Source: Mycolicibacterium nivoides | GTDB lineage: Bacteria > Actinomycetota > Actinomycetes > Mycobacteriales > Mycobacteriaceae | Assembly (NCBI RefSeq): GCF_003855255.1 | Contig: NZ_CP034072.1 | Location: forward strand, 1,240,001 to 1,304,000 | Length of the DNA stretch: 64,000 nt | Reading direction: 5' to 3' | Shown: piece after piece, positions 1-64,000 of the stretch | Numbering within the stretch: the stretch's first letter is position 1 | How the letters are laid out: every line of letters starts with the position of its first letter | The notes under the pieces: model-generated | Seen by the model: the letters and a program-made list of their open reading frames with translations, nothing else | Told to the model about the DNA's origin: nothing | Database searches by the model: none | Program-made: the position numbers and the translations under genes

Positions 1-19666
<19,666 letters not shown>

Positions 19667-19670
<4 letters not shown>

Positions 19671-22600
19671 CTGCCGACGCCAACCGGCGATTGTTGTCGA
19701 TGGATCTCGACGACGACGATGACGTCGAGGAACTCGACGGGTGGGGTAACCGGGCAGCCTTGAATGAGGTGGTCCCGGTGTCGGCGTCGATCCCGGTGCT
19801 GTTCGACGCGCAGGTGGCTCGTCATCCGGACGCGGTGGCAGTCAGCCTCGGTGCCAGTTCGTTGACCTATCGGGAACTCGACGCGGCTGCGAATCGGTTG
19901 GCGCACTTGCTGGTCGAGTGGGGAGCAGGTCCCGGGCTGCGGGTGGCGTTGTTGTTCCCACGTTCGGTCGAGGCTGTGGTGGCGATCATGGGGGTGCTGA
20001 AGACCGGTGCGGCGTATGTGCCGATCGATCCTTCGGTGCCCGATGCGCGCTTGGATTTCGTCCTAACCGACTCGGCGCCGATCGCTGTGGTCACCACCGC
20101 TGATCTGGTGGGTCGGTTGGATGGGCGTGGGTTGACGGTGATCGATGTCGACGACTCCGCCGCGGTCGGCCGGCCGAGCACCCCACCGCTGGTCGAACCA
20201 ACTGGCGATGATGTTGCGTACCTGATCTACACGTCGGGGACGACGGGTGTGCCCAAGGGTGTGGCGATTCCGCATCGGAATGTGGCGCGGTTGTTGGATG
20301 CGATCGATCGTGATGTGGATTTGTCGGCGGGTCAGGTGTGGACGCAGTTCCACTCGTATGCGTTCGATTTCTCGGTGTGGGAGATTTTCGGTGCGCTGCT
20401 GCACGGTGGCCGGTTGGTGGTGGTGCCCGAATCGGTGACGCGCTCGGCCGATGAGTTCCACGCGTTGTTGGTCGCCGAACGGGTCAGTGTGCTCAGTCAA
20501 ACACCGGCAGCGTTCTATGCGTTGGCCGCGGTCGACGCGGCCCGGCCTGACCACCAGCTCTCACTCGAACTCGTGGTGTTCGGCGGGGAGGCGCTGGAAC
20601 CGCAGCGGCTTTCACCATGGTTGGACCGGCACGCGGTGATGCCGCGGTTGATCAATATGTACGGGATTACCGAGACGACGGTGCATGCCTCGTTCCGTGA
20701 GATCAGCGCCGCTGATGTGGGCAATGTGGTCAGTCCGATCGGTGTGCCGTTGGCGGATCTGGCGTTTTTCGTACTGGACGGTTGGTTGCGTCCGGTGCCC
20801 GCCGGGGTGGTTGGCGAGTTGTACGTCGCCGGTGCCGGTTTGGGCTACGGGTATGTCGGTCGGCCGGGATTGAGTGCGTCGCGATTCACAGCGTGTCCGT
20901 TCGGGTCGCCGGGGATGCGGATGTATCGCACCGGGGACCTGGTGTCGTGGCGCGCGGACGGGGAACTGCAGTATCTGGGCCGTGCCGATGAGCAGGTCAA
21001 GATCCGTGGCTATCGCATCGAATTGGGTGAGATCCAGTCTGCGCTGATGGCGTTGGACGGTGTCGAGCAGGCGGTGGTGATCGCCCGTGAGGACCGGCCC
21101 GGGGACAAGCGGCTGGTCGGTTATGTCACCGGGACCGCCGATCCTGCTGTGTTGCGTGCGGTGCTGGGGGAGACGCTGCCGCCGTATATGGTGCCCGCGG
21201 CGGTGGTGGCTATCGATGCGTTGCCGTTGACGGTCAACGGCAAGCTCGACAAAAAGGCCTTGCCTGCACCGGAATACCAGCATGTCGATGGCTACCGGGC
21301 TCCGAGCACGCCCACCGAGGAGATCCTGGCCGGCATCTACGCCCAGATCCTCGGCCTGGACCGCGTCGGCGTCGACGAATCATTCTTCGATCTCGGCGGT
21401 GATTCCTTGCAGGCCATGCGCCTGGTCGCCGCCCTCAATCGGACTCTGGGCACCGGCCTCGAAGAGCGCGTCCTGTTCGACGCCCCAACGGTCGCCCAGC
21501 TGATGCTCTGCATCGGTGACGACGAAGGCCGGCATCAACCGTTGCTGGCCGCGGAACGGCCCGCGGTGATGCCGCTGTCGTTTGCGCAGAGCAGGTTGTG
21601 GTTCATCGACCAATTGAACGGGCCTTCACCGGTTTACAACCTGGCGGCGGGTTTGCGCTTGGACGGACCACTTGATGTCGAGGCCCTCGGCGCGGCGTTC
21701 GGGGACCTCTTGGATCGACACGAGAGCCTGCGCACGTTGTTCCCGACGGTTGACGGGACGCCTCAGCAACTGATTGTTCCCGCTGAGCTGACCGAATTCG
21801 GCTGGGAGGTGGTTGATGCCGTCGGATGGCCGGCCGGCAGGTTGGAGCAGGCCGTCGAGGACGCGGCGCGTCACAGCTTCGACCTCGCTGCCGAGATCCC
21901 GCTGCGGGCGAAGGTTTTCCGGGTAGCCGAGGATGAGCATGTGCTGGTGGCGGTGGTGCATCACATCGCCGCCGACGGTTGGTCGATCACTCCGCTGGTG
22001 GCCGATCTGGGGGTGGCCTATGCGAGCCGGCGTGAAGGGCAGGCGCCGGGCTGGGAGCCGTTGGCGGTCCAGTACGCGGACTACACGTTGTGGCAGCGCG
22101 CCCAGCTGGGTGATCTGGAGGAGAGCGACAGCCGCATCTCCCAGCAGCTGAGGTTCTGGGCGGACGCACTCGGCGGGATGCCCGAACGCCTGGCATTGCC
22201 GACCGATCGTCCCTATCCCTTGGTGGCTGACCAGAATGGCGACCGAGTCGATGTGGAATGGCCCGCCGATCTGCAGCAACAGGTGGCTCGCCTGGCTCGC
22301 GAACACAACGCGACCAAATTCATGGTGATTCAAGCGGCGCTGCTGACTCTGCTGTCGAAGCTCAGCTCGAGTTCGGATGTGGCGGTGGGCTTCCCGATCG
22401 CCGGGCGCCGTGACCCTGCCCTCGACGAGCTGATCGGGTTCTTCGTCAACACGTTGGTGCTCCGGGTCGATCTGGCCGGAGACCCGAGTGTTGCCGAGGT
22501 GCTGGCTCAAGTTCGGGAACGCAGTCTCGGTGCGTTCGAGCACCAGGACGTGCCGTTCGAGGTGCTTGTCGAGCGGCTCAACCCGACCCGGTCGCTGACC

Positions 22601-25600
22601 CACCACCCACTGGTGCAGGTGATGTTGGCCTGGCAGAACGTTCCCGGTCAGACGGGCGAAGACGGCGGCGGGGTGTCGCTGGGGGATCTGCAGGTCACTC
22701 AGTTGCCGCTGGACACCCACACCGCGCGGATGGACCTGTCGTGGTCGTTGGCCGAACGCTGGACGGAAACCGGTGAGGCCGCGGGAATTTCCGGCACTGT
22801 CGAGTTCCGTACCGATGTGTTCGACGCCGGCAGCATCGAAGCCCTCGTCGATCGGTTGCGGCGGGTCCTCGAGGCGATGGCCGCCGATTCCACCCTGCGA
22901 CTGTCGGCGATCGATGTGCTCGACGCCGATGAGCGGGCACGTCTGGACACGGTGGGCAATCTGGCGACGCTGACCCGTCCGACCCCCGGTCCGGTGTCGA
23001 TTTCGGTTCTGTTCGATGCTCAGGTGATCCGTGATCCTGGTGCGGTGGCCGTCAGTTTCGACGGAAGCCACATCACGTACGGGGATCTCGATCGGGCCGC
23101 GAATCGGTTGGCGCACCTGCTCGTCGAGCAGGGTGTTGGTCCGGGCCAGCGGGTGGCGTTGCTGTTCTCGCGGTCGGTCGAGGCGATCGTCGCGATCTTC
23201 GCGGTGCTCAAAACCGGGGCGGCATACGTGCCGATCGATCCCGCGGTGCCCGATTCCCGAATGGAGTTCATCCTCAGCGATTCCACGCCGCTGGCGGCGA
23301 TCACCACCACGGATCTGGCCGACCGGCTGGCCGGGCGCGCATTGAGGGTGATCGCCGTCGACGATGCCGCGGTGGCCGGCCAACCCGATACAGCCCTGCC
23401 GGGGCCGGGTCCGGACGACATCGCGTATCTGATCTACACCTCGGGCACCACGGGTGTGCCGAAAGGTGTGGCGATCCCGCACCACAACGTGACTCGATTG
23501 CTGCAGGCCCTGGACGCCGATCTGGAGTTGTCGGCGGATCAAGTGTGGACGCAGAGTCATTCGCTGGCCTTCGATTTCTCGGTGTGGGAGATTTTCGGCG
23601 CACTGCTGCACGGTGGCCGGCTGGTGGTGGTGTCCGATTCGGTGGCACGGTCGCCCGAAGAGTTCCACGCCTTGCTGGTCGCCGAGCGGGTCAGTGTGTT
23701 GAGTCAGACGCCGTCGGCGTTCTATGCGCTGCAAGCCGCGGACGAGCTCTCAGCGGGGGCCGGTTCTGAGCTCGAGCTTGAGTTGGTCGTATTCGGCGGT
23801 GAAGCACTGGACCCGACTCGGCTGGCGGAGTGGTTCCAGGACCATCCGGTGTTGCCGCGGTTGATCAACATGTACGGGATCACCGAGACCACGGTGCACG
23901 CATCGTTCCGGGAGATCACCGAGCTCGATGCGGAGGTCGCGGTCAGTCCGATCGGTGTGCCGCTGAAGCACCTGGCCTTTGTCGTGCTCGATCGCTGGTT
24001 GCGTCCCGTGCCGGTCGGGGTGGTGGGCGAGTTGTATGTGGCCGGTGCGGGTTTGGGCTACGGGTATGTGGGTCGGCCGGGATTGAGTGCGTCGCGATTC
24101 ACAGCGTGTCCGTTCGGGTCGCCGGGGATGCGGATGTATCGCACCGGGGACCTGGTGTCGTGGCGCGCGGACGGGGAACTGCAGTATCTGGGCCGTGCCG
24201 ATGAGCAGGTCAAGATCCGTGGCTATCGCATCGAATTGGGTGAGATCCAGTCTGCGCTGATGGCGTTGGACGGTGTCGAGCAGGCGGTGGTGATCGCCCG
24301 TGAGGACCGGCCCGGGGACAAGCGGCTGGTCGGTTATGTCACCGGGACCGCCGATCCTGCTGTGTTGCGTGCCGCGCTGGCGGAGAAGCTGCCGCCCTAC
24401 ATGGTCCCGACCGCTGTGGTGGAGATCGAGGCCCTGCCGTTGACGGTCAACGGAAAACTCGATATTCGAGCGTTGCCGGCCCCGGAATACCAGGACATCG
24501 ATCGTTATCGTGCTCCGGCCACTGGTGTCGAGGAGCTTCTGGCCGGCATCTACGCCCAAGTCCTCGGCCTGGACCGCGTCGGCGTCGACGAATCATTCTT
24601 CGACCTTGGTGGCGACAGCATTTCGGCCATTCAGGTGATCTGGCGCGCCCATAGTGCCGGTCTGACCGGGCGCCCACGCGACATCTTCGTCCAGCAGACG
24701 GTGGCCCGGTTGGCGCGGGTGGTCAGTATGGCCAACAACGCCGGCGGCGTGATCGACGAGGGTCTCGGTCCGGTGGTCGCGACCCCGATCATGCGGTGGC
24801 TGAAGGGCCTGGAGCGTGCCGACGGCCCGATCGACGAGTTCAATCAGACGGTGGTGCTGCAGGCACCCGCCGGTGCATCCGAGGACGACGTCGTAATCCT
24901 GTTGCAGGCCTTGCTGGCACGGCATGGCATGCTCCGATTGCGTGCCGAGGACGACGGCACCGGCGCATGGTCGCTGACAGTGCCCGACCCGGACGCGGTG
25001 GATGCGCGCGAGCATCTGCTCACCGTCGACCTGTTGACGGAAGACGCGCTGGCAGTGGCACGGTCGCGGTTGAATCCCGCCGCCGGGGTGATGTTGAGCG
25101 CGTTGTGGAGTTCTGCCACGGGGCAACTGGCGTTGGTCGCCCACCATATGGCTGTCGACGGAGTGTCGTGGCGAATTGTGCTGGAGGACCTCAACATCGC
25201 CTGGACCCAGCATCGCGGCGAGCAGCCGGTGCTGCTGCCGCCGACCGGGTCGTCGTTCAAACGATGGGCGGAGCTGCTGGCTGAGTACGCGCACCACCCC
25301 GACGTGGTCGGCCGGGCGGAGGCGTGGCGGCAGGTGGCCTCGATCCCACCTGCATTGCCGGCGCCGCGGCCCGCCGAGGATACGTTCGCCACCGCCGGAT
25401 ACCTGTCGGAGTTCCTGGATGCCGAGACCACCCACATGCTGCTGGGTGATGTGCCTGCGGCATTTCACGCCGGGGTGCAAGAGATCCTGTTGATCGCGTT
25501 CGCACTGGCGTGGGCCCAGTATCTGGGGACGGGCGGCGCTCCGATCGCCATCGATGTGGAGGGCCACGGGCGCCAGGAGGACTTGGCAAATCTGGGCGCA

Positions 25601-27823
25601 CCCGACGACCCAGAGGTCGACCTATCGCGCACGGTGGGGTGGTTCACCGCCAAGTACCCGGTATCGCTGGCAGTCGGTGGGCTGCGCTGGACGCAGGTGG
25701 TGGCAGGCGATGCGGCGCTCGGCGCGGTCATCAAGGACGCCAAAGAGCAGCTTCGAACCCTGCCCGACGGTCTGACCTACGGACTGCTGCGCTACCTCAA
25801 CCCCGACGTGGATCTGGCCGGATCCGATCCGGTGATCGGGTTCAACTATCTCGGGCGGCTGGGTTCCCCGGCGGCGTACGCGTCCGGTGACGTGTGGCGT
25901 TTCAGTCAGGACGGCCTGTCGATGACCGGTGCGGCCGGCGCGATGCCGATTGCGCTGGCGCACTCCGTGGAGCTCAATGCGGTCACCATCGACACCGACA
26001 GCGGCCCGCACCTGAATGCCACCTGGACGTGGGCGCCCACCGCACTGGATCGTACGGCTGTCACCCGGATCAGCCGGTTGTGGTTCGACGCCCTGGCGGG
26101 GATCTGTGCCCATGTCAGGCGGGGCGGGGGCGGATTGACGCCGTCGGACATCGCGCCGGCAAGGCTGAGCCAGCACCAGATCGATGCGCTGCACAGCGAA
26201 TTCCCCATCGCCGACGTGCTTCTCCTGACGCCGTTGCAGCAGGGACTGCTCTACCACGCCGGCATCGCGAATTCCTCTGGCGACGACGTCTATGCGGTGC
26301 AGCTGGACCTGGCATTGAGCGGTCCGCTCGACGTACACCGGCTGCGCGATGCCGTGCAGACCGTGGTGAGTCGGCATCCGCATCTGGCTGCCCGCTTCTG
26401 CCCGCAGTTCGAGCAACCCGTGCAGGTGATCCCCGCTGATCCGGTGACGCCGTGGCGGTATATCGAGTTGGACGCCAACGGCATTGGCGTCGACCAGCAG
26501 ATCGAGCAGATCTGCGCCGCCGAACGTGGCGCAGTGTGCGACCTCGAGAACCAACCTGCCTTCCGGACCGCCCTCATCCGCACTGCCGAAGACCGGCACC
26601 GGTTCGTGCTGACCAACCATCACATCGTGCTCGACGGATGGTCGATGCCGATCCTGATGCAGGAGATCTTCGCCGGCTACCAGGGGCTGCGGCTGCCCGC
26701 GGCCTCCCCGTACCGCAGCTTCGTGACGTGGCTGTCCGAACGTGATCACCATGCCGCCCATGCGGTGTGGCGTGAGGTGCTGGCCGGTTTCGACACTCCG
26801 ATTCTCGTGGGACCGCCGCAGAAGCTGCGGTTCGGGGAACGTTGTGTCGGCTCGTACCGGGTGCCCGCCAAGACCACGCGGGCCCTTACGAAACTCGCGC
26901 GCGCGCATCACACCACCGTGAACGTCGTCTTGCAGGGGGCTTGGGCTCTCCTGCTCAGCTCGCTGACCGGCCACCACGACGTCGCCTTCGGAACCGTCGT
27001 CTCGGGTAGGCCACCGGAGGTGGACGGTGCGGATTCGATGGTCGGCCTGCTGATCAACACGGTTCCGGTGCGGGCTACCTTCACCCCGGAAACCACCACG
27101 GCCGATCTGCTGGACCAGCTGCAAAGTGCCCACAACGACACACTCGATCATCAGCACGTGGCGCTCAGCGACATTCACCGCATGACCGGCCAGGACAGCC
27201 TCTTCGACACCGTCTTCGTGTACGAGAACTATCCGACCGATACCGGAACACCACCGGGCGGCGAGGGTTTGGCCGTCACCGGTTTCAGCAGCCGCGACTT
27301 CTACCACTACCCGATCGCGGTGCAAGCCGGGCCCGGTCGCGAGTTGGAGCTGCGGGTCCAATACGACACCGAGGTATTCGACGGCGAAACCATAGAAGCG
27401 CTGATGGAGCGGTTCAAGAAGGTGTTGGTGGGGATGACGGCCCATCCGGGTCGCCGCGTGTCATCCCTGGATCTCCTGTCGAAGACCGCGTGCCTGGACG
27501 GGTGGGGGCGCAAGGCGGTATCGGCTCGGCCGGACACCGGCGTGGTGCCCGCATCCGAAGTCGGTGAGGCCGACGGCCCCTATCGCCCCCCGGCCACCTT
27601 GGTCGAGCAGATCCTCGCCAGCATCTACGCCGAGGTGCTGGGCGTCGACCGGGTGGACGTGGAGGAGTCATTCTTCGATGCGGGCGGCGATTCGATTTCG
27701 GCGATGCGTGCCATCGCCGCGATCAACGGAGCCCTCGACGTCGAACTCACGATGCTCGCGCTGTTCGACGCGCCGTCCGTACGCAGCTTGGCTCAGCAGT
27801 TGGCAAACGCACCGGTTCAATGA
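19667..27823 (+). CDS. Non-ribosomal peptide synthetase, subunit 2
   Basis: A 2718-residue NRPS that begins with an adenylation domain. Order: A (40-530), T (545-615), C (625-1085), A (1110-1605), T (1620-1685), E (1695-2165), C (2175-2600), T (2640-2710). GTG at 19667 is the start: it overlaps the TGA of subunit 1 as GTGA and has a GGAGAGG Shine-Dalgarno ten bases upstream. The N-terminal residues TADANRRLL match the linker that joins C to A inside the other modules, so the gene boundary falls within a module. The acidic run [11 protein letters not shown] lies in this linker. The last unit is C-T: the linker after the C domain passes straight into a carrier domain ([13 protein letters not shown]) with no A domain. 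No thioesterase, reductase or terminal condensation-release domain follows; the protein stops 25-30 residues after the carrier. Both A domains are of the [11 protein letters not shown] type, unlike the five in subunit 1. Confidence 0.97.
20858..21159 (+). repeat. 302-bp perfect repeat, copy 1 (adenylation domain 6)
   Basis: Base-identical to 24071-24372, checked base by base. It covers the A-domain C-terminal subdomain, including the YRTGDLV and [11 protein letters not shown] motifs. One mismatch at 20857 separates it from further matching sequence on the left. Identity without any silent change, inside genes where other modules differ at most third positions, points to recent gene conversion or duplication. 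Confidence 0.95.
21521..26170 (+). other. NRPS module 7: C-A-T-E
   Basis: The LCL-type condensation domain has HHIAADGW near 21960. The A domain has the same pocket code as module 6 (D F W S V G M V H), so a second threonine-like residue is expected, here turned to the D form by the E domain ([11 protein letters not shown] near 25140). A 302-bp block of this A domain is base-identical to module 6. Confidence 0.83.
24071..24372 (+). repeat. 302-bp perfect repeat, copy 2 (adenylation domain 7)
   Basis: Second copy of the block at 20858-21159, offset 3213 bp, in the same subdomain of the next A domain. The sequences part immediately on the right (position 24373 C against 21160 G). Confidence 0.95.
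26171..27823 (+). other. NRPS module 8: terminal C-T without A domain
   Basis: A condensation domain of the post-epimerase type ([11 protein letters not shown] near 26610) is followed by about 40 linker residues and a carrier domain. The linker begins like a normal C-A linker (SLDLLS, LDGWG) and resumes like a normal A-T linker ([15 protein letters not shown]), as if an A domain had been cut out. There is no release domain. Confidence 0.85.
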
Positions 27824-27833
27824 ACGACTGCCG

Positions 27834-27856
27834 CGCCGGCCCCGTGCGGGCCGGCG
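27834..27856. terminator. Hairpin between convergent genes
   Basis: CGCCGGCCC, a 5-base loop, then GGGCCGGCG: a perfect 9-bp GC stem between the NRPS stop and the stop of the converging methyltransferase-like gene. There is no U tract, which is common for mycobacterial terminators. It could serve both strands. Confidence 0.6.
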
Positions 27857-27862
27857 GAGCAG

Positions 27863-28537
27863 TCACCACATATAGGGCACCAGGCGATAACGCGCCTTCT
27901 GCGCGTACTCGCGGTAGCCGTCCAACTCTTCGACGAGCAGCTTTTCCTCATCCCGAATGCGGACGACGAGAACGATGAGGCCCGGTATGACGGGCAGGAG
28001 CCCCCAGTAGGAGCCGAGCGCGAGGGGGAAGCCGATGATCGTCAGCACGTTGCCGGTGTACATGGGGTGACGAACCAGCCCATAGAGGCCGGTGGAGGCG
28101 AGCTTCTGGCCTGACTCCACCTGCACGGTGGAGGCCGCGAAGCTGTTCTGGATGACCACCAGGCTCGTGACACCCAGTCCGAGGGCCACCAGAACGTCAC
28201 CGGCAACGCAGATCGCCGCCGGTACCGACGACCAGTCGAAGCGGTGGTCCAGTGCGCTGACCACCACCATCGCCGCCAGCGACAGGTACCAGCCGGCGAT
28301 GAGGACCTTCTGCACCGTTCGGGTTTCCGCCGCCGGTCCGGCGTGCTTGCGCCGTTGGTGTGCCTCGGGGTTTGTCCGTTGCAAGAAGATACTGGGAATC
28401 CACGTCGACAGGGCGAACACGACGAGAAAAGCCCAGGCTTGCCAGAAGTCGAGTGTGCCGGCGAGTGAGAACAGCACCAAGCCGAACACGATGAGTTCAA
28501 CAAGCCCGAATCCGACTACTCTCGCAACGGCTTTCAC
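27863..28537 (-). CDS. Isoprenylcysteine carboxyl methyltransferase (ICMT) family membrane protein
   Basis: A membrane protein of about 224 residues with four to five hydrophobic segments. The C-terminal part has the family signature: LYGLVRHPMYTGN, then a hydrophobic hairpin, then RIRDEEKLL and a Y-rich end. ICMT/PEMT-type enzymes use S-adenosylmethionine to methylate membrane-associated substrates; the substrate here is unknown. I chose GTG 28537 because AGGAGG lies directly upstream, although only three bases away. A TTG at 28582 would add 15 residues (RPPAVCAATDDRR region) but has no ribosome site. The gene converges on the NRPS and has its own promoter region in 28583-28807, so it is not in the NRPS operon. 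A tailoring role is possible but unsupported. Confidence 0.75.
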   Translation of the reverse strand: MKAVARVVGFGLVELIVFGLVLFSLAGTLDFWQAWAFLVVFALSTWIPSIFLQRTNPEAHQRRKHAGPAAETRTVQKVLIAGWYLSLAAMVVVSALDHRFDWSSVPAAICVAGDVLVALGLGVTSLVVIQNSFAASTVQVESGQKLASTGLYGLVRHPMYTGNVLTIIGFPLALGSYWGLLPVIPGLIVLVVRIRDEEKLLVEELDGYREYAQKARYRLVPYMW

Positions 28538-28807
28538 GATCCTCCTGTCGTCCGTCGCGGCACAGACTGCCGGCGGGCGCAACCCAGCGCACGGCTCAAC
28601 CTACCGTCGGTCACCTGCAAGATGGGTGCAATTGACGGACAAGTCATGAGGGTGAAGTGGCGGTCACCGCACGGGTTCCGGACACGAGAGTCGTGACCGG
28701 GAAATCACCCGACTGCGCGTACGACCGGGATTGTGGCGGCGGGAGCGACAGCGGACCCGAAGCGTTCTGGCAGGGGTACGCCGAGTCTGCGGTGATAGTC
28801 CTGACTC

Positions 28808-29068
28808 ATGATGACGAAAGCACGTGTTGCGGCAATGACAGCGCTACTTACCGCAGGTATCGGTCTCGCGGGTCTGGGTGGAGCTGTCGCGCAGGCGGCG
28901 CCCACAGTGCCGCTGCCGGATTACCACTGGTGCCCGGGGGAGTTCTGGCACCCCGAATGGGGTTTCAACTGGGGCGGCGACCGGTGCCATGACGACTATT
29001 ACTTCGACGGCGAGGCCCGTGACCGCGGGCACTGGCACGGACGCGGCGATTGGCGTCCGGGCTTCTGA
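28808..29068 (+). CDS. Small secreted protein, mycobacterial type, unknown function
   Basis: An 86-residue protein with an N-terminal signal peptide: MTKAR, a hydrophobic core rich in A, L and G, and a probable cleavage after AQA (about residue 31). The mature part of about 55 residues is rich in W, H, D and G, with two cysteines (CPGEFWH and DRCHDD) that could form one disulfide. I recall similar short exported proteins in mycobacteria but know no function. ATG 28808 and ATG 28811 are both possible starts; no good Shine-Dalgarno is visible. The gene converges on the tRNA. Confidence 0.7.
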   Translation: MMTKARVAAMTALLTAGIGLAGLGGAVAQAAPTVPLPDYHWCPGEFWHPEWGFNWGGDRCHDDYYFDGEARDRGHWHGRGDWRPGF

Positions 29069-29094
29069 TCAGCCAGGGGCCGATTGGCGTGTGG

Positions 29095-29171
29095 TGGTGC
29101 CCTCGGTGAGATTCGAACTCACACTGTACGGGTTTTGAATCCGTTTCCTCTGCCAGTTGGGATACGAGGGC
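29095..29171 (-). tRNA. tRNA with CAA anticodon (tRNA-Leu by anticodon), CCA encoded
   Basis: On the minus strand the 7-bp acceptor stem GCCCTCG/CGAGGGC is perfect. The T arm is GTGAG-TTCGAAT-CTCAC and the D loop has AACTGGCA. The anticodon loop TTCAAAA (29133-29139) gives anticodon CAA, reading UUG. The anticodon stem has one A-C mismatch at its inner pair. The variable region is only five bases (ACAGT), a class I fold, whereas normal leucine tRNAs have a long variable arm. The encoded CCA is at 29095-29097. Confidence 0.88.
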
Positions 29172-29254
29172 GTGCCGATCAGTACTGCGGCCTACCACCA
29201 TAGAGGATGGCCCCGCAGTCGCCGAACGGCGGCCTCCACGACACAATGATCCTC

Positions 29255-29881
29255 ATGACCGGGTCACCGAAAGACGCTGACAGCCCCCGCCGCGTGCTCA
29301 TCGCCGAGGATGAGGCGCTCATCCGCCTCGACCTCGCGGAGATGCTCCGGGAGGAGGGCTACGAGGTCGTCGGTGAGGCGGGCGACGGGCAAGAGGCCGT
29401 CGAGCTCGCCGAGTCACTCCGGCCGGACCTGGTGATCATGGACGTCAAGATGCCGCGACGCGACGGCATCGATGCGGCTTCTGAGATCGCCAGCAAGCGC
29501 ATTGCCCCGATCGTCATCCTGACCGCGTTCAGCCAGCGGGAGCTGGTCGAGCGGGCCCGCGATGCCGGAGCGATGGCGTACCTGGTCAAGCCCTTCAGCA
29601 TCACCGACCTGGTCCCGGCCATCGAGGTCGCGGTCAGCCGGTTCAGCGAGATCGCCGCGCTGGAAAACGAAGTGGCGACGCTGGGGGATCGTCTGGAGAC
29701 GCGCAAGCTGGTCGAGCGGGCCAAGGGTTTGCTGCAGAGCAAACATCAGATGACCGAGCCCGAGGCGTTCAAGTGGATTCAGCGGGCCGCGATGGACCGC
29801 CGGACCACCATGAAACGGGTGGCCGAGGTGGTACTGGAAACCCTCGAGGATTCCGAGGAATCACCGGTTCAGGAGAGCTGA
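29255..29881 (+). CDS. pdtaR: Two-component response regulator with ANTAR domain, PdtaR
   Basis: A 208-residue cytoplasmic regulator. The receiver domain (about 12-128) has the acidic pair ED (18-19), phospho-acceptor Asp63 in VIMDVK, Thr in ILTAF and Lys in VKPF. The C-terminal ANTAR domain (about 140-200: ETRKLVERAKGLLQ, then AFKWIQRAAMDRRTTM) binds RNA hairpins and acts by antitermination. The sequence is very close to M. tuberculosis Rv1626 as I remember it, whose partner kinase PdtaS (Rv3220c) is encoded elsewhere. ATG 29255 gives the MTG start typical of the family; ATG 29246 or the upstream start at 29207 would add residues not found in it. The liv operon follows after 197 bp. Confidence 0.95.
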   Translation: MTGSPKDADSPRRVLIAEDEALIRLDLAEMLREEGYEVVGEAGDGQEAVELAESLRPDLVIMDVKMPRRDGIDAASEIASKRIAPIVILTAFSQRELVERARDAGAMAYLVKPFSITDLVPAIEVAVSRFSEIAALENEVATLGDRLETRKLVERAKGLLQSKHQMTEPEAFKWIQRAAMDRRTTMKRVAEVVLETLEDSEESPVQES

Positions 29882-29887
29882 TCGGGG

Positions 29888-29921
29888 GGCCCGGTTGTTA
29901 ATTATGGGTTTCCGCCGGGCC
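29888..29921 (+). terminator. Possible terminator after pdtaR
   Basis: GGCCCGG (29888-29894) and CCGGGCC (29915-29921) can pair around a 20-base loop eight bases after the pdtaR stop. It is only a 7-bp stem, so this is a weak call. Confidence 0.35.
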
Positions 29922-29994
29922 GAAATTCCGCATTCAGCCAGGACCCACGGACGAACCATTCACTCAACATCCCGCACTCGGGCCGGTGGTTGGC

Positions 29995-30067
29995 TATGTT
30001 CTACCCGAAGCTCCGGCGCCCAGCCCTTCCAAGGTCAGGGCGCCGGTGCCGCTGACAACTCTGACCC
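29995..30067 (+). promoter_or_regulatory. Possible promoter -10 and structured leader of the liv operon
   Basis: TATGTT at 29995-30000 is a fair -10 box; no convincing -35 is seen. Shortly after it, CCGGCGCCC (30013-30021) pairs perfectly with GGGCGCCGG (30038-30046). In addition GGTCAG (30033-30038) is complementary to CTGACC (30061-30066), which abuts the GGAGG ribosome site at 30068-30072. The two pairings share G30038, so they may compete. Confidence 0.4.
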
Positions 30068-30078
30068 GGAGGTGAAGC

Positions 30079-31290
30079 GTGCGCGGTCGCGTGGCACGGA
30101 AAGCATTTGCTCTCGGAAGTGCGGGTGTGGTTGCCCTGGCGATTGCCGGCTGTAACCAATCCTCGCCGGAAGGCGAGGCATCGCAGACCAATTTGAAGAT
30201 CGTCGAGAAGGTCCAGATCGACGAGAACGGTGCTGAGGTCAAGGCGGCCGAGGGCGTCACCCCGGCCGATCCCGCCGGCGATGGGAAGGCCACCTGCCCG
30301 CCGGTGATGATCGGCATGATGGGTGCGCTCAACGGTCCGGACGCCGCGCTGGGCATCAATATCAAGAACGGCGTGCAGCTCGCGATCGACAAGCACAACG
30401 CCGCCAACTCAGGCTGCCAGGTGCAGCTCAAGAGCTTTGACACCGAAGGTGATCCGCAGAAGGCGACCGGTGTGGCGCCGCAGATCGTCGACGAGGCGTT
30501 CATCGTCGGCCTGATCGGGCCCGCGTTCTCCGGGGAGACCAAGGCCACCGGCGACGTGTTCAACCAGGCCGGTCTGGTCGCGGCCACCGCATCGGCCACC
30601 AACGTCACGTTGAGCGAGAACGGGTGGAAGACGTTCTTCCGCGGCCTGGCCAACGACGGCGTCCAGGGGCCCTCGGTGGCCAACTACCTCAAGAACACGC
30701 TGGGCAACAAGAAGGTGTGCGTGGTCGACGACAGCACCGACTATGGGCTCGGGCTGGCCGAGGCGGTGCGGGAAACCCTTGGCCCGGTTGCGGATTCGTC
30801 ATGCAACATCTCGGTGAAGAAGGGTGACAAGGAGTTCTCCGCCGCGGTCACCCAGATCAAGGGAGCAGCTCCGGATTCGGTGTTCTACAGCGGCTACTAC
30901 TCCGAGGCCGCGCCGTTCGTCCAGCAGCTCAAGGACGGCGGCGTGACGGCGACCTTCGTCAGCGCCGACGGCACCAAGGACCAGCAGTTCGTCGACCAGG
31001 CCGGTGAGTCGTCGAAGGGCGCGTTGCTGTCCTGCCCGTGCGGTCCGGCCACCGGGACGTTCGCCGACGAGTACACCCAGAAGTTCGGCCAGGCCCCCGG
31101 CACCTACAGCACCGAGGGCTATGACCTGGGCACCATCCTGCTCAAGGGCATCGACTCCGGTGCCATCACCCGGCCGGCACTGCTCGACTTCGTCCGCAAG
31201 TACGAGGGCCAGGGTGTCGCCCGTAAGTACCAGTGGACCGACAAGGGTGAGCTCACCACCACTCTGATCTGGATGTACGAAGTCAAGTAG
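30079..31290 (+). CDS. livJ: Branched-chain amino-acid-type ABC transporter substrate-binding lipoprotein
   Basis: 403 residues. The N-terminal signal ends in the lipobox LAIAGC (Cys about residue 25), so the mature protein is a membrane-anchored lipoprotein. After a linker of about 50 residues comes a type I periplasmic-binding fold of the LivJ family (IGMMGALNGPDAALG, IKNGVQLAID, IGPAFSGETKATG, GYYSEAAPFVQQL). GTG 30079 is the start, with GGAGG six bases upstream. It is the first gene of a liv operon but is separated from livH by a strong hairpin, which should leave it expressed above the membrane parts. The family binds branched-chain or other amino acids, amides or urea; the exact ligand cannot be read from the sequence. 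Confidence 0.9.
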   Translation: MRGRVARKAFALGSAGVVALAIAGCNQSSPEGEASQTNLKIVEKVQIDENGAEVKAAEGVTPADPAGDGKATCPPVMIGMMGALNGPDAALGINIKNGVQLAIDKHNAANSGCQVQLKSFDTEGDPQKATGVAPQIVDEAFIVGLIGPAFSGETKATGDVFNQAGLVAATASATNVTLSENGWKTFFRGLANDGVQGPSVANYLKNTLGNKKVCVVDDSTDYGLGLAEAVRETLGPVADSSCNISVKKGDKEFSAAVTQIKGAAPDSVFYSGYYSEAAPFVQQLKDGGVTATFVSADGTKDQQFVDQAGESSKGALLSCPCGPATGTFADEYTQKFGQAPGTYSTEGYDLGTILLKGIDSGAITRPALLDFVRKYEGQGVARKYQWTDKGELTTTLIWMYEVK

Positions 31291-31298
31291 CCACGAGA

Positions 31299-31341
31299 CG
31301 AAACGCGTCCGAGACCGTCACCAGGACTCGGACGCGTTTCG
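31299..31341 (+). terminator. Strong hairpin between livJ and livH
   Basis: CGAAACGCGTCCGAG and CTCGGACGCGTTTCG form a perfect 15-bp stem with a 13-base loop nine bases after the livJ stop and before livH, on the same strand. It is probably a partial terminator or a 3'-end stabiliser that sets the ratio of binding protein to permease. Confidence 0.75.
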
Positions 31342-31374
31342 TTACACACCACTTCAGTCAGGAGCCGCCACCGG

Positions 31375-32412
31375 ATGATCTACCAGTGCGTCGAGCAGTC
31401 CGCCTGCCTGGCATCCAACATCAGTTTCAACCTGGATGGCCTGCGAGACGGCTTCTGGCAGTTGACGATCGACGGCCTGTCCTGGGGCGCGATCTACGCG
31501 CTGGTGGCGGTGGGCTACACCCTGGTCTTCGGTGTGCTGCGCCTGATCAACTTCGCCCATTCCGAGATCTTCATGCTGGGCATGTTCGGCGCCTACTTCT
31601 GTCTGGACGTCATTCTCGGTTTCGCCCCGAGCGGCAACGCCTACAACAAGGGCGTCGCGCTGACAGTGCTGTATCTCGGGATCGCCATGCTGTTCGCGAT
31701 GTTGGTCTCGGGATCGGCGGCGGTCGGTCTGGAACTGATCGCCTACCGGCCGCTGCGAAAACGCAATGCCCGCGCGCTGACCTTCCTCATCACCGCCATC
31801 GGTATGTCGTTCGTACTGCAGGAGTTCGTGCACTTCGTGTTGCCGAAGCTCCTGAAGGGCTACGGCGGGAGTAACGCTCAACAACCCATCGTCCTGGTCC
31901 AGCCGAAAGCGCAGTTCACGATCTTCGGCGCCACGGTGTCGAACGTGACGCTGGTGATCGTGGGCGCCGCCCTGGTACTCGCCGTGCTCACCGACATCGC
32001 GATCAACCGAACCAAGTTCGGCCGCGGCATCCGGGCCGTCGCGCAGGACCCGACCACCGCGACGCTGATGGGTGTCTCCCGGGAACGCATCATCATGCGG
32101 ACCTTCCTGATCGGCGGTCTGCTGGCGGGTGCGGCAGCGCTGCTCTACACGTTGAAGGTTCCGCAGGGCATCATCTATTCCGGCGGATTCCTGCTCGGCA
32201 TCAAGGCATTCTCGGCGGCGGTGCTCGGCGGCATCGGTAATCTTCGCGGCGCTCTGCTGGGCGGTCTGCTGCTGGGCATCATGGAGAACTACGGGCAGGC
32301 GGTCTTCGGAACGCAGTGGCGTGACGTCGTGGCATTCGTTCTGCTGGTGCTGGTCCTGCTGTTCCGGCCGACCGGCATACTCGGTGAGAGCCTCGGGAAG
32401 GCGCGGGTATGA
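31375..32412 (+). CDS. livH: Branched-chain amino-acid-type ABC transporter permease LivH
   Basis: 345 residues with about eight hydrophobic segments. LivH landmarks are visible: DGLSWGAIYALVAVGYTLVFG near residue 34, INFAHSEIFMLG, RPLRKRNA, and GRGIRAVAQDPTTATLMGV as the cytoplasmic loop that meets the ATPase. It forms the translocation channel with LivM. Its TGA overlaps the livM ATG (ATGA). The first 30 residues, with three cysteines, precede the usual LivH start and may be periplasmic. Confidence 0.93.
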   Translation: MIYQCVEQSACLASNISFNLDGLRDGFWQLTIDGLSWGAIYALVAVGYTLVFGVLRLINFAHSEIFMLGMFGAYFCLDVILGFAPSGNAYNKGVALTVLYLGIAMLFAMLVSGSAAVGLELIAYRPLRKRNARALTFLITAIGMSFVLQEFVHFVLPKLLKGYGGSNAQQPIVLVQPKAQFTIFGATVSNVTLVIVGAALVLAVLTDIAINRTKFGRGIRAVAQDPTTATLMGVSRERIIMRTFLIGGLLAGAAALLYTLKVPQGIIYSGGFLLGIKAFSAAVLGGIGNLRGALLGGLLLGIMENYGQAVFGTQWRDVVAFVLLVLVLLFRPTGILGESLGKARV

Positions 32413-33611
32413 GCGAGCATCACGGTTCAGAGTCCGCCGGGTCGGTGACCAAGACGCTGCTGGCCCCCGGCGACGCGATTCGCGACTCGTGGTCCAGCCT
32501 GCCGCGGGCGGCCAAATGGCTTGTCGGGGTGATGGGTTTCGGACTGCTGGCCCTGCTGCCGTTGTTCACGCCCAGCTTCCTCAACACCACCGGCATCAGT
32601 TTCGGCGGCACCATGGCCCAGTTCGCGATGGTCGCCATCATCGCGATCGGGCTCAACGTCGTCGTCGGGCAGGCCGGCCTCCTCGACCTCGGTTACGTGG
32701 GTTTCTACGCGGTCGGCGCCTACACGGTCGCGCTGCTGACCAGCCCCGACAGTCCGTGGAACAAGGTGGGGCCCGACGGGTTCTTCAGCAAGGACTGGGC
32801 CTGGCTGTCGTGTGTGCCGCTGGCGATGGCGGTCACCGCGCTGGCCGGGCTGATCCTGGGAACGCCCACTCTGCGGTTGCGCGGAGACTATCTGGCCATC
32901 GTCACTCTCGGATTCGGCGAGATCATCCGTCTGCTGGCCGACAACCTGTCCGACATCACCAACGGTTCGCGTGGACTCAACCAGGTCGCGTACCCACGGC
33001 TGGGGGAGAGCGAGCAGCTGCCCAACGGGGTGTTCTCCAGCGGCAACTCGGCCGGTGAGGCGAACTACGGCACCTGGTGGTTCTGGCTGGGCCTGATCCT
33101 GATGGTCGGCATCCTCCTGTTGGTGGGCAACCTGGAGCGCAGCCGGGTCGGGCGCGCCTGGGTGGCGGTCCGCGAGGACGAGGACGCCGCAGAGGTGATG
33201 GGCGTCAACACCTTCCGGTTCAAGCTGTGGGCGTTCGTGATCGGCGCCGCGATCGGCGGCCTCTCGGGCGCGCTCTACGCCGGTCAGGTTCAGTACGTGG
33301 CTCCGCCGACGTTCAACATCATCAACTCGATGTTGTTCCTGTGTGCGGTGGTGCTCGGCGGGCAGGGCAATAAGCTCGGCGTCATCTTCGGCGCCTTCAT
33401 CGTCGTGTATCTGCCCAACCGGCTCCTGGGAGTCGAGTTCCTCGGGATCAACCTCGGTGACCTCAAGTACCTCTTCTTCGGTTTGGCGCTGGTGGTACTG
33501 ATGATCTTCCGGCCACAAGGTCTTTTCCCGGTACGCCAGCAGCTGTTGACGTACGGCAGATCGGCTCGACAATTGTTGCGCGGCAACACGGACAAGGAGC
33601 CGGTGGGATGA
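32409..33611 (+). CDS. livM: Branched-chain amino-acid-type ABC transporter permease LivM
   Basis: 400 residues. A hydrophilic N-terminus of about 35 residues is followed by about ten membrane segments. LivM motifs include [26 protein letters not shown] and [20 protein letters not shown] (the ATPase-contact loop). A Ser/Gly/Asn-rich stretch near residues 190-215 is probably an outer loop. It overlaps livH and livG by four bases each, so translation is coupled across the operon. Confidence 0.93.
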
Positions 33612-34462
33612 GCGAGCCCATGCCCGGCGTGACCGAGAGCGTCGAGGAACTGGCGGGTGTACACCGCGAGATCCAGGCTGCCGAGGGCGAGGTCCTTTTG
33701 GAGACCAGGGATCTCACTGTCAAGTTCGGTGGCCTCGTCGCCCTGGACTCGGTCAGCTTCAACATCCGCCGCGGCGAGATCCTCGGTCTGATCGGGCCCA
33801 ACGGTGCGGGCAAGACCACCTGCTTCAACGCGATCACCGGTGTCTACCGGCCCAGCTCGGGATCGGTCATCTTCGACGGCGCGCCGCTGGGCCGGATCAA
33901 GCGTCACCAGATCACGCGGCGTGGCATCGCCCGTACGTTCCAGAACATCCGGCTCTTCGGCGAGATGACCGCGCTGGAGAACGTCATGGTGGGCACCGAT
34001 GCGCGGCACAAGACGTCGGTGCCCGGGGCCCTCGTGCGTTCCCCTCGGCACCGTCGCGAGGAACGGTCGGCGATCGAACGCGCCGCGGCCCTGCTGCACT
34101 TCGTGGGGATCGCCCACCGCGGCGAGGAGAAGGCCAAGAATCTGCCCTACGGTGACCAGCGCCGCCTCGAGATCGCCCGCGCACTGGCCACCGAGCCCAA
34201 GCTGTTGTGCCTGGACGAGCCTGCCGCCGGATTCAATCCCGCCGAGAAGGCGTCACTGATCGAGCTGATCCGCAAGATCCGCGACGACGGCTACACCGTG
34301 CTGTTGATCGAGCACGACATGCGTCTGGTGATGGGCGTGACCGACCGCATCGTGGTGCTGGAATTCGGCCGCAAGATCGCCGACGGACTGCCACACGAAA
34401 TTCGCGAGGACCCGAAGGTCATCGCCGCCTATCTGGGGGTACCCGATGACGAGCTCGGTTGA
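33608..34462 (+). CDS. livG: ABC transporter ATP-binding protein LivG
   Basis: 284 residues. Walker [10 protein letters not shown] (about 62-70), Q-loop in [13 protein letters not shown], signature [15 protein letters not shown], Walker [11 protein letters not shown] and the H-loop in LIEHDM are all present. The LivG-specific C-terminus ending in the AAYLG motif is intact. The N-terminal 35 residues are longer than in most LivG proteins. Overlaps livM by four bases and livF by 17. Confidence 0.93.
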
Positions 34463-35192
34463 GACCAGCCGACCGGTGCTGCTCGAGGTGCGCGACGTGG
34501 TGGTGCACTACGGCCGGATCAAGGCGTTGCACGGGGTTTCGCTGGTGGTGCACGAGGGGGAGTTGGTCACGCTGCTGGGCTCCAACGGGGCCGGTAAGAC
34601 CACGATGATGCGCGCGATCTCCGGTCTGCGGCCGCTGAGCTCGGGTTCGGTCTGGTTCGAGGGCCGTGACATCTCCCGGGTGAAAGCACACCAGCGCGTG
34701 ATCGACGGGCTGATCCAGGCTCCGGAGGGGCGCGGAGTGTTCCCCGGCATGACGGTGCTGGAGAACCTCGAGATGGGTTGCTATGGACGCAAATTCGCGT
34801 CCCGTGCGGAGCATGACGAGCGGTTGGACTGGGTGTTCACGACCTTCCCGAGGCTGGCCGAGCGGCGCAGCCAGGTCGGCGGCACCCTCTCCGGCGGGGA
34901 GCAGCAGATGCTGGCCATCGGCCGGGCACTCATGTCCCGGCCCAGGGTGCTGCTGCTCGACGAGCCGTCGATGGGACTGGCGCCGATGGTGATCTCGCAG
35001 ATCTTCAAGATCATCTCCGAGATCAACACCCAGGGCACCACGGTGCTGCTGGTCGAACAGAACGCCCAACAGGCGCTGAGCCGGTCCGACCGCGCCTACA
35101 TCCTGGAGACGGGCAATGTCACCCGCACCGGTGATGCGCGGGAACTGTTGGCAGACGATAGCATTCGCGCTGCCTACCTCGGTGTCGCGTAG
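34446..35192 (+). CDS. livF: ABC transporter ATP-binding protein LivF
   Basis: 248 residues. Walker A GSNGAGKTT, signature LSGGEQQMLAIGRAL, Walker B VLLLDEPSMGL and the H-loop region LVEQNAQQAL are intact. It is the second ATPase of the transporter and the last gene of the operon; ATG 34446 lies inside the livG 3' end. No clear terminator follows, only the structured element at 35218-35273. Confidence 0.93.
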   Translation: MTSSVETSRPVLLEVRDVVVHYGRIKALHGVSLVVHEGELVTLLGSNGAGKTTMMRAISGLRPLSSGSVWFEGRDISRVKAHQRVIDGLIQAPEGRGVFPGMTVLENLEMGCYGRKFASRAEHDERLDWVFTTFPRLAERRSQVGGTLSGGEQQMLAIGRALMSRPRVLLLDEPSMGLAPMVISQIFKIISEINTQGTTVLLVEQNAQQALSRSDRAYILETGNVTRTGDARELLADDSIRAAYLGVA

Positions 35193-35217
35193 CCGGCCCG
35201 GTATTCCCCCGCACCGC

Positions 35218-35273
35218 GAGCGTGCGTGACTGCCGGCGACACGCCGCGCAAAGGGCCACAATTGCGCACGCTC
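35218..35273. repeat. Structured palindromic intergenic element
   Basis: Outer arms GAGCGTGCG (35218-35226) and CGCACGCTC (35265-35273) enclose an inner hairpin CGGCG-ACA-CGCCG (35234-35246). It fills most of the gap after livF. I recall similar GAGCGTGCG-bounded elements in mycobacterial intergenic DNA but cannot verify this. It may also act as the liv terminator. Confidence 0.5.
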
Positions 35274-35292
35274 ACGGCACTCTGAGGTGGTG

Positions 35293-35619
35293 ATGGTAGG
35301 CAAATCGATCGCGCTGTTCGTCCTGGCCGCCATGCTGGAGATCGGCGGCGCCTGGCTGGTATGGCAGGGCGTGCGCGAGCACCGCGGCTGGATGTGGATG
35401 GGCGCCGGGGTGATCGCGCTCGGCGCCTACGGCTTCGTCGCGGCATTCCAGCCCGACGCCCACTTCGGCCGGGTCCTGGCCGCCTACGGTGGCGTGTTCA
35501 TCGCCGGTTCGTTGTTGTGGGGCATGGTGGCCGACGGCTTCCGGCCCGACCGCTGGGATGTCGCCGGAGCACTCGTGGCCCTCGTCGGCGTCGGGCTGAT
35601 CATGTACGCCCCGCGCTGA
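35293..35619 (+). CDS. UPF0060 (YnfA-like) small membrane protein
   Basis: 108 residues, four membrane segments, the usual size for UPF0060. Typical features are [14 protein letters not shown] at the first segment, [21 protein letters not shown], and [12 protein letters not shown] before the last helix. The family resembles small multidrug-resistance transporters, but its function is unproven. ATG 35293 is preferred (GAGG five bases upstream); two GTG codons at 35287 and 35290 are alternatives. It ends three bases before the converging gene's stop. Confidence 0.88.
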
Positions 35620-35622
35620 TCG

Positions 35623-36510
35623 TCAGCCCAGATGGGCGCTGTCGTCGTCGAGGTCGTCGCGGCTCAGCCCCATCGGGGTCGCGGCGGGCACGTCGCCGGC
35701 TGCCACCACCTGCCGGGTGATCGGTGTCAGCACCCGGAACAAGGTGGTGACCTCGTCGTCGGTCAACGCGTCCAGCGCACCCAGGGCCAGGGCATCGGTC
35801 CGGTCCTCGACCACCTGCTTGACGTCTCGCCCGGCGTCGGTGAGCTCACCCTGGCCGTCGAGCCAGCCGCGCGAGCGCAATTGTTCGACGTAGCCCGCCC
35901 ACTGCTCGTCGTCGTAGTCGCGGCCGCGCATGATCATCTCGCGCGGCACCCGACCGGCGGCGGCGTGCAGCACATTGCATTCCCGTCCGCTGATCCCCTC
36001 GGCGACCAGTACGGCGATATGGCCGTCGCCGCGTTGCTCGCGCAGCAGGGTGACCGCATGCCAGAGCTTCGCGATCGGTTCCTCCGGCCAAGGCAGGGCC
36101 CGGTTGGCGGCGTAGAGCGGCCGGCCGTCCAGCGGCGCGGTGCGGGCCGCCTTCGCGGCCAGCTCGGCCGCGAGGCGGGTCGACTCGGAGTCGGTCACCC
36201 CGGAGCGACGCAGTGCCGCGACGGCCGACTCCGACCGCACCTGCAAAAGCTTTGCCGGACTTGCCTTGTCCCAGGCCGCGGGTAGCGCCCTGGCCACCCG
36301 CGCGATGGTGAAGTTGTAGAACGCCGCGGCGACGACTTCGGGCGGCACGATGCCCAGCGGCGCCGAGCGGGCGCCGAAGTAGCCCATCCAGAAGCCGGGA
36401 TAGCCCAATTCCGCGAACGCCGCGAGCGACTCCGGGGCGAAGTAGGTGACCCCGTGTACCGGCTCCAGCCGGTCGAAGAAACGCCGTGCCAATTCCGGAG
36501 TACGACCCAT
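35623..36510 (-). CDS. SCO6745 family protein (unknown function)
   Basis: 295 residues, no signal or membrane segment. Features of the actinobacterial SCO6745 family are visible: ARRFFDRLEPVHGVTYFAPE at the N-terminus, GYPGFWMGYFGARSAPLG, and a later winged-helix-like part (LVAEGISGRECNVLHAAAG, ending with RGWLDGQGELTDAGRDVK) reminiscent of MarR-type regulators. No biochemical role is known to me. It lies eight bases downstream of the gluconate repressor on the same strand, so it may be co-transcribed with it. Confidence 0.8.
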   Translation of the reverse strand: MGRTPELARRFFDRLEPVHGVTYFAPESLAAFAELGYPGFWMGYFGARSAPLGIVPPEVVAAAFYNFTIARVARALPAAWDKASPAKLLQVRSESAVAALRRSGVTDSESTRLAAELAAKAARTAPLDGRPLYAANRALPWPEEPIAKLWHAVTLLREQRGDGHIAVLVAEGISGRECNVLHAAAGRVPREMIMRGRDYDDEQWAGYVEQLRSRGWLDGQGELTDAGRDVKQVVEDRTDALALGALDALTDDEVTTLFRVLTPITRQVVAAGDVPAATPMGLSRDDLDDDSAHLG

Positions 36511-36518
36511 ACCGCTAG

Positions 36519-37235
36519 TTAAGCATCGGGACCGTTGCCGTCGATCACCGCGGTGGCGGCCTCGTCGATGATGGCCCGCATCGCCCGTTCTGCGCCGTCC
36601 TCGTCGCGTAGCCGGATCGCCCGGGCCACCTCGTCGTGCAACGCGATGGCGGCCGGGTTGGGGGAGTCCGGCATCAGGCCGTGCTGGGTGCGCCCGGCCA
36701 GGACCTCGGCCACCACGTCATTGAGCGCGCGGAACATCTCGTTGCCGCTGGCATCGAGGAGCGTCTGGTGGAAAACCTTGTCCGCCAACAAGTAAGCGTC
36801 GAGGTTGCCGGAACGGCCGTGCACCACCATGTCCGAAACCGCGGCGGCCAGGATCCGGCACTGATCCGGGTTGGCCCGCCGGGCGGCGAGTGCTGCGGCG
36901 GCCGGTTCGAAACCCCGCCGGAGTTCCGACAGCGACGCCAGCAGCGCGGCGCGGTCGCCCGCCTGCAAGCGCCAGCGAATCAGCCTGGGGTCGAACACAT
37001 TCCATTTACGCGCGGGCTGGACGGTGATCCCCACCCGGCGTCGTGATTCCACCATGCCCATCGATTCCAGGACCCGGATCACCTCCCGCGCGACACTGCG
37101 GGATACCTCGTGCTCGGTGCTGACCCGGTCCAGGGTCAGCACCTGCTCAGCCGCCAGCTCACCGGAGACGATGCCGGTGCCGAGCGCGGTCAGCAGGCTG
37201 GCATGCAGCGCACCGACGTTTGAAGGCGAGGACAC
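36519..37235 (-). CDS. GntR-family transcriptional regulator (FCD type), probable gluconate repressor
   Basis: 238 residues. The N-terminal winged helix (about 10-75: LDRVSTEHEVSRSVAREVIRVLESMGMVESRRRVG) is followed by an all-helical FCD ligand domain (about 95-225) with the metal-site pattern of Asp and His residues (FEPAAAALAARRAN, DKVFHQTLLDASGN, HDEVARAI). GTG 37235 is the start. It is divergent from gluconokinase and permease across 124 bp, the classic layout for a local repressor relieved by gluconate or its phosphate. The ligand is inferred from context only. Confidence 0.88.
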   Translation of the reverse strand: MSSPSNVGALHASLLTALGTGIVSGELAAEQVLTLDRVSTEHEVSRSVAREVIRVLESMGMVESRRRVGITVQPARKWNVFDPRLIRWRLQAGDRAALLASLSELRRGFEPAAAALAARRANPDQCRILAAAVSDMVVHGRSGNLDAYLLADKVFHQTLLDASGNEMFRALNDVVAEVLAGRTQHGLMPDSPNPAAIALHDEVARAIRLRDEDGAERAMRAIIDEAATAVIDGNGPDA

Positions 37236-37359
37236 GGTTACATCCTGTCATATCCGACATTGGGTGGTGAAAGATCAGATCTAATCGTGACCGTCTTGCA
37301 AACGTATGCCTTTTAAGTCATGCTGTGTGACGGCAGACACATATCTTGAGGGCGGATGT
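37236..37359. promoter_or_regulatory. Divergent gntR/gntK control region with candidate operators
   Basis: Two short inverted repeats are visible: AGATC-A-GATCT (37272-37282) and TGTGT-8 bases-ACACA (37324-37341). A possible gntK promoter is GTGACC, an 18-base spacer, then TTTTAA (about 37287-37316). GAGGG at 37348-37352 is the ribosome site of gntK. Which repeat the GntR protein binds is not known. Confidence 0.4.
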
Positions 37360-37875
37360 ATGGGTTCACCAGTCGTGGTCATGGGTGTATCGGGGTCGGG
37401 CAAGTCGACCGTCGGCGCCGCGTTGGCGCAGCGGATGCGGGTGCCGTTCGCCGATGCCGACGACTTTCACCCCGCGGCCAACATCGCCAAGATGTCCGCG
37501 GGCCACGCCCTCGACGACGACGATCGCTATCCGTGGCTGGAGTCGATCGGTGAGTGGCTCGCCAAGCACCACGACGGTGGCGTGATGAGCTGCTCGGCGC
37601 TCAAACACAAGTACCGCGACCAATTGCGGCGGCACTGCACCGATGTGGTGTTTCTGTTTCTGAGTGGCTCAGCCGAGGTGATCCGTCGGCGCCAGGCCAG
37701 TCGTCCCGGACATTTCATGCCGGCCGCCCTGCTGGACTCCCAATTCGCGACGCTGGAGCCGCTCGGCCCCGACGAGGTCGGCATCGCCATCGACGTAGAT
37801 CAGAGCATCGATGACATCGTCGATGAGTACATTGCCCAATCCGACACTGCGACAACAGAACAGGAGAACCGATGA
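37360..37875 (+). CDS. gntK: Gluconokinase
   Basis: 171 residues. Phosphorylates D-gluconate to 6-phosphogluconate with ATP. The P-loop GVSGSGKST lies near the N-terminus (about 9-17), followed by the family motifs FADADDFHPAANIAKM, GHALDDDDRYPWL, SCSALKHKYRDQLR, and RPGHFMPAALLDSQFATLE near the C-terminus. ATG 37360 is chosen because GAGGG is seven bases upstream and the P-loop then sits in its usual place; ATG 37306 would add 18 residues (with CC and C) unlike the family. The TGA overlaps the permease ATG. Confidence 0.94.
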   Translation: MGSPVVVMGVSGSGKSTVGAALAQRMRVPFADADDFHPAANIAKMSAGHALDDDDRYPWLESIGEWLAKHHDGGVMSCSALKHKYRDQLRRHCTDVVFLFLSGSAEVIRRRQASRPGHFMPAALLDSQFATLEPLGPDEVGIAIDVDQSIDDIVDEYIAQSDTATTEQENR

Positions 37876-39314
37876 CCTCGGCGCTCACTCATCTCGCGGC
37901 CGGGACGGAGCTGGTTGAGCCGGTGGCGGGCGGCGCGCAGCTGGTCCTGGCCGCACTGGCCGGCATCGCCCTGATCGTCGTGCTCATCACGATCGTCAAA
38001 CTGCATCCGTTCCTGGCCCTCATCTTCGGCGCGCTGACCGTGGGCATGGCGGCGGGCGAGAACGTCAGCGACGTGCTCGCCTCGTTCTCCACCGGCTTCG
38101 GGTCCACTGCTGCCAGCGTCGGGATATTGATCGCTCTCGGTGCGATGTTCGCCAAGCTCTTGGCCGACTCCGGGGGAGCGGACGAGATCGTGGACACCAT
38201 CGTCGGGCACGCCTCACCGCGGGCGCTCCCGTGGGCAATGGCGTTGGTGGGCGCGATCATCGGCCTGCCGATGTTCTTCGAGATCGGTCTGGTGCTGCTG
38301 ATGCCGGTGATCTACCTGGTGGCCCGCCGTTCTCAACTGTCCCTGATCACGGTCGGCATCCCCGCGCTGGCAGGCCTGTCGGCCATGCACGGATTCGTAC
38401 CACCACACCCGGGACCCGTCGCCGCGATCTCATTGCTCAACGCAGACCTCGGTGTCACCTTGGCCTTGGGTGTGCTGGTCGCGATCCCGACGATCGTGGT
38501 GGCAGGTCCGTTGTTCGGCAAGCTGGCCGGACGCTGGGTGGTCCTCGAGGTCCCGGACCGGTTCGACGCCGCCGACTCCACGGCGGGCCCGACGGGCGCG
38601 GATGCCGGCGGCGGTGCCACGACCGGCACGACCGCTACGAAGGCGCGACCGACCTTCGGGATCACCATGTTCAGCGTCCTGCTGCCGGTGGCACTGATGA
38701 TGGGCAAGGCGCTGGTCGACATCTTCGTCGAGGACAAGTCGCACCTGCTGCGTCAGACGTTCGACATCCTCGGGCAGCCCTTGATGGCGTTGCTGATCGC
38801 GGTGGTGGTCGGAATGTTCACGCTCGGCGGCGGCGCCAAGATGAGTCGCGACCAGATCGTGAAATGCATCGAGTCATCGCTTCCGCCGGTGGCCGGCATC
38901 ATCTTGATCGTCGCGGCCGGTGGCGGATTCAAACAGGTTCTGGTCGATACCGGGATCGGAACCCTGCTCGCCGAATGGGCCAAGGGCGCCAACCTGTCAG
39001 TGGTACTGCTGGCGTGGGTGTTGGCCGTGCTGATCCGGTTGGCCACAGGGTCGGCCACCGTGGCCACCATCACCGCGTCGTCACTCATGCTCGGACTGGT
39101 CGAGGGGATGAGTACCGGGGAGGTGTCCCTGGTGGTGCTCGCGGTGGGTGCCGGCTCGTTGTTCTTCTCGCACGTCAACGACGCCGGATTCTGGCTCGTG
39201 AAGGAGTATTTCGGGATGACGGTCGGCCAGACGATCAAATCGTGGTCACTGATGGAGACGGCGCTGTCGGTCTCCGGCCTGATCTTCGTCCTGTTGCTGG
39301 GCCTGGTGGTCTGA
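37872..39314 (+). CDS. gntP: Gluconate permease, GntP family
   Basis: 480 residues with about twelve membrane segments. GntP-family features include LIVVLITIVKLHPFLALI, GFGSTAASVGILIALGAMFAKLLADSGGA, GLPMFFEIGLVLLMPV, HGFVPPHPGPVAA and GSLFFSHVNDAGFWLVKEYFG near the end. A hydrophilic, Gly/Thr/Ala-rich loop of about 35 residues sits at 236-270. Imports gluconate as the substrate for gntK; coupled to it by an ATGA overlap. A strong terminator follows. Confidence 0.94.
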   Translation: MTSALTHLAAGTELVEPVAGGAQLVLAALAGIALIVVLITIVKLHPFLALIFGALTVGMAAGENVSDVLASFSTGFGSTAASVGILIALGAMFAKLLADSGGADEIVDTIVGHASPRALPWAMALVGAIIGLPMFFEIGLVLLMPVIYLVARRSQLSLITVGIPALAGLSAMHGFVPPHPGPVAAISLLNADLGVTLALGVLVAIPTIVVAGPLFGKLAGRWVVLEVPDRFDAADSTAGPTGADAGGGATTGTTATKARPTFGITMFSVLLPVALMMGKALVDIFVEDKSHLLRQTFDILGQPLMALLIAVVVGMFTLGGGAKMSRDQIVKCIESSLPPVAGIILIVAAGGGFKQVLVDTGIGTLLAEWAKGANLSVVLLAWVLAVLIRLATGSATVATITASSLMLGLVEGMSTGEVSLVVLAVGAGSLFFSHVNDAGFWLVKEYFGMTVGQTIKSWSLMETALSVSGLIFVLLLGLVV

Positions 39315-39332
39315 GCCGGTTGACCGGCCCCG

Positions 39333-39366
39333 GCGTGAGATGCCCGATTCAACGGGCATCTCACGC
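39333..39366. terminator. Bidirectional terminator between gntP and the RDD gene
   Basis: GCGTGAGATGCCCG and CGGGCATCTCACGC form a perfect 14-bp stem with a 6-base loop (ATTCAA), placed between two convergent stop codons. Confidence 0.85.
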
Positions 39367-39374
39367 AACGGGTT

Positions 39375-39905
39375 TCAGCCCCGGACCACCTGCGTGCCGC
39401 CGGCGAGTTCGTCGTGCTTGCCCTGCTTGGTGGGGCTCGAGCTGATGGTGACCGCGATGACGATCATGGCGACGATGGCCAGGAAGCCACCCACGAACGG
39501 GATGATCGTCAGCAGGGTGAAGGCATTGCGGATGGCCGATTCCTTGGCGGTCGGCTTCGGTGTGTTGCCCGCGCCGTGCACGGCCAGGCCCAGCACCTTC
39601 TTGCCCGGTGTCGCACCCGTCGCCACTTCGAAACCGACGAAGTAGACGAACATCAGCAGTCCGGTGAACAGGCCGGTCACCCAGTAGCTCGACAGCGAGT
39701 CGGTGACGAACGACAGGAAGAACGCCACGATCGCGACGAGGATCCCGTCGATCACCCGGGCCAGCCAACGTCGCCCCAAACCGCCGGGGGTCTGCGTGCC
39801 GTAGGGCGGGGGATAGCCGCCCGGCGCCTGCCCGCCGTAGGGCGGTGGGTAGCCGCCGGGTTGTCCGTATTGTCCGAATTCCGGTTGATAGTCACCCGTG
39901 GTCAT
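39375..39905 (-). CDS. RDD family membrane protein
   Basis: 176 residues. The N-terminal 40 are rich in Gly, Pro, Tyr and Gln with a repeat of the form GGYPPPYG (twice, near residues 17-35). The RDD domain then follows: RRWLARVIDGILVAIVAF, three hydrophobic segments, and GATPGKKVLGLAVHG. Function is unknown; the Pro/Tyr-rich cytoplasmic tail is common in actinobacterial RDD proteins. It lies nine bases downstream of the DoxX-like gene, so the two probably share a transcript. Confidence 0.88.
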   Translation of the reverse strand: MTTGDYQPEFGQYGQPGGYPPPYGGQAPGGYPPPYGTQTPGGLGRRWLARVIDGILVAIVAFFLSFVTDSLSSYWVTGLFTGLLMFVYFVGFEVATGATPGKKVLGLAVHGAGNTPKPTAKESAIRNAFTLLTIIPFVGGFLAIVAMIVIAVTISSSPTKQGKHDELAGGTQVVRG

Positions 39906-39914
39906 GCCACAACG

Positions 39915-40709
39915 CTACCGATCAAGGCGCTGGTCGAGTTGAGTTCGTGCGAGATCGGCAAGAGCAGCGGAGCGTTCCCGGGCGGCCTCGGCCAGTTCGG
40001 GTGCGCGTTCGCGGGCGACATGGGCGAGTTCGCCGGCCCGTGCACGGGCGGCGTCAGCCACCTCGGGTCCGTGGTCACGCGCGAGTTGGGCCAACTCCGA
40101 GGCCAATTCGGTCGCCCTGTCCACGGCCGCGTCGGCAAGTTCGCGGCCGCGTTCGGCGCCGACGGCCAGACCGTGACCGATCTTCTCGGCGATGGCACTG
40201 TCAGCGAGGGCGTCACCGCCCGCCGCCACACCGGGAACGGCAGCGGCGACACTGGCCGAGACGTGTCGCGCGGCCCGGCGTCCGCGCCAGGCCAGCGACG
40301 GCTTGCCCGCGGTGTCGGCTGCCGCGATGATCAGACCGCCCAGCAGGCTCACATCGGTCAGAAACTCACGGCGCTGCCGCGCGGCGTGTTGCGGGTCGGA
40401 ATCCTTCAAGAATGCCTGCGAACCAAGGCTTCCCGGAATCATCGTGACGGCAAGGGCCGCCGCGGTCAGGCGGGGCGCCCGCCCGGCGGCCAGCAGCAAC
40501 CCGCCTGCCACCTGGACCACCGCGTTGACCCGCGCGACGGCATTGGCATTGTTGGGAACACCGGCCCCCACCGGGCCGGGCAGTGCGCTCAGCGCGCCGA
40601 GGGTTCTCTGTGTCGTCTCCGTGGAGGTACTCGGGTCGCGCAGAGTGTCCACACCGCGGGCGATGAAGGTCGCAGACAACATGGGACGGGCGATTCGTCT
40701 GATCAACAT
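39915..40709 (-). CDS. DoxX-family membrane protein with long amphipathic-repeat tail
   Basis: 264 residues. The first 150 match the DoxX family: MLIRRIARPMLSATFIARGVDTLRDP, then hydrophobic segments around GGLLLAAGRAPRLTAAALAV and FLTDVSLLGGLIIAAADT. DoxX proteins are associated with redox or thiol homeostasis. From about residue 150 an Ala/Glu/Arg-rich, probably helical tail follows, ending in regular 11-residue repeats (see separate entry). Most DoxX proteins I know stop near 150-190 residues, so the tail is an extension. Confidence 0.85.
   Translation of the reverse strand: MLIRRIARPMLSATFIARGVDTLRDPSTSTETTQRTLGALSALPGPVGAGVPNNANAVARVNAVVQVAGGLLLAAGRAPRLTAAALAVTMIPGSLGSQAFLKDSDPQHAARQRREFLTDVSLLGGLIIAAADTAGKPSLAWRGRRAARHVSASVAAAVPGVAAGGDALADSAIAEKIGHGLAVGAERGRELADAAVDRATELASELAQLARDHGPEVADAARARAGELAHVARERAPELAEAARERSAALADLARTQLDQRLDR
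39948..40157 (-). repeat. 11-residue repeat array in the DoxX-like protein
   Basis: Residues 185-254 include RDHGPEVADAA, RARAGELAHVA, RERAPELAEAA and RERSAALADLA in direct succession, preceded by AERGRELADAA and one longer unit. The consensus R-x-R-x-x-E-L-A-x-x-A predicts a continuous amphipathic helix, as in apolipoproteins or LEA-type proteins. Confidence 0.85.
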
Positions 40710-40756
40710 GGGCTAGGAGTTCCCCCAGCCCGCCAGAGCAAACCTGTGCGGTCAGC

Positions 40757-41578
40757 TCAGCGACGACCGGCCAGGAGAACTTCGCTGAGGTGGGTGGTGG
40801 TCTGGACTCCGTCGTCGTAGCCGCCCTGGTCGCCGAGGGCATTCATTATCGCCAACGTGTACCGCTGCTGCGGTCCCGCGAAACCGACGCTGTTGATCAC
40901 CCAGCCGCCCTGTTCGAGTGACCAGCCGTCCTTGTTGCCGGGATTCATCGCCGCACCGGCACCCCAGACACCCCACTGCTGGTTGGCGTCGACATGCTGC
41001 AGTGCGTCCACGATGCCTGCCGTTTCGGCCGGCGTGAGGCTGGTCAGCGTGTAGTTCATCAACCGGTCCAGATCCTCGGGCGTGGCCTTCTGGAAGCCCC
41101 AGTACGGGAAGGTCTTGCTGAACCCGCGTTGCGGTTGCAGCCCGGTCAGCCCATACGCCCCGAAATCGGCGTTGAAAGCCTGGTGGTCGGCGCCGCTGTA
41201 CCGGGTCCACAAGGTATCGGCGGCGTCGTCGTCGGACGAGTGCAGCATCGCTGCCATCAGGGTCCGGTCCGAATCGGTCAGCGTCACGGTCCCGGCCCGT
41301 TGCCTGGTCATCAGGTCGACCACCATGCCCAGCTTGATCGTGGACGCCGTCCACACCAGGTCGCCGGCGTGCGCGTTCCGGTAGACGGCGCCGGTGGTGC
41401 GGTCGCGCAGCACGTACCCGACCGTGCCGGGGCGGCTCGCCAAATAGGCGTCGGCGGCGGCGACGCGGTCGGCGAGATCGCAGTCCGTCCCCGTCGTGCA
41501 GGCTGCCCGCGCCGACGGGATCGTGATGCCGCACGCCATCGCGACGAGTACGCAAACAGAGAACAGGAGGCGGTGCAC
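40757..41578 (-). CDS. Exported beta-lactamase-like (class A fold) serine hydrolase
   Basis: 273 residues from GTG 41578. A signal peptide is clear (HRLLFSVCVLVAMACG, cleavage near ARA-AC, residue 26). The active-site motif S-x-x-K is STIK (S79-K82). The second motif region reads HSSDDDAADTL, and the usual K-T-G region is replaced by something like DGWSLEQGGW. It resembles the Beta-lactamase2 group found in mycobacterial exported proteins, whose members are not always true beta-lactamases. A longer frame to 41650 exists but would overlap the divergent gene's start, so the GTG is preferred. No strong ribosome site. Confidence 0.78.
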   Translation of the reverse strand: MHRLLFSVCVLVAMACGITIPSARAACTTGTDCDLADRVAAADAYLASRPGTVGYVLRDRTTGAVYRNAHAGDLVWTASTIKLGMVVDLMTRQRAGTVTLTDSDRTLMAAMLHSSDDDAADTLWTRYSGADHQAFNADFGAYGLTGLQPQRGFSKTFPYWGFQKATPEDLDRLMNYTLTSLTPAETAGIVDALQHVDANQQWGVWGAGAAMNPGNKDGWSLEQGGWVINSVGFAGPQQRYTLAIMNALGDQGGYDDGVQTTTHLSEVLLAGRR

Positions 41579-41628
41579 AGGAGTAGCTTCGCAGGCGTGC
41601 GTCCCATTGCCGGCACCGACGGTGGGCA

Positions 41629-42327
41629 ATGAACTACGACTGGGAACCATTGGGCGAGGGTGTGTGGCGCACCCGCCTGCCGTTCCTGGATGTGACGGTG
41701 GGACTCGTCAGTGGCCGCACGCACGCCCTATTGGTCGATTCCGGCACCACGTTGGCCGAGGCCCGCGGCATCGAGGCCGACGTTGCCGCGCTGACGGCGC
41801 GACGGGTCGGGCATATCGTCCTGACGCACAGCCATTTTGACCACGTCCTCGGCTGCTCGTGGTTCAACGAGGCCGAAATCCATTGCGCACCAGAGGTTGC
41901 GGCTGCCATGACATCGGGCCGGGCGCACCTGCGCGAGGATGCGATCCGCTACGGCGCCGACGCCGACGATGTCGACCAGGCCATCGCGGCGATGCCGGTC
42001 CCCGCGCACCAGGTGTCCGGCGGCGATATCGATCTCGGCGGTCGGACCGTGAGCATCCGGCGGCCCGGCCGCGGCCACACCGACCACGACCTGATCGTCA
42101 CGGTGCCCGGCAGGCATACGGTGGTGTTCTGCGGTGATCTCGTCGAGCAGTCCGGTGACCCGGTCATCGACGCCGACTCCGACCTCGAGGCCTGGCCGGT
42201 CACCCTGGAGGCGGTGCTCGCCGCAGGTGGGGAGGACGGGGTGTTCGTCCCCGGCCACGGCGCCGTCGTCGACGCGCATTTCATCCGGCTCCAGCAGCGC
42301 TGGCTGAGCGCCTGGTCCGCTTCGTGA
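41629..42327 (+). CDS. MBL-fold metallo-hydrolase
   Basis: 232 residues, no signal peptide. Zinc-ligand motifs of the metallo-beta-lactamase fold are complete: THSHFDH (H67, H69, D71, H72), GRGHTDHDL, FCGDLVE and VPGHG. The substrate cannot be told; relatives include lactonases and thioester hydrolases. ATG 41629 has GGTGGG just upstream. It is divergent from the beta-lactamase-like gene and 44 bp ahead of the thioesterase gene on the same strand. Confidence 0.88.
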   Translation: MNYDWEPLGEGVWRTRLPFLDVTVGLVSGRTHALLVDSGTTLAEARGIEADVAALTARRVGHIVLTHSHFDHVLGCSWFNEAEIHCAPEVAAAMTSGRAHLREDAIRYGADADDVDQAIAAMPVPAHQVSGGDIDLGGRTVSIRRPGRGHTDHDLIVTVPGRHTVVFCGDLVEQSGDPVIDADSDLEAWPVTLEAVLAAGGEDGVFVPGHGAVVDAHFIRLQQRWLSAWSAS

Positions 42328-42371
42328 TCCCCGCCGACAAATTTAGTTAGCCCATATGCGACGATTCGCCG

Positions 42372-43190
42372 ATGACCGAGGTTGACGCCCATTTTGTGCA
42401 GTCCGAGCAGGACAGGTTCCAGCCGACCCGCTTTGCGCAGAGCCACTGGGGTGAGGATCACCTCAACGGCCCGGCGTTGGTCGGTCTGGCCGCGCGGGCG
42501 CTGGAGGCGGCCTTCGGACTGCCCGAATTTCTGCCCGCCCGGCTGACGGTCGACCTGTTCAAGGCAGCGCGCGGGGTGCCGACCACGACGAAGGTGGCGT
42601 TGGTCCGGGACGGTCGGCGGGTCCGCAACTCCGAATGCGAACTGGTGCAGGACGGCGTGACCGTGGCACGTGCGACGTTGGTGCAGTACCGGCTGAGTGC
42701 ACCCCCGCGCGGTGAGGAGTGGACGTCGCCGACCCACTTCGAACCGCCGACCGCGCTCGATGGGGACCGGACCACCTATATGGGCAGTGACGCGGGCGGT
42801 TGGAGTCGCGCCATCGCCGAGCATCAGAACGCGTCGCGCAAGCGCTTCATGAATCGGACCATCACCGTGGTGCAGGGACAACCCAACTCACCCTTCGTGC
42901 GGGCCGCGATGGCCGCAGAGGGCACAAGCCTGGTGACCAACCTGGGCACCGCTGGTGTCGGTTACATCAACGGTGACCTGACCGTCGCCCTTTCGCGGTT
43001 GCCCGGCGACGAGTGGATCGGCGTTCAGGCCGATTCGCACTGGGCTGCCGATGGCGTCGCCGTGGGCGCGTCGACGTTGTTCGACAGCGCCGGGGCGTTC
43101 GGCACCGGCCTCGTCACGGCGATCAGCAATCCGGCGGCGCAGATCGATTTCTCCCACGACCCGTTTCCGGATCGCACCGCGCCGAGATGA
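42372..43190 (+). CDS. Acyl-CoA thioesterase family protein (double hot-dog fold)
   Basis: 272 residues with the pattern of TesB-like or acyl-CoA thioesterase-family proteins: FAQSHWGEDHLNGPALVGLAARAL near the N-terminus, LPARLTVDLFKAARG as the first hot-dog strand set, and DEWIGVQADSHWAADGVAVG then SAGAFGTGL in the second half. It would cleave acyl-CoA esters; chain length is unknown. Probably co-transcribed with the upstream metallo-hydrolase. Confidence 0.78.
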   Translation: MTEVDAHFVQSEQDRFQPTRFAQSHWGEDHLNGPALVGLAARALEAAFGLPEFLPARLTVDLFKAARGVPTTTKVALVRDGRRVRNSECELVQDGVTVARATLVQYRLSAPPRGEEWTSPTHFEPPTALDGDRTTYMGSDAGGWSRAIAEHQNASRKRFMNRTITVVQGQPNSPFVRAAMAAEGTSLVTNLGTAGVGYINGDLTVALSRLPGDEWIGVQADSHWAADGVAVGASTLFDSAGAFGTGLVTAISNPAAQIDFSHDPFPDRTAPR

Positions 43191-43579
43191 CCGCGTGAGC
43201 GGCGTACCCCATCGGGAAGAGGTTCTCGGCTCGCCGCCACCGGCACCGGTTCGGTTGTGCGCTGACGCGTGCGATCTGGGCCACAAGCCGCAGGCTGGAT
43301 CGGTCTGACCGTCCATCCCGCGGCCCTCGTCTACGAGGAGTTTTCCCGAACCGCGATCACCGCGGCGACAGCTCGTGTTGGTCGATTTCGTAGTCCTTTT
43401 TGATCGGCCGGATTGGATCTCTTGTATCCGGCTTTCTGGTTGGGCATCGTGGCGGAGCTTCTGTACCACCCTTTGACCCCTGAGCAGCGCTCGCCACATC
43501 ACCGATCGGCACGGTCATCTCCACCGTGCTCGGCTGCCCGGTACTCGACGCTCTTCGACCGACCGAAAGAACGCATTAC
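43191..43579 (+). promoter_or_regulatory. Gene-free gap upstream of the transporter/monooxygenase operon, with a candidate promoter
   Basis: 389 bp without a convincing gene. A good promoter match is TTGATC (43400-43405), a 16-base spacer, then TTGTAT (43422-43427). That would leave a leader of about 145 bases before the first ATG. I see no known riboswitch consensus and no short peptide with a run of cysteines. Confidence 0.4.
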
Positions 43580-45244
43580 ATGCCTCGTACCGCCCTTCGC
43601 CATGCCCTGATGACGTCTGCCGCCGCTCTTTCAGTTGCGCTGGTTGGTGCCGGTTGCGGTAGTGGGTCCGAGACCGCGTCCTCGGGTGACAGCGGTACAC
43701 CTGTGAGCGGTGGCTCCATCGTGTACGGCGCCGATCGTGAGCCCACCTGCCTGGACCCCCACAATTTCGGTGACATGCCGCAGACCTACGTTGCCCGGCA
43801 GTACCTCGACTCGTTGGTGTCCGAACGCCCCGATGGATCGGTGGTGCCGTGGCTGGCCGATTCATGGACGGTGTCGCCGGACGGCCTGGTTTACACCTTC
43901 ACGATCCGTTCCGGCGTGAAGTTCCACGACGGCACCCCCTTGGATGCCGCCGCGGTGAAGGCAAACTTCGAGCAGATCCTGGATCCGGCGACGCAGTCGC
44001 AGACCGATACGGGTTACCTGCGGCCGTACTACAAATCCTCGCGCGCGGTGAACCCCTCCACCTTCGAACTCACGCTGTCCTCGCCGTATTCGGCTCTGCT
44101 CCCGGTACTTTCGCAGGCGTTCTTCGGAATCGAGTCGCCCAAGGCGATGGCCCGTGGGCTCGAGGCCAACTGCCAATCCCCGGTCGGCACCGGACCATTC
44201 ATCGTCAGGCAGTGGAACCGCGGCCAGAGCGTCGAACTGGACCGCAACCCTGAATACAACTCGGCCCCGCAGGATGCCAAGCACCAGGGCCCGGCCTATC
44301 TCGAGCACGTCAGCTGGAAGTTCCTCGAAGACGGATCGGTTCGGTTCGCCGCGGTGCAGGGCCGCGACGCCGACATCATCTTCAACCCACCGCCCCAGCA
44401 GAAGGCCGCGTTGGAAGCAGACCGCAACCTGGTACTGCAGGCATTCACCCATACCGGACTTCCGAACGGCATCGCGCTGAACACCACCCACAAGCCGTTC
44501 GACGACAAGGCGGTACGCCAGGCGTTCATCCACGGCGCCAACGCCGAAGCCGCGGTCCGAAGCGCCTACCTCGGCGTGTTCGACTGGGAGCCGGGCCCGC
44601 TGTCGTCGACGACGCCGTACCTGCGTGAGGATCTGCGTGACTTCTACACATACGACCCGGACAAGGCGAACGCCCTGCTGGATTCCGCCGGGTGGACCAC
44701 GCGCGATGCCGATGGCTACCGCACCAAGGACGGCAGACGGCTGACCGCTCAATTGGTCTACTCGTCCGATCCTGGCGACACCCCGCCCGCCGATGTGACG
44801 CTGTTCCAGAACATTCAGGCCGCCGAGAAGCAGATCGGCTTCGACGTGGTGCTCAAACCACTTCCCGCCGACCAGTACTACTCGGCATTCACCGACAAGG
44901 ACGCCTACGACGGCCTGACCGGTGCATATTGGAACAGCCCCACTCCCGCCGTGCTGTCGATCGTGTATTCCACCGACTCACTCAAGGCTGCCCCGGGCAA
45001 CAACATGTCCTGGGTCTCGGACCCCAAGATCGATGATCTGCTGCATCAGGCGGCAGCCTCGAACGACATCGAGCAACAGAAGAAGCTCTACGGCGAGGTC
45101 GAGCAGATCGTCGCGGAGAACGCCTATCACCTCGGGCTGTACCCCCAGACCACCCGCCTGGTCACCAAGAAGCGGCTCAAGGACGTCTGGATCGAGCCCT
45201 CGGAGGGCGAGCCGGTACTGCATGACGCCTGGCTGGCGCCATGA
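43580..45244 (+). CDS. ABC transporter substrate-binding lipoprotein, peptide/nickel (SBP_bac_5) family
   Basis: 554 residues from ATG 43580. Signal peptide with lipobox LVGAGC (Cys about residue 25). The family 5 binding-protein pattern follows: GGSIVYGADREPTCLDPH, LADSWTVSPDGLVYTFTIRSGVKFHDGTPLDAAAVK, and GTGPFIVRQWNRGQSVELDRNPEY. The frame is open to 43526, but the extra 18 residues lack a signal sequence, so ATG 43580 is used. First gene of a six-gene operon: its TGA overlaps the next ATG. The family binds oligopeptides, glutathione, nickel complexes and other solutes; the operon suggests a small organic sulfur or nitrogen compound. Confidence 0.9.
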   Translation: MPRTALRHALMTSAAALSVALVGAGCGSGSETASSGDSGTPVSGGSIVYGADREPTCLDPHNFGDMPQTYVARQYLDSLVSERPDGSVVPWLADSWTVSPDGLVYTFTIRSGVKFHDGTPLDAAAVKANFEQILDPATQSQTDTGYLRPYYKSSRAVNPSTFELTLSSPYSALLPVLSQAFFGIESPKAMARGLEANCQSPVGTGPFIVRQWNRGQSVELDRNPEYNSAPQDAKHQGPAYLEHVSWKFLEDGSVRFAAVQGRDADIIFNPPPQQKAALEADRNLVLQAFTHTGLPNGIALNTTHKPFDDKAVRQAFIHGANAEAAVRSAYLGVFDWEPGPLSSTTPYLREDLRDFYTYDPDKANALLDSAGWTTRDADGYRTKDGRRLTAQLVYSSDPGDTPPADVTLFQNIQAAEKQIGFDVVLKPLPADQYYSAFTDKDAYDGLTGAYWNSPTPAVLSIVYSTDSLKAAPGNNMSWVSDPKIDDLLHQAAASNDIEQQKKLYGEVEQIVAENAYHLGLYPQTTRLVTKKRLKDVWIEPSEGEPVLHDAWLAP

Positions 45245-46164
45245 GGCGCCTGATGACCCGAATCGCCGGAATGATCGGAGTGCTCTGGGGCGCAGCGACG
45301 TTGACGTTCCTCGCCCAGCACCTGATGCCGGGCGAGCCGGCTCAGACGATCCTCGGCGGTGCCGGCTCCAAGCCCAGCCCCGAGCAACTGGCGGCGGTCA
45401 ACGAGCAGTACGGATTCAACCGGCCGCTGCCGGTGCAGTATCTGGACTATCTCGGTGGATTGCTCCACGGTGACCTCGGGACGTCGTATGTGCTCAAGCA
45501 GCCCGTGTCCGACATCATCGGGCAGCAGGTGGGCCCCACGCTGGTACTGACGGTCACCGCACTGGTGATCTCCTGGGCGATCGCGGTGGTGGTCACCCTG
45601 CTCACTGCCCATCGCAGCCGGGTGCTGGCCTCCATCGGCTCGGGCCTGGAGATCTTCCTGGCCGCTTTGCCCCAATATTGGCTGGGCATCGTGCTTCTGG
45701 TGATCTTCGCGTTCCAGTTGCACCTGTTCCCGGTGGTCGGCGACGACGGCGTGGCCGGGTTGGTGCTGCCGGCCCTGACCCTGGCACTGCCCCTGGCGGG
45801 TTTCCTCGGTCAGGTGACCCGCGACGAGTTCTCCTCGGCAATGGAGCAACCATTCGCGGTGTCGGCGCGGGCGCGCGGCATGAGCGACTGGGCCGTGCGC
45901 TGGCGACATGCGTTGCGCCATGCCGTACTGCCCGGTCTGTCGTTGTCGGGTTGGGCACTGGGGTCGTTGTTCTCCACAGCCGTCATCGTCGAGATCGTGT
46001 TCGTGCGTCCAGGTTTGGGCCGCATCCTGGTCGATGCTGTCTCCAAACAGGACATGCCGGTCGTGGTAGGTGTGACGCTGCTGGTCGCGTTGGCGTACGT
46101 GGTGGCCAACCTGCTGGTGGACATCGCCTTCGTCCGTGTCGATCCCCGGCTCAGGACGGCATGA
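45241..46164 (+). CDS. ABC transporter permease, DppB type
   Basis: 307 residues, six membrane segments. DppB-type features: MRRLMTRIAGMIGVLWGAATLTF, the YGFNRPLPVQYLDYLGGLLHGDLG loop, and ARARGMSDWAVRWRHALRHAVLPG as the ATPase-contact loop. Overlaps the binding-protein gene by ATGA and precedes the second permease by one base. Confidence 0.92.
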   Translation: MRRLMTRIAGMIGVLWGAATLTFLAQHLMPGEPAQTILGGAGSKPSPEQLAAVNEQYGFNRPLPVQYLDYLGGLLHGDLGTSYVLKQPVSDIIGQQVGPTLVLTVTALVISWAIAVVVTLLTAHRSRVLASIGSGLEIFLAALPQYWLGIVLLVIFAFQLHLFPVVGDDGVAGLVLPALTLALPLAGFLGQVTRDEFSSAMEQPFAVSARARGMSDWAVRWRHALRHAVLPGLSLSGWALGSLFSTAVIVEIVFVRPGLGRILVDAVSKQDMPVVVGVTLLVALAYVVANLLVDIAFVRVDPRLRTA

Positions 46165-46165
46165 G

Positions 46166-47032
46166 ATGGCGGTGCGTATCGCCGATGGGCTCACAGCCGG
46201 ATCGGGCTTGGGCGACCGGGGCGGCAGGCGGCTTCGCCCCGGAGTGTGGGTCGCCGGTCTCTACCTCGGATTGATGCTGGCCTGGGCCGCCGTGCCGTCG
46301 CTGTTCACCGATGAGTCGCCGTACGACACCGATATCGAAGCGCCGCTGCAGGTTCCGTCATGGGAGCACTGGTTCGGCACCGACGCCTCCGGGCGTGACA
46401 TCTACACCCGCGTTGTCTACGGCGCCCAGAGTTCACTCGCGATCGGCGTGGGGGCGACCGCACTGGCGCTGAGCGTCGCCATCGTGTTCGGCCTCGCTTC
46501 GGGGCTGGGCGGACGGTTCACCGATGGTGCGATCAGCCGGTTCCTGGAGGTCGTGCTGGCGCTGCCGGGCATGCTGGTCGCGTTGCTGTTCATCGCAATG
46601 CTCGGCCCGGGCGCGGCGACTCAGATCGTGGCGGTGGCGATCGGCTCGGCCGCCGGCTATGCGCGGATGATCCGGGGGCAGGTGTTGGCCGTCAAAGATT
46701 CCGGATACGTCAGTGCAGCAATCGCTCTCGGTCATCCACCGCATCGCATCGTCACCCGCCACATCTTCCCGAACGCGATGCGGCCCCTGGTGGTGCTCGG
46801 CACGATGGGGGTCGGCCAGTCGATCGTGTGGGCGTCTTCGCTGAGCTTTCTCGGGCTCGGCGTCGCGCCGCCGGCGCCGGAGTGGGGCGCCATGCTCAAC
46901 GCCGGGCGCGACTTCGTTTCCACCGCCTGGTGGTTGGAAGTGTTTCCGGGACTGGCGATTGTCGGCTGCACCCTGGCGGTCACCGTCGTCGGCCGCTATC
47001 TGCAGCAACGGCTGGAAGGACGGCTGACATGA
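46166..47032 (+). CDS. ABC transporter permease, DppC type
   Basis: 288 residues from ATG 46166. After a hydrophilic start come six membrane segments with DppC features: HWFGTDASGRDIYTRVVYGAQSSLAIG, GRFTDGAISRFLEVVLALPG and AIALGHPPHRIVTRHIFPNAMRP. An earlier ATG at 46136 lies inside the preceding gene and would add ten residues. The TGA overlaps the next ATG. Confidence 0.92.
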   Translation: MAVRIADGLTAGSGLGDRGGRRLRPGVWVAGLYLGLMLAWAAVPSLFTDESPYDTDIEAPLQVPSWEHWFGTDASGRDIYTRVVYGAQSSLAIGVGATALALSVAIVFGLASGLGGRFTDGAISRFLEVVLALPGMLVALLFIAMLGPGAATQIVAVAIGSAAGYARMIRGQVLAVKDSGYVSAAIALGHPPHRIVTRHIFPNAMRPLVVLGTMGVGQSIVWASSLSFLGLGVAPPAPEWGAMLNAGRDFVSTAWWLEVFPGLAIVGCTLAVTVVGRYLQQRLEGRLT

Positions 47033-48738
47033 CCGAGGTATTACCGGATCTGGTTGCGCGGACCGATCGGGCGCCGGTCCGGTTGGTCGACATCTCAGAT
47101 CTCGAGGTCAGCTTCGGCACCGGAGACCATCGCCGCAGGGTGGTGCACGGCGTATCCCTGCATGTCGACGCAGGGGAGTGCCTGGCCATCGTCGGAGAAT
47201 CCGGGTCGGGCAAGAGCGTCACCGCGCGCACTCTGCTGGGTCTGACCGGTACAGGCCCGAATTCCCCAGCGCGGGTGAGGGCGAACCGCCTTGAGGTCGC
47301 GGGCGAATCGGTACTGGGATACCGCGACCGGGACTGGCGAGCCGTGCGCGGCAAGCAGGTCGGGTTCGTGTTGCAGGACGCCCTGGTGTCCCTGGACCCG
47401 CTGCGCAGCGTCGGCGGGGAGATCGCCGAAACGTTGCGGCTGCATCGCTTCGGCAACCGCGCTCGACGCGCTGCCCGGGTGATCGAATTGCTCACCGCCG
47501 TAGGGGTTCCGGAGCCTCAACTGCGCGCCCGCCAGCTCCCGCACGAATTGTCGGGCGGTCAACGCCAGCGTGCGTTGATCGCATCGGCAATCGCACTGGA
47601 CCCACCGCTGCTCATCGCGGATGAGCCGACCACCGCGCTGGATGTCACGGTGCAGGCCCAGATCCTCGACCTGCTGGCCGAGATGAAGGCGCGCGGCACC
47701 GGCCTCATCGTGATCAGCCATGACCTGGCTGTGGTGAGCCGGCTGGCCGACCGGGTGGCGGTGATGCGCGGCGGCCGAGTGGTGGAACAAGGGCCGGTGG
47801 CCGAGGTGCTCACCGCTCCATCGCATCCTTATACCCAGTCGCTGCTCGACGCGGTACCCGCCGCGCACCGCAAGGGCACCCGATTGTCGGGTGTGCCGCC
47901 GCGCCCGGTACATCCGGTGCGTCGCAGTGCGCCGCCTGCCGACGGAATCCTGCTGCGCGCTGACGGTTTGGTGAAACGCTTCATCGGGCCAGACGGAGTG
48001 GCCCGCGTGGCCGTCAACCATGTGTCGTTCAGCCTGGGGGTCGGCGAGACTCTTGGCATCGTCGGGGAATCCGGATCGGGCAAGACCACCACGGCACGGC
48101 TGGCGCTGGCCCTGTTGGATCCCGACGACGGCGCCGTACAGTTGGCCGGCGAACCGTGGACTGAGGCGGCCGAGGCCCAGCGGCGGCCCCGGCGCCGCCG
48201 GATCTCGGTGATCTACCAGGACCCGCTCGGATCATTCGATCCGCGTTGGACGGTGCGCCGGATCATCGACGATGCCCTGCCAACCGATCTGTTCTCGGAT
48301 GCCGACGCCCGCCGGCGTCGCACCGAGGAGCTGCTCGGTGATGTCGGCCTGGACCGGGAACACCTGGACCGTCGGCCACTGTTGTTGTCCGGCGGCCAGC
48401 GTCAGAGGGTCGCGATCGCCCGAGCGCTGGCTTCCGAGCCGGACGTGATCGTCTGCGACGAACCGGTGTCCGCACTCGACGTCACCATCCAGGCTCAGGT
48501 GCTCGACCTGCTGACCGACCTGCAGGACCGACTCAAGCTGTCCTACCTGTTCATCTCGCACGACCTCGGTGTCATCCACCACATGGCCGACCGGGTTCTG
48601 GTGATGCGTCATGGCTGTGTCGTCGAGTCAGGCCCGGCTGCAGCCATTTTCGACAATCCGCAGGATCCATACACCCGTGAGCTGCTCGCGAGTCTCCCGA
48701 CTGGCGAGTCCGAATCCGTTGCCGGAGGTTTACCGTGA
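47029..48738 (+). CDS. Fused double ATP-binding protein, DppD-DppF type
   Basis: 569 residues containing two complete peptide-type ATPases. First half: Walker A GESGSGKS (56-63), signature LSGGQRQRALIASAI, Walker B LLIADEPTTALD and SHDLAVV. Second half: Walker A GESGSGKT (from about 346), the YQDPLGSFDPR motif typical of DppF, LSGGQRQRVAIARAL and VIVCDEPVSALD. Each half ends with the oligopeptide-family tail HPYTQSLL or DPYTRELL. ATG 47029 overlaps the upstream stop; a longer frame to 46828 runs inside the permease gene and is not needed. Confidence 0.93.
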   Translation: MTEVLPDLVARTDRAPVRLVDISDLEVSFGTGDHRRRVVHGVSLHVDAGECLAIVGESGSGKSVTARTLLGLTGTGPNSPARVRANRLEVAGESVLGYRDRDWRAVRGKQVGFVLQDALVSLDPLRSVGGEIAETLRLHRFGNRARRAARVIELLTAVGVPEPQLRARQLPHELSGGQRQRALIASAIALDPPLLIADEPTTALDVTVQAQILDLLAEMKARGTGLIVISHDLAVVSRLADRVAVMRGGRVVEQGPVAEVLTAPSHPYTQSLLDAVPAAHRKGTRLSGVPPRPVHPVRRSAPPADGILLRADGLVKRFIGPDGVARVAVNHVSFSLGVGETLGIVGESGSGKTTTARLALALLDPDDGAVQLAGEPWTEAAEAQRRPRRRRISVIYQDPLGSFDPRWTVRRIIDDALPTDLFSDADARRRRTEELLGDVGLDREHLDRRPLLLSGGQRQRVAIARALASEPDVIVCDEPVSALDVTIQAQVLDLLTDLQDRLKLSYLFISHDLGVIHHMADRVLVMRHGCVVESGPAAAIFDNPQDPYTRELLASLPTGESESVAGGLP

Positions 48739-50105
48739 CCCGCCAGATCGTGCTCAATGCGTTCGACATGAACTGCGTCGCCCATATCGTCGCCGGAACA
48801 TGGCGGCATCCGGAGTCGCAGGCGGTGCGCTACAAGGACATCGACTACTGGCTGGACCTGGCCAAGGTGCTCGAGCGTGGTCTGTTCGACGGACTGTTCA
48901 TCGCCGATGTACTCGGCATCTACGACGTCTACGGGGGTGGTCCGGCGGCCGCGCTGCGTTCGGGTGCCCAGGTCCCCGTGAACGACCCACTGCTCGTGGT
49001 GCCGGCAATGGCCACCGTTACCAAGAATCTCGGCTTCGGCATCACCGCAGCCACATCGTTCGAACATCCGTATTCATTCGCCCGGAGGATGTCGACCCTG
49101 GATCACCTCACCAAGGGCAGGGTGGGCTGGAACATCGTCACCGGGTACCTCGAGAGCGCCGCGCGGAACCACGGGCTGGACACCATCACCCCGCACGCGG
49201 ATCGTTACGACATCGCCGACGAGTACACCGAGGTGTTGTACAAGCTGTGGGAGGGCTCGTGGGAGGACGACGCCGTCGGCGTCGCACCGGATCGGGCGAC
49301 CTATGCGGACCCGGCCAAGGTGCACCCGATCGCCCATGACGGCAAGCATTTCCGAGTTCCCGGGATCCACCTGTGCGAGCCCTCGCTGCAGCGCACCCCG
49401 GTGCTCTACCAAGCAGGCGCATCCAGCCGCGGCCGACAGTTCGGAGCCGAGAACGCCGAGGTGATCTTCATCGGTGCACCGACCAAGGAGATACTCCGTG
49501 AGGCGGTGACCGATATCCGGGCCCGCGCCGCGGCGGCCGGACGTGATCCCTATGACGTGAAGATCGTCAACGGCCACGTGGTGGTGACCGGTGCCACCGA
49601 ACAGGCCGCGCAGGCCCGCTACGACGAGTTCCGGCGCTATACCGATCCCGAAGGTGCCCTTGCGCTGTGGTCCGGGTGGCTCGGAACCGACCTGTCCCGT
49701 TTCGACCTTGATGACCCGGTTGCGGTCACCGACAACGAGTTCCTGAAGTCCTCGGTGGAGATGTTCGGCCAGGGACAGTGGACGTTGCGGGATTTCATCG
49801 ACGCGAAAGCCATCGACGCCGAAGGCGGGTTCACCGTCGGCTCGCCGACCCAGGTGGCCGACGAGCTGCAGGCGTGGGTGGAGGAAACCGATGTCGACGG
49901 GTTCAACCTCACCAACGTGATCACACCGGGGTCCTTCGTCGATTTCGTCGACCATGTAGTGCCGGAGCTGCAACGGCGCGGGCTGTACAAGACGTCGTAT
50001 GAGGAAGGAACCCTGCGCCACAAGCTGTTCGGCCGCGGACCCCGACTGCCCGAGACCCACCGCGCCGCCAACTATCGCCACGCCAACCAGGAGGCAATCC
50101 GATGA
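48735..50105 (+). CDS. LLM-class flavin-dependent monooxygenase (NtaA/SnaA/DszA family)
   Basis: 456 residues. The bacterial-luciferase-like barrel of the NtaA/SnaA/DszA group: LNAFDMNCVAHIVAGTWRHP at the N-terminus, FDGLFIADVLGIYDVY, ITAATSFEHPYSFARRMSTLDHLTKGRVGWNIVTGYLESAARNHG (pieces along residues 95-140), YQAGASSRGRQFGAENAEVIF, and GFNLTNVITPGSFVDFVDHVVPELQRRG near the end. These enzymes use FMNH2 from a separate reductase to oxygenate substrates, including sulfones and chelators. GTG 48735 overlaps the ATPase stop (GTGA). Confidence 0.92.
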   Translation: MTRQIVLNAFDMNCVAHIVAGTWRHPESQAVRYKDIDYWLDLAKVLERGLFDGLFIADVLGIYDVYGGGPAAALRSGAQVPVNDPLLVVPAMATVTKNLGFGITAATSFEHPYSFARRMSTLDHLTKGRVGWNIVTGYLESAARNHGLDTITPHADRYDIADEYTEVLYKLWEGSWEDDAVGVAPDRATYADPAKVHPIAHDGKHFRVPGIHLCEPSLQRTPVLYQAGASSRGRQFGAENAEVIFIGAPTKEILREAVTDIRARAAAAGRDPYDVKIVNGHVVVTGATEQAAQARYDEFRRYTDPEGALALWSGWLGTDLSRFDLDDPVAVTDNEFLKSSVEMFGQGQWTLRDFIDAKAIDAEGGFTVGSPTQVADELQAWVEETDVDGFNLTNVITPGSFVDFVDHVVPELQRRGLYKTSYEEGTLRHKLFGRGPRLPETHRAANYRHANQEAIR

Positions 50106-51319
50106 CATCCATCACTGTTGAACCCGTCACCTACGGATCTGAGCGGCTCGCCAAGCTGATCGCGGCTATCGGCGAGGGCGCGCTGGAACGCGAACGCACC
50201 GGCGAACGGCCGTTCGCCGCAATCGAGCTCATCCGCGCCGAGCGTCTCGGTGCGCTGCGCGTGCCCAGCGCCGACGGTGGCGGGGGAGCGAGTCTGCGTG
50301 AACTGTTCACCCTGGTGATCGAATTGGCGACCGCCGACGTGAACGTTGCGCACATCCTGCGCGGGCATTTCTCCCACGTCGAGGAGCGGCTGCGGCTCGA
50401 TGCCGAGCAGCGCCGCCGGGTGACCGAGTTGGCACTGTCCGGCGCGATCGTCGGCAACGCCTCGACCGAACTGGGCTCGACCCCGGCCGGCGGGTTCACC
50501 TGGCAGACCAAGCTCACCCGCGACGGTGACGGATATCGGCTCAACGGGAAGAAGTTCTTCACCACCGGCACGCTGTACGCCGACTATGCCGAGGTGCTGG
50601 CCAGCAATCCCGAGGGTGCGTCGGTGATCGCTCTGGTTCCCACCGACCGGCCGGGATTCACTGTGGTCGACGACTGGGACGGGATGGGGCAGCGCGCTAC
50701 CGGGACCGGCACCGCGACCTTCGAGGACATCGCGGTATCCGCCGACGAGGTGCTGGAGTTCGCGCCGCCGAACGCCGACGACGAAGAGCAGTCGCTGTAC
50801 CTGTCCGGCGCGTTCTTCCAGCTGTACGTGACGGCATTGGAAGTCGGTGTGGTGCACGCACTCCGCAATGACGCGGTGGCGCATGTACTTCAGCGGCCCC
50901 GGAGCTTCGCCTGGGCACCCACCCCCACGGCCGCCGATGACCCGCTGCTGCAGCGCGAGATCGGTGAGATCGCGGCCGCCGCATACGCCGGGCAGGCCAC
51001 GGTGCTGGCCGCCGCCGACGCCCTGGCCGTGGCGTTCGCGGCCGACAGCAGCGGGACCGACCCGGGCCTCGAACTCGCCCATGAGGCGTCCACGCAGGCC
51101 GCGGCGGCCAAGATCGTCGTCGATGCCCTGGCGCAGAAGGCGGCGGGGCAGATCTTCGATGTCGGCGGGGCATCGGTGGTGCGGCAGTCGCATCTGCTCG
51201 ATCGGCATTGGCGCAATATCCGGACGCTGGCCTCACACAACCCGTCGTCATACAAGGCACAGGCGCTCGGCGCCCTTCACGTGCGTGGCACCCGGCTGCC
51301 TGGCAGCGGCTACTTCTGA
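50102..51319 (+). CDS. Acyl-CoA-dehydrogenase-fold flavin monooxygenase, DszC/SfnB-like
   Basis: 405 residues with the acyl-CoA dehydrogenase fold but the features of DszC/SfnB-type oxygenases: VIELATADVNVAHILRGHF, GNASTELGS, GYRLNGKKFFTTGTLYADY, DDWDGMGQRATGTGTATFEDI, and a C-terminus with QIFDVGGASVVRQSHLLDRHWRNIRTLASHNP. It lacks the usual catalytic-Glu context of true dehydrogenases as far as I can see. In the Dsz and Sfn systems such enzymes add oxygen to organosulfur compounds. ATG overlaps the LLM stop (ATGA). Last gene of the operon. Confidence 0.88.
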   Translation: MTSITVEPVTYGSERLAKLIAAIGEGALERERTGERPFAAIELIRAERLGALRVPSADGGGGASLRELFTLVIELATADVNVAHILRGHFSHVEERLRLDAEQRRRVTELALSGAIVGNASTELGSTPAGGFTWQTKLTRDGDGYRLNGKKFFTTGTLYADYAEVLASNPEGASVIALVPTDRPGFTVVDDWDGMGQRATGTGTATFEDIAVSADEVLEFAPPNADDEEQSLYLSGAFFQLYVTALEVGVVHALRNDAVAHVLQRPRSFAWAPTPTAADDPLLQREIGEIAAAAYAGQATVLAAADALAVAFAADSSGTDPGLELAHEASTQAAAAKIVVDALAQKAAGQIFDVGGASVVRQSHLLDRHWRNIRTLASHNPSSYKAQALGALHVRGTRLPGSGYF

Positions 51320-51346
51320 TCCGACTGGGCTCCCGCATCGGCAGGA

Positions 51347-51814
51347 TCAGCGGCGGAACACCACCCACCGCATCGCGCTGTACATGTAGACCGCCTCGCA
51401 GCCGCCGGCAACGATGCGGGCCAGGTGGTACTCGACACCCACGGCGGCCAGCCCGCTGGATACCCCCAGGATGAACGCCAGGTAGTTGATCACGACGACC
51501 GCCACGTACACCGTCAGCTGAGGACCGACAGCAGCATGCGAGCGGAAGTTCAGGGTCCGGTTCAAGTAGTACGCGAGACCGAAGGCCGCGGCGTATCCGA
51601 CGGTCACCGCGAGCGGTAGCGGTACCCGGAATACGCCGTGCAGGAGCGTGAGGATCGCCAGGTCGACGCCGAAGGTGAAGGTATTGATCACCGCAAAGCC
51701 GAGAAATGTCGGGGCCACAAGAGAATTCAGAGGCGCCGGCAGGGCGTGCACGACCAGTACGCACAACCGGTGGAACCGCTCGGCGGTGGATACCCGGCTT
51801 CGTTCGTCTCGCAC
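51347..51814 (-). CDS. GtrA-like membrane protein
   Basis: About 155 residues with four membrane segments and the GtrA pattern: FLGFAVINTFTFGVDLAIL, VGYAAAFGLAYYLNRTLNF, YVAVVVINYLAF and AMRWVVFRR at the end. GtrA proteins are linked to flipping or handling of polyprenyl-linked sugars. The start is uncertain: GTG 51814 is used, but the frame is open to a GTG at 51898; neither has a good ribosome site. The last 30 bases lie close to the converging flavoenzyme gene. Confidence 0.72.
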   Translation of the reverse strand: MRDERSRVSTAERFHRLCVLVVHALPAPLNSLVAPTFLGFAVINTFTFGVDLAILTLLHGVFRVPLPLAVTVGYAAAFGLAYYLNRTLNFRSHAAVGPQLTVYVAVVVINYLAFILGVSSGLAAVGVEYHLARIVAGGCEAVYMYSAMRWVVFRR

Positions 51815-51839
51815 ATGGACACCGTGGCATCGGAAGGTG

Positions 51840-51917
51840 TCAGGTTCGTGAGCGCCGGGCGAACTCCGTGAAGTAGTCGACGGTATCGACATCGCCACGG
51901 TTGGTCTCGATGCTCAC
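51840..51917 (-). CDS. Possible 25-residue peptide coupled to the SnoaL gene
   Basis: A GTG at 51917 overlaps the TGA of the SnoaL-like gene as GTGA and opens a 25-codon frame (M-S-I-E-T-N-R-G-D-V then DTVDYFTEFARRSRT). The layout is that of a coupled gene, and the composition is protein-like. It may be a genuine micro-protein, the stump of a lost third gene, or chance. Confidence 0.3.
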   Translation of the reverse strand: MSIETNRGDVDTVDYFTEFARRSRT

Positions 51918-52402
51918 TCCGAGATCTCAACTCCCTCGTAGCTGGTCAGCATCTCGATGTTGGGCAACGCCATCTGCAGGTAGACGTCGATGTGGCGGAT
52001 CTTGTCGTCGGCGGTGAACTCGTACACCGAGATCGAGTTGACCACCGACTCGAAATCGCCCATCTTCGTGCGTTCCTCGAGCTCGAGGAACACCACACCG
52101 TCGACCTCGCTGACCCGTTTGAACAAGCCGTCCCATTCCGAGGTGGTCGCCCAGTTGGTCAGAAAGCCGGTGTACTGGTCCCAGTTCATCACTTCTTTGA
52201 AGTTGCCCACCCGTTCGAACTCATCGATGGCGACCAGCTCCGCCAGCGGGGCCCAGCCTTCGACCCCGAAACCGGGTTGCTTGGCGGCGTCCACGAGCCG
52301 TTGGGTGGTGACCGCGTACCGCACCGCCGCGCGGCTCCGGCCGGTGTAATCGTCGACGACCTCACTGACATGCTTCAACGAGAAATCCTCTTCTGTAGTC
52401 AT
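51914..52402 (-). CDS. SnoaL/NTF2-fold protein, probable small subunit or partner of the Rieske oxygenase
   Basis: 162 residues, a size and fold like the beta subunits of ring-hydroxylating dioxygenases. The cone-barrel pattern is visible: YTGRSRAAVRYAVTTQRLV, VMNWDQYTGFLTNWA, VVFLELEERTKMGDFESVVNSISVYEFTADDKIRHIDVYLQ. It starts 17 bp downstream of the Rieske gene on the same strand. It could also be a separate SnoaL-type isomerase. Confidence 0.75.
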   Translation of the reverse strand: MTTEEDFSLKHVSEVVDDYTGRSRAAVRYAVTTQRLVDAAKQPGFGVEGWAPLAELVAIDEFERVGNFKEVMNWDQYTGFLTNWATTSEWDGLFKRVSEVDGVVFLELEERTKMGDFESVVNSISVYEFTADDKIRHIDVYLQMALPNIEMLTSYEGVEISE

Positions 52403-52419
52403 TTTCGAGACAGGATGGA

Positions 52420-53778
52420 TCAGGAGTGGACGCCGGCCGATTCGAGGTACTTGTCGATGACCGAATGGAAGTGCGCGATGACGACTTCTTCCTTGACCAG
52501 GGCCATGTGCTCAAGCGCAGTGTTGCGCAACCCGATCTGCTGTCGGGGCATCTGCTCGTAATCCTGTTGCAGCGCTTCGAAATACTTGTAGCTGCCGGCC
52601 TCGTCGACGACGATCGGTGAGGCTGTGAACGCGGCTTTGGCCTCGTCCGGCAACCACATGTAGCTGGCGACGTGCCAGATGCACCGGTTGGGGTCTCCGT
52701 CGGGATGGGGCAGCGACATGATGATGTGCGCTTCGCCGGCGCGGATGGTCATGAAGAAGTTCGGGAACCACACCCATCCGTGGTTGTCGCTCATCTGAGC
52801 GTCGGTCAGCCCGCTGACGTCAAGTCCCATGGCGGTCAAGGTGTCTCGCGTCGCCTTCTGCAGCAGCGTGCGGGCGGTGACCCCCTCGGGAAAATTCAGC
52901 GACCCGTCGTCGCCGCGGTATTCGGCGACGAGTTCCTGGAAGCGGGGGATTACCGCGACAGTGGAGGGGAAGGTCTCGGGTAGGTCCATGATTCCGTCGA
53001 CCTGATGCTCCGGGGTGGCGCCGACGACGTCGAACGGTGCCATCGACACACTGTGCTGCTCGAAGAACCGGTACCGGCTGGTGGCGGGATCGATGTTGAT
53101 CACCCGCAAGAGCTGGGGGTGGATACCGTCGATGTGGTAACCCTCCTGGAAGGCGTCGAGCACGACCTTCCAGTTGCAGTCGATGGCTTCGGTCACATCC
53201 ATCACGGTGACCATCTCATCGAGGTGGTACGGCGCCAGCATGGTCGCCACCTCGTCGCCGATGAAGTCCGCCAACGGAGCTGCATCCGGGTCCGGATTGA
53301 GGAAGATGAACCCGGCGAAGGTGTCCACCGCGACCTCGATCAACCCATGTGTGTCCTTGTCGATCGGACCGGCCAGCGCCTCCCGCAACATGCCCTTGAG
53401 GCGGCCATCCAGGTCGTATGACCACAGGTGGTACTGGCACAGGAAGCCGCGCTTGGCATTCCCGCGGGCCTCGCGGCACAGCGCGTTGCCCCGATGACGG
53501 CAGGCATTGACGAACGCGCGAATCGCGTCGTCCTTGCCGCGCACGATGATGTAGGACTGATCGAAGATCCGGTACTGCTTCCAGTCGCCGGCCTTGGTCA
53601 ACTCATCGACCCGACCGACCACCTGCCAGACCTTCTTCCAGATCGAATCACGCTCCTGGGCAACAAATTCCGGTGCGACGTAGCGACTCGTCGGAATCTC
53701 CATCCGATACGCATCCGGGGCGATGTCGTCCAGGCGGGTGGCGTTCTCGACCCAATCTCCGGGGCGTGCTGTCTGCAC
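52420..53778 (-). CDS. Rieske [2Fe-2S] aromatic-ring-hydroxylating oxygenase, large subunit
   Basis: 452 residues. Rieske cluster ligands C93-R-H95 and C114-x-x-H117 are intact. The mononuclear iron site follows in DAFQEGYHIDGIHPQ (two His), with a distal Asp expected near the C-terminus. GTG 53778 has AGGAGG seven bases upstream, a strong ribosome site. It is followed by the SnoaL-like partner, but no ferredoxin or reductase is present, so electrons must come from elsewhere. The substrate is unknown; large subunits of this kind oxidise aromatics, steroids or quaternary amines. Confidence 0.92.
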   Translation of the reverse strand: MQTARPGDWVENATRLDDIAPDAYRMEIPTSRYVAPEFVAQERDSIWKKVWQVVGRVDELTKAGDWKQYRIFDQSYIIVRGKDDAIRAFVNACRHRGNALCREARGNAKRGFLCQYHLWSYDLDGRLKGMLREALAGPIDKDTHGLIEVAVDTFAGFIFLNPDPDAAPLADFIGDEVATMLAPYHLDEMVTVMDVTEAIDCNWKVVLDAFQEGYHIDGIHPQLLRVINIDPATSRYRFFEQHSVSMAPFDVVGATPEHQVDGIMDLPETFPSTVAVIPRFQELVAEYRGDDGSLNFPEGVTARTLLQKATRDTLTAMGLDVSGLTDAQMSDNHGWVWFPNFFMTIRAGEAHIIMSLPHPDGDPNRCIWHVASYMWLPDEAKAAFTASPIVVDEAGSYKYFEALQQDYEQMPRQQIGLRNTALEHMALVKEEVVIAHFHSVIDKYLESAGVHS

Positions 53779-54233
53779 GGGCGGACCTCCTCGATCGATA
53801 TGTGGGCGGGTGAGGTGTCGCTGACGGCCGGTTGTTCCCCGCCCTGTCGGCGCCAGTGGTGGTTGTGACTGCGGTCACCACTATACATAGGCGTATGTCT
53901 TATACATCTGTGAATATAGACGGGCAAAGCGCGGCGATCGTGGGGGTGTTCCGGGTGCGGTCTCAGTTGGAGCTCATGGCTGAAAGTGCGGAGCAGGCGG
54001 TGATCTGGGCTGCGGGCTGATCTGCGACCGGGCGGACCCCGACGGCGTACCCCACCATCGGCTCAGCTTTGCTGCGCGGGCCTTCAAGGCGCTGGCGCTG
54101 ACGGCTTGTGGACGCCCTGGCCCCGTCGGAGAGATCGAGACGTTCCGCCCCACCGACCTGCGGTGGTCAATTGGCCCATCTGCTGGCCGGACCGTGACAA
54201 CACAAGTGCAATGACCTTTGACAGGATGGGGCT
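53779..54233. other. 455-bp divergent intergenic region between the Rieske and TetR genes
   Basis: No convincing gene. It holds the Rieske ribosome site (AGGAGG), a GTGAC-TGCG-GTCAC inverted repeat (about 53865-53878), an AT-rich stretch with repeats around 53880-53910, and the TetR ribosome site just before 54234. A 41-codon frame from ATG 53894 lacks a ribosome site. Confidence 0.5.
53880..53907 (-). promoter_or_regulatory. Probable Rieske promoter -10 within an operator-like repeat
   Basis: On the minus strand TATAGT (53885-53880) is a good -10. It touches the inverted repeat ACATA-GGCG-TATGT (53885-53898), and TATACAT occurs twice, 19 bases apart (53882-53888 and 53901-53907). A repressor bound here would block the promoter; the divergent TetR protein is the obvious candidate. 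Confidence 0.45.
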
Positions 54234-54851
54234 ATGGCCGAACGCTGGACCAAACAACGCCGCCTGGAGCACACCCGCAACGTCCTGCTGGACGCCGCTG
54301 AGGAGGTGTTTGCGCGCAAGGGGTTTGACGGGGCCGCGCTCGAAGACATCGCGGAGGTCGGGGGCTACACGCGCGGTGCCATCTACTCCCATTTCGGGAG
54401 CAAGGCCGAGTTGTTCCTGGCGGTCATCGAACGGCAGCGCGAACAATTCCTCGACGGGTTCGCCGACGTCATCGCGACGTTTCACCGGCTCGAGGACCTC
54501 GACGCCGACGAACTCGGCGATCGGTGGCGGGACCTGGTCGCCGCCGAGGGGCCCGACCGCGCAGTTCTCGGATCCGAGTACACGCTGTTCTTGCTGCGCA
54601 ATCCCGAGGCGCGGGAGCGCGTGGCCGCACAGCGGGAGGAGACGGTTCGCGCCCTCGCCGACTACGTCTCCAAAGGCGCTGCCCGGTTGGGAGGCCACCT
54701 GAGCATCCCTGCGCTGGACCTGGCCCGGGTCATTCTGGCTGCCAACGACGGCGTGACGCTCAACAGCCTGCTCGATGACCAGGCGGTTTACCGGCCGTTC
54801 CTTCGGATGGTTCTGGCCAATATCGTTGTCCCCAAGGGGAACAACTTGTGA
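54234..54851 (+). CDS. TetR-family transcriptional regulator
   Basis: 205 residues. The N-terminal helix-turn-helix (about 8-55) has [44 protein letters not shown] in pieces, close to the AcrR consensus. The C-terminal ligand domain is not assignable. It is divergent from the Rieske gene and translationally coupled (GTGA) to the EamA exporter, so it probably controls the exporter and perhaps the oxygenase. Ribosome site AGGATGGGG just upstream of ATG 54234. Confidence 0.92.
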
Positions 54852-55720
54852 CCAAGACCGGACATCCGGCGCGCACCGGCGCGCTGATGGCCATGGCCTC
54901 CATGCTGTGCGTGCAGATCGGGCTCGCGGTTGCGGTCGGTCTGATCGATGACATCGGAGCCGAGGGTGCTGCGTGGCTGCGCCTGGCGTGGGCCGGCGTT
55001 CTGATGCTCGTGATCGTGCGGCCGCGCCCGTCGGCCTTCACCAAATCCGCATTCTGGACCTGCGTCGCGCTCGGCGTGGTCACGGCCGGAGTGACGATGC
55101 TCTTCATGGCGGCGCTGTCCCGGATCCCGCTCGGCACAGCCAGTGCGCTGGAATTCCTCGGCCCGCTCGGGGTCGCCGTGGCCCACGGGAAGGGGCGCAA
55201 TCGGGTGCTGTGGCCCGGGCTGGCAGCGGCCGGCGTGGTGCTGCTCACCGAGCCCTGGACGGGCGACGTCGACCTCATCGGTGTGCTCTACGCGCTGTGT
55301 GCCGCGCTGTGCTGGGCCTGCTACATCCTGCTGACGCAACGGGTCGGCGACGAGGTGGCCGGCATCAAGGGGCTGGCGGTGTCCATGCCCGTCGCCGGCC
55401 TGGTCGGCACCGCGGTTGTCGGGCCGTCGGTGTTTCCTCAGCTGACGCCGCAGTTGCTGCTTATCGGCGTGGGGCTCGCGATCCTGCTGCCGGTGATCCC
55501 GTTCGCCCTCGAGATGTCTGCGCTGCGGTACCTGAGCACGGCCGCGTTCGGAACGCTGATGGCCCTGGAGCCGGCGTTTGCCATGCTGGTCGGTTTCGTT
55601 CTGCTCCACCAGGTCCCGGCCCCGGCCGCCGTGATCGGCATTTGCCTCGTGGTGGCTGCCGGGATCGGCGCGGCGCGTACCGGGGCGCGTACGACGCCGG
55701 TCCCTGCCGAGATCGGCTGA
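54848..55720 (+). CDS. EamA/RhtA-family exporter (drug/metabolite transporter)
   Basis: 290 residues with ten membrane segments in two EamA repeats. RhtA-like features: [54 protein letters not shown], and [18 protein letters not shown] in the second repeat. Such proteins export amino acids or small metabolites. Coupled to the TetR gene by GTGA. Confidence 0.9.
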
Positions 55721-55739
55721 TCAGGTTACGCTGGCGCCA

Positions 55740-56096
55740 ATGGCACGTGGAATCTTCAATTCCCCGATCTCCCGCTGGTTCAATGCGGCCGCCGTGGGCC
55801 TCACCCGAGTTCCGGTGCTCGGCCGGTGGATCGGCCACGGTGTGGTGGTCATCCGGTACACCGGGCGCCGGTCGGGTCGCACGTTCGAGACTCCGGTTTC
55901 CGTGACGCGCGACGGCAACGAGGTGACCATCAACGTGATGGCGCCGGACAGCAAGAACTGGTGGCGCAACTTCCTCGACGGGGGCGGTCAGCTCACCTTG
56001 CTGAACCTGGACGGCAGCGACCGTACGGGGCACGCCGTTGCCCACCGTGACGGCCACGGCAAAGTGGCCGTCACGGTGCGACTCGACGCGACCTGA
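55740..56096 (+). CDS. Deazaflavin (F420)-dependent nitroreductase family protein
   Basis: 118 residues, short for the DDN family but with its pattern: NSPISRWFNAAAVGLTR, VVVIRYTGRRSGRTFETPVSVTRDGNEV, NWWRNFLDGG and a final strand. The family uses cofactor F420 in mycobacteria, although short members may not bind it well. It ends two bases before the converging potC stop, leaving no room for a terminator. Confidence 0.85.
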   Translation: MARGIFNSPISRWFNAAAVGLTRVPVLGRWIGHGVVVIRYTGRRSGRTFETPVSVTRDGNEVTINVMAPDSKNWWRNFLDGGGQLTLLNLDGSDRTGHAVAHRDGHGKVAVTVRLDAT

Positions 56097-56098
56097 CG

Positions 56099-56944
56099 TC
56101 AGGCGTCGATACGCTTGCGCCGGTAGAGCGTTCCGAACATGAGCAGTAGCAGGCTCACCAGCAGGATCGCCGTGGCCAGCACATTGATCTGCGGGGGTAC
56201 CGCGGCCTTGACCGCCGCGTTGACGTACAGCGGATAGGTGACCGTCGAACCGCTGACGAAGTAGGTGATGATGAAGTCGTCCAGGGACAGGGCGAACGAC
56301 AACATCGCAGCGGCCACGATGCCCGGAACGATCAGCGGCAGAGTCACTTTGAAGAACGTTCTGGTCGGGCTGGCCCCGAGATCCATCGACGCGTCCTCCA
56401 GCGTCCAGTCGAATCCGCGCACCCGTGCCCGCACCGTCATGGCGATGAAGCTCACCTCGAACGCGATGTGGGCGATGAGGATCGTGGTGTAGCCCGCCGC
56501 CCAGCCGAGGTCGAGGAACAAGGTCAGCAGCGAGGCGCCCATCACGACCTCAGGTGCGGTCAGCGGTAGCACCAGGAACGTGTCGACCGCCTTCTGCCCC
56601 CGGAACCGTTGGCGCACAAGCGCGATGGCGACCAACGTGCCGAGCACCACGGCGACCGCGGTGGATACCGCCGCGACGTTCAGGCTCAACTTGAGCGCAT
56701 CGGTCAGCGCCGGGTACTTGAACGGGTGTGCCCAGTTGTCGAGGGTGAAGCCCTGCCAGGTGTAGTTGAACTTGCCCGCCGGCTTGTTGAACGAGAACAA
56801 CACGATCACGAAGATCGGCAGGAACAGGTACAGCAGCACCAGACCGGCGACGATCCGCAGGGACCAATCACCCCACCGCGGTGATCCTTTGACCACCTTC
56901 GGGGTGGCCGGGCTTGTGGCGTCTGCCAACGCGGTCGACGTCAT
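56099..56944 (-). CDS. potC: Spermidine/putrescine-type ABC transporter permease PotC
   Basis: 281 residues from ATG 56944. A polar N-terminus (STALADATSPATPKVVKGSP) precedes six membrane segments: LYLFLPIFVIVLFSFNKPAG, then FDWTLEDASMDLGASPTRTFFKVTLPLIVPG as the ATPase-contact loop, then FALSLDDFIITYFVSG. ATG overlaps the potB stop (ATGA). A longer open frame to 57553 is only a shadow through potB. Confidence 0.93.
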   Translation of the reverse strand: MTSTALADATSPATPKVVKGSPRWGDWSLRIVAGLVLLYLFLPIFVIVLFSFNKPAGKFNYTWQGFTLDNWAHPFKYPALTDALKLSLNVAAVSTAVAVVLGTLVAIALVRQRFRGQKAVDTFLVLPLTAPEVVMGASLLTLFLDLGWAAGYTTILIAHIAFEVSFIAMTVRARVRGFDWTLEDASMDLGASPTRTFFKVTLPLIVPGIVAAAMLSFALSLDDFIITYFVSGSTVTYPLYVNAAVKAAVPPQINVLATAILLVSLLLLMFGTLYRRKRIDA

Positions 56945-57816
56945 ACGAGATCCTCCGTGCCCAGCGCCCGCGTGTAGAGCAACACCCCGACCAGGATGAT
57001 CGCCATCAGCACCATGCTGAGTGCGGCCGCGGCCGGATAGTCCTTGACCACCAGGAACTGCTTCTGGATGACGTTGCCGATCATGGTGGTCTGTGTGCTG
57101 CCGAGGTAATCGGCGTTGATGAAATCGCCGGCCGCGGGGATGAACACCAGCATGCTGCCGGCCAGCACTCCTGGCATGGACAGCGGCAGAATGACTTTGG
57201 TGAAGCTGCGGGTGTTCGACGAGTACAGGTCTTTGGATGCCTCGATCAGGCGGGGATCGATCTTCTCCAGGCTCACGTACAGCGGCAGGATCATGAAGAT
57301 GATCCAGTTGTAGGTCAGGCCCCCGATCACGGCCCAGCTCGTCGACAGCAGCCGTCCTTCGCTCGGCAGCAATCCGATCGATCCGAGTGCGCTGACCACC
57401 AACCCGTCGTCGGCCAGAATCGTCTTCCACGCGATGGTGCGGATCAGGAAGGTCACGAAGAACGGCAGGATGACCAGGCCCAGGATCAGATTCTTGTACC
57501 GGCCCGCCTTGAAGGCGATGACGTAGGCCAGCGGGAATGCCAGTAGCGCGCACAGCACTGTCGCCACCAGTGCATAGCCGAACGTCCGCAGAATCTGGTC
57601 CTGATATTCGCTGAACGCGTGCAGGTAGTTGCCGAAGTTCCAGTCGAACTCCAGCGTCGGCAGGTACACCGAACCGCCCGAAGTCGACAACGAGGTGCGT
57701 GCCAACGAGAAGAACGGCACCACAAAGAAGATCCCCAGGTACACCAACGCCGGCAGGATCATCAGGTACGGAGCGATCTTGCTCCGCTGCCGGTTACTGG
57801 TGGCTGCGCCCGCCAT
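56941..57816 (-). CDS. potB: Spermidine/putrescine-type ABC transporter permease PotB
   Basis: 291 residues, six membrane segments: YLMILPALVYLGIFFVVPFF, FPLAYVIAFKAGRYKNLIL, VTFLIRTIAWKTIL, and IDPRLIEASKDLYSSNTRSFTKVILPLSMPG as the ATPase-contact loop. Starts five bases after potD and overlaps potC by four. Confidence 0.93.
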   Translation of the reverse strand: MAGAATSNRQRSKIAPYLMILPALVYLGIFFVVPFFSLARTSLSTSGGSVYLPTLEFDWNFGNYLHAFSEYQDQILRTFGYALVATVLCALLAFPLAYVIAFKAGRYKNLILGLVILPFFVTFLIRTIAWKTILADDGLVVSALGSIGLLPSEGRLLSTSWAVIGGLTYNWIIFMILPLYVSLEKIDPRLIEASKDLYSSNTRSFTKVILPLSMPGVLAGSMLVFIPAAGDFINADYLGSTQTTMIGNVIQKQFLVVKDYPAAAALSMVLMAIILVGVLLYTRALGTEDLV

Positions 57817-57821
57817 CGGCG

Positions 57822-59018
57822 TCAGCCTCCGGTCACTGCGGCGTAGAGACTGTTGAACTCCTGGGTTTGCTCGTCAGTGAGGGCGGGCCACGACTTGAGC
57901 TTGGCGAGAATGTCGGCGGGTGGGTTGATCAGCGGGTTGCCGGCCAGCTTGGGATCGATCTTGGCGAGCTCGTCGGTCATGTCCGACAACACCGGCACGA
58001 ACTGGGTGAATGCGATCAGCTTGGCGTAGTTCGCCCGGTCGTAGACGTAGTCGATCCACGCTTCGGCGCCCTTCTGGTTCTGCGTGGTGTAGGGGATCAC
58101 CATGGTGTCGATGAACCAGTCACCGCCGGACTCGGGCACGATGAACTGAAGGTCCGGGTTGTCGGCCTGCAGCTGCACCACGTCGCCCGAATATGCCTGG
58201 GCGACAGCGATGTTGCCCGCCGCCAGATCGTCGGCGTAGTCGTTTCCGGTGAACCGGCGGATCTGGCCCTTGTCCTTCTGTTCACGGATGAAATCGACCG
58301 CTTTGGTGATGGATTCGGTGGTCGGATCCTCGACGGAGTTGCCCTGCCACTGCATGATCATGCCGAGCCCGTCCTGGACGTCGGACAACAGGCTGACCCG
58401 GCCCTTGAATGCGGGATCCCACAGATCGTCGATCTTGGTGATGTCTCGCCCCGTCGCGGCCTTGTTGTAGGCCAGGCCCACCATGCCGGTCATGTACGGC
58501 GCGGTGTACTTGCGGCCCGGATCGGCCTTCGAGTTGAGCAGGTCCTCGCGCAGGTTCTTCTTGTTGGGGACGCGGGAGTCGCGGATCTCGTTGAGCCACT
58601 TGAGGCCTGCGAGCCGGACCGCCATGAACTCGGTGGGTACGACGAGATCGGCGCCGATGTCCTGCTTACGGGACAACGGTTCCTTGACCTTGGCGAACCA
58701 CTGTTCGTTGTCGTTGAAATCCTCTTTGTAGTCCACCGTCAGACCGGACGCGGTCTGGAACGCTGCGACGAATCCTTCGGCCATGTACAGCGGCCAGTTC
58801 GAGATGCGGACTTCGCCGGTGGCCGGTGAGCCGTCGTCGGGGGCGGCCGACGATGTTGCACCTGAGCCTCCCTCGCCACCTGACCCGCACGCGGCCAGCA
58901 CGGACGGACCCAGCGCGAGCGCGGCCGCGGCGGCCGCGCCGCCGCCCAGGAAGCGGCGCCTCGAGGTGCGATTCGCGGTGAGCCGGGCGAGAACTTGGGG
59001 ATCGAATTGAGCGGGCAT
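57822..59018 (-). CDS. potD: Polyamine-type ABC transporter substrate-binding lipoprotein PotD, twin-arginine signal
   Basis: 398 residues from ATG 59018 (GAAAGG upstream). The N-terminus has SRRRFLGG, a twin-arginine export motif, then an Ala-rich hydrophobic run and the lipobox VLAAC, so it looks like a Tat-exported lipoprotein. The binding domain has PotD/PotF features: ISNWPLYMAEGFVAAFQ, GADLVVPTEFMAVRL, GLAYNKAATG, and AYSGDVVQL near the ligand site. The family binds spermidine, putrescine or similar cations. Confidence 0.92.
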   Translation of the reverse strand: MPAQFDPQVLARLTANRTSRRRFLGGGAAAAAALALGPSVLAACGSGGEGGSGATSSAAPDDGSPATGEVRISNWPLYMAEGFVAAFQTASGLTVDYKEDFNDNEQWFAKVKEPLSRKQDIGADLVVPTEFMAVRLAGLKWLNEIRDSRVPNKKNLREDLLNSKADPGRKYTAPYMTGMVGLAYNKAATGRDITKIDDLWDPAFKGRVSLLSDVQDGLGMIMQWQGNSVEDPTTESITKAVDFIREQKDKGQIRRFTGNDYADDLAAGNIAVAQAYSGDVVQLQADNPDLQFIVPESGGDWFIDTMVIPYTTQNQKGAEAWIDYVYDRANYAKLIAFTQFVPVLSDMTDELAKIDPKLAGNPLINPPADILAKLKSWPALTDEQTQEFNSLYAAVTGG

Positions 59019-59086
59019 GGGCGACCTTTCTGAATTCGGGCGCTTTCGTCGATGAAGGGTGGGCGTGGGTCGGCTGGTGCCAATGC

Positions 59087-60280
59087 CTACGTGTCGTCGA
59101 GCATCTCTTCGAGATCCTCGGTGGTGGGTATGTCCGCGGCCGGAAGTACCCGTGACGCGTCCGGGGACCAACTCACGTGCACCTGGTCGCCCGGGCGCAG
59201 AAGGGGGAGGTCCTGCTCGGGGCCGACGTGGGCGATGATCGTCGAATCATCAGGTGCGGCAAGGGAAAGCCGGAGCACCGGCCCCTGGAAGGTCAGGTCC
59301 TTGACGGTGGCGGGCACGGTGGCCACATCCCCGGTGGGAACCTCCATGGAGACGCGGACCCGCTCGGGGCGGATCATCAGGGTGGCGTGGCCGCCGGGTT
59401 CGATGGTGGTGTCGCCGGGCTTGGCCTTGAGCGTCGTGCCGAGCACGTCGACCTCGACGAAGTCGCGGTTGGTTCGCCCGGTCTGCCGGCCCGGCCACAG
59501 GTTGGCCTGCCCGATGAAGCTGGCGACGAACACCGTTGCCGGACGATCGTAGATCTCGGTGGGGCTGCCGATCTGCTCAACGTTTCCGTTGTTCATCACC
59601 GCGATCCGGTCGCTCATCGTGAGCGCCTCTTCCTGATCGTGGGTGACGTAGATGAACGTGATGCCGACCTCGCGCTGAATACGCTTGAGTTCGAACTGCA
59701 TCGCGTGGCGCAGTTTGAGATCGAGGGCGCCCAGTGGCTCATCGAGCAGCAGCGCGCTGGGGTAGTTGACCAGGGCACGGGCCAACGCGACCCGCTGCTG
59801 CTGGCCGCCCGAGAGCTGCCCGGGCTTGCGCTTGGCGAAGTCGGTGAGCCGGACGATCTCCAGCAGCTCGTCGACGCTGCGTTTGATCTCGGCCTTTTCC
59901 TTCTTCGCGCTGCGCGGCCCGTAGGCCACGTTGTCCCACACGGTCATGTGCGGGAACAGCGCATAGTGCTGGAAGACCGTGTTGACGTTGCGCTTGTGCG
60001 GTGGCACGCGGGAGACGTCGACGCCTTCGAGCCGGATGGCACCCTCGGTCGGGCTTTCGAATCCGGCGATCATGCGCAGCGTGGTGGTCTTCCCGCAGCC
60101 CGAGGGGCCGAGCATCGAGAAGAACTCACCCGATGCGATGGAGAAGTCCGCCTCGGCTACGGCTAGGTAGTCGCCGAACCGTTTCGTGACGTGGTCGATC
60201 TCTATGACGGGCGCGCCGGTGCGTGGCGAGCCGTCGTGTCCCGTCGACTTGTCGACGGCGGTGATATCTGGGCCGGTCAG
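59087..60280 (-). CDS. potA: Polyamine-type ABC transporter ATP-binding protein PotA, probable CTG start
   Basis: 397 residues if started at CTG 60280. Walker [10 protein letters not shown] (58-66), Q-loop [11 protein letters not shown], signature [15 protein letters not shown], Walker [20 protein letters not shown], and a C-terminal TOBE part. The first ATG in frame (60115) would remove the opening beta strands ([14 protein letters not shown]...) and start two residues before Walker A, so it cannot be right. Between an in-frame TAA near 60370 and 60115 there is no ATG, GTG or TTG. GGAGGAGG lies six bases before CTG 60280, making it the best start. Confidence 0.85.
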
Positions 60281-60294
60281 CGGAATCCTCCTCC
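60278..60294 (-). promoter_or_regulatory. Strong ribosome site placing potA at a CTG codon
   Basis: On the minus strand GGAGGAGG (60294-60287), six bases, then CTG (60280-60278). Spacing is ideal, and no standard start codon exists nearby in frame. Confidence 0.6.
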
Positions 60295-60378
60295 AGTACA
60301 GCCGGGAAGCTGTCGGTAAACAATCGCCGATGGAGCCGACCTTCGCAACCGTTTCCGCAATGAATTAACAATTTTTCA

Positions 60379-60420
60379 ATGGAATCCTTTGTCTGAACCG
60401 GCTTGACAGCGTGATTCCAT
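60379..60420. promoter_or_regulatory. Inverted repeat upstream of potA
   Basis: ATGGAATC (60379-60386) and GATTCCAT (60413-60420) are perfect 8-base inverted arms with 26 bases between them, in the gap between the MFS gene and potA. Possible operator of the pot operon. Confidence 0.4.
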
Positions 60421-60544
60421 AGCGTGGCAGGCTAACGGCCACGGCGGGTGCGGTCGGTCCACGGTCTGGAAGGGCAGTGACTGGCTGGAGTCAAGTTTCG
60501 CAGCTCAGCGGGCCGTCACGACGGGAAACCGGCGACTGGAGGAA

Positions 60545-62014
60545 TCAGCCCCACTCGTGGTTCATGGCGCGGGACTCGGACATGGTGCGCACGGACTCGC
60601 CGTGGCGGTCGGGGGCGCGGGATACCGCGATGAGAGCCATCGCCAGGGCGGCTGTGACCGCTCCGGCGACGAAGATCGTCACGAAGCTGCCTTCCGACGG
60701 CACCATTCGATGCCCGAGCAGTACCGCCACGACAGCGGCCGCAACGGAGCTGCCGATCGTGCGGGCGATCGCGTTCATGCTCGTGGCGATGCCCGTCTCA
60801 CTGGCGTCCACCTCGCTGACGACCAACGCGGGCAGGGCGCCGTAGCCCAGGCTGATATAGGCGTTGGCCAAGACACCTGCCACGACGACCTGCCAGGGAC
60901 GGCCATGGGCCACGGCGAGCATGACGAATCCGGCGATCCCGGCGACAGCGGCCACCACCAGTACTCGGCGGGCGCCGTACCGGTCGATGTACCGGCCGCT
61001 GACGAGTGCCACCAGAAAACCGGTCAGCGCTCCGGGCAGCAGGAAGTAGACGCTGGCTTGCAGCACACTGGCGCCGAATCCGTAGCCGGCGGCCTCACGT
61101 GACATCTGCACGAACTGGGTGAGGCCGAGGAAGGCGAAGTACAGCCCCATTCCGACCAAGATCGTGGCCAGATTGGTCAGCAGGATGGGTCGCCGGGCCA
61201 GCATCGTGGTCGAGACCAGGGGATCGGCGGCTCGTCGTTCCCACCACCACCAGCCGATCAGCACGCCGATACCGCCGGTCAGAAAGCCGAGCGTCCCCGG
61301 GTGGGTCCAGCCCCACGAGTTGCCCTGGGTGATGGCCAGCAGCATCGACGACAGCCCGATCGCCAGGCCCGCGGCGCCCAGCCAGTCGATCGCGCCGCCG
61401 GCGGCAGGCTTGCGGTTGGGCACGACCACGACCGCCACCACGATGACGACGGCGGTGAATGCGGTGGTGAGCCAGAAGACCCGGTGATACCCGGCGTCGC
61501 CCGACATCAAGAGGCCGGTGACGACGAGGCCGACGCCGCCGCCGAAACCCAGCGTCCCGGACAACACCGACATGGCGCCGACCAGACGATCCTCGGCGAG
61601 TTCTTCGCGCAGGATCGCGATGCTGATCGGATAGAGCGCGTACGAGGCGCCCTGCAGGATGCGGGCTGCCACCAGCAGCGGTACCGACGCCGTGACCGCG
61701 GCCAGCACCGAACCTGCCAGTACGACCACCAGCACGCCGAGCAGGACCCGCTTCTTGCTGTAGAGGTCGGCCAGCCTGCCGATCAGCGGGGTCGACGCGG
61801 CGGCCGCCAGCAGGTTGGCGGTGACGGCCCAGCTGACCGCCACCGACGAGGTGTTCAGCTGCCTGGCGATGATGCCAAGGATGGGGACCACTGCGGTCTG
61901 CAGGATGGCGACGGTGAGGGCCACCAGACTCAGGCCGACGATCAGGACACCGGGGCGACGGGGTATTCCGGGCACCGCGGGGGAGGCGGACCGGTCGGTT
62001 TCGGTCCTGGCCAC
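60545..62014 (-). CDS. MFS transporter, DHA2 (drug:H+ antiporter) family
   Basis: 489 residues with about fourteen membrane segments. Features: LVALTVAILQTAVVPILG in the first helix, IGRLADLYSKKRVLLG (the inter-helix 2/3 motif), ARILQGASYALYPISIAILREEL, and GFGGGVGLVVTGLLM (motif C-like). GTG 62014 is the start. It lies upstream of potA on the same strand, but the 264-bp gap with an inverted repeat suggests separate control. Substrate unknown. Confidence 0.9.
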   Translation of the reverse strand: MARTETDRSASPAVPGIPRRPGVLIVGLSLVALTVAILQTAVVPILGIIARQLNTSSVAVSWAVTANLLAAAASTPLIGRLADLYSKKRVLLGVLVVVLAGSVLAAVTASVPLLVAARILQGASYALYPISIAILREELAEDRLVGAMSVLSGTLGFGGGVGLVVTGLLMSGDAGYHRVFWLTTAFTAVVIVVAVVVVPNRKPAAGGAIDWLGAAGLAIGLSSMLLAITQGNSWGWTHPGTLGFLTGGIGVLIGWWWWERRAADPLVSTTMLARRPILLTNLATILVGMGLYFAFLGLTQFVQMSREAAGYGFGASVLQASVYFLLPGALTGFLVALVSGRYIDRYGARRVLVVAAVAGIAGFVMLAVAHGRPWQVVVAGVLANAYISLGYGALPALVVSEVDASETGIATSMNAIARTIGSSVAAAVVAVLLGHRMVPSEGSFVTIFVAGAVTAALAMALIAVSRAPDRHGESVRTMSESRAMNHEWG

Positions 62015-62108
62015 GTCCCGCTCCGATCCATAGCTAATCTTTGTGTTTCCCGATTATGGCCTTGGTGCGACACGTGCCCGCACACCGGGTGCGTGGTCGA
62101 ATAGACGA

Positions 62109-63497
62109 ATGGCTTTCGGCGTCAGTGCGCTCAACGCAGCTACGTTCAGCGGGCGCCGCCCGACCGGCTCGGGTGACCTGACCGTGGAGACCCATGGGAT
62201 CGCACCGCTGGCCGCCGACCAACGGTACGGACATCCCGCCCGGCTGTTCACGGTGTGGTTCGCACCGCAGGTGAACATGACCGGCGTCTTCACCGGGACA
62301 TTGGCGATCACCCTCGGGCTGGGCTTCTGGCTGGGACTGCTGGCCATGGTGATCGGCACCGTTCTGGGGTCGGGCGTGGTCGCATACCTGTCGACGTGGG
62401 GACCGCGCACCGGGGCGGGCCAACTTCCGAACGCGCGCATGGCATTCGGCGGGCTCGTCGTGGTGCCGGGCATCCTGCAGTGGGGATCGTCGATCGCCTG
62501 GGACGCACTCGTCGGGCTGTTCGGCGGGGAGGCGCTCGCGGCGCTGCTGGGCATCCCGTTCTGGATCGCGGTGTTGATCGTGCTGGCGGTGCAGGGCGTA
62601 GTCGGGTTCTTCGGCTACGAGTTGATCCACCGCCTGCAGGCGGTGTTGACCGTCATCCTCTTCATCACGTTCGCGGTCTTCACGGTCAAGCTGGTCAGCG
62701 GCCACGACATCGTCGTGGCGCCGTCGGTGTCCGGTGCCGATCTGGCCGGAGCTTTCGTTTTCGAGGTCACCATCGCCCTGAGCCTGGCGATCTCGTGGGC
62801 CAGCTACGCCGCCGATTTCAGTCGGTATCTCCCCGGCGACTCGTCGCGGTGGCAGGTGTTCGGGTACTCGTTCGCCGGGATCGTGTTGGGCTACATCTTC
62901 GTTCAGGGCATCGGGATCGCGGCCGCGTCGGTCATCGGTGAGCACACCGCCGACGGTGTCCACGCGGTCATGGGCGGGGGCCTGCTCGGCGGTCTGGCGC
63001 TGTTGGTGATCGCGCTCGCAGCGGTCGGCTCGGGGGTGATGAACGACTACAGCGGCTCCTTGGCGTTGCAGACCATCGGTGTGCGGGTGCGCCGGCCGGT
63101 GTCCGCGATCATCGTGACGGCGCTGGCCTTCGGTTTGATCCTGTGGCTGCACGCCGCCGATACCGCGACCAGGTTCACCGATGTTCTGCTGTTGGTCAGC
63201 TACTGGATTCCGGCGTTTGTCGCCGTGGTCGTGGTGGATTGGGCGATCCGTACCCGCGGACGCAACACCATCGATCCGAGCACCGAACTCACCGGGCGCC
63301 GCGATGCGGTGGCGGCACTGATCACCTTCCTGGTGGCCTACGCCGTCGCCGTGCCGTTCATGAACACCACCCTGATCCAGGGTGCGGTGGCCACCGCATG
63401 GCACGGTGCCGACATCGCCTACTTCGTCAATTTTGTTGCGGCGCTCGCGCTTTACGGAGGTTACCGACTGTTGACACGGCGGGCGGCCCGACCATAG
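62109..63497 (+). CDS. NCS1-family permease (purine/cytosine permease-like)
   Basis: 462 residues from ATG 62109, about twelve membrane segments. NCS1 features: RLFTVWFAPQVNMTGVFTG (helix 1), GPRTGAGQLPNARMAFG, GFFGYELIHRLQ, ISWASYAADFSRYLP and NDYSGSLALQTIGV. Probable uptake of a nucleobase, cytosine-like or related heterocycle. The open frame continues to 62043, but ATG 62109 has a more typical N-terminus; no clear ribosome site is seen, so a leaderless transcript is possible. Confidence 0.88.
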   Translation: MAFGVSALNAATFSGRRPTGSGDLTVETHGIAPLAADQRYGHPARLFTVWFAPQVNMTGVFTGTLAITLGLGFWLGLLAMVIGTVLGSGVVAYLSTWGPRTGAGQLPNARMAFGGLVVVPGILQWGSSIAWDALVGLFGGEALAALLGIPFWIAVLIVLAVQGVVGFFGYELIHRLQAVLTVILFITFAVFTVKLVSGHDIVVAPSVSGADLAGAFVFEVTIALSLAISWASYAADFSRYLPGDSSRWQVFGYSFAGIVLGYIFVQGIGIAAASVIGEHTADGVHAVMGGGLLGGLALLVIALAAVGSGVMNDYSGSLALQTIGVRVRRPVSAIIVTALAFGLILWLHAADTATRFTDVLLLVSYWIPAFVAVVVVDWAIRTRGRNTIDPSTELTGRRDAVAALITFLVAYAVAVPFMNTTLIQGAVATAWHGADIAYFVNFVAALALYGGYRLLTRRAARP

Positions 63498-63500
63498 GGG

Positions 63501-64000
63501 TCAGGGCAGTGCGGCCAGTACGTACTCGGTGAACGACGACGTGGACGCGCTGCCGCCGATGTCTGCGGTGCCGACACCGGCATCGAGGGTCCGCCGGACC
63601 GCGTCCTCGATGCGATCCGCGGCGATGCCGAGCGCCGGTGTGCCGCCCTCCCTGCCGGCCAGCCATCGCAGCAGCATCGCGGTGGACAGGATCATCGCGA
63701 CCGGGTTGGCGATGTCGCGTCCGGCGATGTCGGGCGCAGACCCGTGGGCCGCCTGCGCCATCGCGTGAGTGTGCGACGCGTTGATCGAGGGCGCCATCCC
63801 GAGTGAGCCGCTCAACTGCCCGGCGAGGTCGGACAGGATGTCGCCGAACATGTTCTCGGCCACGATCACATCGAAGTCGCGCGGGTGGCTCACCAATCGA
63901 GCCGCCAAGGCGTCGATGTGCTCACCACGGACTTCGACGTCGGGGTAGCTCTCGGCGACCGCCTGGCACACGTCGCGGAACAGCCCGGTGGTCTTGGCCA
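63501..64000 (-). CDS. Isocitrate/isopropylmalate dehydrogenase family protein (5' end beyond the window)
   Basis: The C-terminal 166 residues of a metal- and NAD-dependent beta-decarboxylating dehydrogenase. Visible motifs: ENMFGDILSDLAGQLSGSLG (metal-binding Asp pair), HGSAPDIAGRDIANP (NAD-binding loop). The frame is open to the right edge. It could be 3-isopropylmalate dehydrogenase, but AHGSAP in place of the usual PVHGSAP, and the neighbouring permease, also fit a tartrate or homoisocitrate type. It ends four bases from the NCS1 stop (convergent). Confidence 0.85.
   Translation of the reverse strand, partial: AKTTGLFRDVCQAVAESYPDVEVRGEHIDALAARLVSHPRDFDVIVAENMFGDILSDLAGQLSGSLGMAPSINASHTHAMAQAAHGSAPDIAGRDIANPVAMILSTAMLLRWLAGREGGTPALGIAADRIEDAVRRTLDAGVGTADIGGSASTSSFTEYVLAALP

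Follow-up and report, generated by a model that had tools for sequence, protein, structure and literature searches.

A conserved terminal condensation-carrier unit as the probable release device of GL8P-type mycobacterial lipopeptide synthetases

The nonribosomal peptide synthetase (NRPS) pair in a 64,000-nucleotide stretch of the Mycolicibacterium nivoides genome (the window, part of a 6.9 Mb single-contig genome) ends in a condensation (C) domain and a carrier (T), C9-T9. This C9-T9 pair is probably a dedicated release didomain of mycobacterial lipopeptide synthetases, with a linked ICMT-like enzyme making a methyl ester of the product. The proposal is based on the domain architecture, the conservation of the ending, a signature in C9, gene linkage, the number of residues in the Mycobacterium abscessus lipopeptide GL8P and the fit of the GL8P masses; release by C9 and T9, its chemistry and ester formation by the ICMT-like enzyme are what we infer from these observations. 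There is no clear account of how these synthetases release their product, and the thioesterase (TE) that the GL8P paper draws at the end of the line (PMC11978893) is absent from the sequences examined.

NRPS gene 1 encodes a protein of 8124 aa and starts 4.7 kb to the left of the window, and the start of NRPS gene 2 overlaps its stop (Table 1). Including the adenylation (A) and epimerization (E) domains, the order is C-A-T-E, C-A-T, C-A-T-E, C-A-T, C-A-T, C-A-T-E, C in the first gene and A-T, C-A-T-E, C-T in the second, for a total of eight A domains, four E domains and nine carriers, with C-T as the last unit. A Pfam scan of NRPS gene 2 detected two AMP-binding stretches, two AMP-binding_C matches, three Condensation matches (one of which is the E domain) and three PP-binding matches, and no thioesterase or reductase family; from the point where the final carrier motif begins, about 50 residues remain to the end of the protein. 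The Pfam matches and the motif order confirm the view, taken in a preliminary description of this DNA, that the last unit is a C-T without an A domain, TE or reductase. That description had the coordinates of the unit right, but numbered it module 8; it belongs to module 9, the left part of the line lying beyond the window. Inspection by eye also bears out the described fusion of a normal C-A linker with a normal A-T linker, the former (LDGWGRKAV) passing straight into the latter at the C9-T9 junction. The code of A8, the last A domain, is presumably Thr-like, the code positions and their meanings being taken here as generally understood.

Table 1. Features of the NRPS pair and of the adjoining methyltransferase gene, in window positions
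Feature	Position	Strand	Remarks
NRPS gene 1, 3' part	3..19670	+	Six modules and C7 at the end; E in modules 1, 3 and 6
NRPS gene 2	19667..27823	+	2718 aa; A7-T7-C8-A8-T8-E8-C9-T9
A8	22994..24466	+	Last A domain of the line, code DFWSVGMVHK; limits approximate
E8, module 8 epimerization domain	24764..26146	+	Limits approximate
C9, terminal condensation domain	26213..27496	+	HHIVLDG from 26618
C9 signature residues, codons	Val2516 27212, Asp2544 27296, Tyr2546 27302, Gln2565 27359	+	
C9-T9 linker, at the place of an A domain	27497..27601	+	Hardly constrained
T9, terminal carrier	27602..27814	+	GGDS serine codon 27692-27694; limits approximate
Gap between convergent NRPS gene 2 and methyltransferase gene	27824..27862	.	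39 bp
ICMT/PEMT-family methyltransferase	27863..28537	-	224 aa, GTG start; relatives linked to terminal C-T units

The 31 kb to the left of the NRPS genes contains an MMPL-family transporter gene with a second similar ORF adjoining it, three glycosyltransferase genes and two methyltransferase genes (one TylF-like). A P450 gene lies on the opposite strand to the left of the NRPS genes, and an MbtH gene immediately precedes NRPS gene 1. The short gap that follows NRPS gene 2 holds a GC-rich inverted repeat, recognized by eye, and the genes to the right of the methyltransferase gene are of unrelated appearance.

This arrangement resembles that described in 2025 for GL8P, which is made by the six-module MAB_4691c and the two-module MAB_4690c, within a locus extending from MAB_4689c to MAB_4705c (PMC11978893). 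The product is a linear peptide of eight residues, N-stearoyl Thr-Ala-Phe-Ile-Tyr(OMe)-Leu-Thr-Thr, in which the allo-Thr, Phe and Leu are in the D form, and E domains are predicted at positions 1, 3, 6 and 8 (PMC11978893). The window pair likewise consists of a six-module and a two-module gene with eight A domains and with E domains at 1, 3, 6 and 8, and shares with the GL8P cluster the glycosyltransferases, methyltransferases, MmpL and MbtH (PMC11978893) as well as the P450 (PMC12455991); the gene order P450, MbtH, NRPS, NRPS is that of MAB_4693 to MAB_4690c. In contrast to the TE end given in the GL8P paper, the window gene ends in the C-T unit and has no PF00975 match, nor was PF00975 found in the homologue in genome G190. 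The eight A-domain codes of the window are identical in six of the seven read in G190, and in six of eight in both G220 and G243, with the rest one letter apart; the last two codes are identical in three named Mycobacteroides loci (L094, L098 and L101). On the grounds of architecture, E positions and the A codes of its relatives, the window pair is predicted to be a lipooctapeptide synthetase of the GL8P type, a link resting on abscessus-group relatives, module count and gene order, and for M. abscessus itself on published descriptions. Fortuitine was considered as the product and set aside, given that the E pattern and the Thr-like codes fit GL8P instead; it is not named in the literature searched.

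The number of residues in GL8P bears directly on what the last unit may do. One reading is that C9-T9 is an elongation module lacking its own A domain, in which A8 or an A domain farther away charges T9, C9 adds a ninth residue and some other enzyme releases the chain. The catalytic residues of both C9 and T9 are preserved, and A-less C-T units charged from elsewhere do exist, including those of the viomycin/capreomycin and yersiniabactin synthetases; a structure of CmnI is available. These units share with C9-T9 a C-T without an A domain, but the amino acid on their carriers enters the product, whereas the residue count of GL8P leaves none. Eight residues for eight A domains imply that the last C-T adds nothing, and an elongation module charged in trans is not supported by the comparison with GL8P, which lacks the additional residue. 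Across the whole genome there are 102 AMP-binding matches, any of which might in principle serve in trans, but beyond the NRPS genes the whole-genome search with PF00501 found none within about 130 kb upstream or about 270 kb downstream. Together with the fixed differences between terminal and elongating C domains (vide infra), this makes an A-less elongation module unlikely, and the in-trans loading of the final carrier that the preliminary description had suggested finds no support. The free A domain, type II TE and further NRPS gene that the description proposed to look for are all absent from the vicinity: in whole-genome searches there is no other PF00668 match near the cluster, and no PF00975 match above the cut-off.

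The lack of an A domain in the last unit is an old, conserved trait rather than a local one. When the 550-aa C9-T9 protein was searched against 248 genomes of the genus, 222 gave a match at E 1e-60, in many cases to nothing more than a C domain; full-length C-T matches numbered 74 among the matches listed, including the window. The gene end was checked for 40 alignment-picked loci of these 74, and for the window. All 40 of these homologues end in C-T, with HHxxxDG and the carrier serine preserved. With all loci taken, 77 distinct terminal C-T units were obtained, every one with intact motifs, although this is partly built in by domain-calling patterns that require them, and the 40 of 40 is the fair count. 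A single full-length match (G093) has an in-frame stop codon within the C-T match. The lines that end in this way vary in length, from three A domains upward, and all 16 lines that were covered over most of their length end in A-T-E-C-T, one of them (G102) with E and C separated by an additional match to the carrier motif. In 11 of these 16 lines the code of the last A domain is DFWSVGMVHK; three have a code one or two letters different, and two another, partly unread code.

Comparison of the window with 11 relatives (11 comparisons) yielded dN/dS values of 0.10-0.20 for C9 against 0.11-0.16 for the elongation domain C8, and of 0.05-0.62 for T9 against 0.09-0.26 for T8, with values of 0.32-1.04 for the C9-T9 linker. 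C9 and T9 are thus both maintained by selection, and the linker hardly so, with T9 under weaker constraint than T8 in several pairs and reaching 0.62 in one. A local deletion in a dead cluster is ruled out, since all 40 homologues share the ending and C9 is under purifying selection. The preliminary description would have taken an A domain or TE behind the unit in other strains as the sign of such a deletion; neither was found in any of the 40 homologues, TE ends being present on other synthetases only, and the intact module 8 for which it looked to homologues is equally missing, all of them ending in C-T as the window gene does.

The same observations bear on whether the unit might be a functionless remnant of a ninth module that has been lost, with release occurring spontaneously or through a type II TE or other hydrolase encoded elsewhere. 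The junction does resemble a clean loss of an A domain, the weaker constraint on T9 in several pairs would suit a remnant, and thioesterase-family matches are present elsewhere in the genome, along with an acyl-CoA thioesterase-like 4HBT gene at 42372-43190 of the window, beyond unrelated genes. A remnant is nevertheless decidedly unlikely: the constraint on C9 is on a par with that on an elongation C domain, the carrier serine is present in all 40 alignment-picked loci, the C-T unit is retained with a signature of its own on lines of differing length, and PF00975 above the cut-off is absent near the cluster.

C9 is a C domain of the post-E kind, set apart by its own signature. It follows an E domain and carries HHxxxDG, the two features by which DCL domains are recognized, and it is not an inactive, C-like X domain, in which HRxxxDD is found in place of HHxxxDG; the motif in C9 is HHIVLDG. 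The signature was derived from a comparison between the 77 terminal C domains and a set of 15 post-E C domains labelled internal, one of which (L139) turned out to be a terminal C whose carrier had escaped the motif, so that 14 internal domains remain. Four sites differ sharply between the two sets (numbering of the gene 2 protein): Val2516 is present in 75 of 77 terminal domains, and Asp2544, Tyr2546 and Gln2565 in all 77, while in the 14 internal domains the last three sites are occupied by Glu, Asn/Thr and Glu, and 2516 mostly by Leu. The Asp-Tyr-Gln combination is absent from all 14. In a test set of C domains from 120 listed proteins, which are the best hits to the C9-T9 unit itself and of which none is identical to the first set, though the difference is not always large, Asp-Tyr-Gln occurs in 63 of 63 terminal domains, in none of 52 internal post-E domains and in none of a sample of 40 from 175 C domains that follow a T. 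It also occurs in one of five post-E domains with nothing recognized behind them. In a FastTree phylogeny the 77 terminal C domains share one clade (support 0.96) with nine post-E domains labelled internal, of which eight remain once L139 is removed; the terminal domains do not form a clean clade of their own. The terminal carriers are also distinct, with a mean best match of 84% within their class and at most 66% to other classes. The fixed differences between terminal and elongating C domains count further against an A-less elongation module.

The protein encoded convergently to NRPS gene 2 exceeds the Pfam cut-offs of both PF04140 and PF04191, and its best solved relative by profile is 4a2n (E 1.5e-13, with positions 36-222 of 224 aligned), the ICMT of Methanosarcina, which belongs to the same family. 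It falls far below the threshold for a true protein-S-isoprenylcysteine O-methyltransferase, scoring 51.5 bits with the NCBIfam model NF040696 against an equivalog cut-off of 160, and its substrate is likely to be a lipopeptide acid. An ICMT-like gene is found downstream in 35 of the 40 C-T loci, and the downstream DNA examined for the remaining five (L065, L070, L071, L075 and L078) contains no ICMT match. Among the 74 full-length C-T matches, a typed ICMT match lies within 2.5 kb in 64 and within 200 bp in 52; ten have none within 2.5 kb. The wider neighborhood varies among species groups, and the ICMT-like gene is mostly convergent with the NRPS gene and elsewhere in line with it.

Viewed in reverse, from 80 named ICMT loci that are the best 80 of 460, a C-T end adjoins 54 (53 and L139). 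In two others (L119 and L122) the ICMT-like gene is about 10 bp from an NRPS with a reductase end (PF07993, by a scan of L119 and by similar sequence for L122); no carboxylate is expected at such an end, and these two loci count against the methyl-capping reading. No NRPS is present in the examined flank of the other 24, at least four of which are cut by a contig end. Across 298 genomes of the order, ICMT matches with E < 1e-70 occur in 32, all of one genus among 76. The genome that contains the window has five ICMT copies: the window copy, a pair without an adjoining NRPS, one near 26.5 kb that adjoins the remnant of a thioesterase, and one some 10 bp from where a further, TE-ended NRPS stops. 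Its reductase-ended, GPL-like synthetase has no ICMT match nearby. Eighteen ICMT loci were inspected, mostly chosen for not adjoining a C-T unit. In six of these the ICMT-like gene stands at the terminus of a TE-ended NRPS (the TE recognized by its motif, with PF00975 confirmed in L214 and L230), and in L218 it is 1.5 kb from one. Reductase-type ends are near three (L231, at a distance of 2 kb, and L223 and L224, whose records are those of L119 and L122), and eight are without a clear NRPS end, with broken NRPS pieces in L222 and with L233 being the TE remnant of the window's own genome. One methyltransferase family therefore accompanies both C-T and TE endings, and occasionally reductase endings, and its occurrence at TE-ended synthetases means that C-T stands where a TE can stand. 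The ten C-T matches without a near ICMT, the reductase ends of L119 and L122 and the TE of the GL8P paper stand against the release reading.

In the literature, MAB_4689c, which adjoins MAB_4690c by locus number, is listed as uncharacterized, and it is co-regulated with MAB_4690c: in one mutant MAB_4689c, MAB_4690c and MAB_4691c all fall (log2 -3.1, -2.9 and -3.4, respectively; PMC12455991). In two mycobacterial clusters an ICMT-family gene separates PKS from NRPS genes, with no role given in the available text (PMC13291983), and nothing on a C-T or ICMT-linked ending was found in the accessible parts of PMC5550956.

It could be argued that T9 hands its chain to a further NRPS or to a transferase acting in trans. 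In L065 and L070 another NRPS gene does start 450-513 bp after the C-T stop, so that these two lines may hand their chain over, and in L071 and L075 an uncharacterized opposite-strand gene follows. Set against the 35 of 40 loci with an ICMT-like gene downstream, and against a GL8P no longer than eight residues, such a hand-over is very improbable.

Support for a methyl ester comes from the composition of GL8P itself. Formulas were computed from its published parts both as the free acid (C70H114N8O18 and C89H148N8O24) and as the C-terminal methyl ester (C71H116N8O18 and C90H150N8O24). The reported formulas are C71H116N8O18 and C90H150N8O24 (PMC11978893), and the free acid is one CH2 short of both. 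The reported fragments at m/z 1158 and 1140, which lack the sugar as well as the side chains of the two free Thr residues (PMC11978893), are fitted by the values computed for the ester (1157.7 and 1139.7) and not by those for the acid (1143.7 and 1125.7). With the N-acyl group assigned as C18 (PMC11978893), the additional CH2 on this fit sits in the peptide end of GL8P unless the acyl group has been misassigned. A C-terminal methyl ester is not stated in the available text of the GL8P paper (PMC11978893). The L5P of M. avium paratuberculosis is comparable in being an N-acylated peptide with a C-terminal methyl ester (PMC8103206), and no module layout of its synthetase (MAP1420, pstA) was found in the literature searched, as far as its text was available. 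Methyl esters are also present in fortuitine and in a lipopeptide of M. xenopi, on which no weight is placed here.

The varied reactions reviewed for C domains at the ends of lines (PMC11546977) raise the alternative that C9 couples the chain to a small nucleophile from outside the line, in the extreme case methanol, with the ICMT-like gene serving another purpose. Because the GL8P formula leaves only CH2 beyond the acid, however, methanol would be the one nucleophile that fits, and ICMT-like genes after both C-T and TE ends fit methylation after release better; the prospects of this alternative are slight, on a level with those of a hand-over in trans. The preliminary description had proposed that the final C domain transfers the peptide to an acceptor such as an amine, a sugar lipid or another synthetase. 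Transfer to a sugar lipid, an amine or a further residue is not seen in GL8P, in whose formula there is room for one CH2. What holds of that interpretation is the C-T end itself with external finishing, probably by the linked methyltransferase; its loading in trans and its external acceptor are unsupported.

Release by C9-T9 would proceed in four steps. E8 would convert the last residue to the D form, probably D-allo-threonine, by known chemistry and with the domain present. C9 would then pick up the D-ended octapeptide from T8, as is expected of post-E C domains, which select a D-ended chain (PMC1894796). In the third step C9 would terminate the line with no residue added, the chain being either hydrolysed off or passed on via T9; since T9 retains its serine, the chain may first move onto the T9 arm. 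Finally, the ICMT-like membrane enzyme would methylate the freed C-terminal carboxylate to a methyl ester of the GL8P kind, a step suggested by linkage, family and masses. Plain hydrolysis leaves the retention of the T9 serine without explanation.

A known precedent is IvoA, a fungal A-T-E-CT enzyme in which a C-type domain after an E domain hydrolyses a D-aminoacyl thioester (PMC11546977), so that, as proposed for C9, a D-configured thioester is freed without formation of a peptide bond. Unlike the single-module IvoA, C9 precedes a carrier with an intact serine, and the product is of the lipopeptide type. Fungal terminal CT domains macrocyclise (PMC11546977, PMC8949500), whereas C9 is a post-E domain followed by T9 and GL8P is linear; assignment of C9 to the fungal type, in which the C domain is last with no carrier behind it, was rejected because T9 is present. 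Release of an NRPS product by a domain of the condensation family is thus of a known kind, and what is new here is the carrier that follows and the linked, probably methyl-capping enzyme. The open-access literature searched, with subscription papers mostly outside its scope, contained no description of this C-T ending.

A more specific and only tentative possibility is that C9-T9 represents a third ending beside TE and reductase, a separate class of release unit evolved in mycobacteria. Here a D-selective C domain bearing the signature would have given up peptide-bond formation and would instead transfer the finished chain, through thioester exchange, to the phosphopantetheine of a carrier to which no amino acid is ever attached, with subsequent release of the acid and capping by a membrane methyltransferase. 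If this is true, such a C-T ending could be read from three residues. As a release device in general, the C-T unit would provide a bacterial case of a condensation domain that releases after epimerization. The three-residue signature is also a possible marker for annotation software. GL8P has an influence on how M. abscessus is taken up and how it grows, and patient antibodies recognize it (PMC11978893), and its true end is accordingly of relevance to diagnostics. If the C-T unit is a release device, many mycobacterial cell-surface lipopeptides would become predictable, with their length given by the number of A domains and their end by a methyl ester.

In several Mycobacteroides-like genomes (loci L055 and L097-L101), the ICMT-like methyltransferase gene lies in line with the NRPS gene, starting within 20 bp of its stop codon and overlapping it in L098; this arrangement suggests that the two share one transcript. 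In the window, the NRPS and methyltransferase genes converge on a GC-rich inverted repeat, seen by eye only, which is perhaps a terminator common to both.

Coordinates of features at the loci compared
Feature	Location	Remark
GC-rich inverted repeat	window 27824-27862	between convergent NRPS and methyltransferase genes
4HBT (acyl-CoA thioesterase-like) gene	window 42372-43190
Further NRPS pair	own genome C1:3873375-3902434	L009, L010
Thioesterase-like remnant and adjoining ICMT-like gene	own genome C1:25600-27300	L233
Tandem ICMT-like paralogues	own genome C1:2762122-2763478	L232
Reductase-ended NRPS and ICMT-like gene	L119:7239-15822
Reductase-ended NRPS and ICMT-like gene	L122:6994-16858
Gap, C-T-ended to second NRPS gene	L065:2448-2961	oriented with NRPS on +
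Gap, C-T-ended to second NRPS gene	L070:1912-2362	oriented with NRPS on +

The further NRPS pair of the genome ends in a thioesterase, and a convergent ICMT-like gene faces this end across a gap of about 10 bp. The A-T spacing points to likely N-methylation in modules 2 and 5, and one later module is also likely to N-methylate; the first five modules of the pair resemble the start of fortuitine. At L119 and L122, about 10 bp separate the ICMT-like gene from a reductase-ended NRPS, at which no free carboxylate is expected.

Near the thioesterase-like remnant no PF00668 match was found, and the locus looks like a decayed lipopeptide locus. The tandem paralogues have no adjoining NRPS and are perhaps housekeeping copies; similar surroundings, including a gene that by eye is glgC-like, are repeated in other genomes.

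The 4HBT gene lies 14.5 kb behind the window NRPS, beyond unrelated genes, and nothing indicates that it is part of the cluster. In L065 and L070, a second NRPS gene follows the C-T-ended one after 450-513 bp, and the chain might therefore be handed on to it there.

What the first reader, a model, noticed from the sequence alone, without database searches (positions are those of the whole stretch)
26171..27823. Assembly line ends in C-T with no adenylation domain and no release domain
The last unit has a complete C domain and carrier but no A domain, and no thioesterase, reductase or terminal C follows. The linker looks like a normal C-A linker joined to a normal A-T linker, as if the A domain was excised. 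Chain release and loading of the last carrier must happen in trans, or the final C transfers the peptide to an external acceptor such as an amine, sugar lipid or another synthetase.
Basis: partly seen in the sequence, partly recalled or inferred. Interest (0 to 1): 0.72.

Follow-up and report, generated by a model that had tools for sequence, protein, structure and literature searches.

The report
Extra C-T couplet ends lipopeptide synthetase
A mycobacterial enzyme that builds a surface lipid-peptide ends in a pair of domains that seems to add no building block; the pair recurs in many mycobacteria, often beside a methyl-transfer enzyme, and probably works as an off-loading step.

Summary
In detail: the synthetase gene (window 19667-27823) ends T-E-C-T, with no A domain between the last C and T and no TE or reductase after it. 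It is not a local deletion: the same terminus was found in 82 of 396 genomes sampled from the genus, with the carrier serine kept in 78 of 78 couplets scanned. The whole line has 8 A, 9 C, 9 T and 4 E domains and matches the GL8P locus of M. abscessus, whose published product is an octapeptide, so the last C-T adds no residue and T9 need not be loaded in trans. Printed GL8P formulas hold one CH2 more than a free acid; other printed data place it at the C-terminus, i.e. a methyl ester. An ICMT-family methyltransferase gene lies within 2 kb of 74 of 91 such termini (window 27866-28537, minus). Terminal C domains form a sub-group of D-donor C domains with their own signature. Best reading: C9-T9 is a non-elongating release couplet that takes the D-allo-Thr chain after E8, followed by methyl-ester formation. 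The transfer step, the off-loading enzyme and the ICMT substrate are inferred. Known analogues: the fungal GliP couplet and the non-elongating D-donor C of chitinimine.

The parts
3..19670 (+). 3' part of NRPS1 (open frame from genome 1235272, left of the window; start codon not fixed): from within C2 to E6-C7; ends in C7, whose A domain starts the next gene
19667..27823 (+). NRPS2, 2718 aa: A7-T7-C8-A8-T8-E8-C9-T9
23015..24514 (+). A8, residue code DFWSVGMVH(K) (threonine; meaning of the code recalled)
24500..24727 (+). T8 carrier
24737..26032 (+). E8 epimerization domain (HHMAVDGV), predicted to give D-allo-Thr
26219..27514 (+). C9, terminal condensation domain of D-donor ancestry; HHIVLDG at 26618-26638; terminal-type signature RDFYHYP at 27293-27313 and Q at 27359-27361
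27515..27574 (+). linker where an A domain would normally sit
27575..27805 (+). T9 terminal carrier; pantetheine serine at 27692-27694
27866..28537 (-). ICMT/PEMT-family integral membrane methyltransferase, convergent with NRPS2 (ORF listing gives a longer start at 28582)

Best explanation
The locus makes a GL8P-type glycosylated lipo-octapeptide, predicted acyl-D-aThr-Ala-D-Phe-Ile-Tyr-D-Leu-Thr-D-aThr. The ninth C and T add no residue. After E8 sets the D configuration on the chain held by T8, C9 (a repurposed D-donor C domain) accepts only the D-peptidyl chain and passes it on to T9, so that the chain leaves from T9 rather than from the epimerizing carrier T8. Off-loading then yields the peptide acid (enzyme unidentified; C9 itself or a trans hydrolase), and the neighbouring ICMT-family membrane methyltransferase makes the C-terminal methyl ester. 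Shown: architecture, its conservation, the matching published octapeptide, one extra CH2 in its printed formula. Inferred: T8-to-T9 transfer, stereochemical gating, who off-loads, and the substrate of the ICMT.
For: 8 A domains and 4 E domains at positions 1, 3, 6, 8, as in MAB_4691c/MAB_4690c (24327 and 8151 bp; NRPS2 here is 8157 bp) whose NMR product is T-A-F-I-Y(OMe)-L-T-T. The eight A codes equal those of G220 except for one position in A3 and one in A7; G220 carries the published start primer of MAB_4690c at its own NRPS2 start. MbtH and a divergent P450 flank as in M. abscessus. Printed formulas of GL8Pa and GL8Pb need one CH2 beyond Tyr-OMe, N-stearoyl and the stated sugars; the paper's a-ions fit C18 acyl, GL8Pa has unmodified rhamnose, and two free Thr side chains are lost unmodified, which points to the Thr8 carboxyl. 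75 distinct terminal C sequences fall inside the D-donor clade; all 75 have D/Y in the RDxYHYP stretch and 73 also Q by pattern; of 28 elongating D-donor C domains 25 have E/N and 0 D/Y; of 113 L-donor 0. Terminal T domains form one clade, 78 of 78, support 0.78. Every couplet on a frame that reaches further back follows an E domain (split hits in L048 and L070). ICMT within 2 kb of 74 of 91 termini (67, 6, 1); orientation differs (52 convergent, 7 co-directional pairs). In G387 and G189 the couplet is followed by a gene that starts with a D-donor C domain, as expected if T9 carries the D-chain. In print, the C domain after the terminal E of chitinimine groups with D-donor C domains, keeps HHxxxDG and is not thought to form a peptide bond (PMC13291983, passages).
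Against: The GL8P paper's Fig. 1 legend speaks of an annotated Te domain; the MAB_4690c sequence itself was not inspected. 14 of 91 termini have no ICMT in the stretches fetched, although 12 of these 14 keep the D/Y signature, so signature and ICMT are not tightly coupled; G216 and G113 have E-C-T without signature or ICMT. 20 of 80 named ICMT loci have no NRPS end within 2 kb (some stop at contig ends) and ICMT homologues occur in 335 of 396 genomes. In G387 the extra C and A-T lie in different frames, so that module may be broken; its C could also take the chain directly from T8-E8. I made no search for carrier-to-carrier transfer by C domains; the one case met is by a type II TE (PMC8748450, abstract).
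Confidence: 0.62

Rival explanations
1. C9 itself off-loads the chain (hydrolysis or transfer to methanol/water) and T9 only docks or positions; no chain ever sits on T9.
For: C9 has terminal-specific residues next to the catalytic His and at the position aligned with FscG M2917, one of five residues named as able to touch the acceptor side chain. No other release enzyme was recognised among the cluster genes given to Pfam or by the thioesterase search.
Against: The T9 serine is kept in 78 of 78 couplets, as expected if T9 is pantetheinylated and used; the D-donor C that follows the couplet in G387 and G189 suggests a chain on T9, with the caveat that the G387 module is split between frames.
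Confidence: 0.2
2. T9 is loaded in trans (by A8, A7 or a distant A domain) and a ninth residue is added, then kept or trimmed off.
For: The A-less C-T of SyrE is supplied in trans by SyrB1 (PMC8949500, passage). A7 and A8 share one code. In G216 and G113 the terminal C lacks the signature, so trans loading may apply there.
Against: Published product of the same locus type has eight residues; no free NRPS-grade A domain near; residues on the acceptor side differ from elongating C domains.
Confidence: 0.08
3. The ICMT-family enzyme methylates the tyrosine phenol (GL8P has para-O-methyl Tyr), not the C-terminal carboxyl.
For: GL8P has O-methyl Tyr; members of this superfamily that methylate phenolic lipids are known (recalled). 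The extra CH2 would then need another enzyme.
Against: The ICMT also adjoins a four-module synthetase with no Tyr-like code (L139: DVWSVAMVHK, Thr, Phe-like, Thr) and other lines whose codes differ; the cluster has two other methyltransferase genes.
Confidence: 0.15
4. A local deletion removed module 9's A domain and the cluster is decaying.
For: Linker looks like a C-A linker fused to an A-T linker.
Against: Same junction in 82 of 396 genomes, motifs intact, frames open.
Confidence: 0.01

Closest known systems
GL8P locus of M. abscessus (MAB_4689c-4705c; MAB_4690c/4691c), PMC11978893
   Same: Bimodular plus hexamodular NRPS of nearly the same lengths, E at 1, 3, 6, 8, MbtH and P450 neighbours, predicted T-A-F-I-Y-L-T-T
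   Different: The sections and passages read do not describe an A-less C-T end, a C-terminal methyl ester or an ICMT; a Te domain is said to be annotated. The paper calls the locus restricted to the M. abscessus complex and close relatives; here the same A-code set is read in a genome whose nearest relatives named to species are M. septicum, M. setense and M. peregrinum
Chitinimine synthetase end (ChtnC, E then non-elongating D-donor C, then TE), PMC13291983
   Same: Terminal E followed by a D-donor C with intact HHxxxDG that is not thought to form a peptide bond (passages)
   Different: Released by a fused TE as a macrolactam; not mycobacterial; whether a T follows that C was not seen in the passages
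ICMT gene between PKS and NRPS genes of M. fortunisiensis and a Mycolicibacterium sp., PMC13291983
   Same: An ICMT-family gene beside a mycobacterial NRPS is already noted in print; M. fortunisiensis is L130 here, whose NRPS ends E-C-T
   Different: No role for it, and no C-T end, in the passages seen
Fungal terminal C-T couplet (GliP, A1-T1-C1-A2-T2-C2-T3)
   Same: An apparently extra C and T, without A, at the end of the synthetase, acting in off-loading (review PMC11610984, passage; PMC9030297, passage; primary paper recalled, not held)
   Different: Fungal, makes a cyclic dipeptide; here bacterial, after an E domain, with a linear ester inferred and an ICMT neighbour
SyrE C-T-TE supplied in trans by SyrB1
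   Same: Last module lacks A
   Different: SyrE has a TE and a dedicated A-T partner; none found here
GPL synthetase Mps2 (C-A-T-R)
   Same: Mycobacterial lipopeptide locus with MmpL, Gap-like and glycosyltransferase genes
   Different: Mps2-like genes of this same genome end in a reductase domain (PF07993), not C-T
Serine-containing GPL of M. xenopi (Ser-Ser-Phe-D-allo-Thr, PMC7261415 passage; C-terminal O-methyl recalled)
   Same: Ends in D-allo-Thr; L141 and L142 hold four-module lines X-X-Phe-like-Thr ending E-C-T
   Different: Gene cluster of M. xenopi not identified here; no ICMT beside L141/L142 within about 4 kb

Membership tests
GL8P-type locus | Two tandem NRPS genes, six plus two modules, E at 1, 3, 6, 8 | tested here: met
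   published features
GL8P-type locus | A-domain codes as in a GL8P-type relative | tested here: met
   relative tied to MAB_4690c by its start primer; one position differs in A3 and one in A7
GL8P-type locus | Product is the glycosylated octapeptide | not testable with these tools
   needs lipid analysis of this organism
Terminal C-T release couplet (GliP-like) | C-T after the last complete module, no A, no TE | tested here: met
Terminal C-T release couplet (GliP-like) | Catalytic His and carrier Ser intact and conserved | tested here: met
   HHxxxDG in 75 and GGxS in 78 of 78; on the three misses
Terminal C-T release couplet (GliP-like) | Couplet required for product release | not testable with these tools
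   needs mutants or in vitro assay
Terminal C-T release couplet (GliP-like) | Common descent with the fungal couplet | not tested
   C9 falls among mycobacterial D-donor C domains, which argues for separate origin; no fungal sequences compared
Trans-loaded A-less module (SyrE type) | Partner A or A-T gene in the cluster | tested here: not met
ICMT methyltransferase family | Profile match and RHPxYxGN ... EE ... GYxxY motifs | tested here: met
   PF04140 37 bits and PF04191 44 bits, over cut-off; motifs; 4a2n E 7.8e-11; Foldseek best 5v7p, prob 0.99 but E 0.11, none at E<=0.001; 52 bits against a cut-off of 160 for NCBIfam isopcys_mtase
ICMT methyltransferase family | Carboxyl methylation of a lipidated peptide | not testable with these tools
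   inferred from formula arithmetic

The most novel reading that the evidence does not exclude
Mycobacteria evolved a release device in which a D-selective condensation domain, with no acceptor amine, moves the finished D-ended peptide from one carrier to another (thioester to thioester), acting as a stereochemical gate after a terminal epimerase, and hands it to a membrane methyltransferase that makes a C-terminal methyl ester. The rule would be: lines ending in a D residue need E-C-T, lines ending in an L residue end C-A-T, as next to the ICMT in L089 and L092.
Probability: 0.33. Interest if true: 0.72.

Novelty: new variant of a known kind. Interest (0 to 1): 0.57.

Why it matters
It would explain how a widespread class of mycobacterial surface lipopeptides is released without a thioesterase or reductase, correct residue counting when such lines are read (nine C-T stations, eight residues), predict C-terminal methyl esters from sequence, and offer sequence marks (RDxYHYP, VQY) that separate releasing from elongating condensation domains.

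Tried and rejected
Rejected: decayed module; trans A domain near the cluster; nearby thioesterase (L003 has an acyl-CoA thioesterase-like gene about 40 kb upstream, not pursued). The lone 'A' hits near many loci score 25-94 bits, apart from two NRPS pieces in L070, and look like acyl-CoA or fatty-acyl ligases; not classified further. Q at C9 position 381 was first taken for loss of a universal acceptor residue, but the aligned residue is S in PvdL and I in McyB and N in FscG, so only the contrast within mycobacteria is claimed. Fortuitine was considered as product and dropped: its only hit in the paper library was off topic and its recalled sequence does not fit the codes. L5P (C-terminal methyl ester, passage) supports the chemistry in mycobacteria only. 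A family-wide search found full-length couplet matches only in the own genus; the two matching genomes of other genera matched the T part alone (20 of 301 genomes with any match at E<=1e-22, 12 candidates scored each). The first automatic residue codes misread one position of Thr-type domains; correct this. On checking I withdrew a claim that an ICMT beside an NRPS is not in print: PMC13291983 mentions it.

Full report
What is there. The window lies in a 6.9-Mb single-contig genome. Nearest named relatives by the methyltransferase gene are M. septicum (96%), Mycobacterium sp. URHD0025, M. setense, Mycobacterium sp. DL99 and M. peregrinum (the tool may leave out the nearest records), so it is probably of the M. 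fortuitum group (inference). NRPS1 (open frame genome 1235272-1259670) and NRPS2 (window 19667-27823) overlap by four bases. Together they read C1-A1-T1-E1, C2-A2-T2, C3-A3-T3-E3, C4-A4-T4, C5-A5-T5, C6-A6-T6-E6, C7 | A7-T7, C8-A8-T8-E8, C9-T9. Pfam finds no thioesterase or reductase in NRPS2. An MbtH gene precedes NRPS1. Upstream lie two MmpL genes, a gene weakly like sulfotransferases and one weakly like WS/DGAT acyltransferases (both below cut-off), three glycosyltransferases, two methyltransferases, two Gap-like (SfLAP) genes and a divergent P450.

Is it conserved. A query of the end of C9, the linker and T9 gave 91 places in 82 of 396 genus genomes, own genome included, at E<=1e-30 (rows counted). 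In the 30 loci returned the match runs to, or within about 20 residues of, the end of the frame. A scan of 100 loci with HMMs made from this cluster found termini ...A-T-E-C-T again and again in lines of different length. In 69 frames ending E-C-T with an A domain, the last A code is DFWSVGMVH in 59 and DYWSVGMVH in 4 (Thr type; code meaning recalled), DFWSVGLVH in 1, other in 3 (L055, L079, L110), and 2 are cut; G065 (L143), outside that set, also differs. The carrier serine was found in 78 of 78 and HHxxxDG in 75 of 78 couplets (the misses).

The neighbour. The gene after the couplet (window 27866-28537, minus) belongs to the ICMT/PEMT superfamily. It adjoined the couplet in 20 of 20 fetched loci and the window, co-directional in two of them, G309 and G220. 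Over all 91 termini, 67 have a listed match within 2 kb (the list was cut), 6 more appear by HMM (G188, G340, G172, G102, G114, G293) and G381: 74 of 91. Two more (G387, G305 first copy) are 3-5 kb away, G336 breaks at a contig end, and 14 have none in the stretches fetched. In 7 of those 14 (G318, G117, G379, G094, G227, G122, G107) the genome has another couplet with an ICMT beside it. From the other side, of 80 named ICMT loci 55 abut an NRPS ending E-C-T, 3 a C-T on a short frame, 2 a C-A-T, and 20 no NRPS end. ICMT homologues as such are common, in 335 of 396 genomes, so presence alone says little; the adjacency is the evidence.

What the product is. Leclercq et al. 2025 (PMC11978893; abstract, passages, sections 8 and 12 read) describe M. 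abscessus MAB_4691c (24327 bp, six modules) and MAB_4690c (8151 bp, two modules), D residues predicted at 1, 3, 6, 8, and an NMR-proved octapeptide T-A-F-I-Y(OMe)-L-T-T with N-stearoyl and rhamnose on Thr8. The window pair has the same plan and, but for one position in A3 and one in A7, the same codes as G220, whose NRPS2 starts with the published primer of MAB_4690c. Eight A domains, eight residues: C9-T9 adds none. From the printed formulas I computed that a free acid would be C70H114N8O18 (GL8Pa) and C89H148N8O24 (GL8Pb), while the paper prints C71H116N8O18 and C90H150N8O24. With the acyl chain put at C18 by a-ions, an unmodified rhamnose in GL8Pa and two unmodified Thr side chains, the extra CH2 belongs most likely at the Thr8 carboxyl. 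The main text does not say so: 'methyl ester' occurs once, for fatty acids, and 'carboxyl' and 'OMe' not at all. In a mab_1638 (gplR1) mutant MAB_4689c ('uncharacterized protein'), MAB_4690c and MAB_4691c fall together (log2 -3.1, -2.9, -3.4; PMC12455991, passages). That MAB_4689c is the ICMT is inferred from position in relatives, not read.

What C9 is. In a tree of C domains the 75 distinct terminal ones sit inside the D-donor clade with 7 elongating D-donor C domains among them (MRCA support 0.918). Terminal C domains have D and Y in RDxYHYP (75 of 75) where elongating D-donor ones have E and N (25 of 28; 1 E/T, 2 not caught by the pattern), and Q instead of E in the VQY motif in 73 of 75 by pattern and 75 of 75 by alignment column. 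Position 332 (V in 99%) aligns with FscG M2917, one of five residues described as able to touch the acceptor side chain; that paper found no correlation of these residues with acceptor identity (PMC8097023, passages). In newly fetched termini the signature is present also where no ICMT adjoins, and absent in G216 and G113.

How it most likely works. E domains leave a D/L mixture; a D-donor C domain downstream normally does the selecting (general knowledge). A line that ends in a D residue and has no TE would lack that selection. C9 supplies it and T9 receives the chain. Two natural variants fit: in L089 and L092 the ICMT adjoins a line ending C-A-T without E, and in G387 and G189 the couplet is followed by a D-donor C gene, with the ICMT after the extra module in G387. 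Both are few; in G387 the extra C and A-T lie in different frames, and in G189 the contig ends inside that gene. The off-loading enzyme is unknown.

Closest known. The fungal GliP couplet C-T3, acting in cyclisation (review PMC11610984, passage), and the D-donor C after the last E of chitinimine, not thought to form a bond (PMC13291983, passages), are the nearest working analogues; descent was not tested. The idea of a non-elongating D-donor C after a terminal E is therefore already in print; new here are the TE-less C-T form, its breadth in mycobacteria, the signature and the ICMT link to a methyl ester. SyrE is the nearest case of a missing A but has a partner and a TE. That an ICMT gene lies beside mycobacterial NRPS genes is mentioned in PMC13291983; I saw no paper giving it a role, in the listings (12 of 305 listed), which cover open-licence papers only.

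Verdict. A real, conserved, probably functional release couplet in a known locus type; a new variant of a known kind.

Noticed in passing
G000:C1 25293-25908 and 32200-33096: An NRPS-type A domain appears split and out of order: profile positions 1-302 at 32.2 kb and 301-409 at 25.3 kb followed by a thioesterase piece; perhaps a rearranged siderophore NRPS.
   Followed up: no
L006 4874-12691 (-) and L008 5632-13365 (+): Two separate Mps2-like synthetases, at 5.86 Mb and 0.24 Mb, both ending in a reductase domain.
   Followed up: partly
L001 6325-8807 and 8861-18028: The cluster carries a weakly sulfotransferase-like gene, a weakly acyltransferase-like gene and three glycosyltransferases; the product may be sulfated or more heavily glycosylated than published GL8P.
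   Followed up: no
L141 and L142 (G122, G107): Four-module lines with codes DVWSVAMVHK, DVWSVAMVHK, Phe-like, Thr, ending E-C-T; the plan resembles the M. xenopi Ser-Ser-Phe-allo-Thr lipopeptide.
   Followed up: partly
L163 and L169 (G387, G189): Lines where E-C-T is followed by a separate gene starting with a D-donor C domain and an A domain; split between frames in L163, cut by the contig end in L169.
   Followed up: partly
L174 and L175 (G216, G113): E-C-T termini without the terminal C signature and without an ICMT nearby; possibly truly trans-loaded.
   Followed up: no
L160, L162, L165: A second NRPS with a starter-type C domain begins shortly after the E-C-T end, so two lipopeptide lines may sit in tandem.
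   Followed up: partly
L086, L102, L115, L116, L123, L138: ICMT paralogues in overlapping or adjoining pairs, with no NRPS domain hit in the locus.
   Followed up: no
window 29098-29171 (-): A tRNA gene between the methyltransferase and an ANTAR regulator plus branched-chain-type ABC transporter genes; the protein-coding flank is shared by 10 of 21 loci compared.
   Followed up: no
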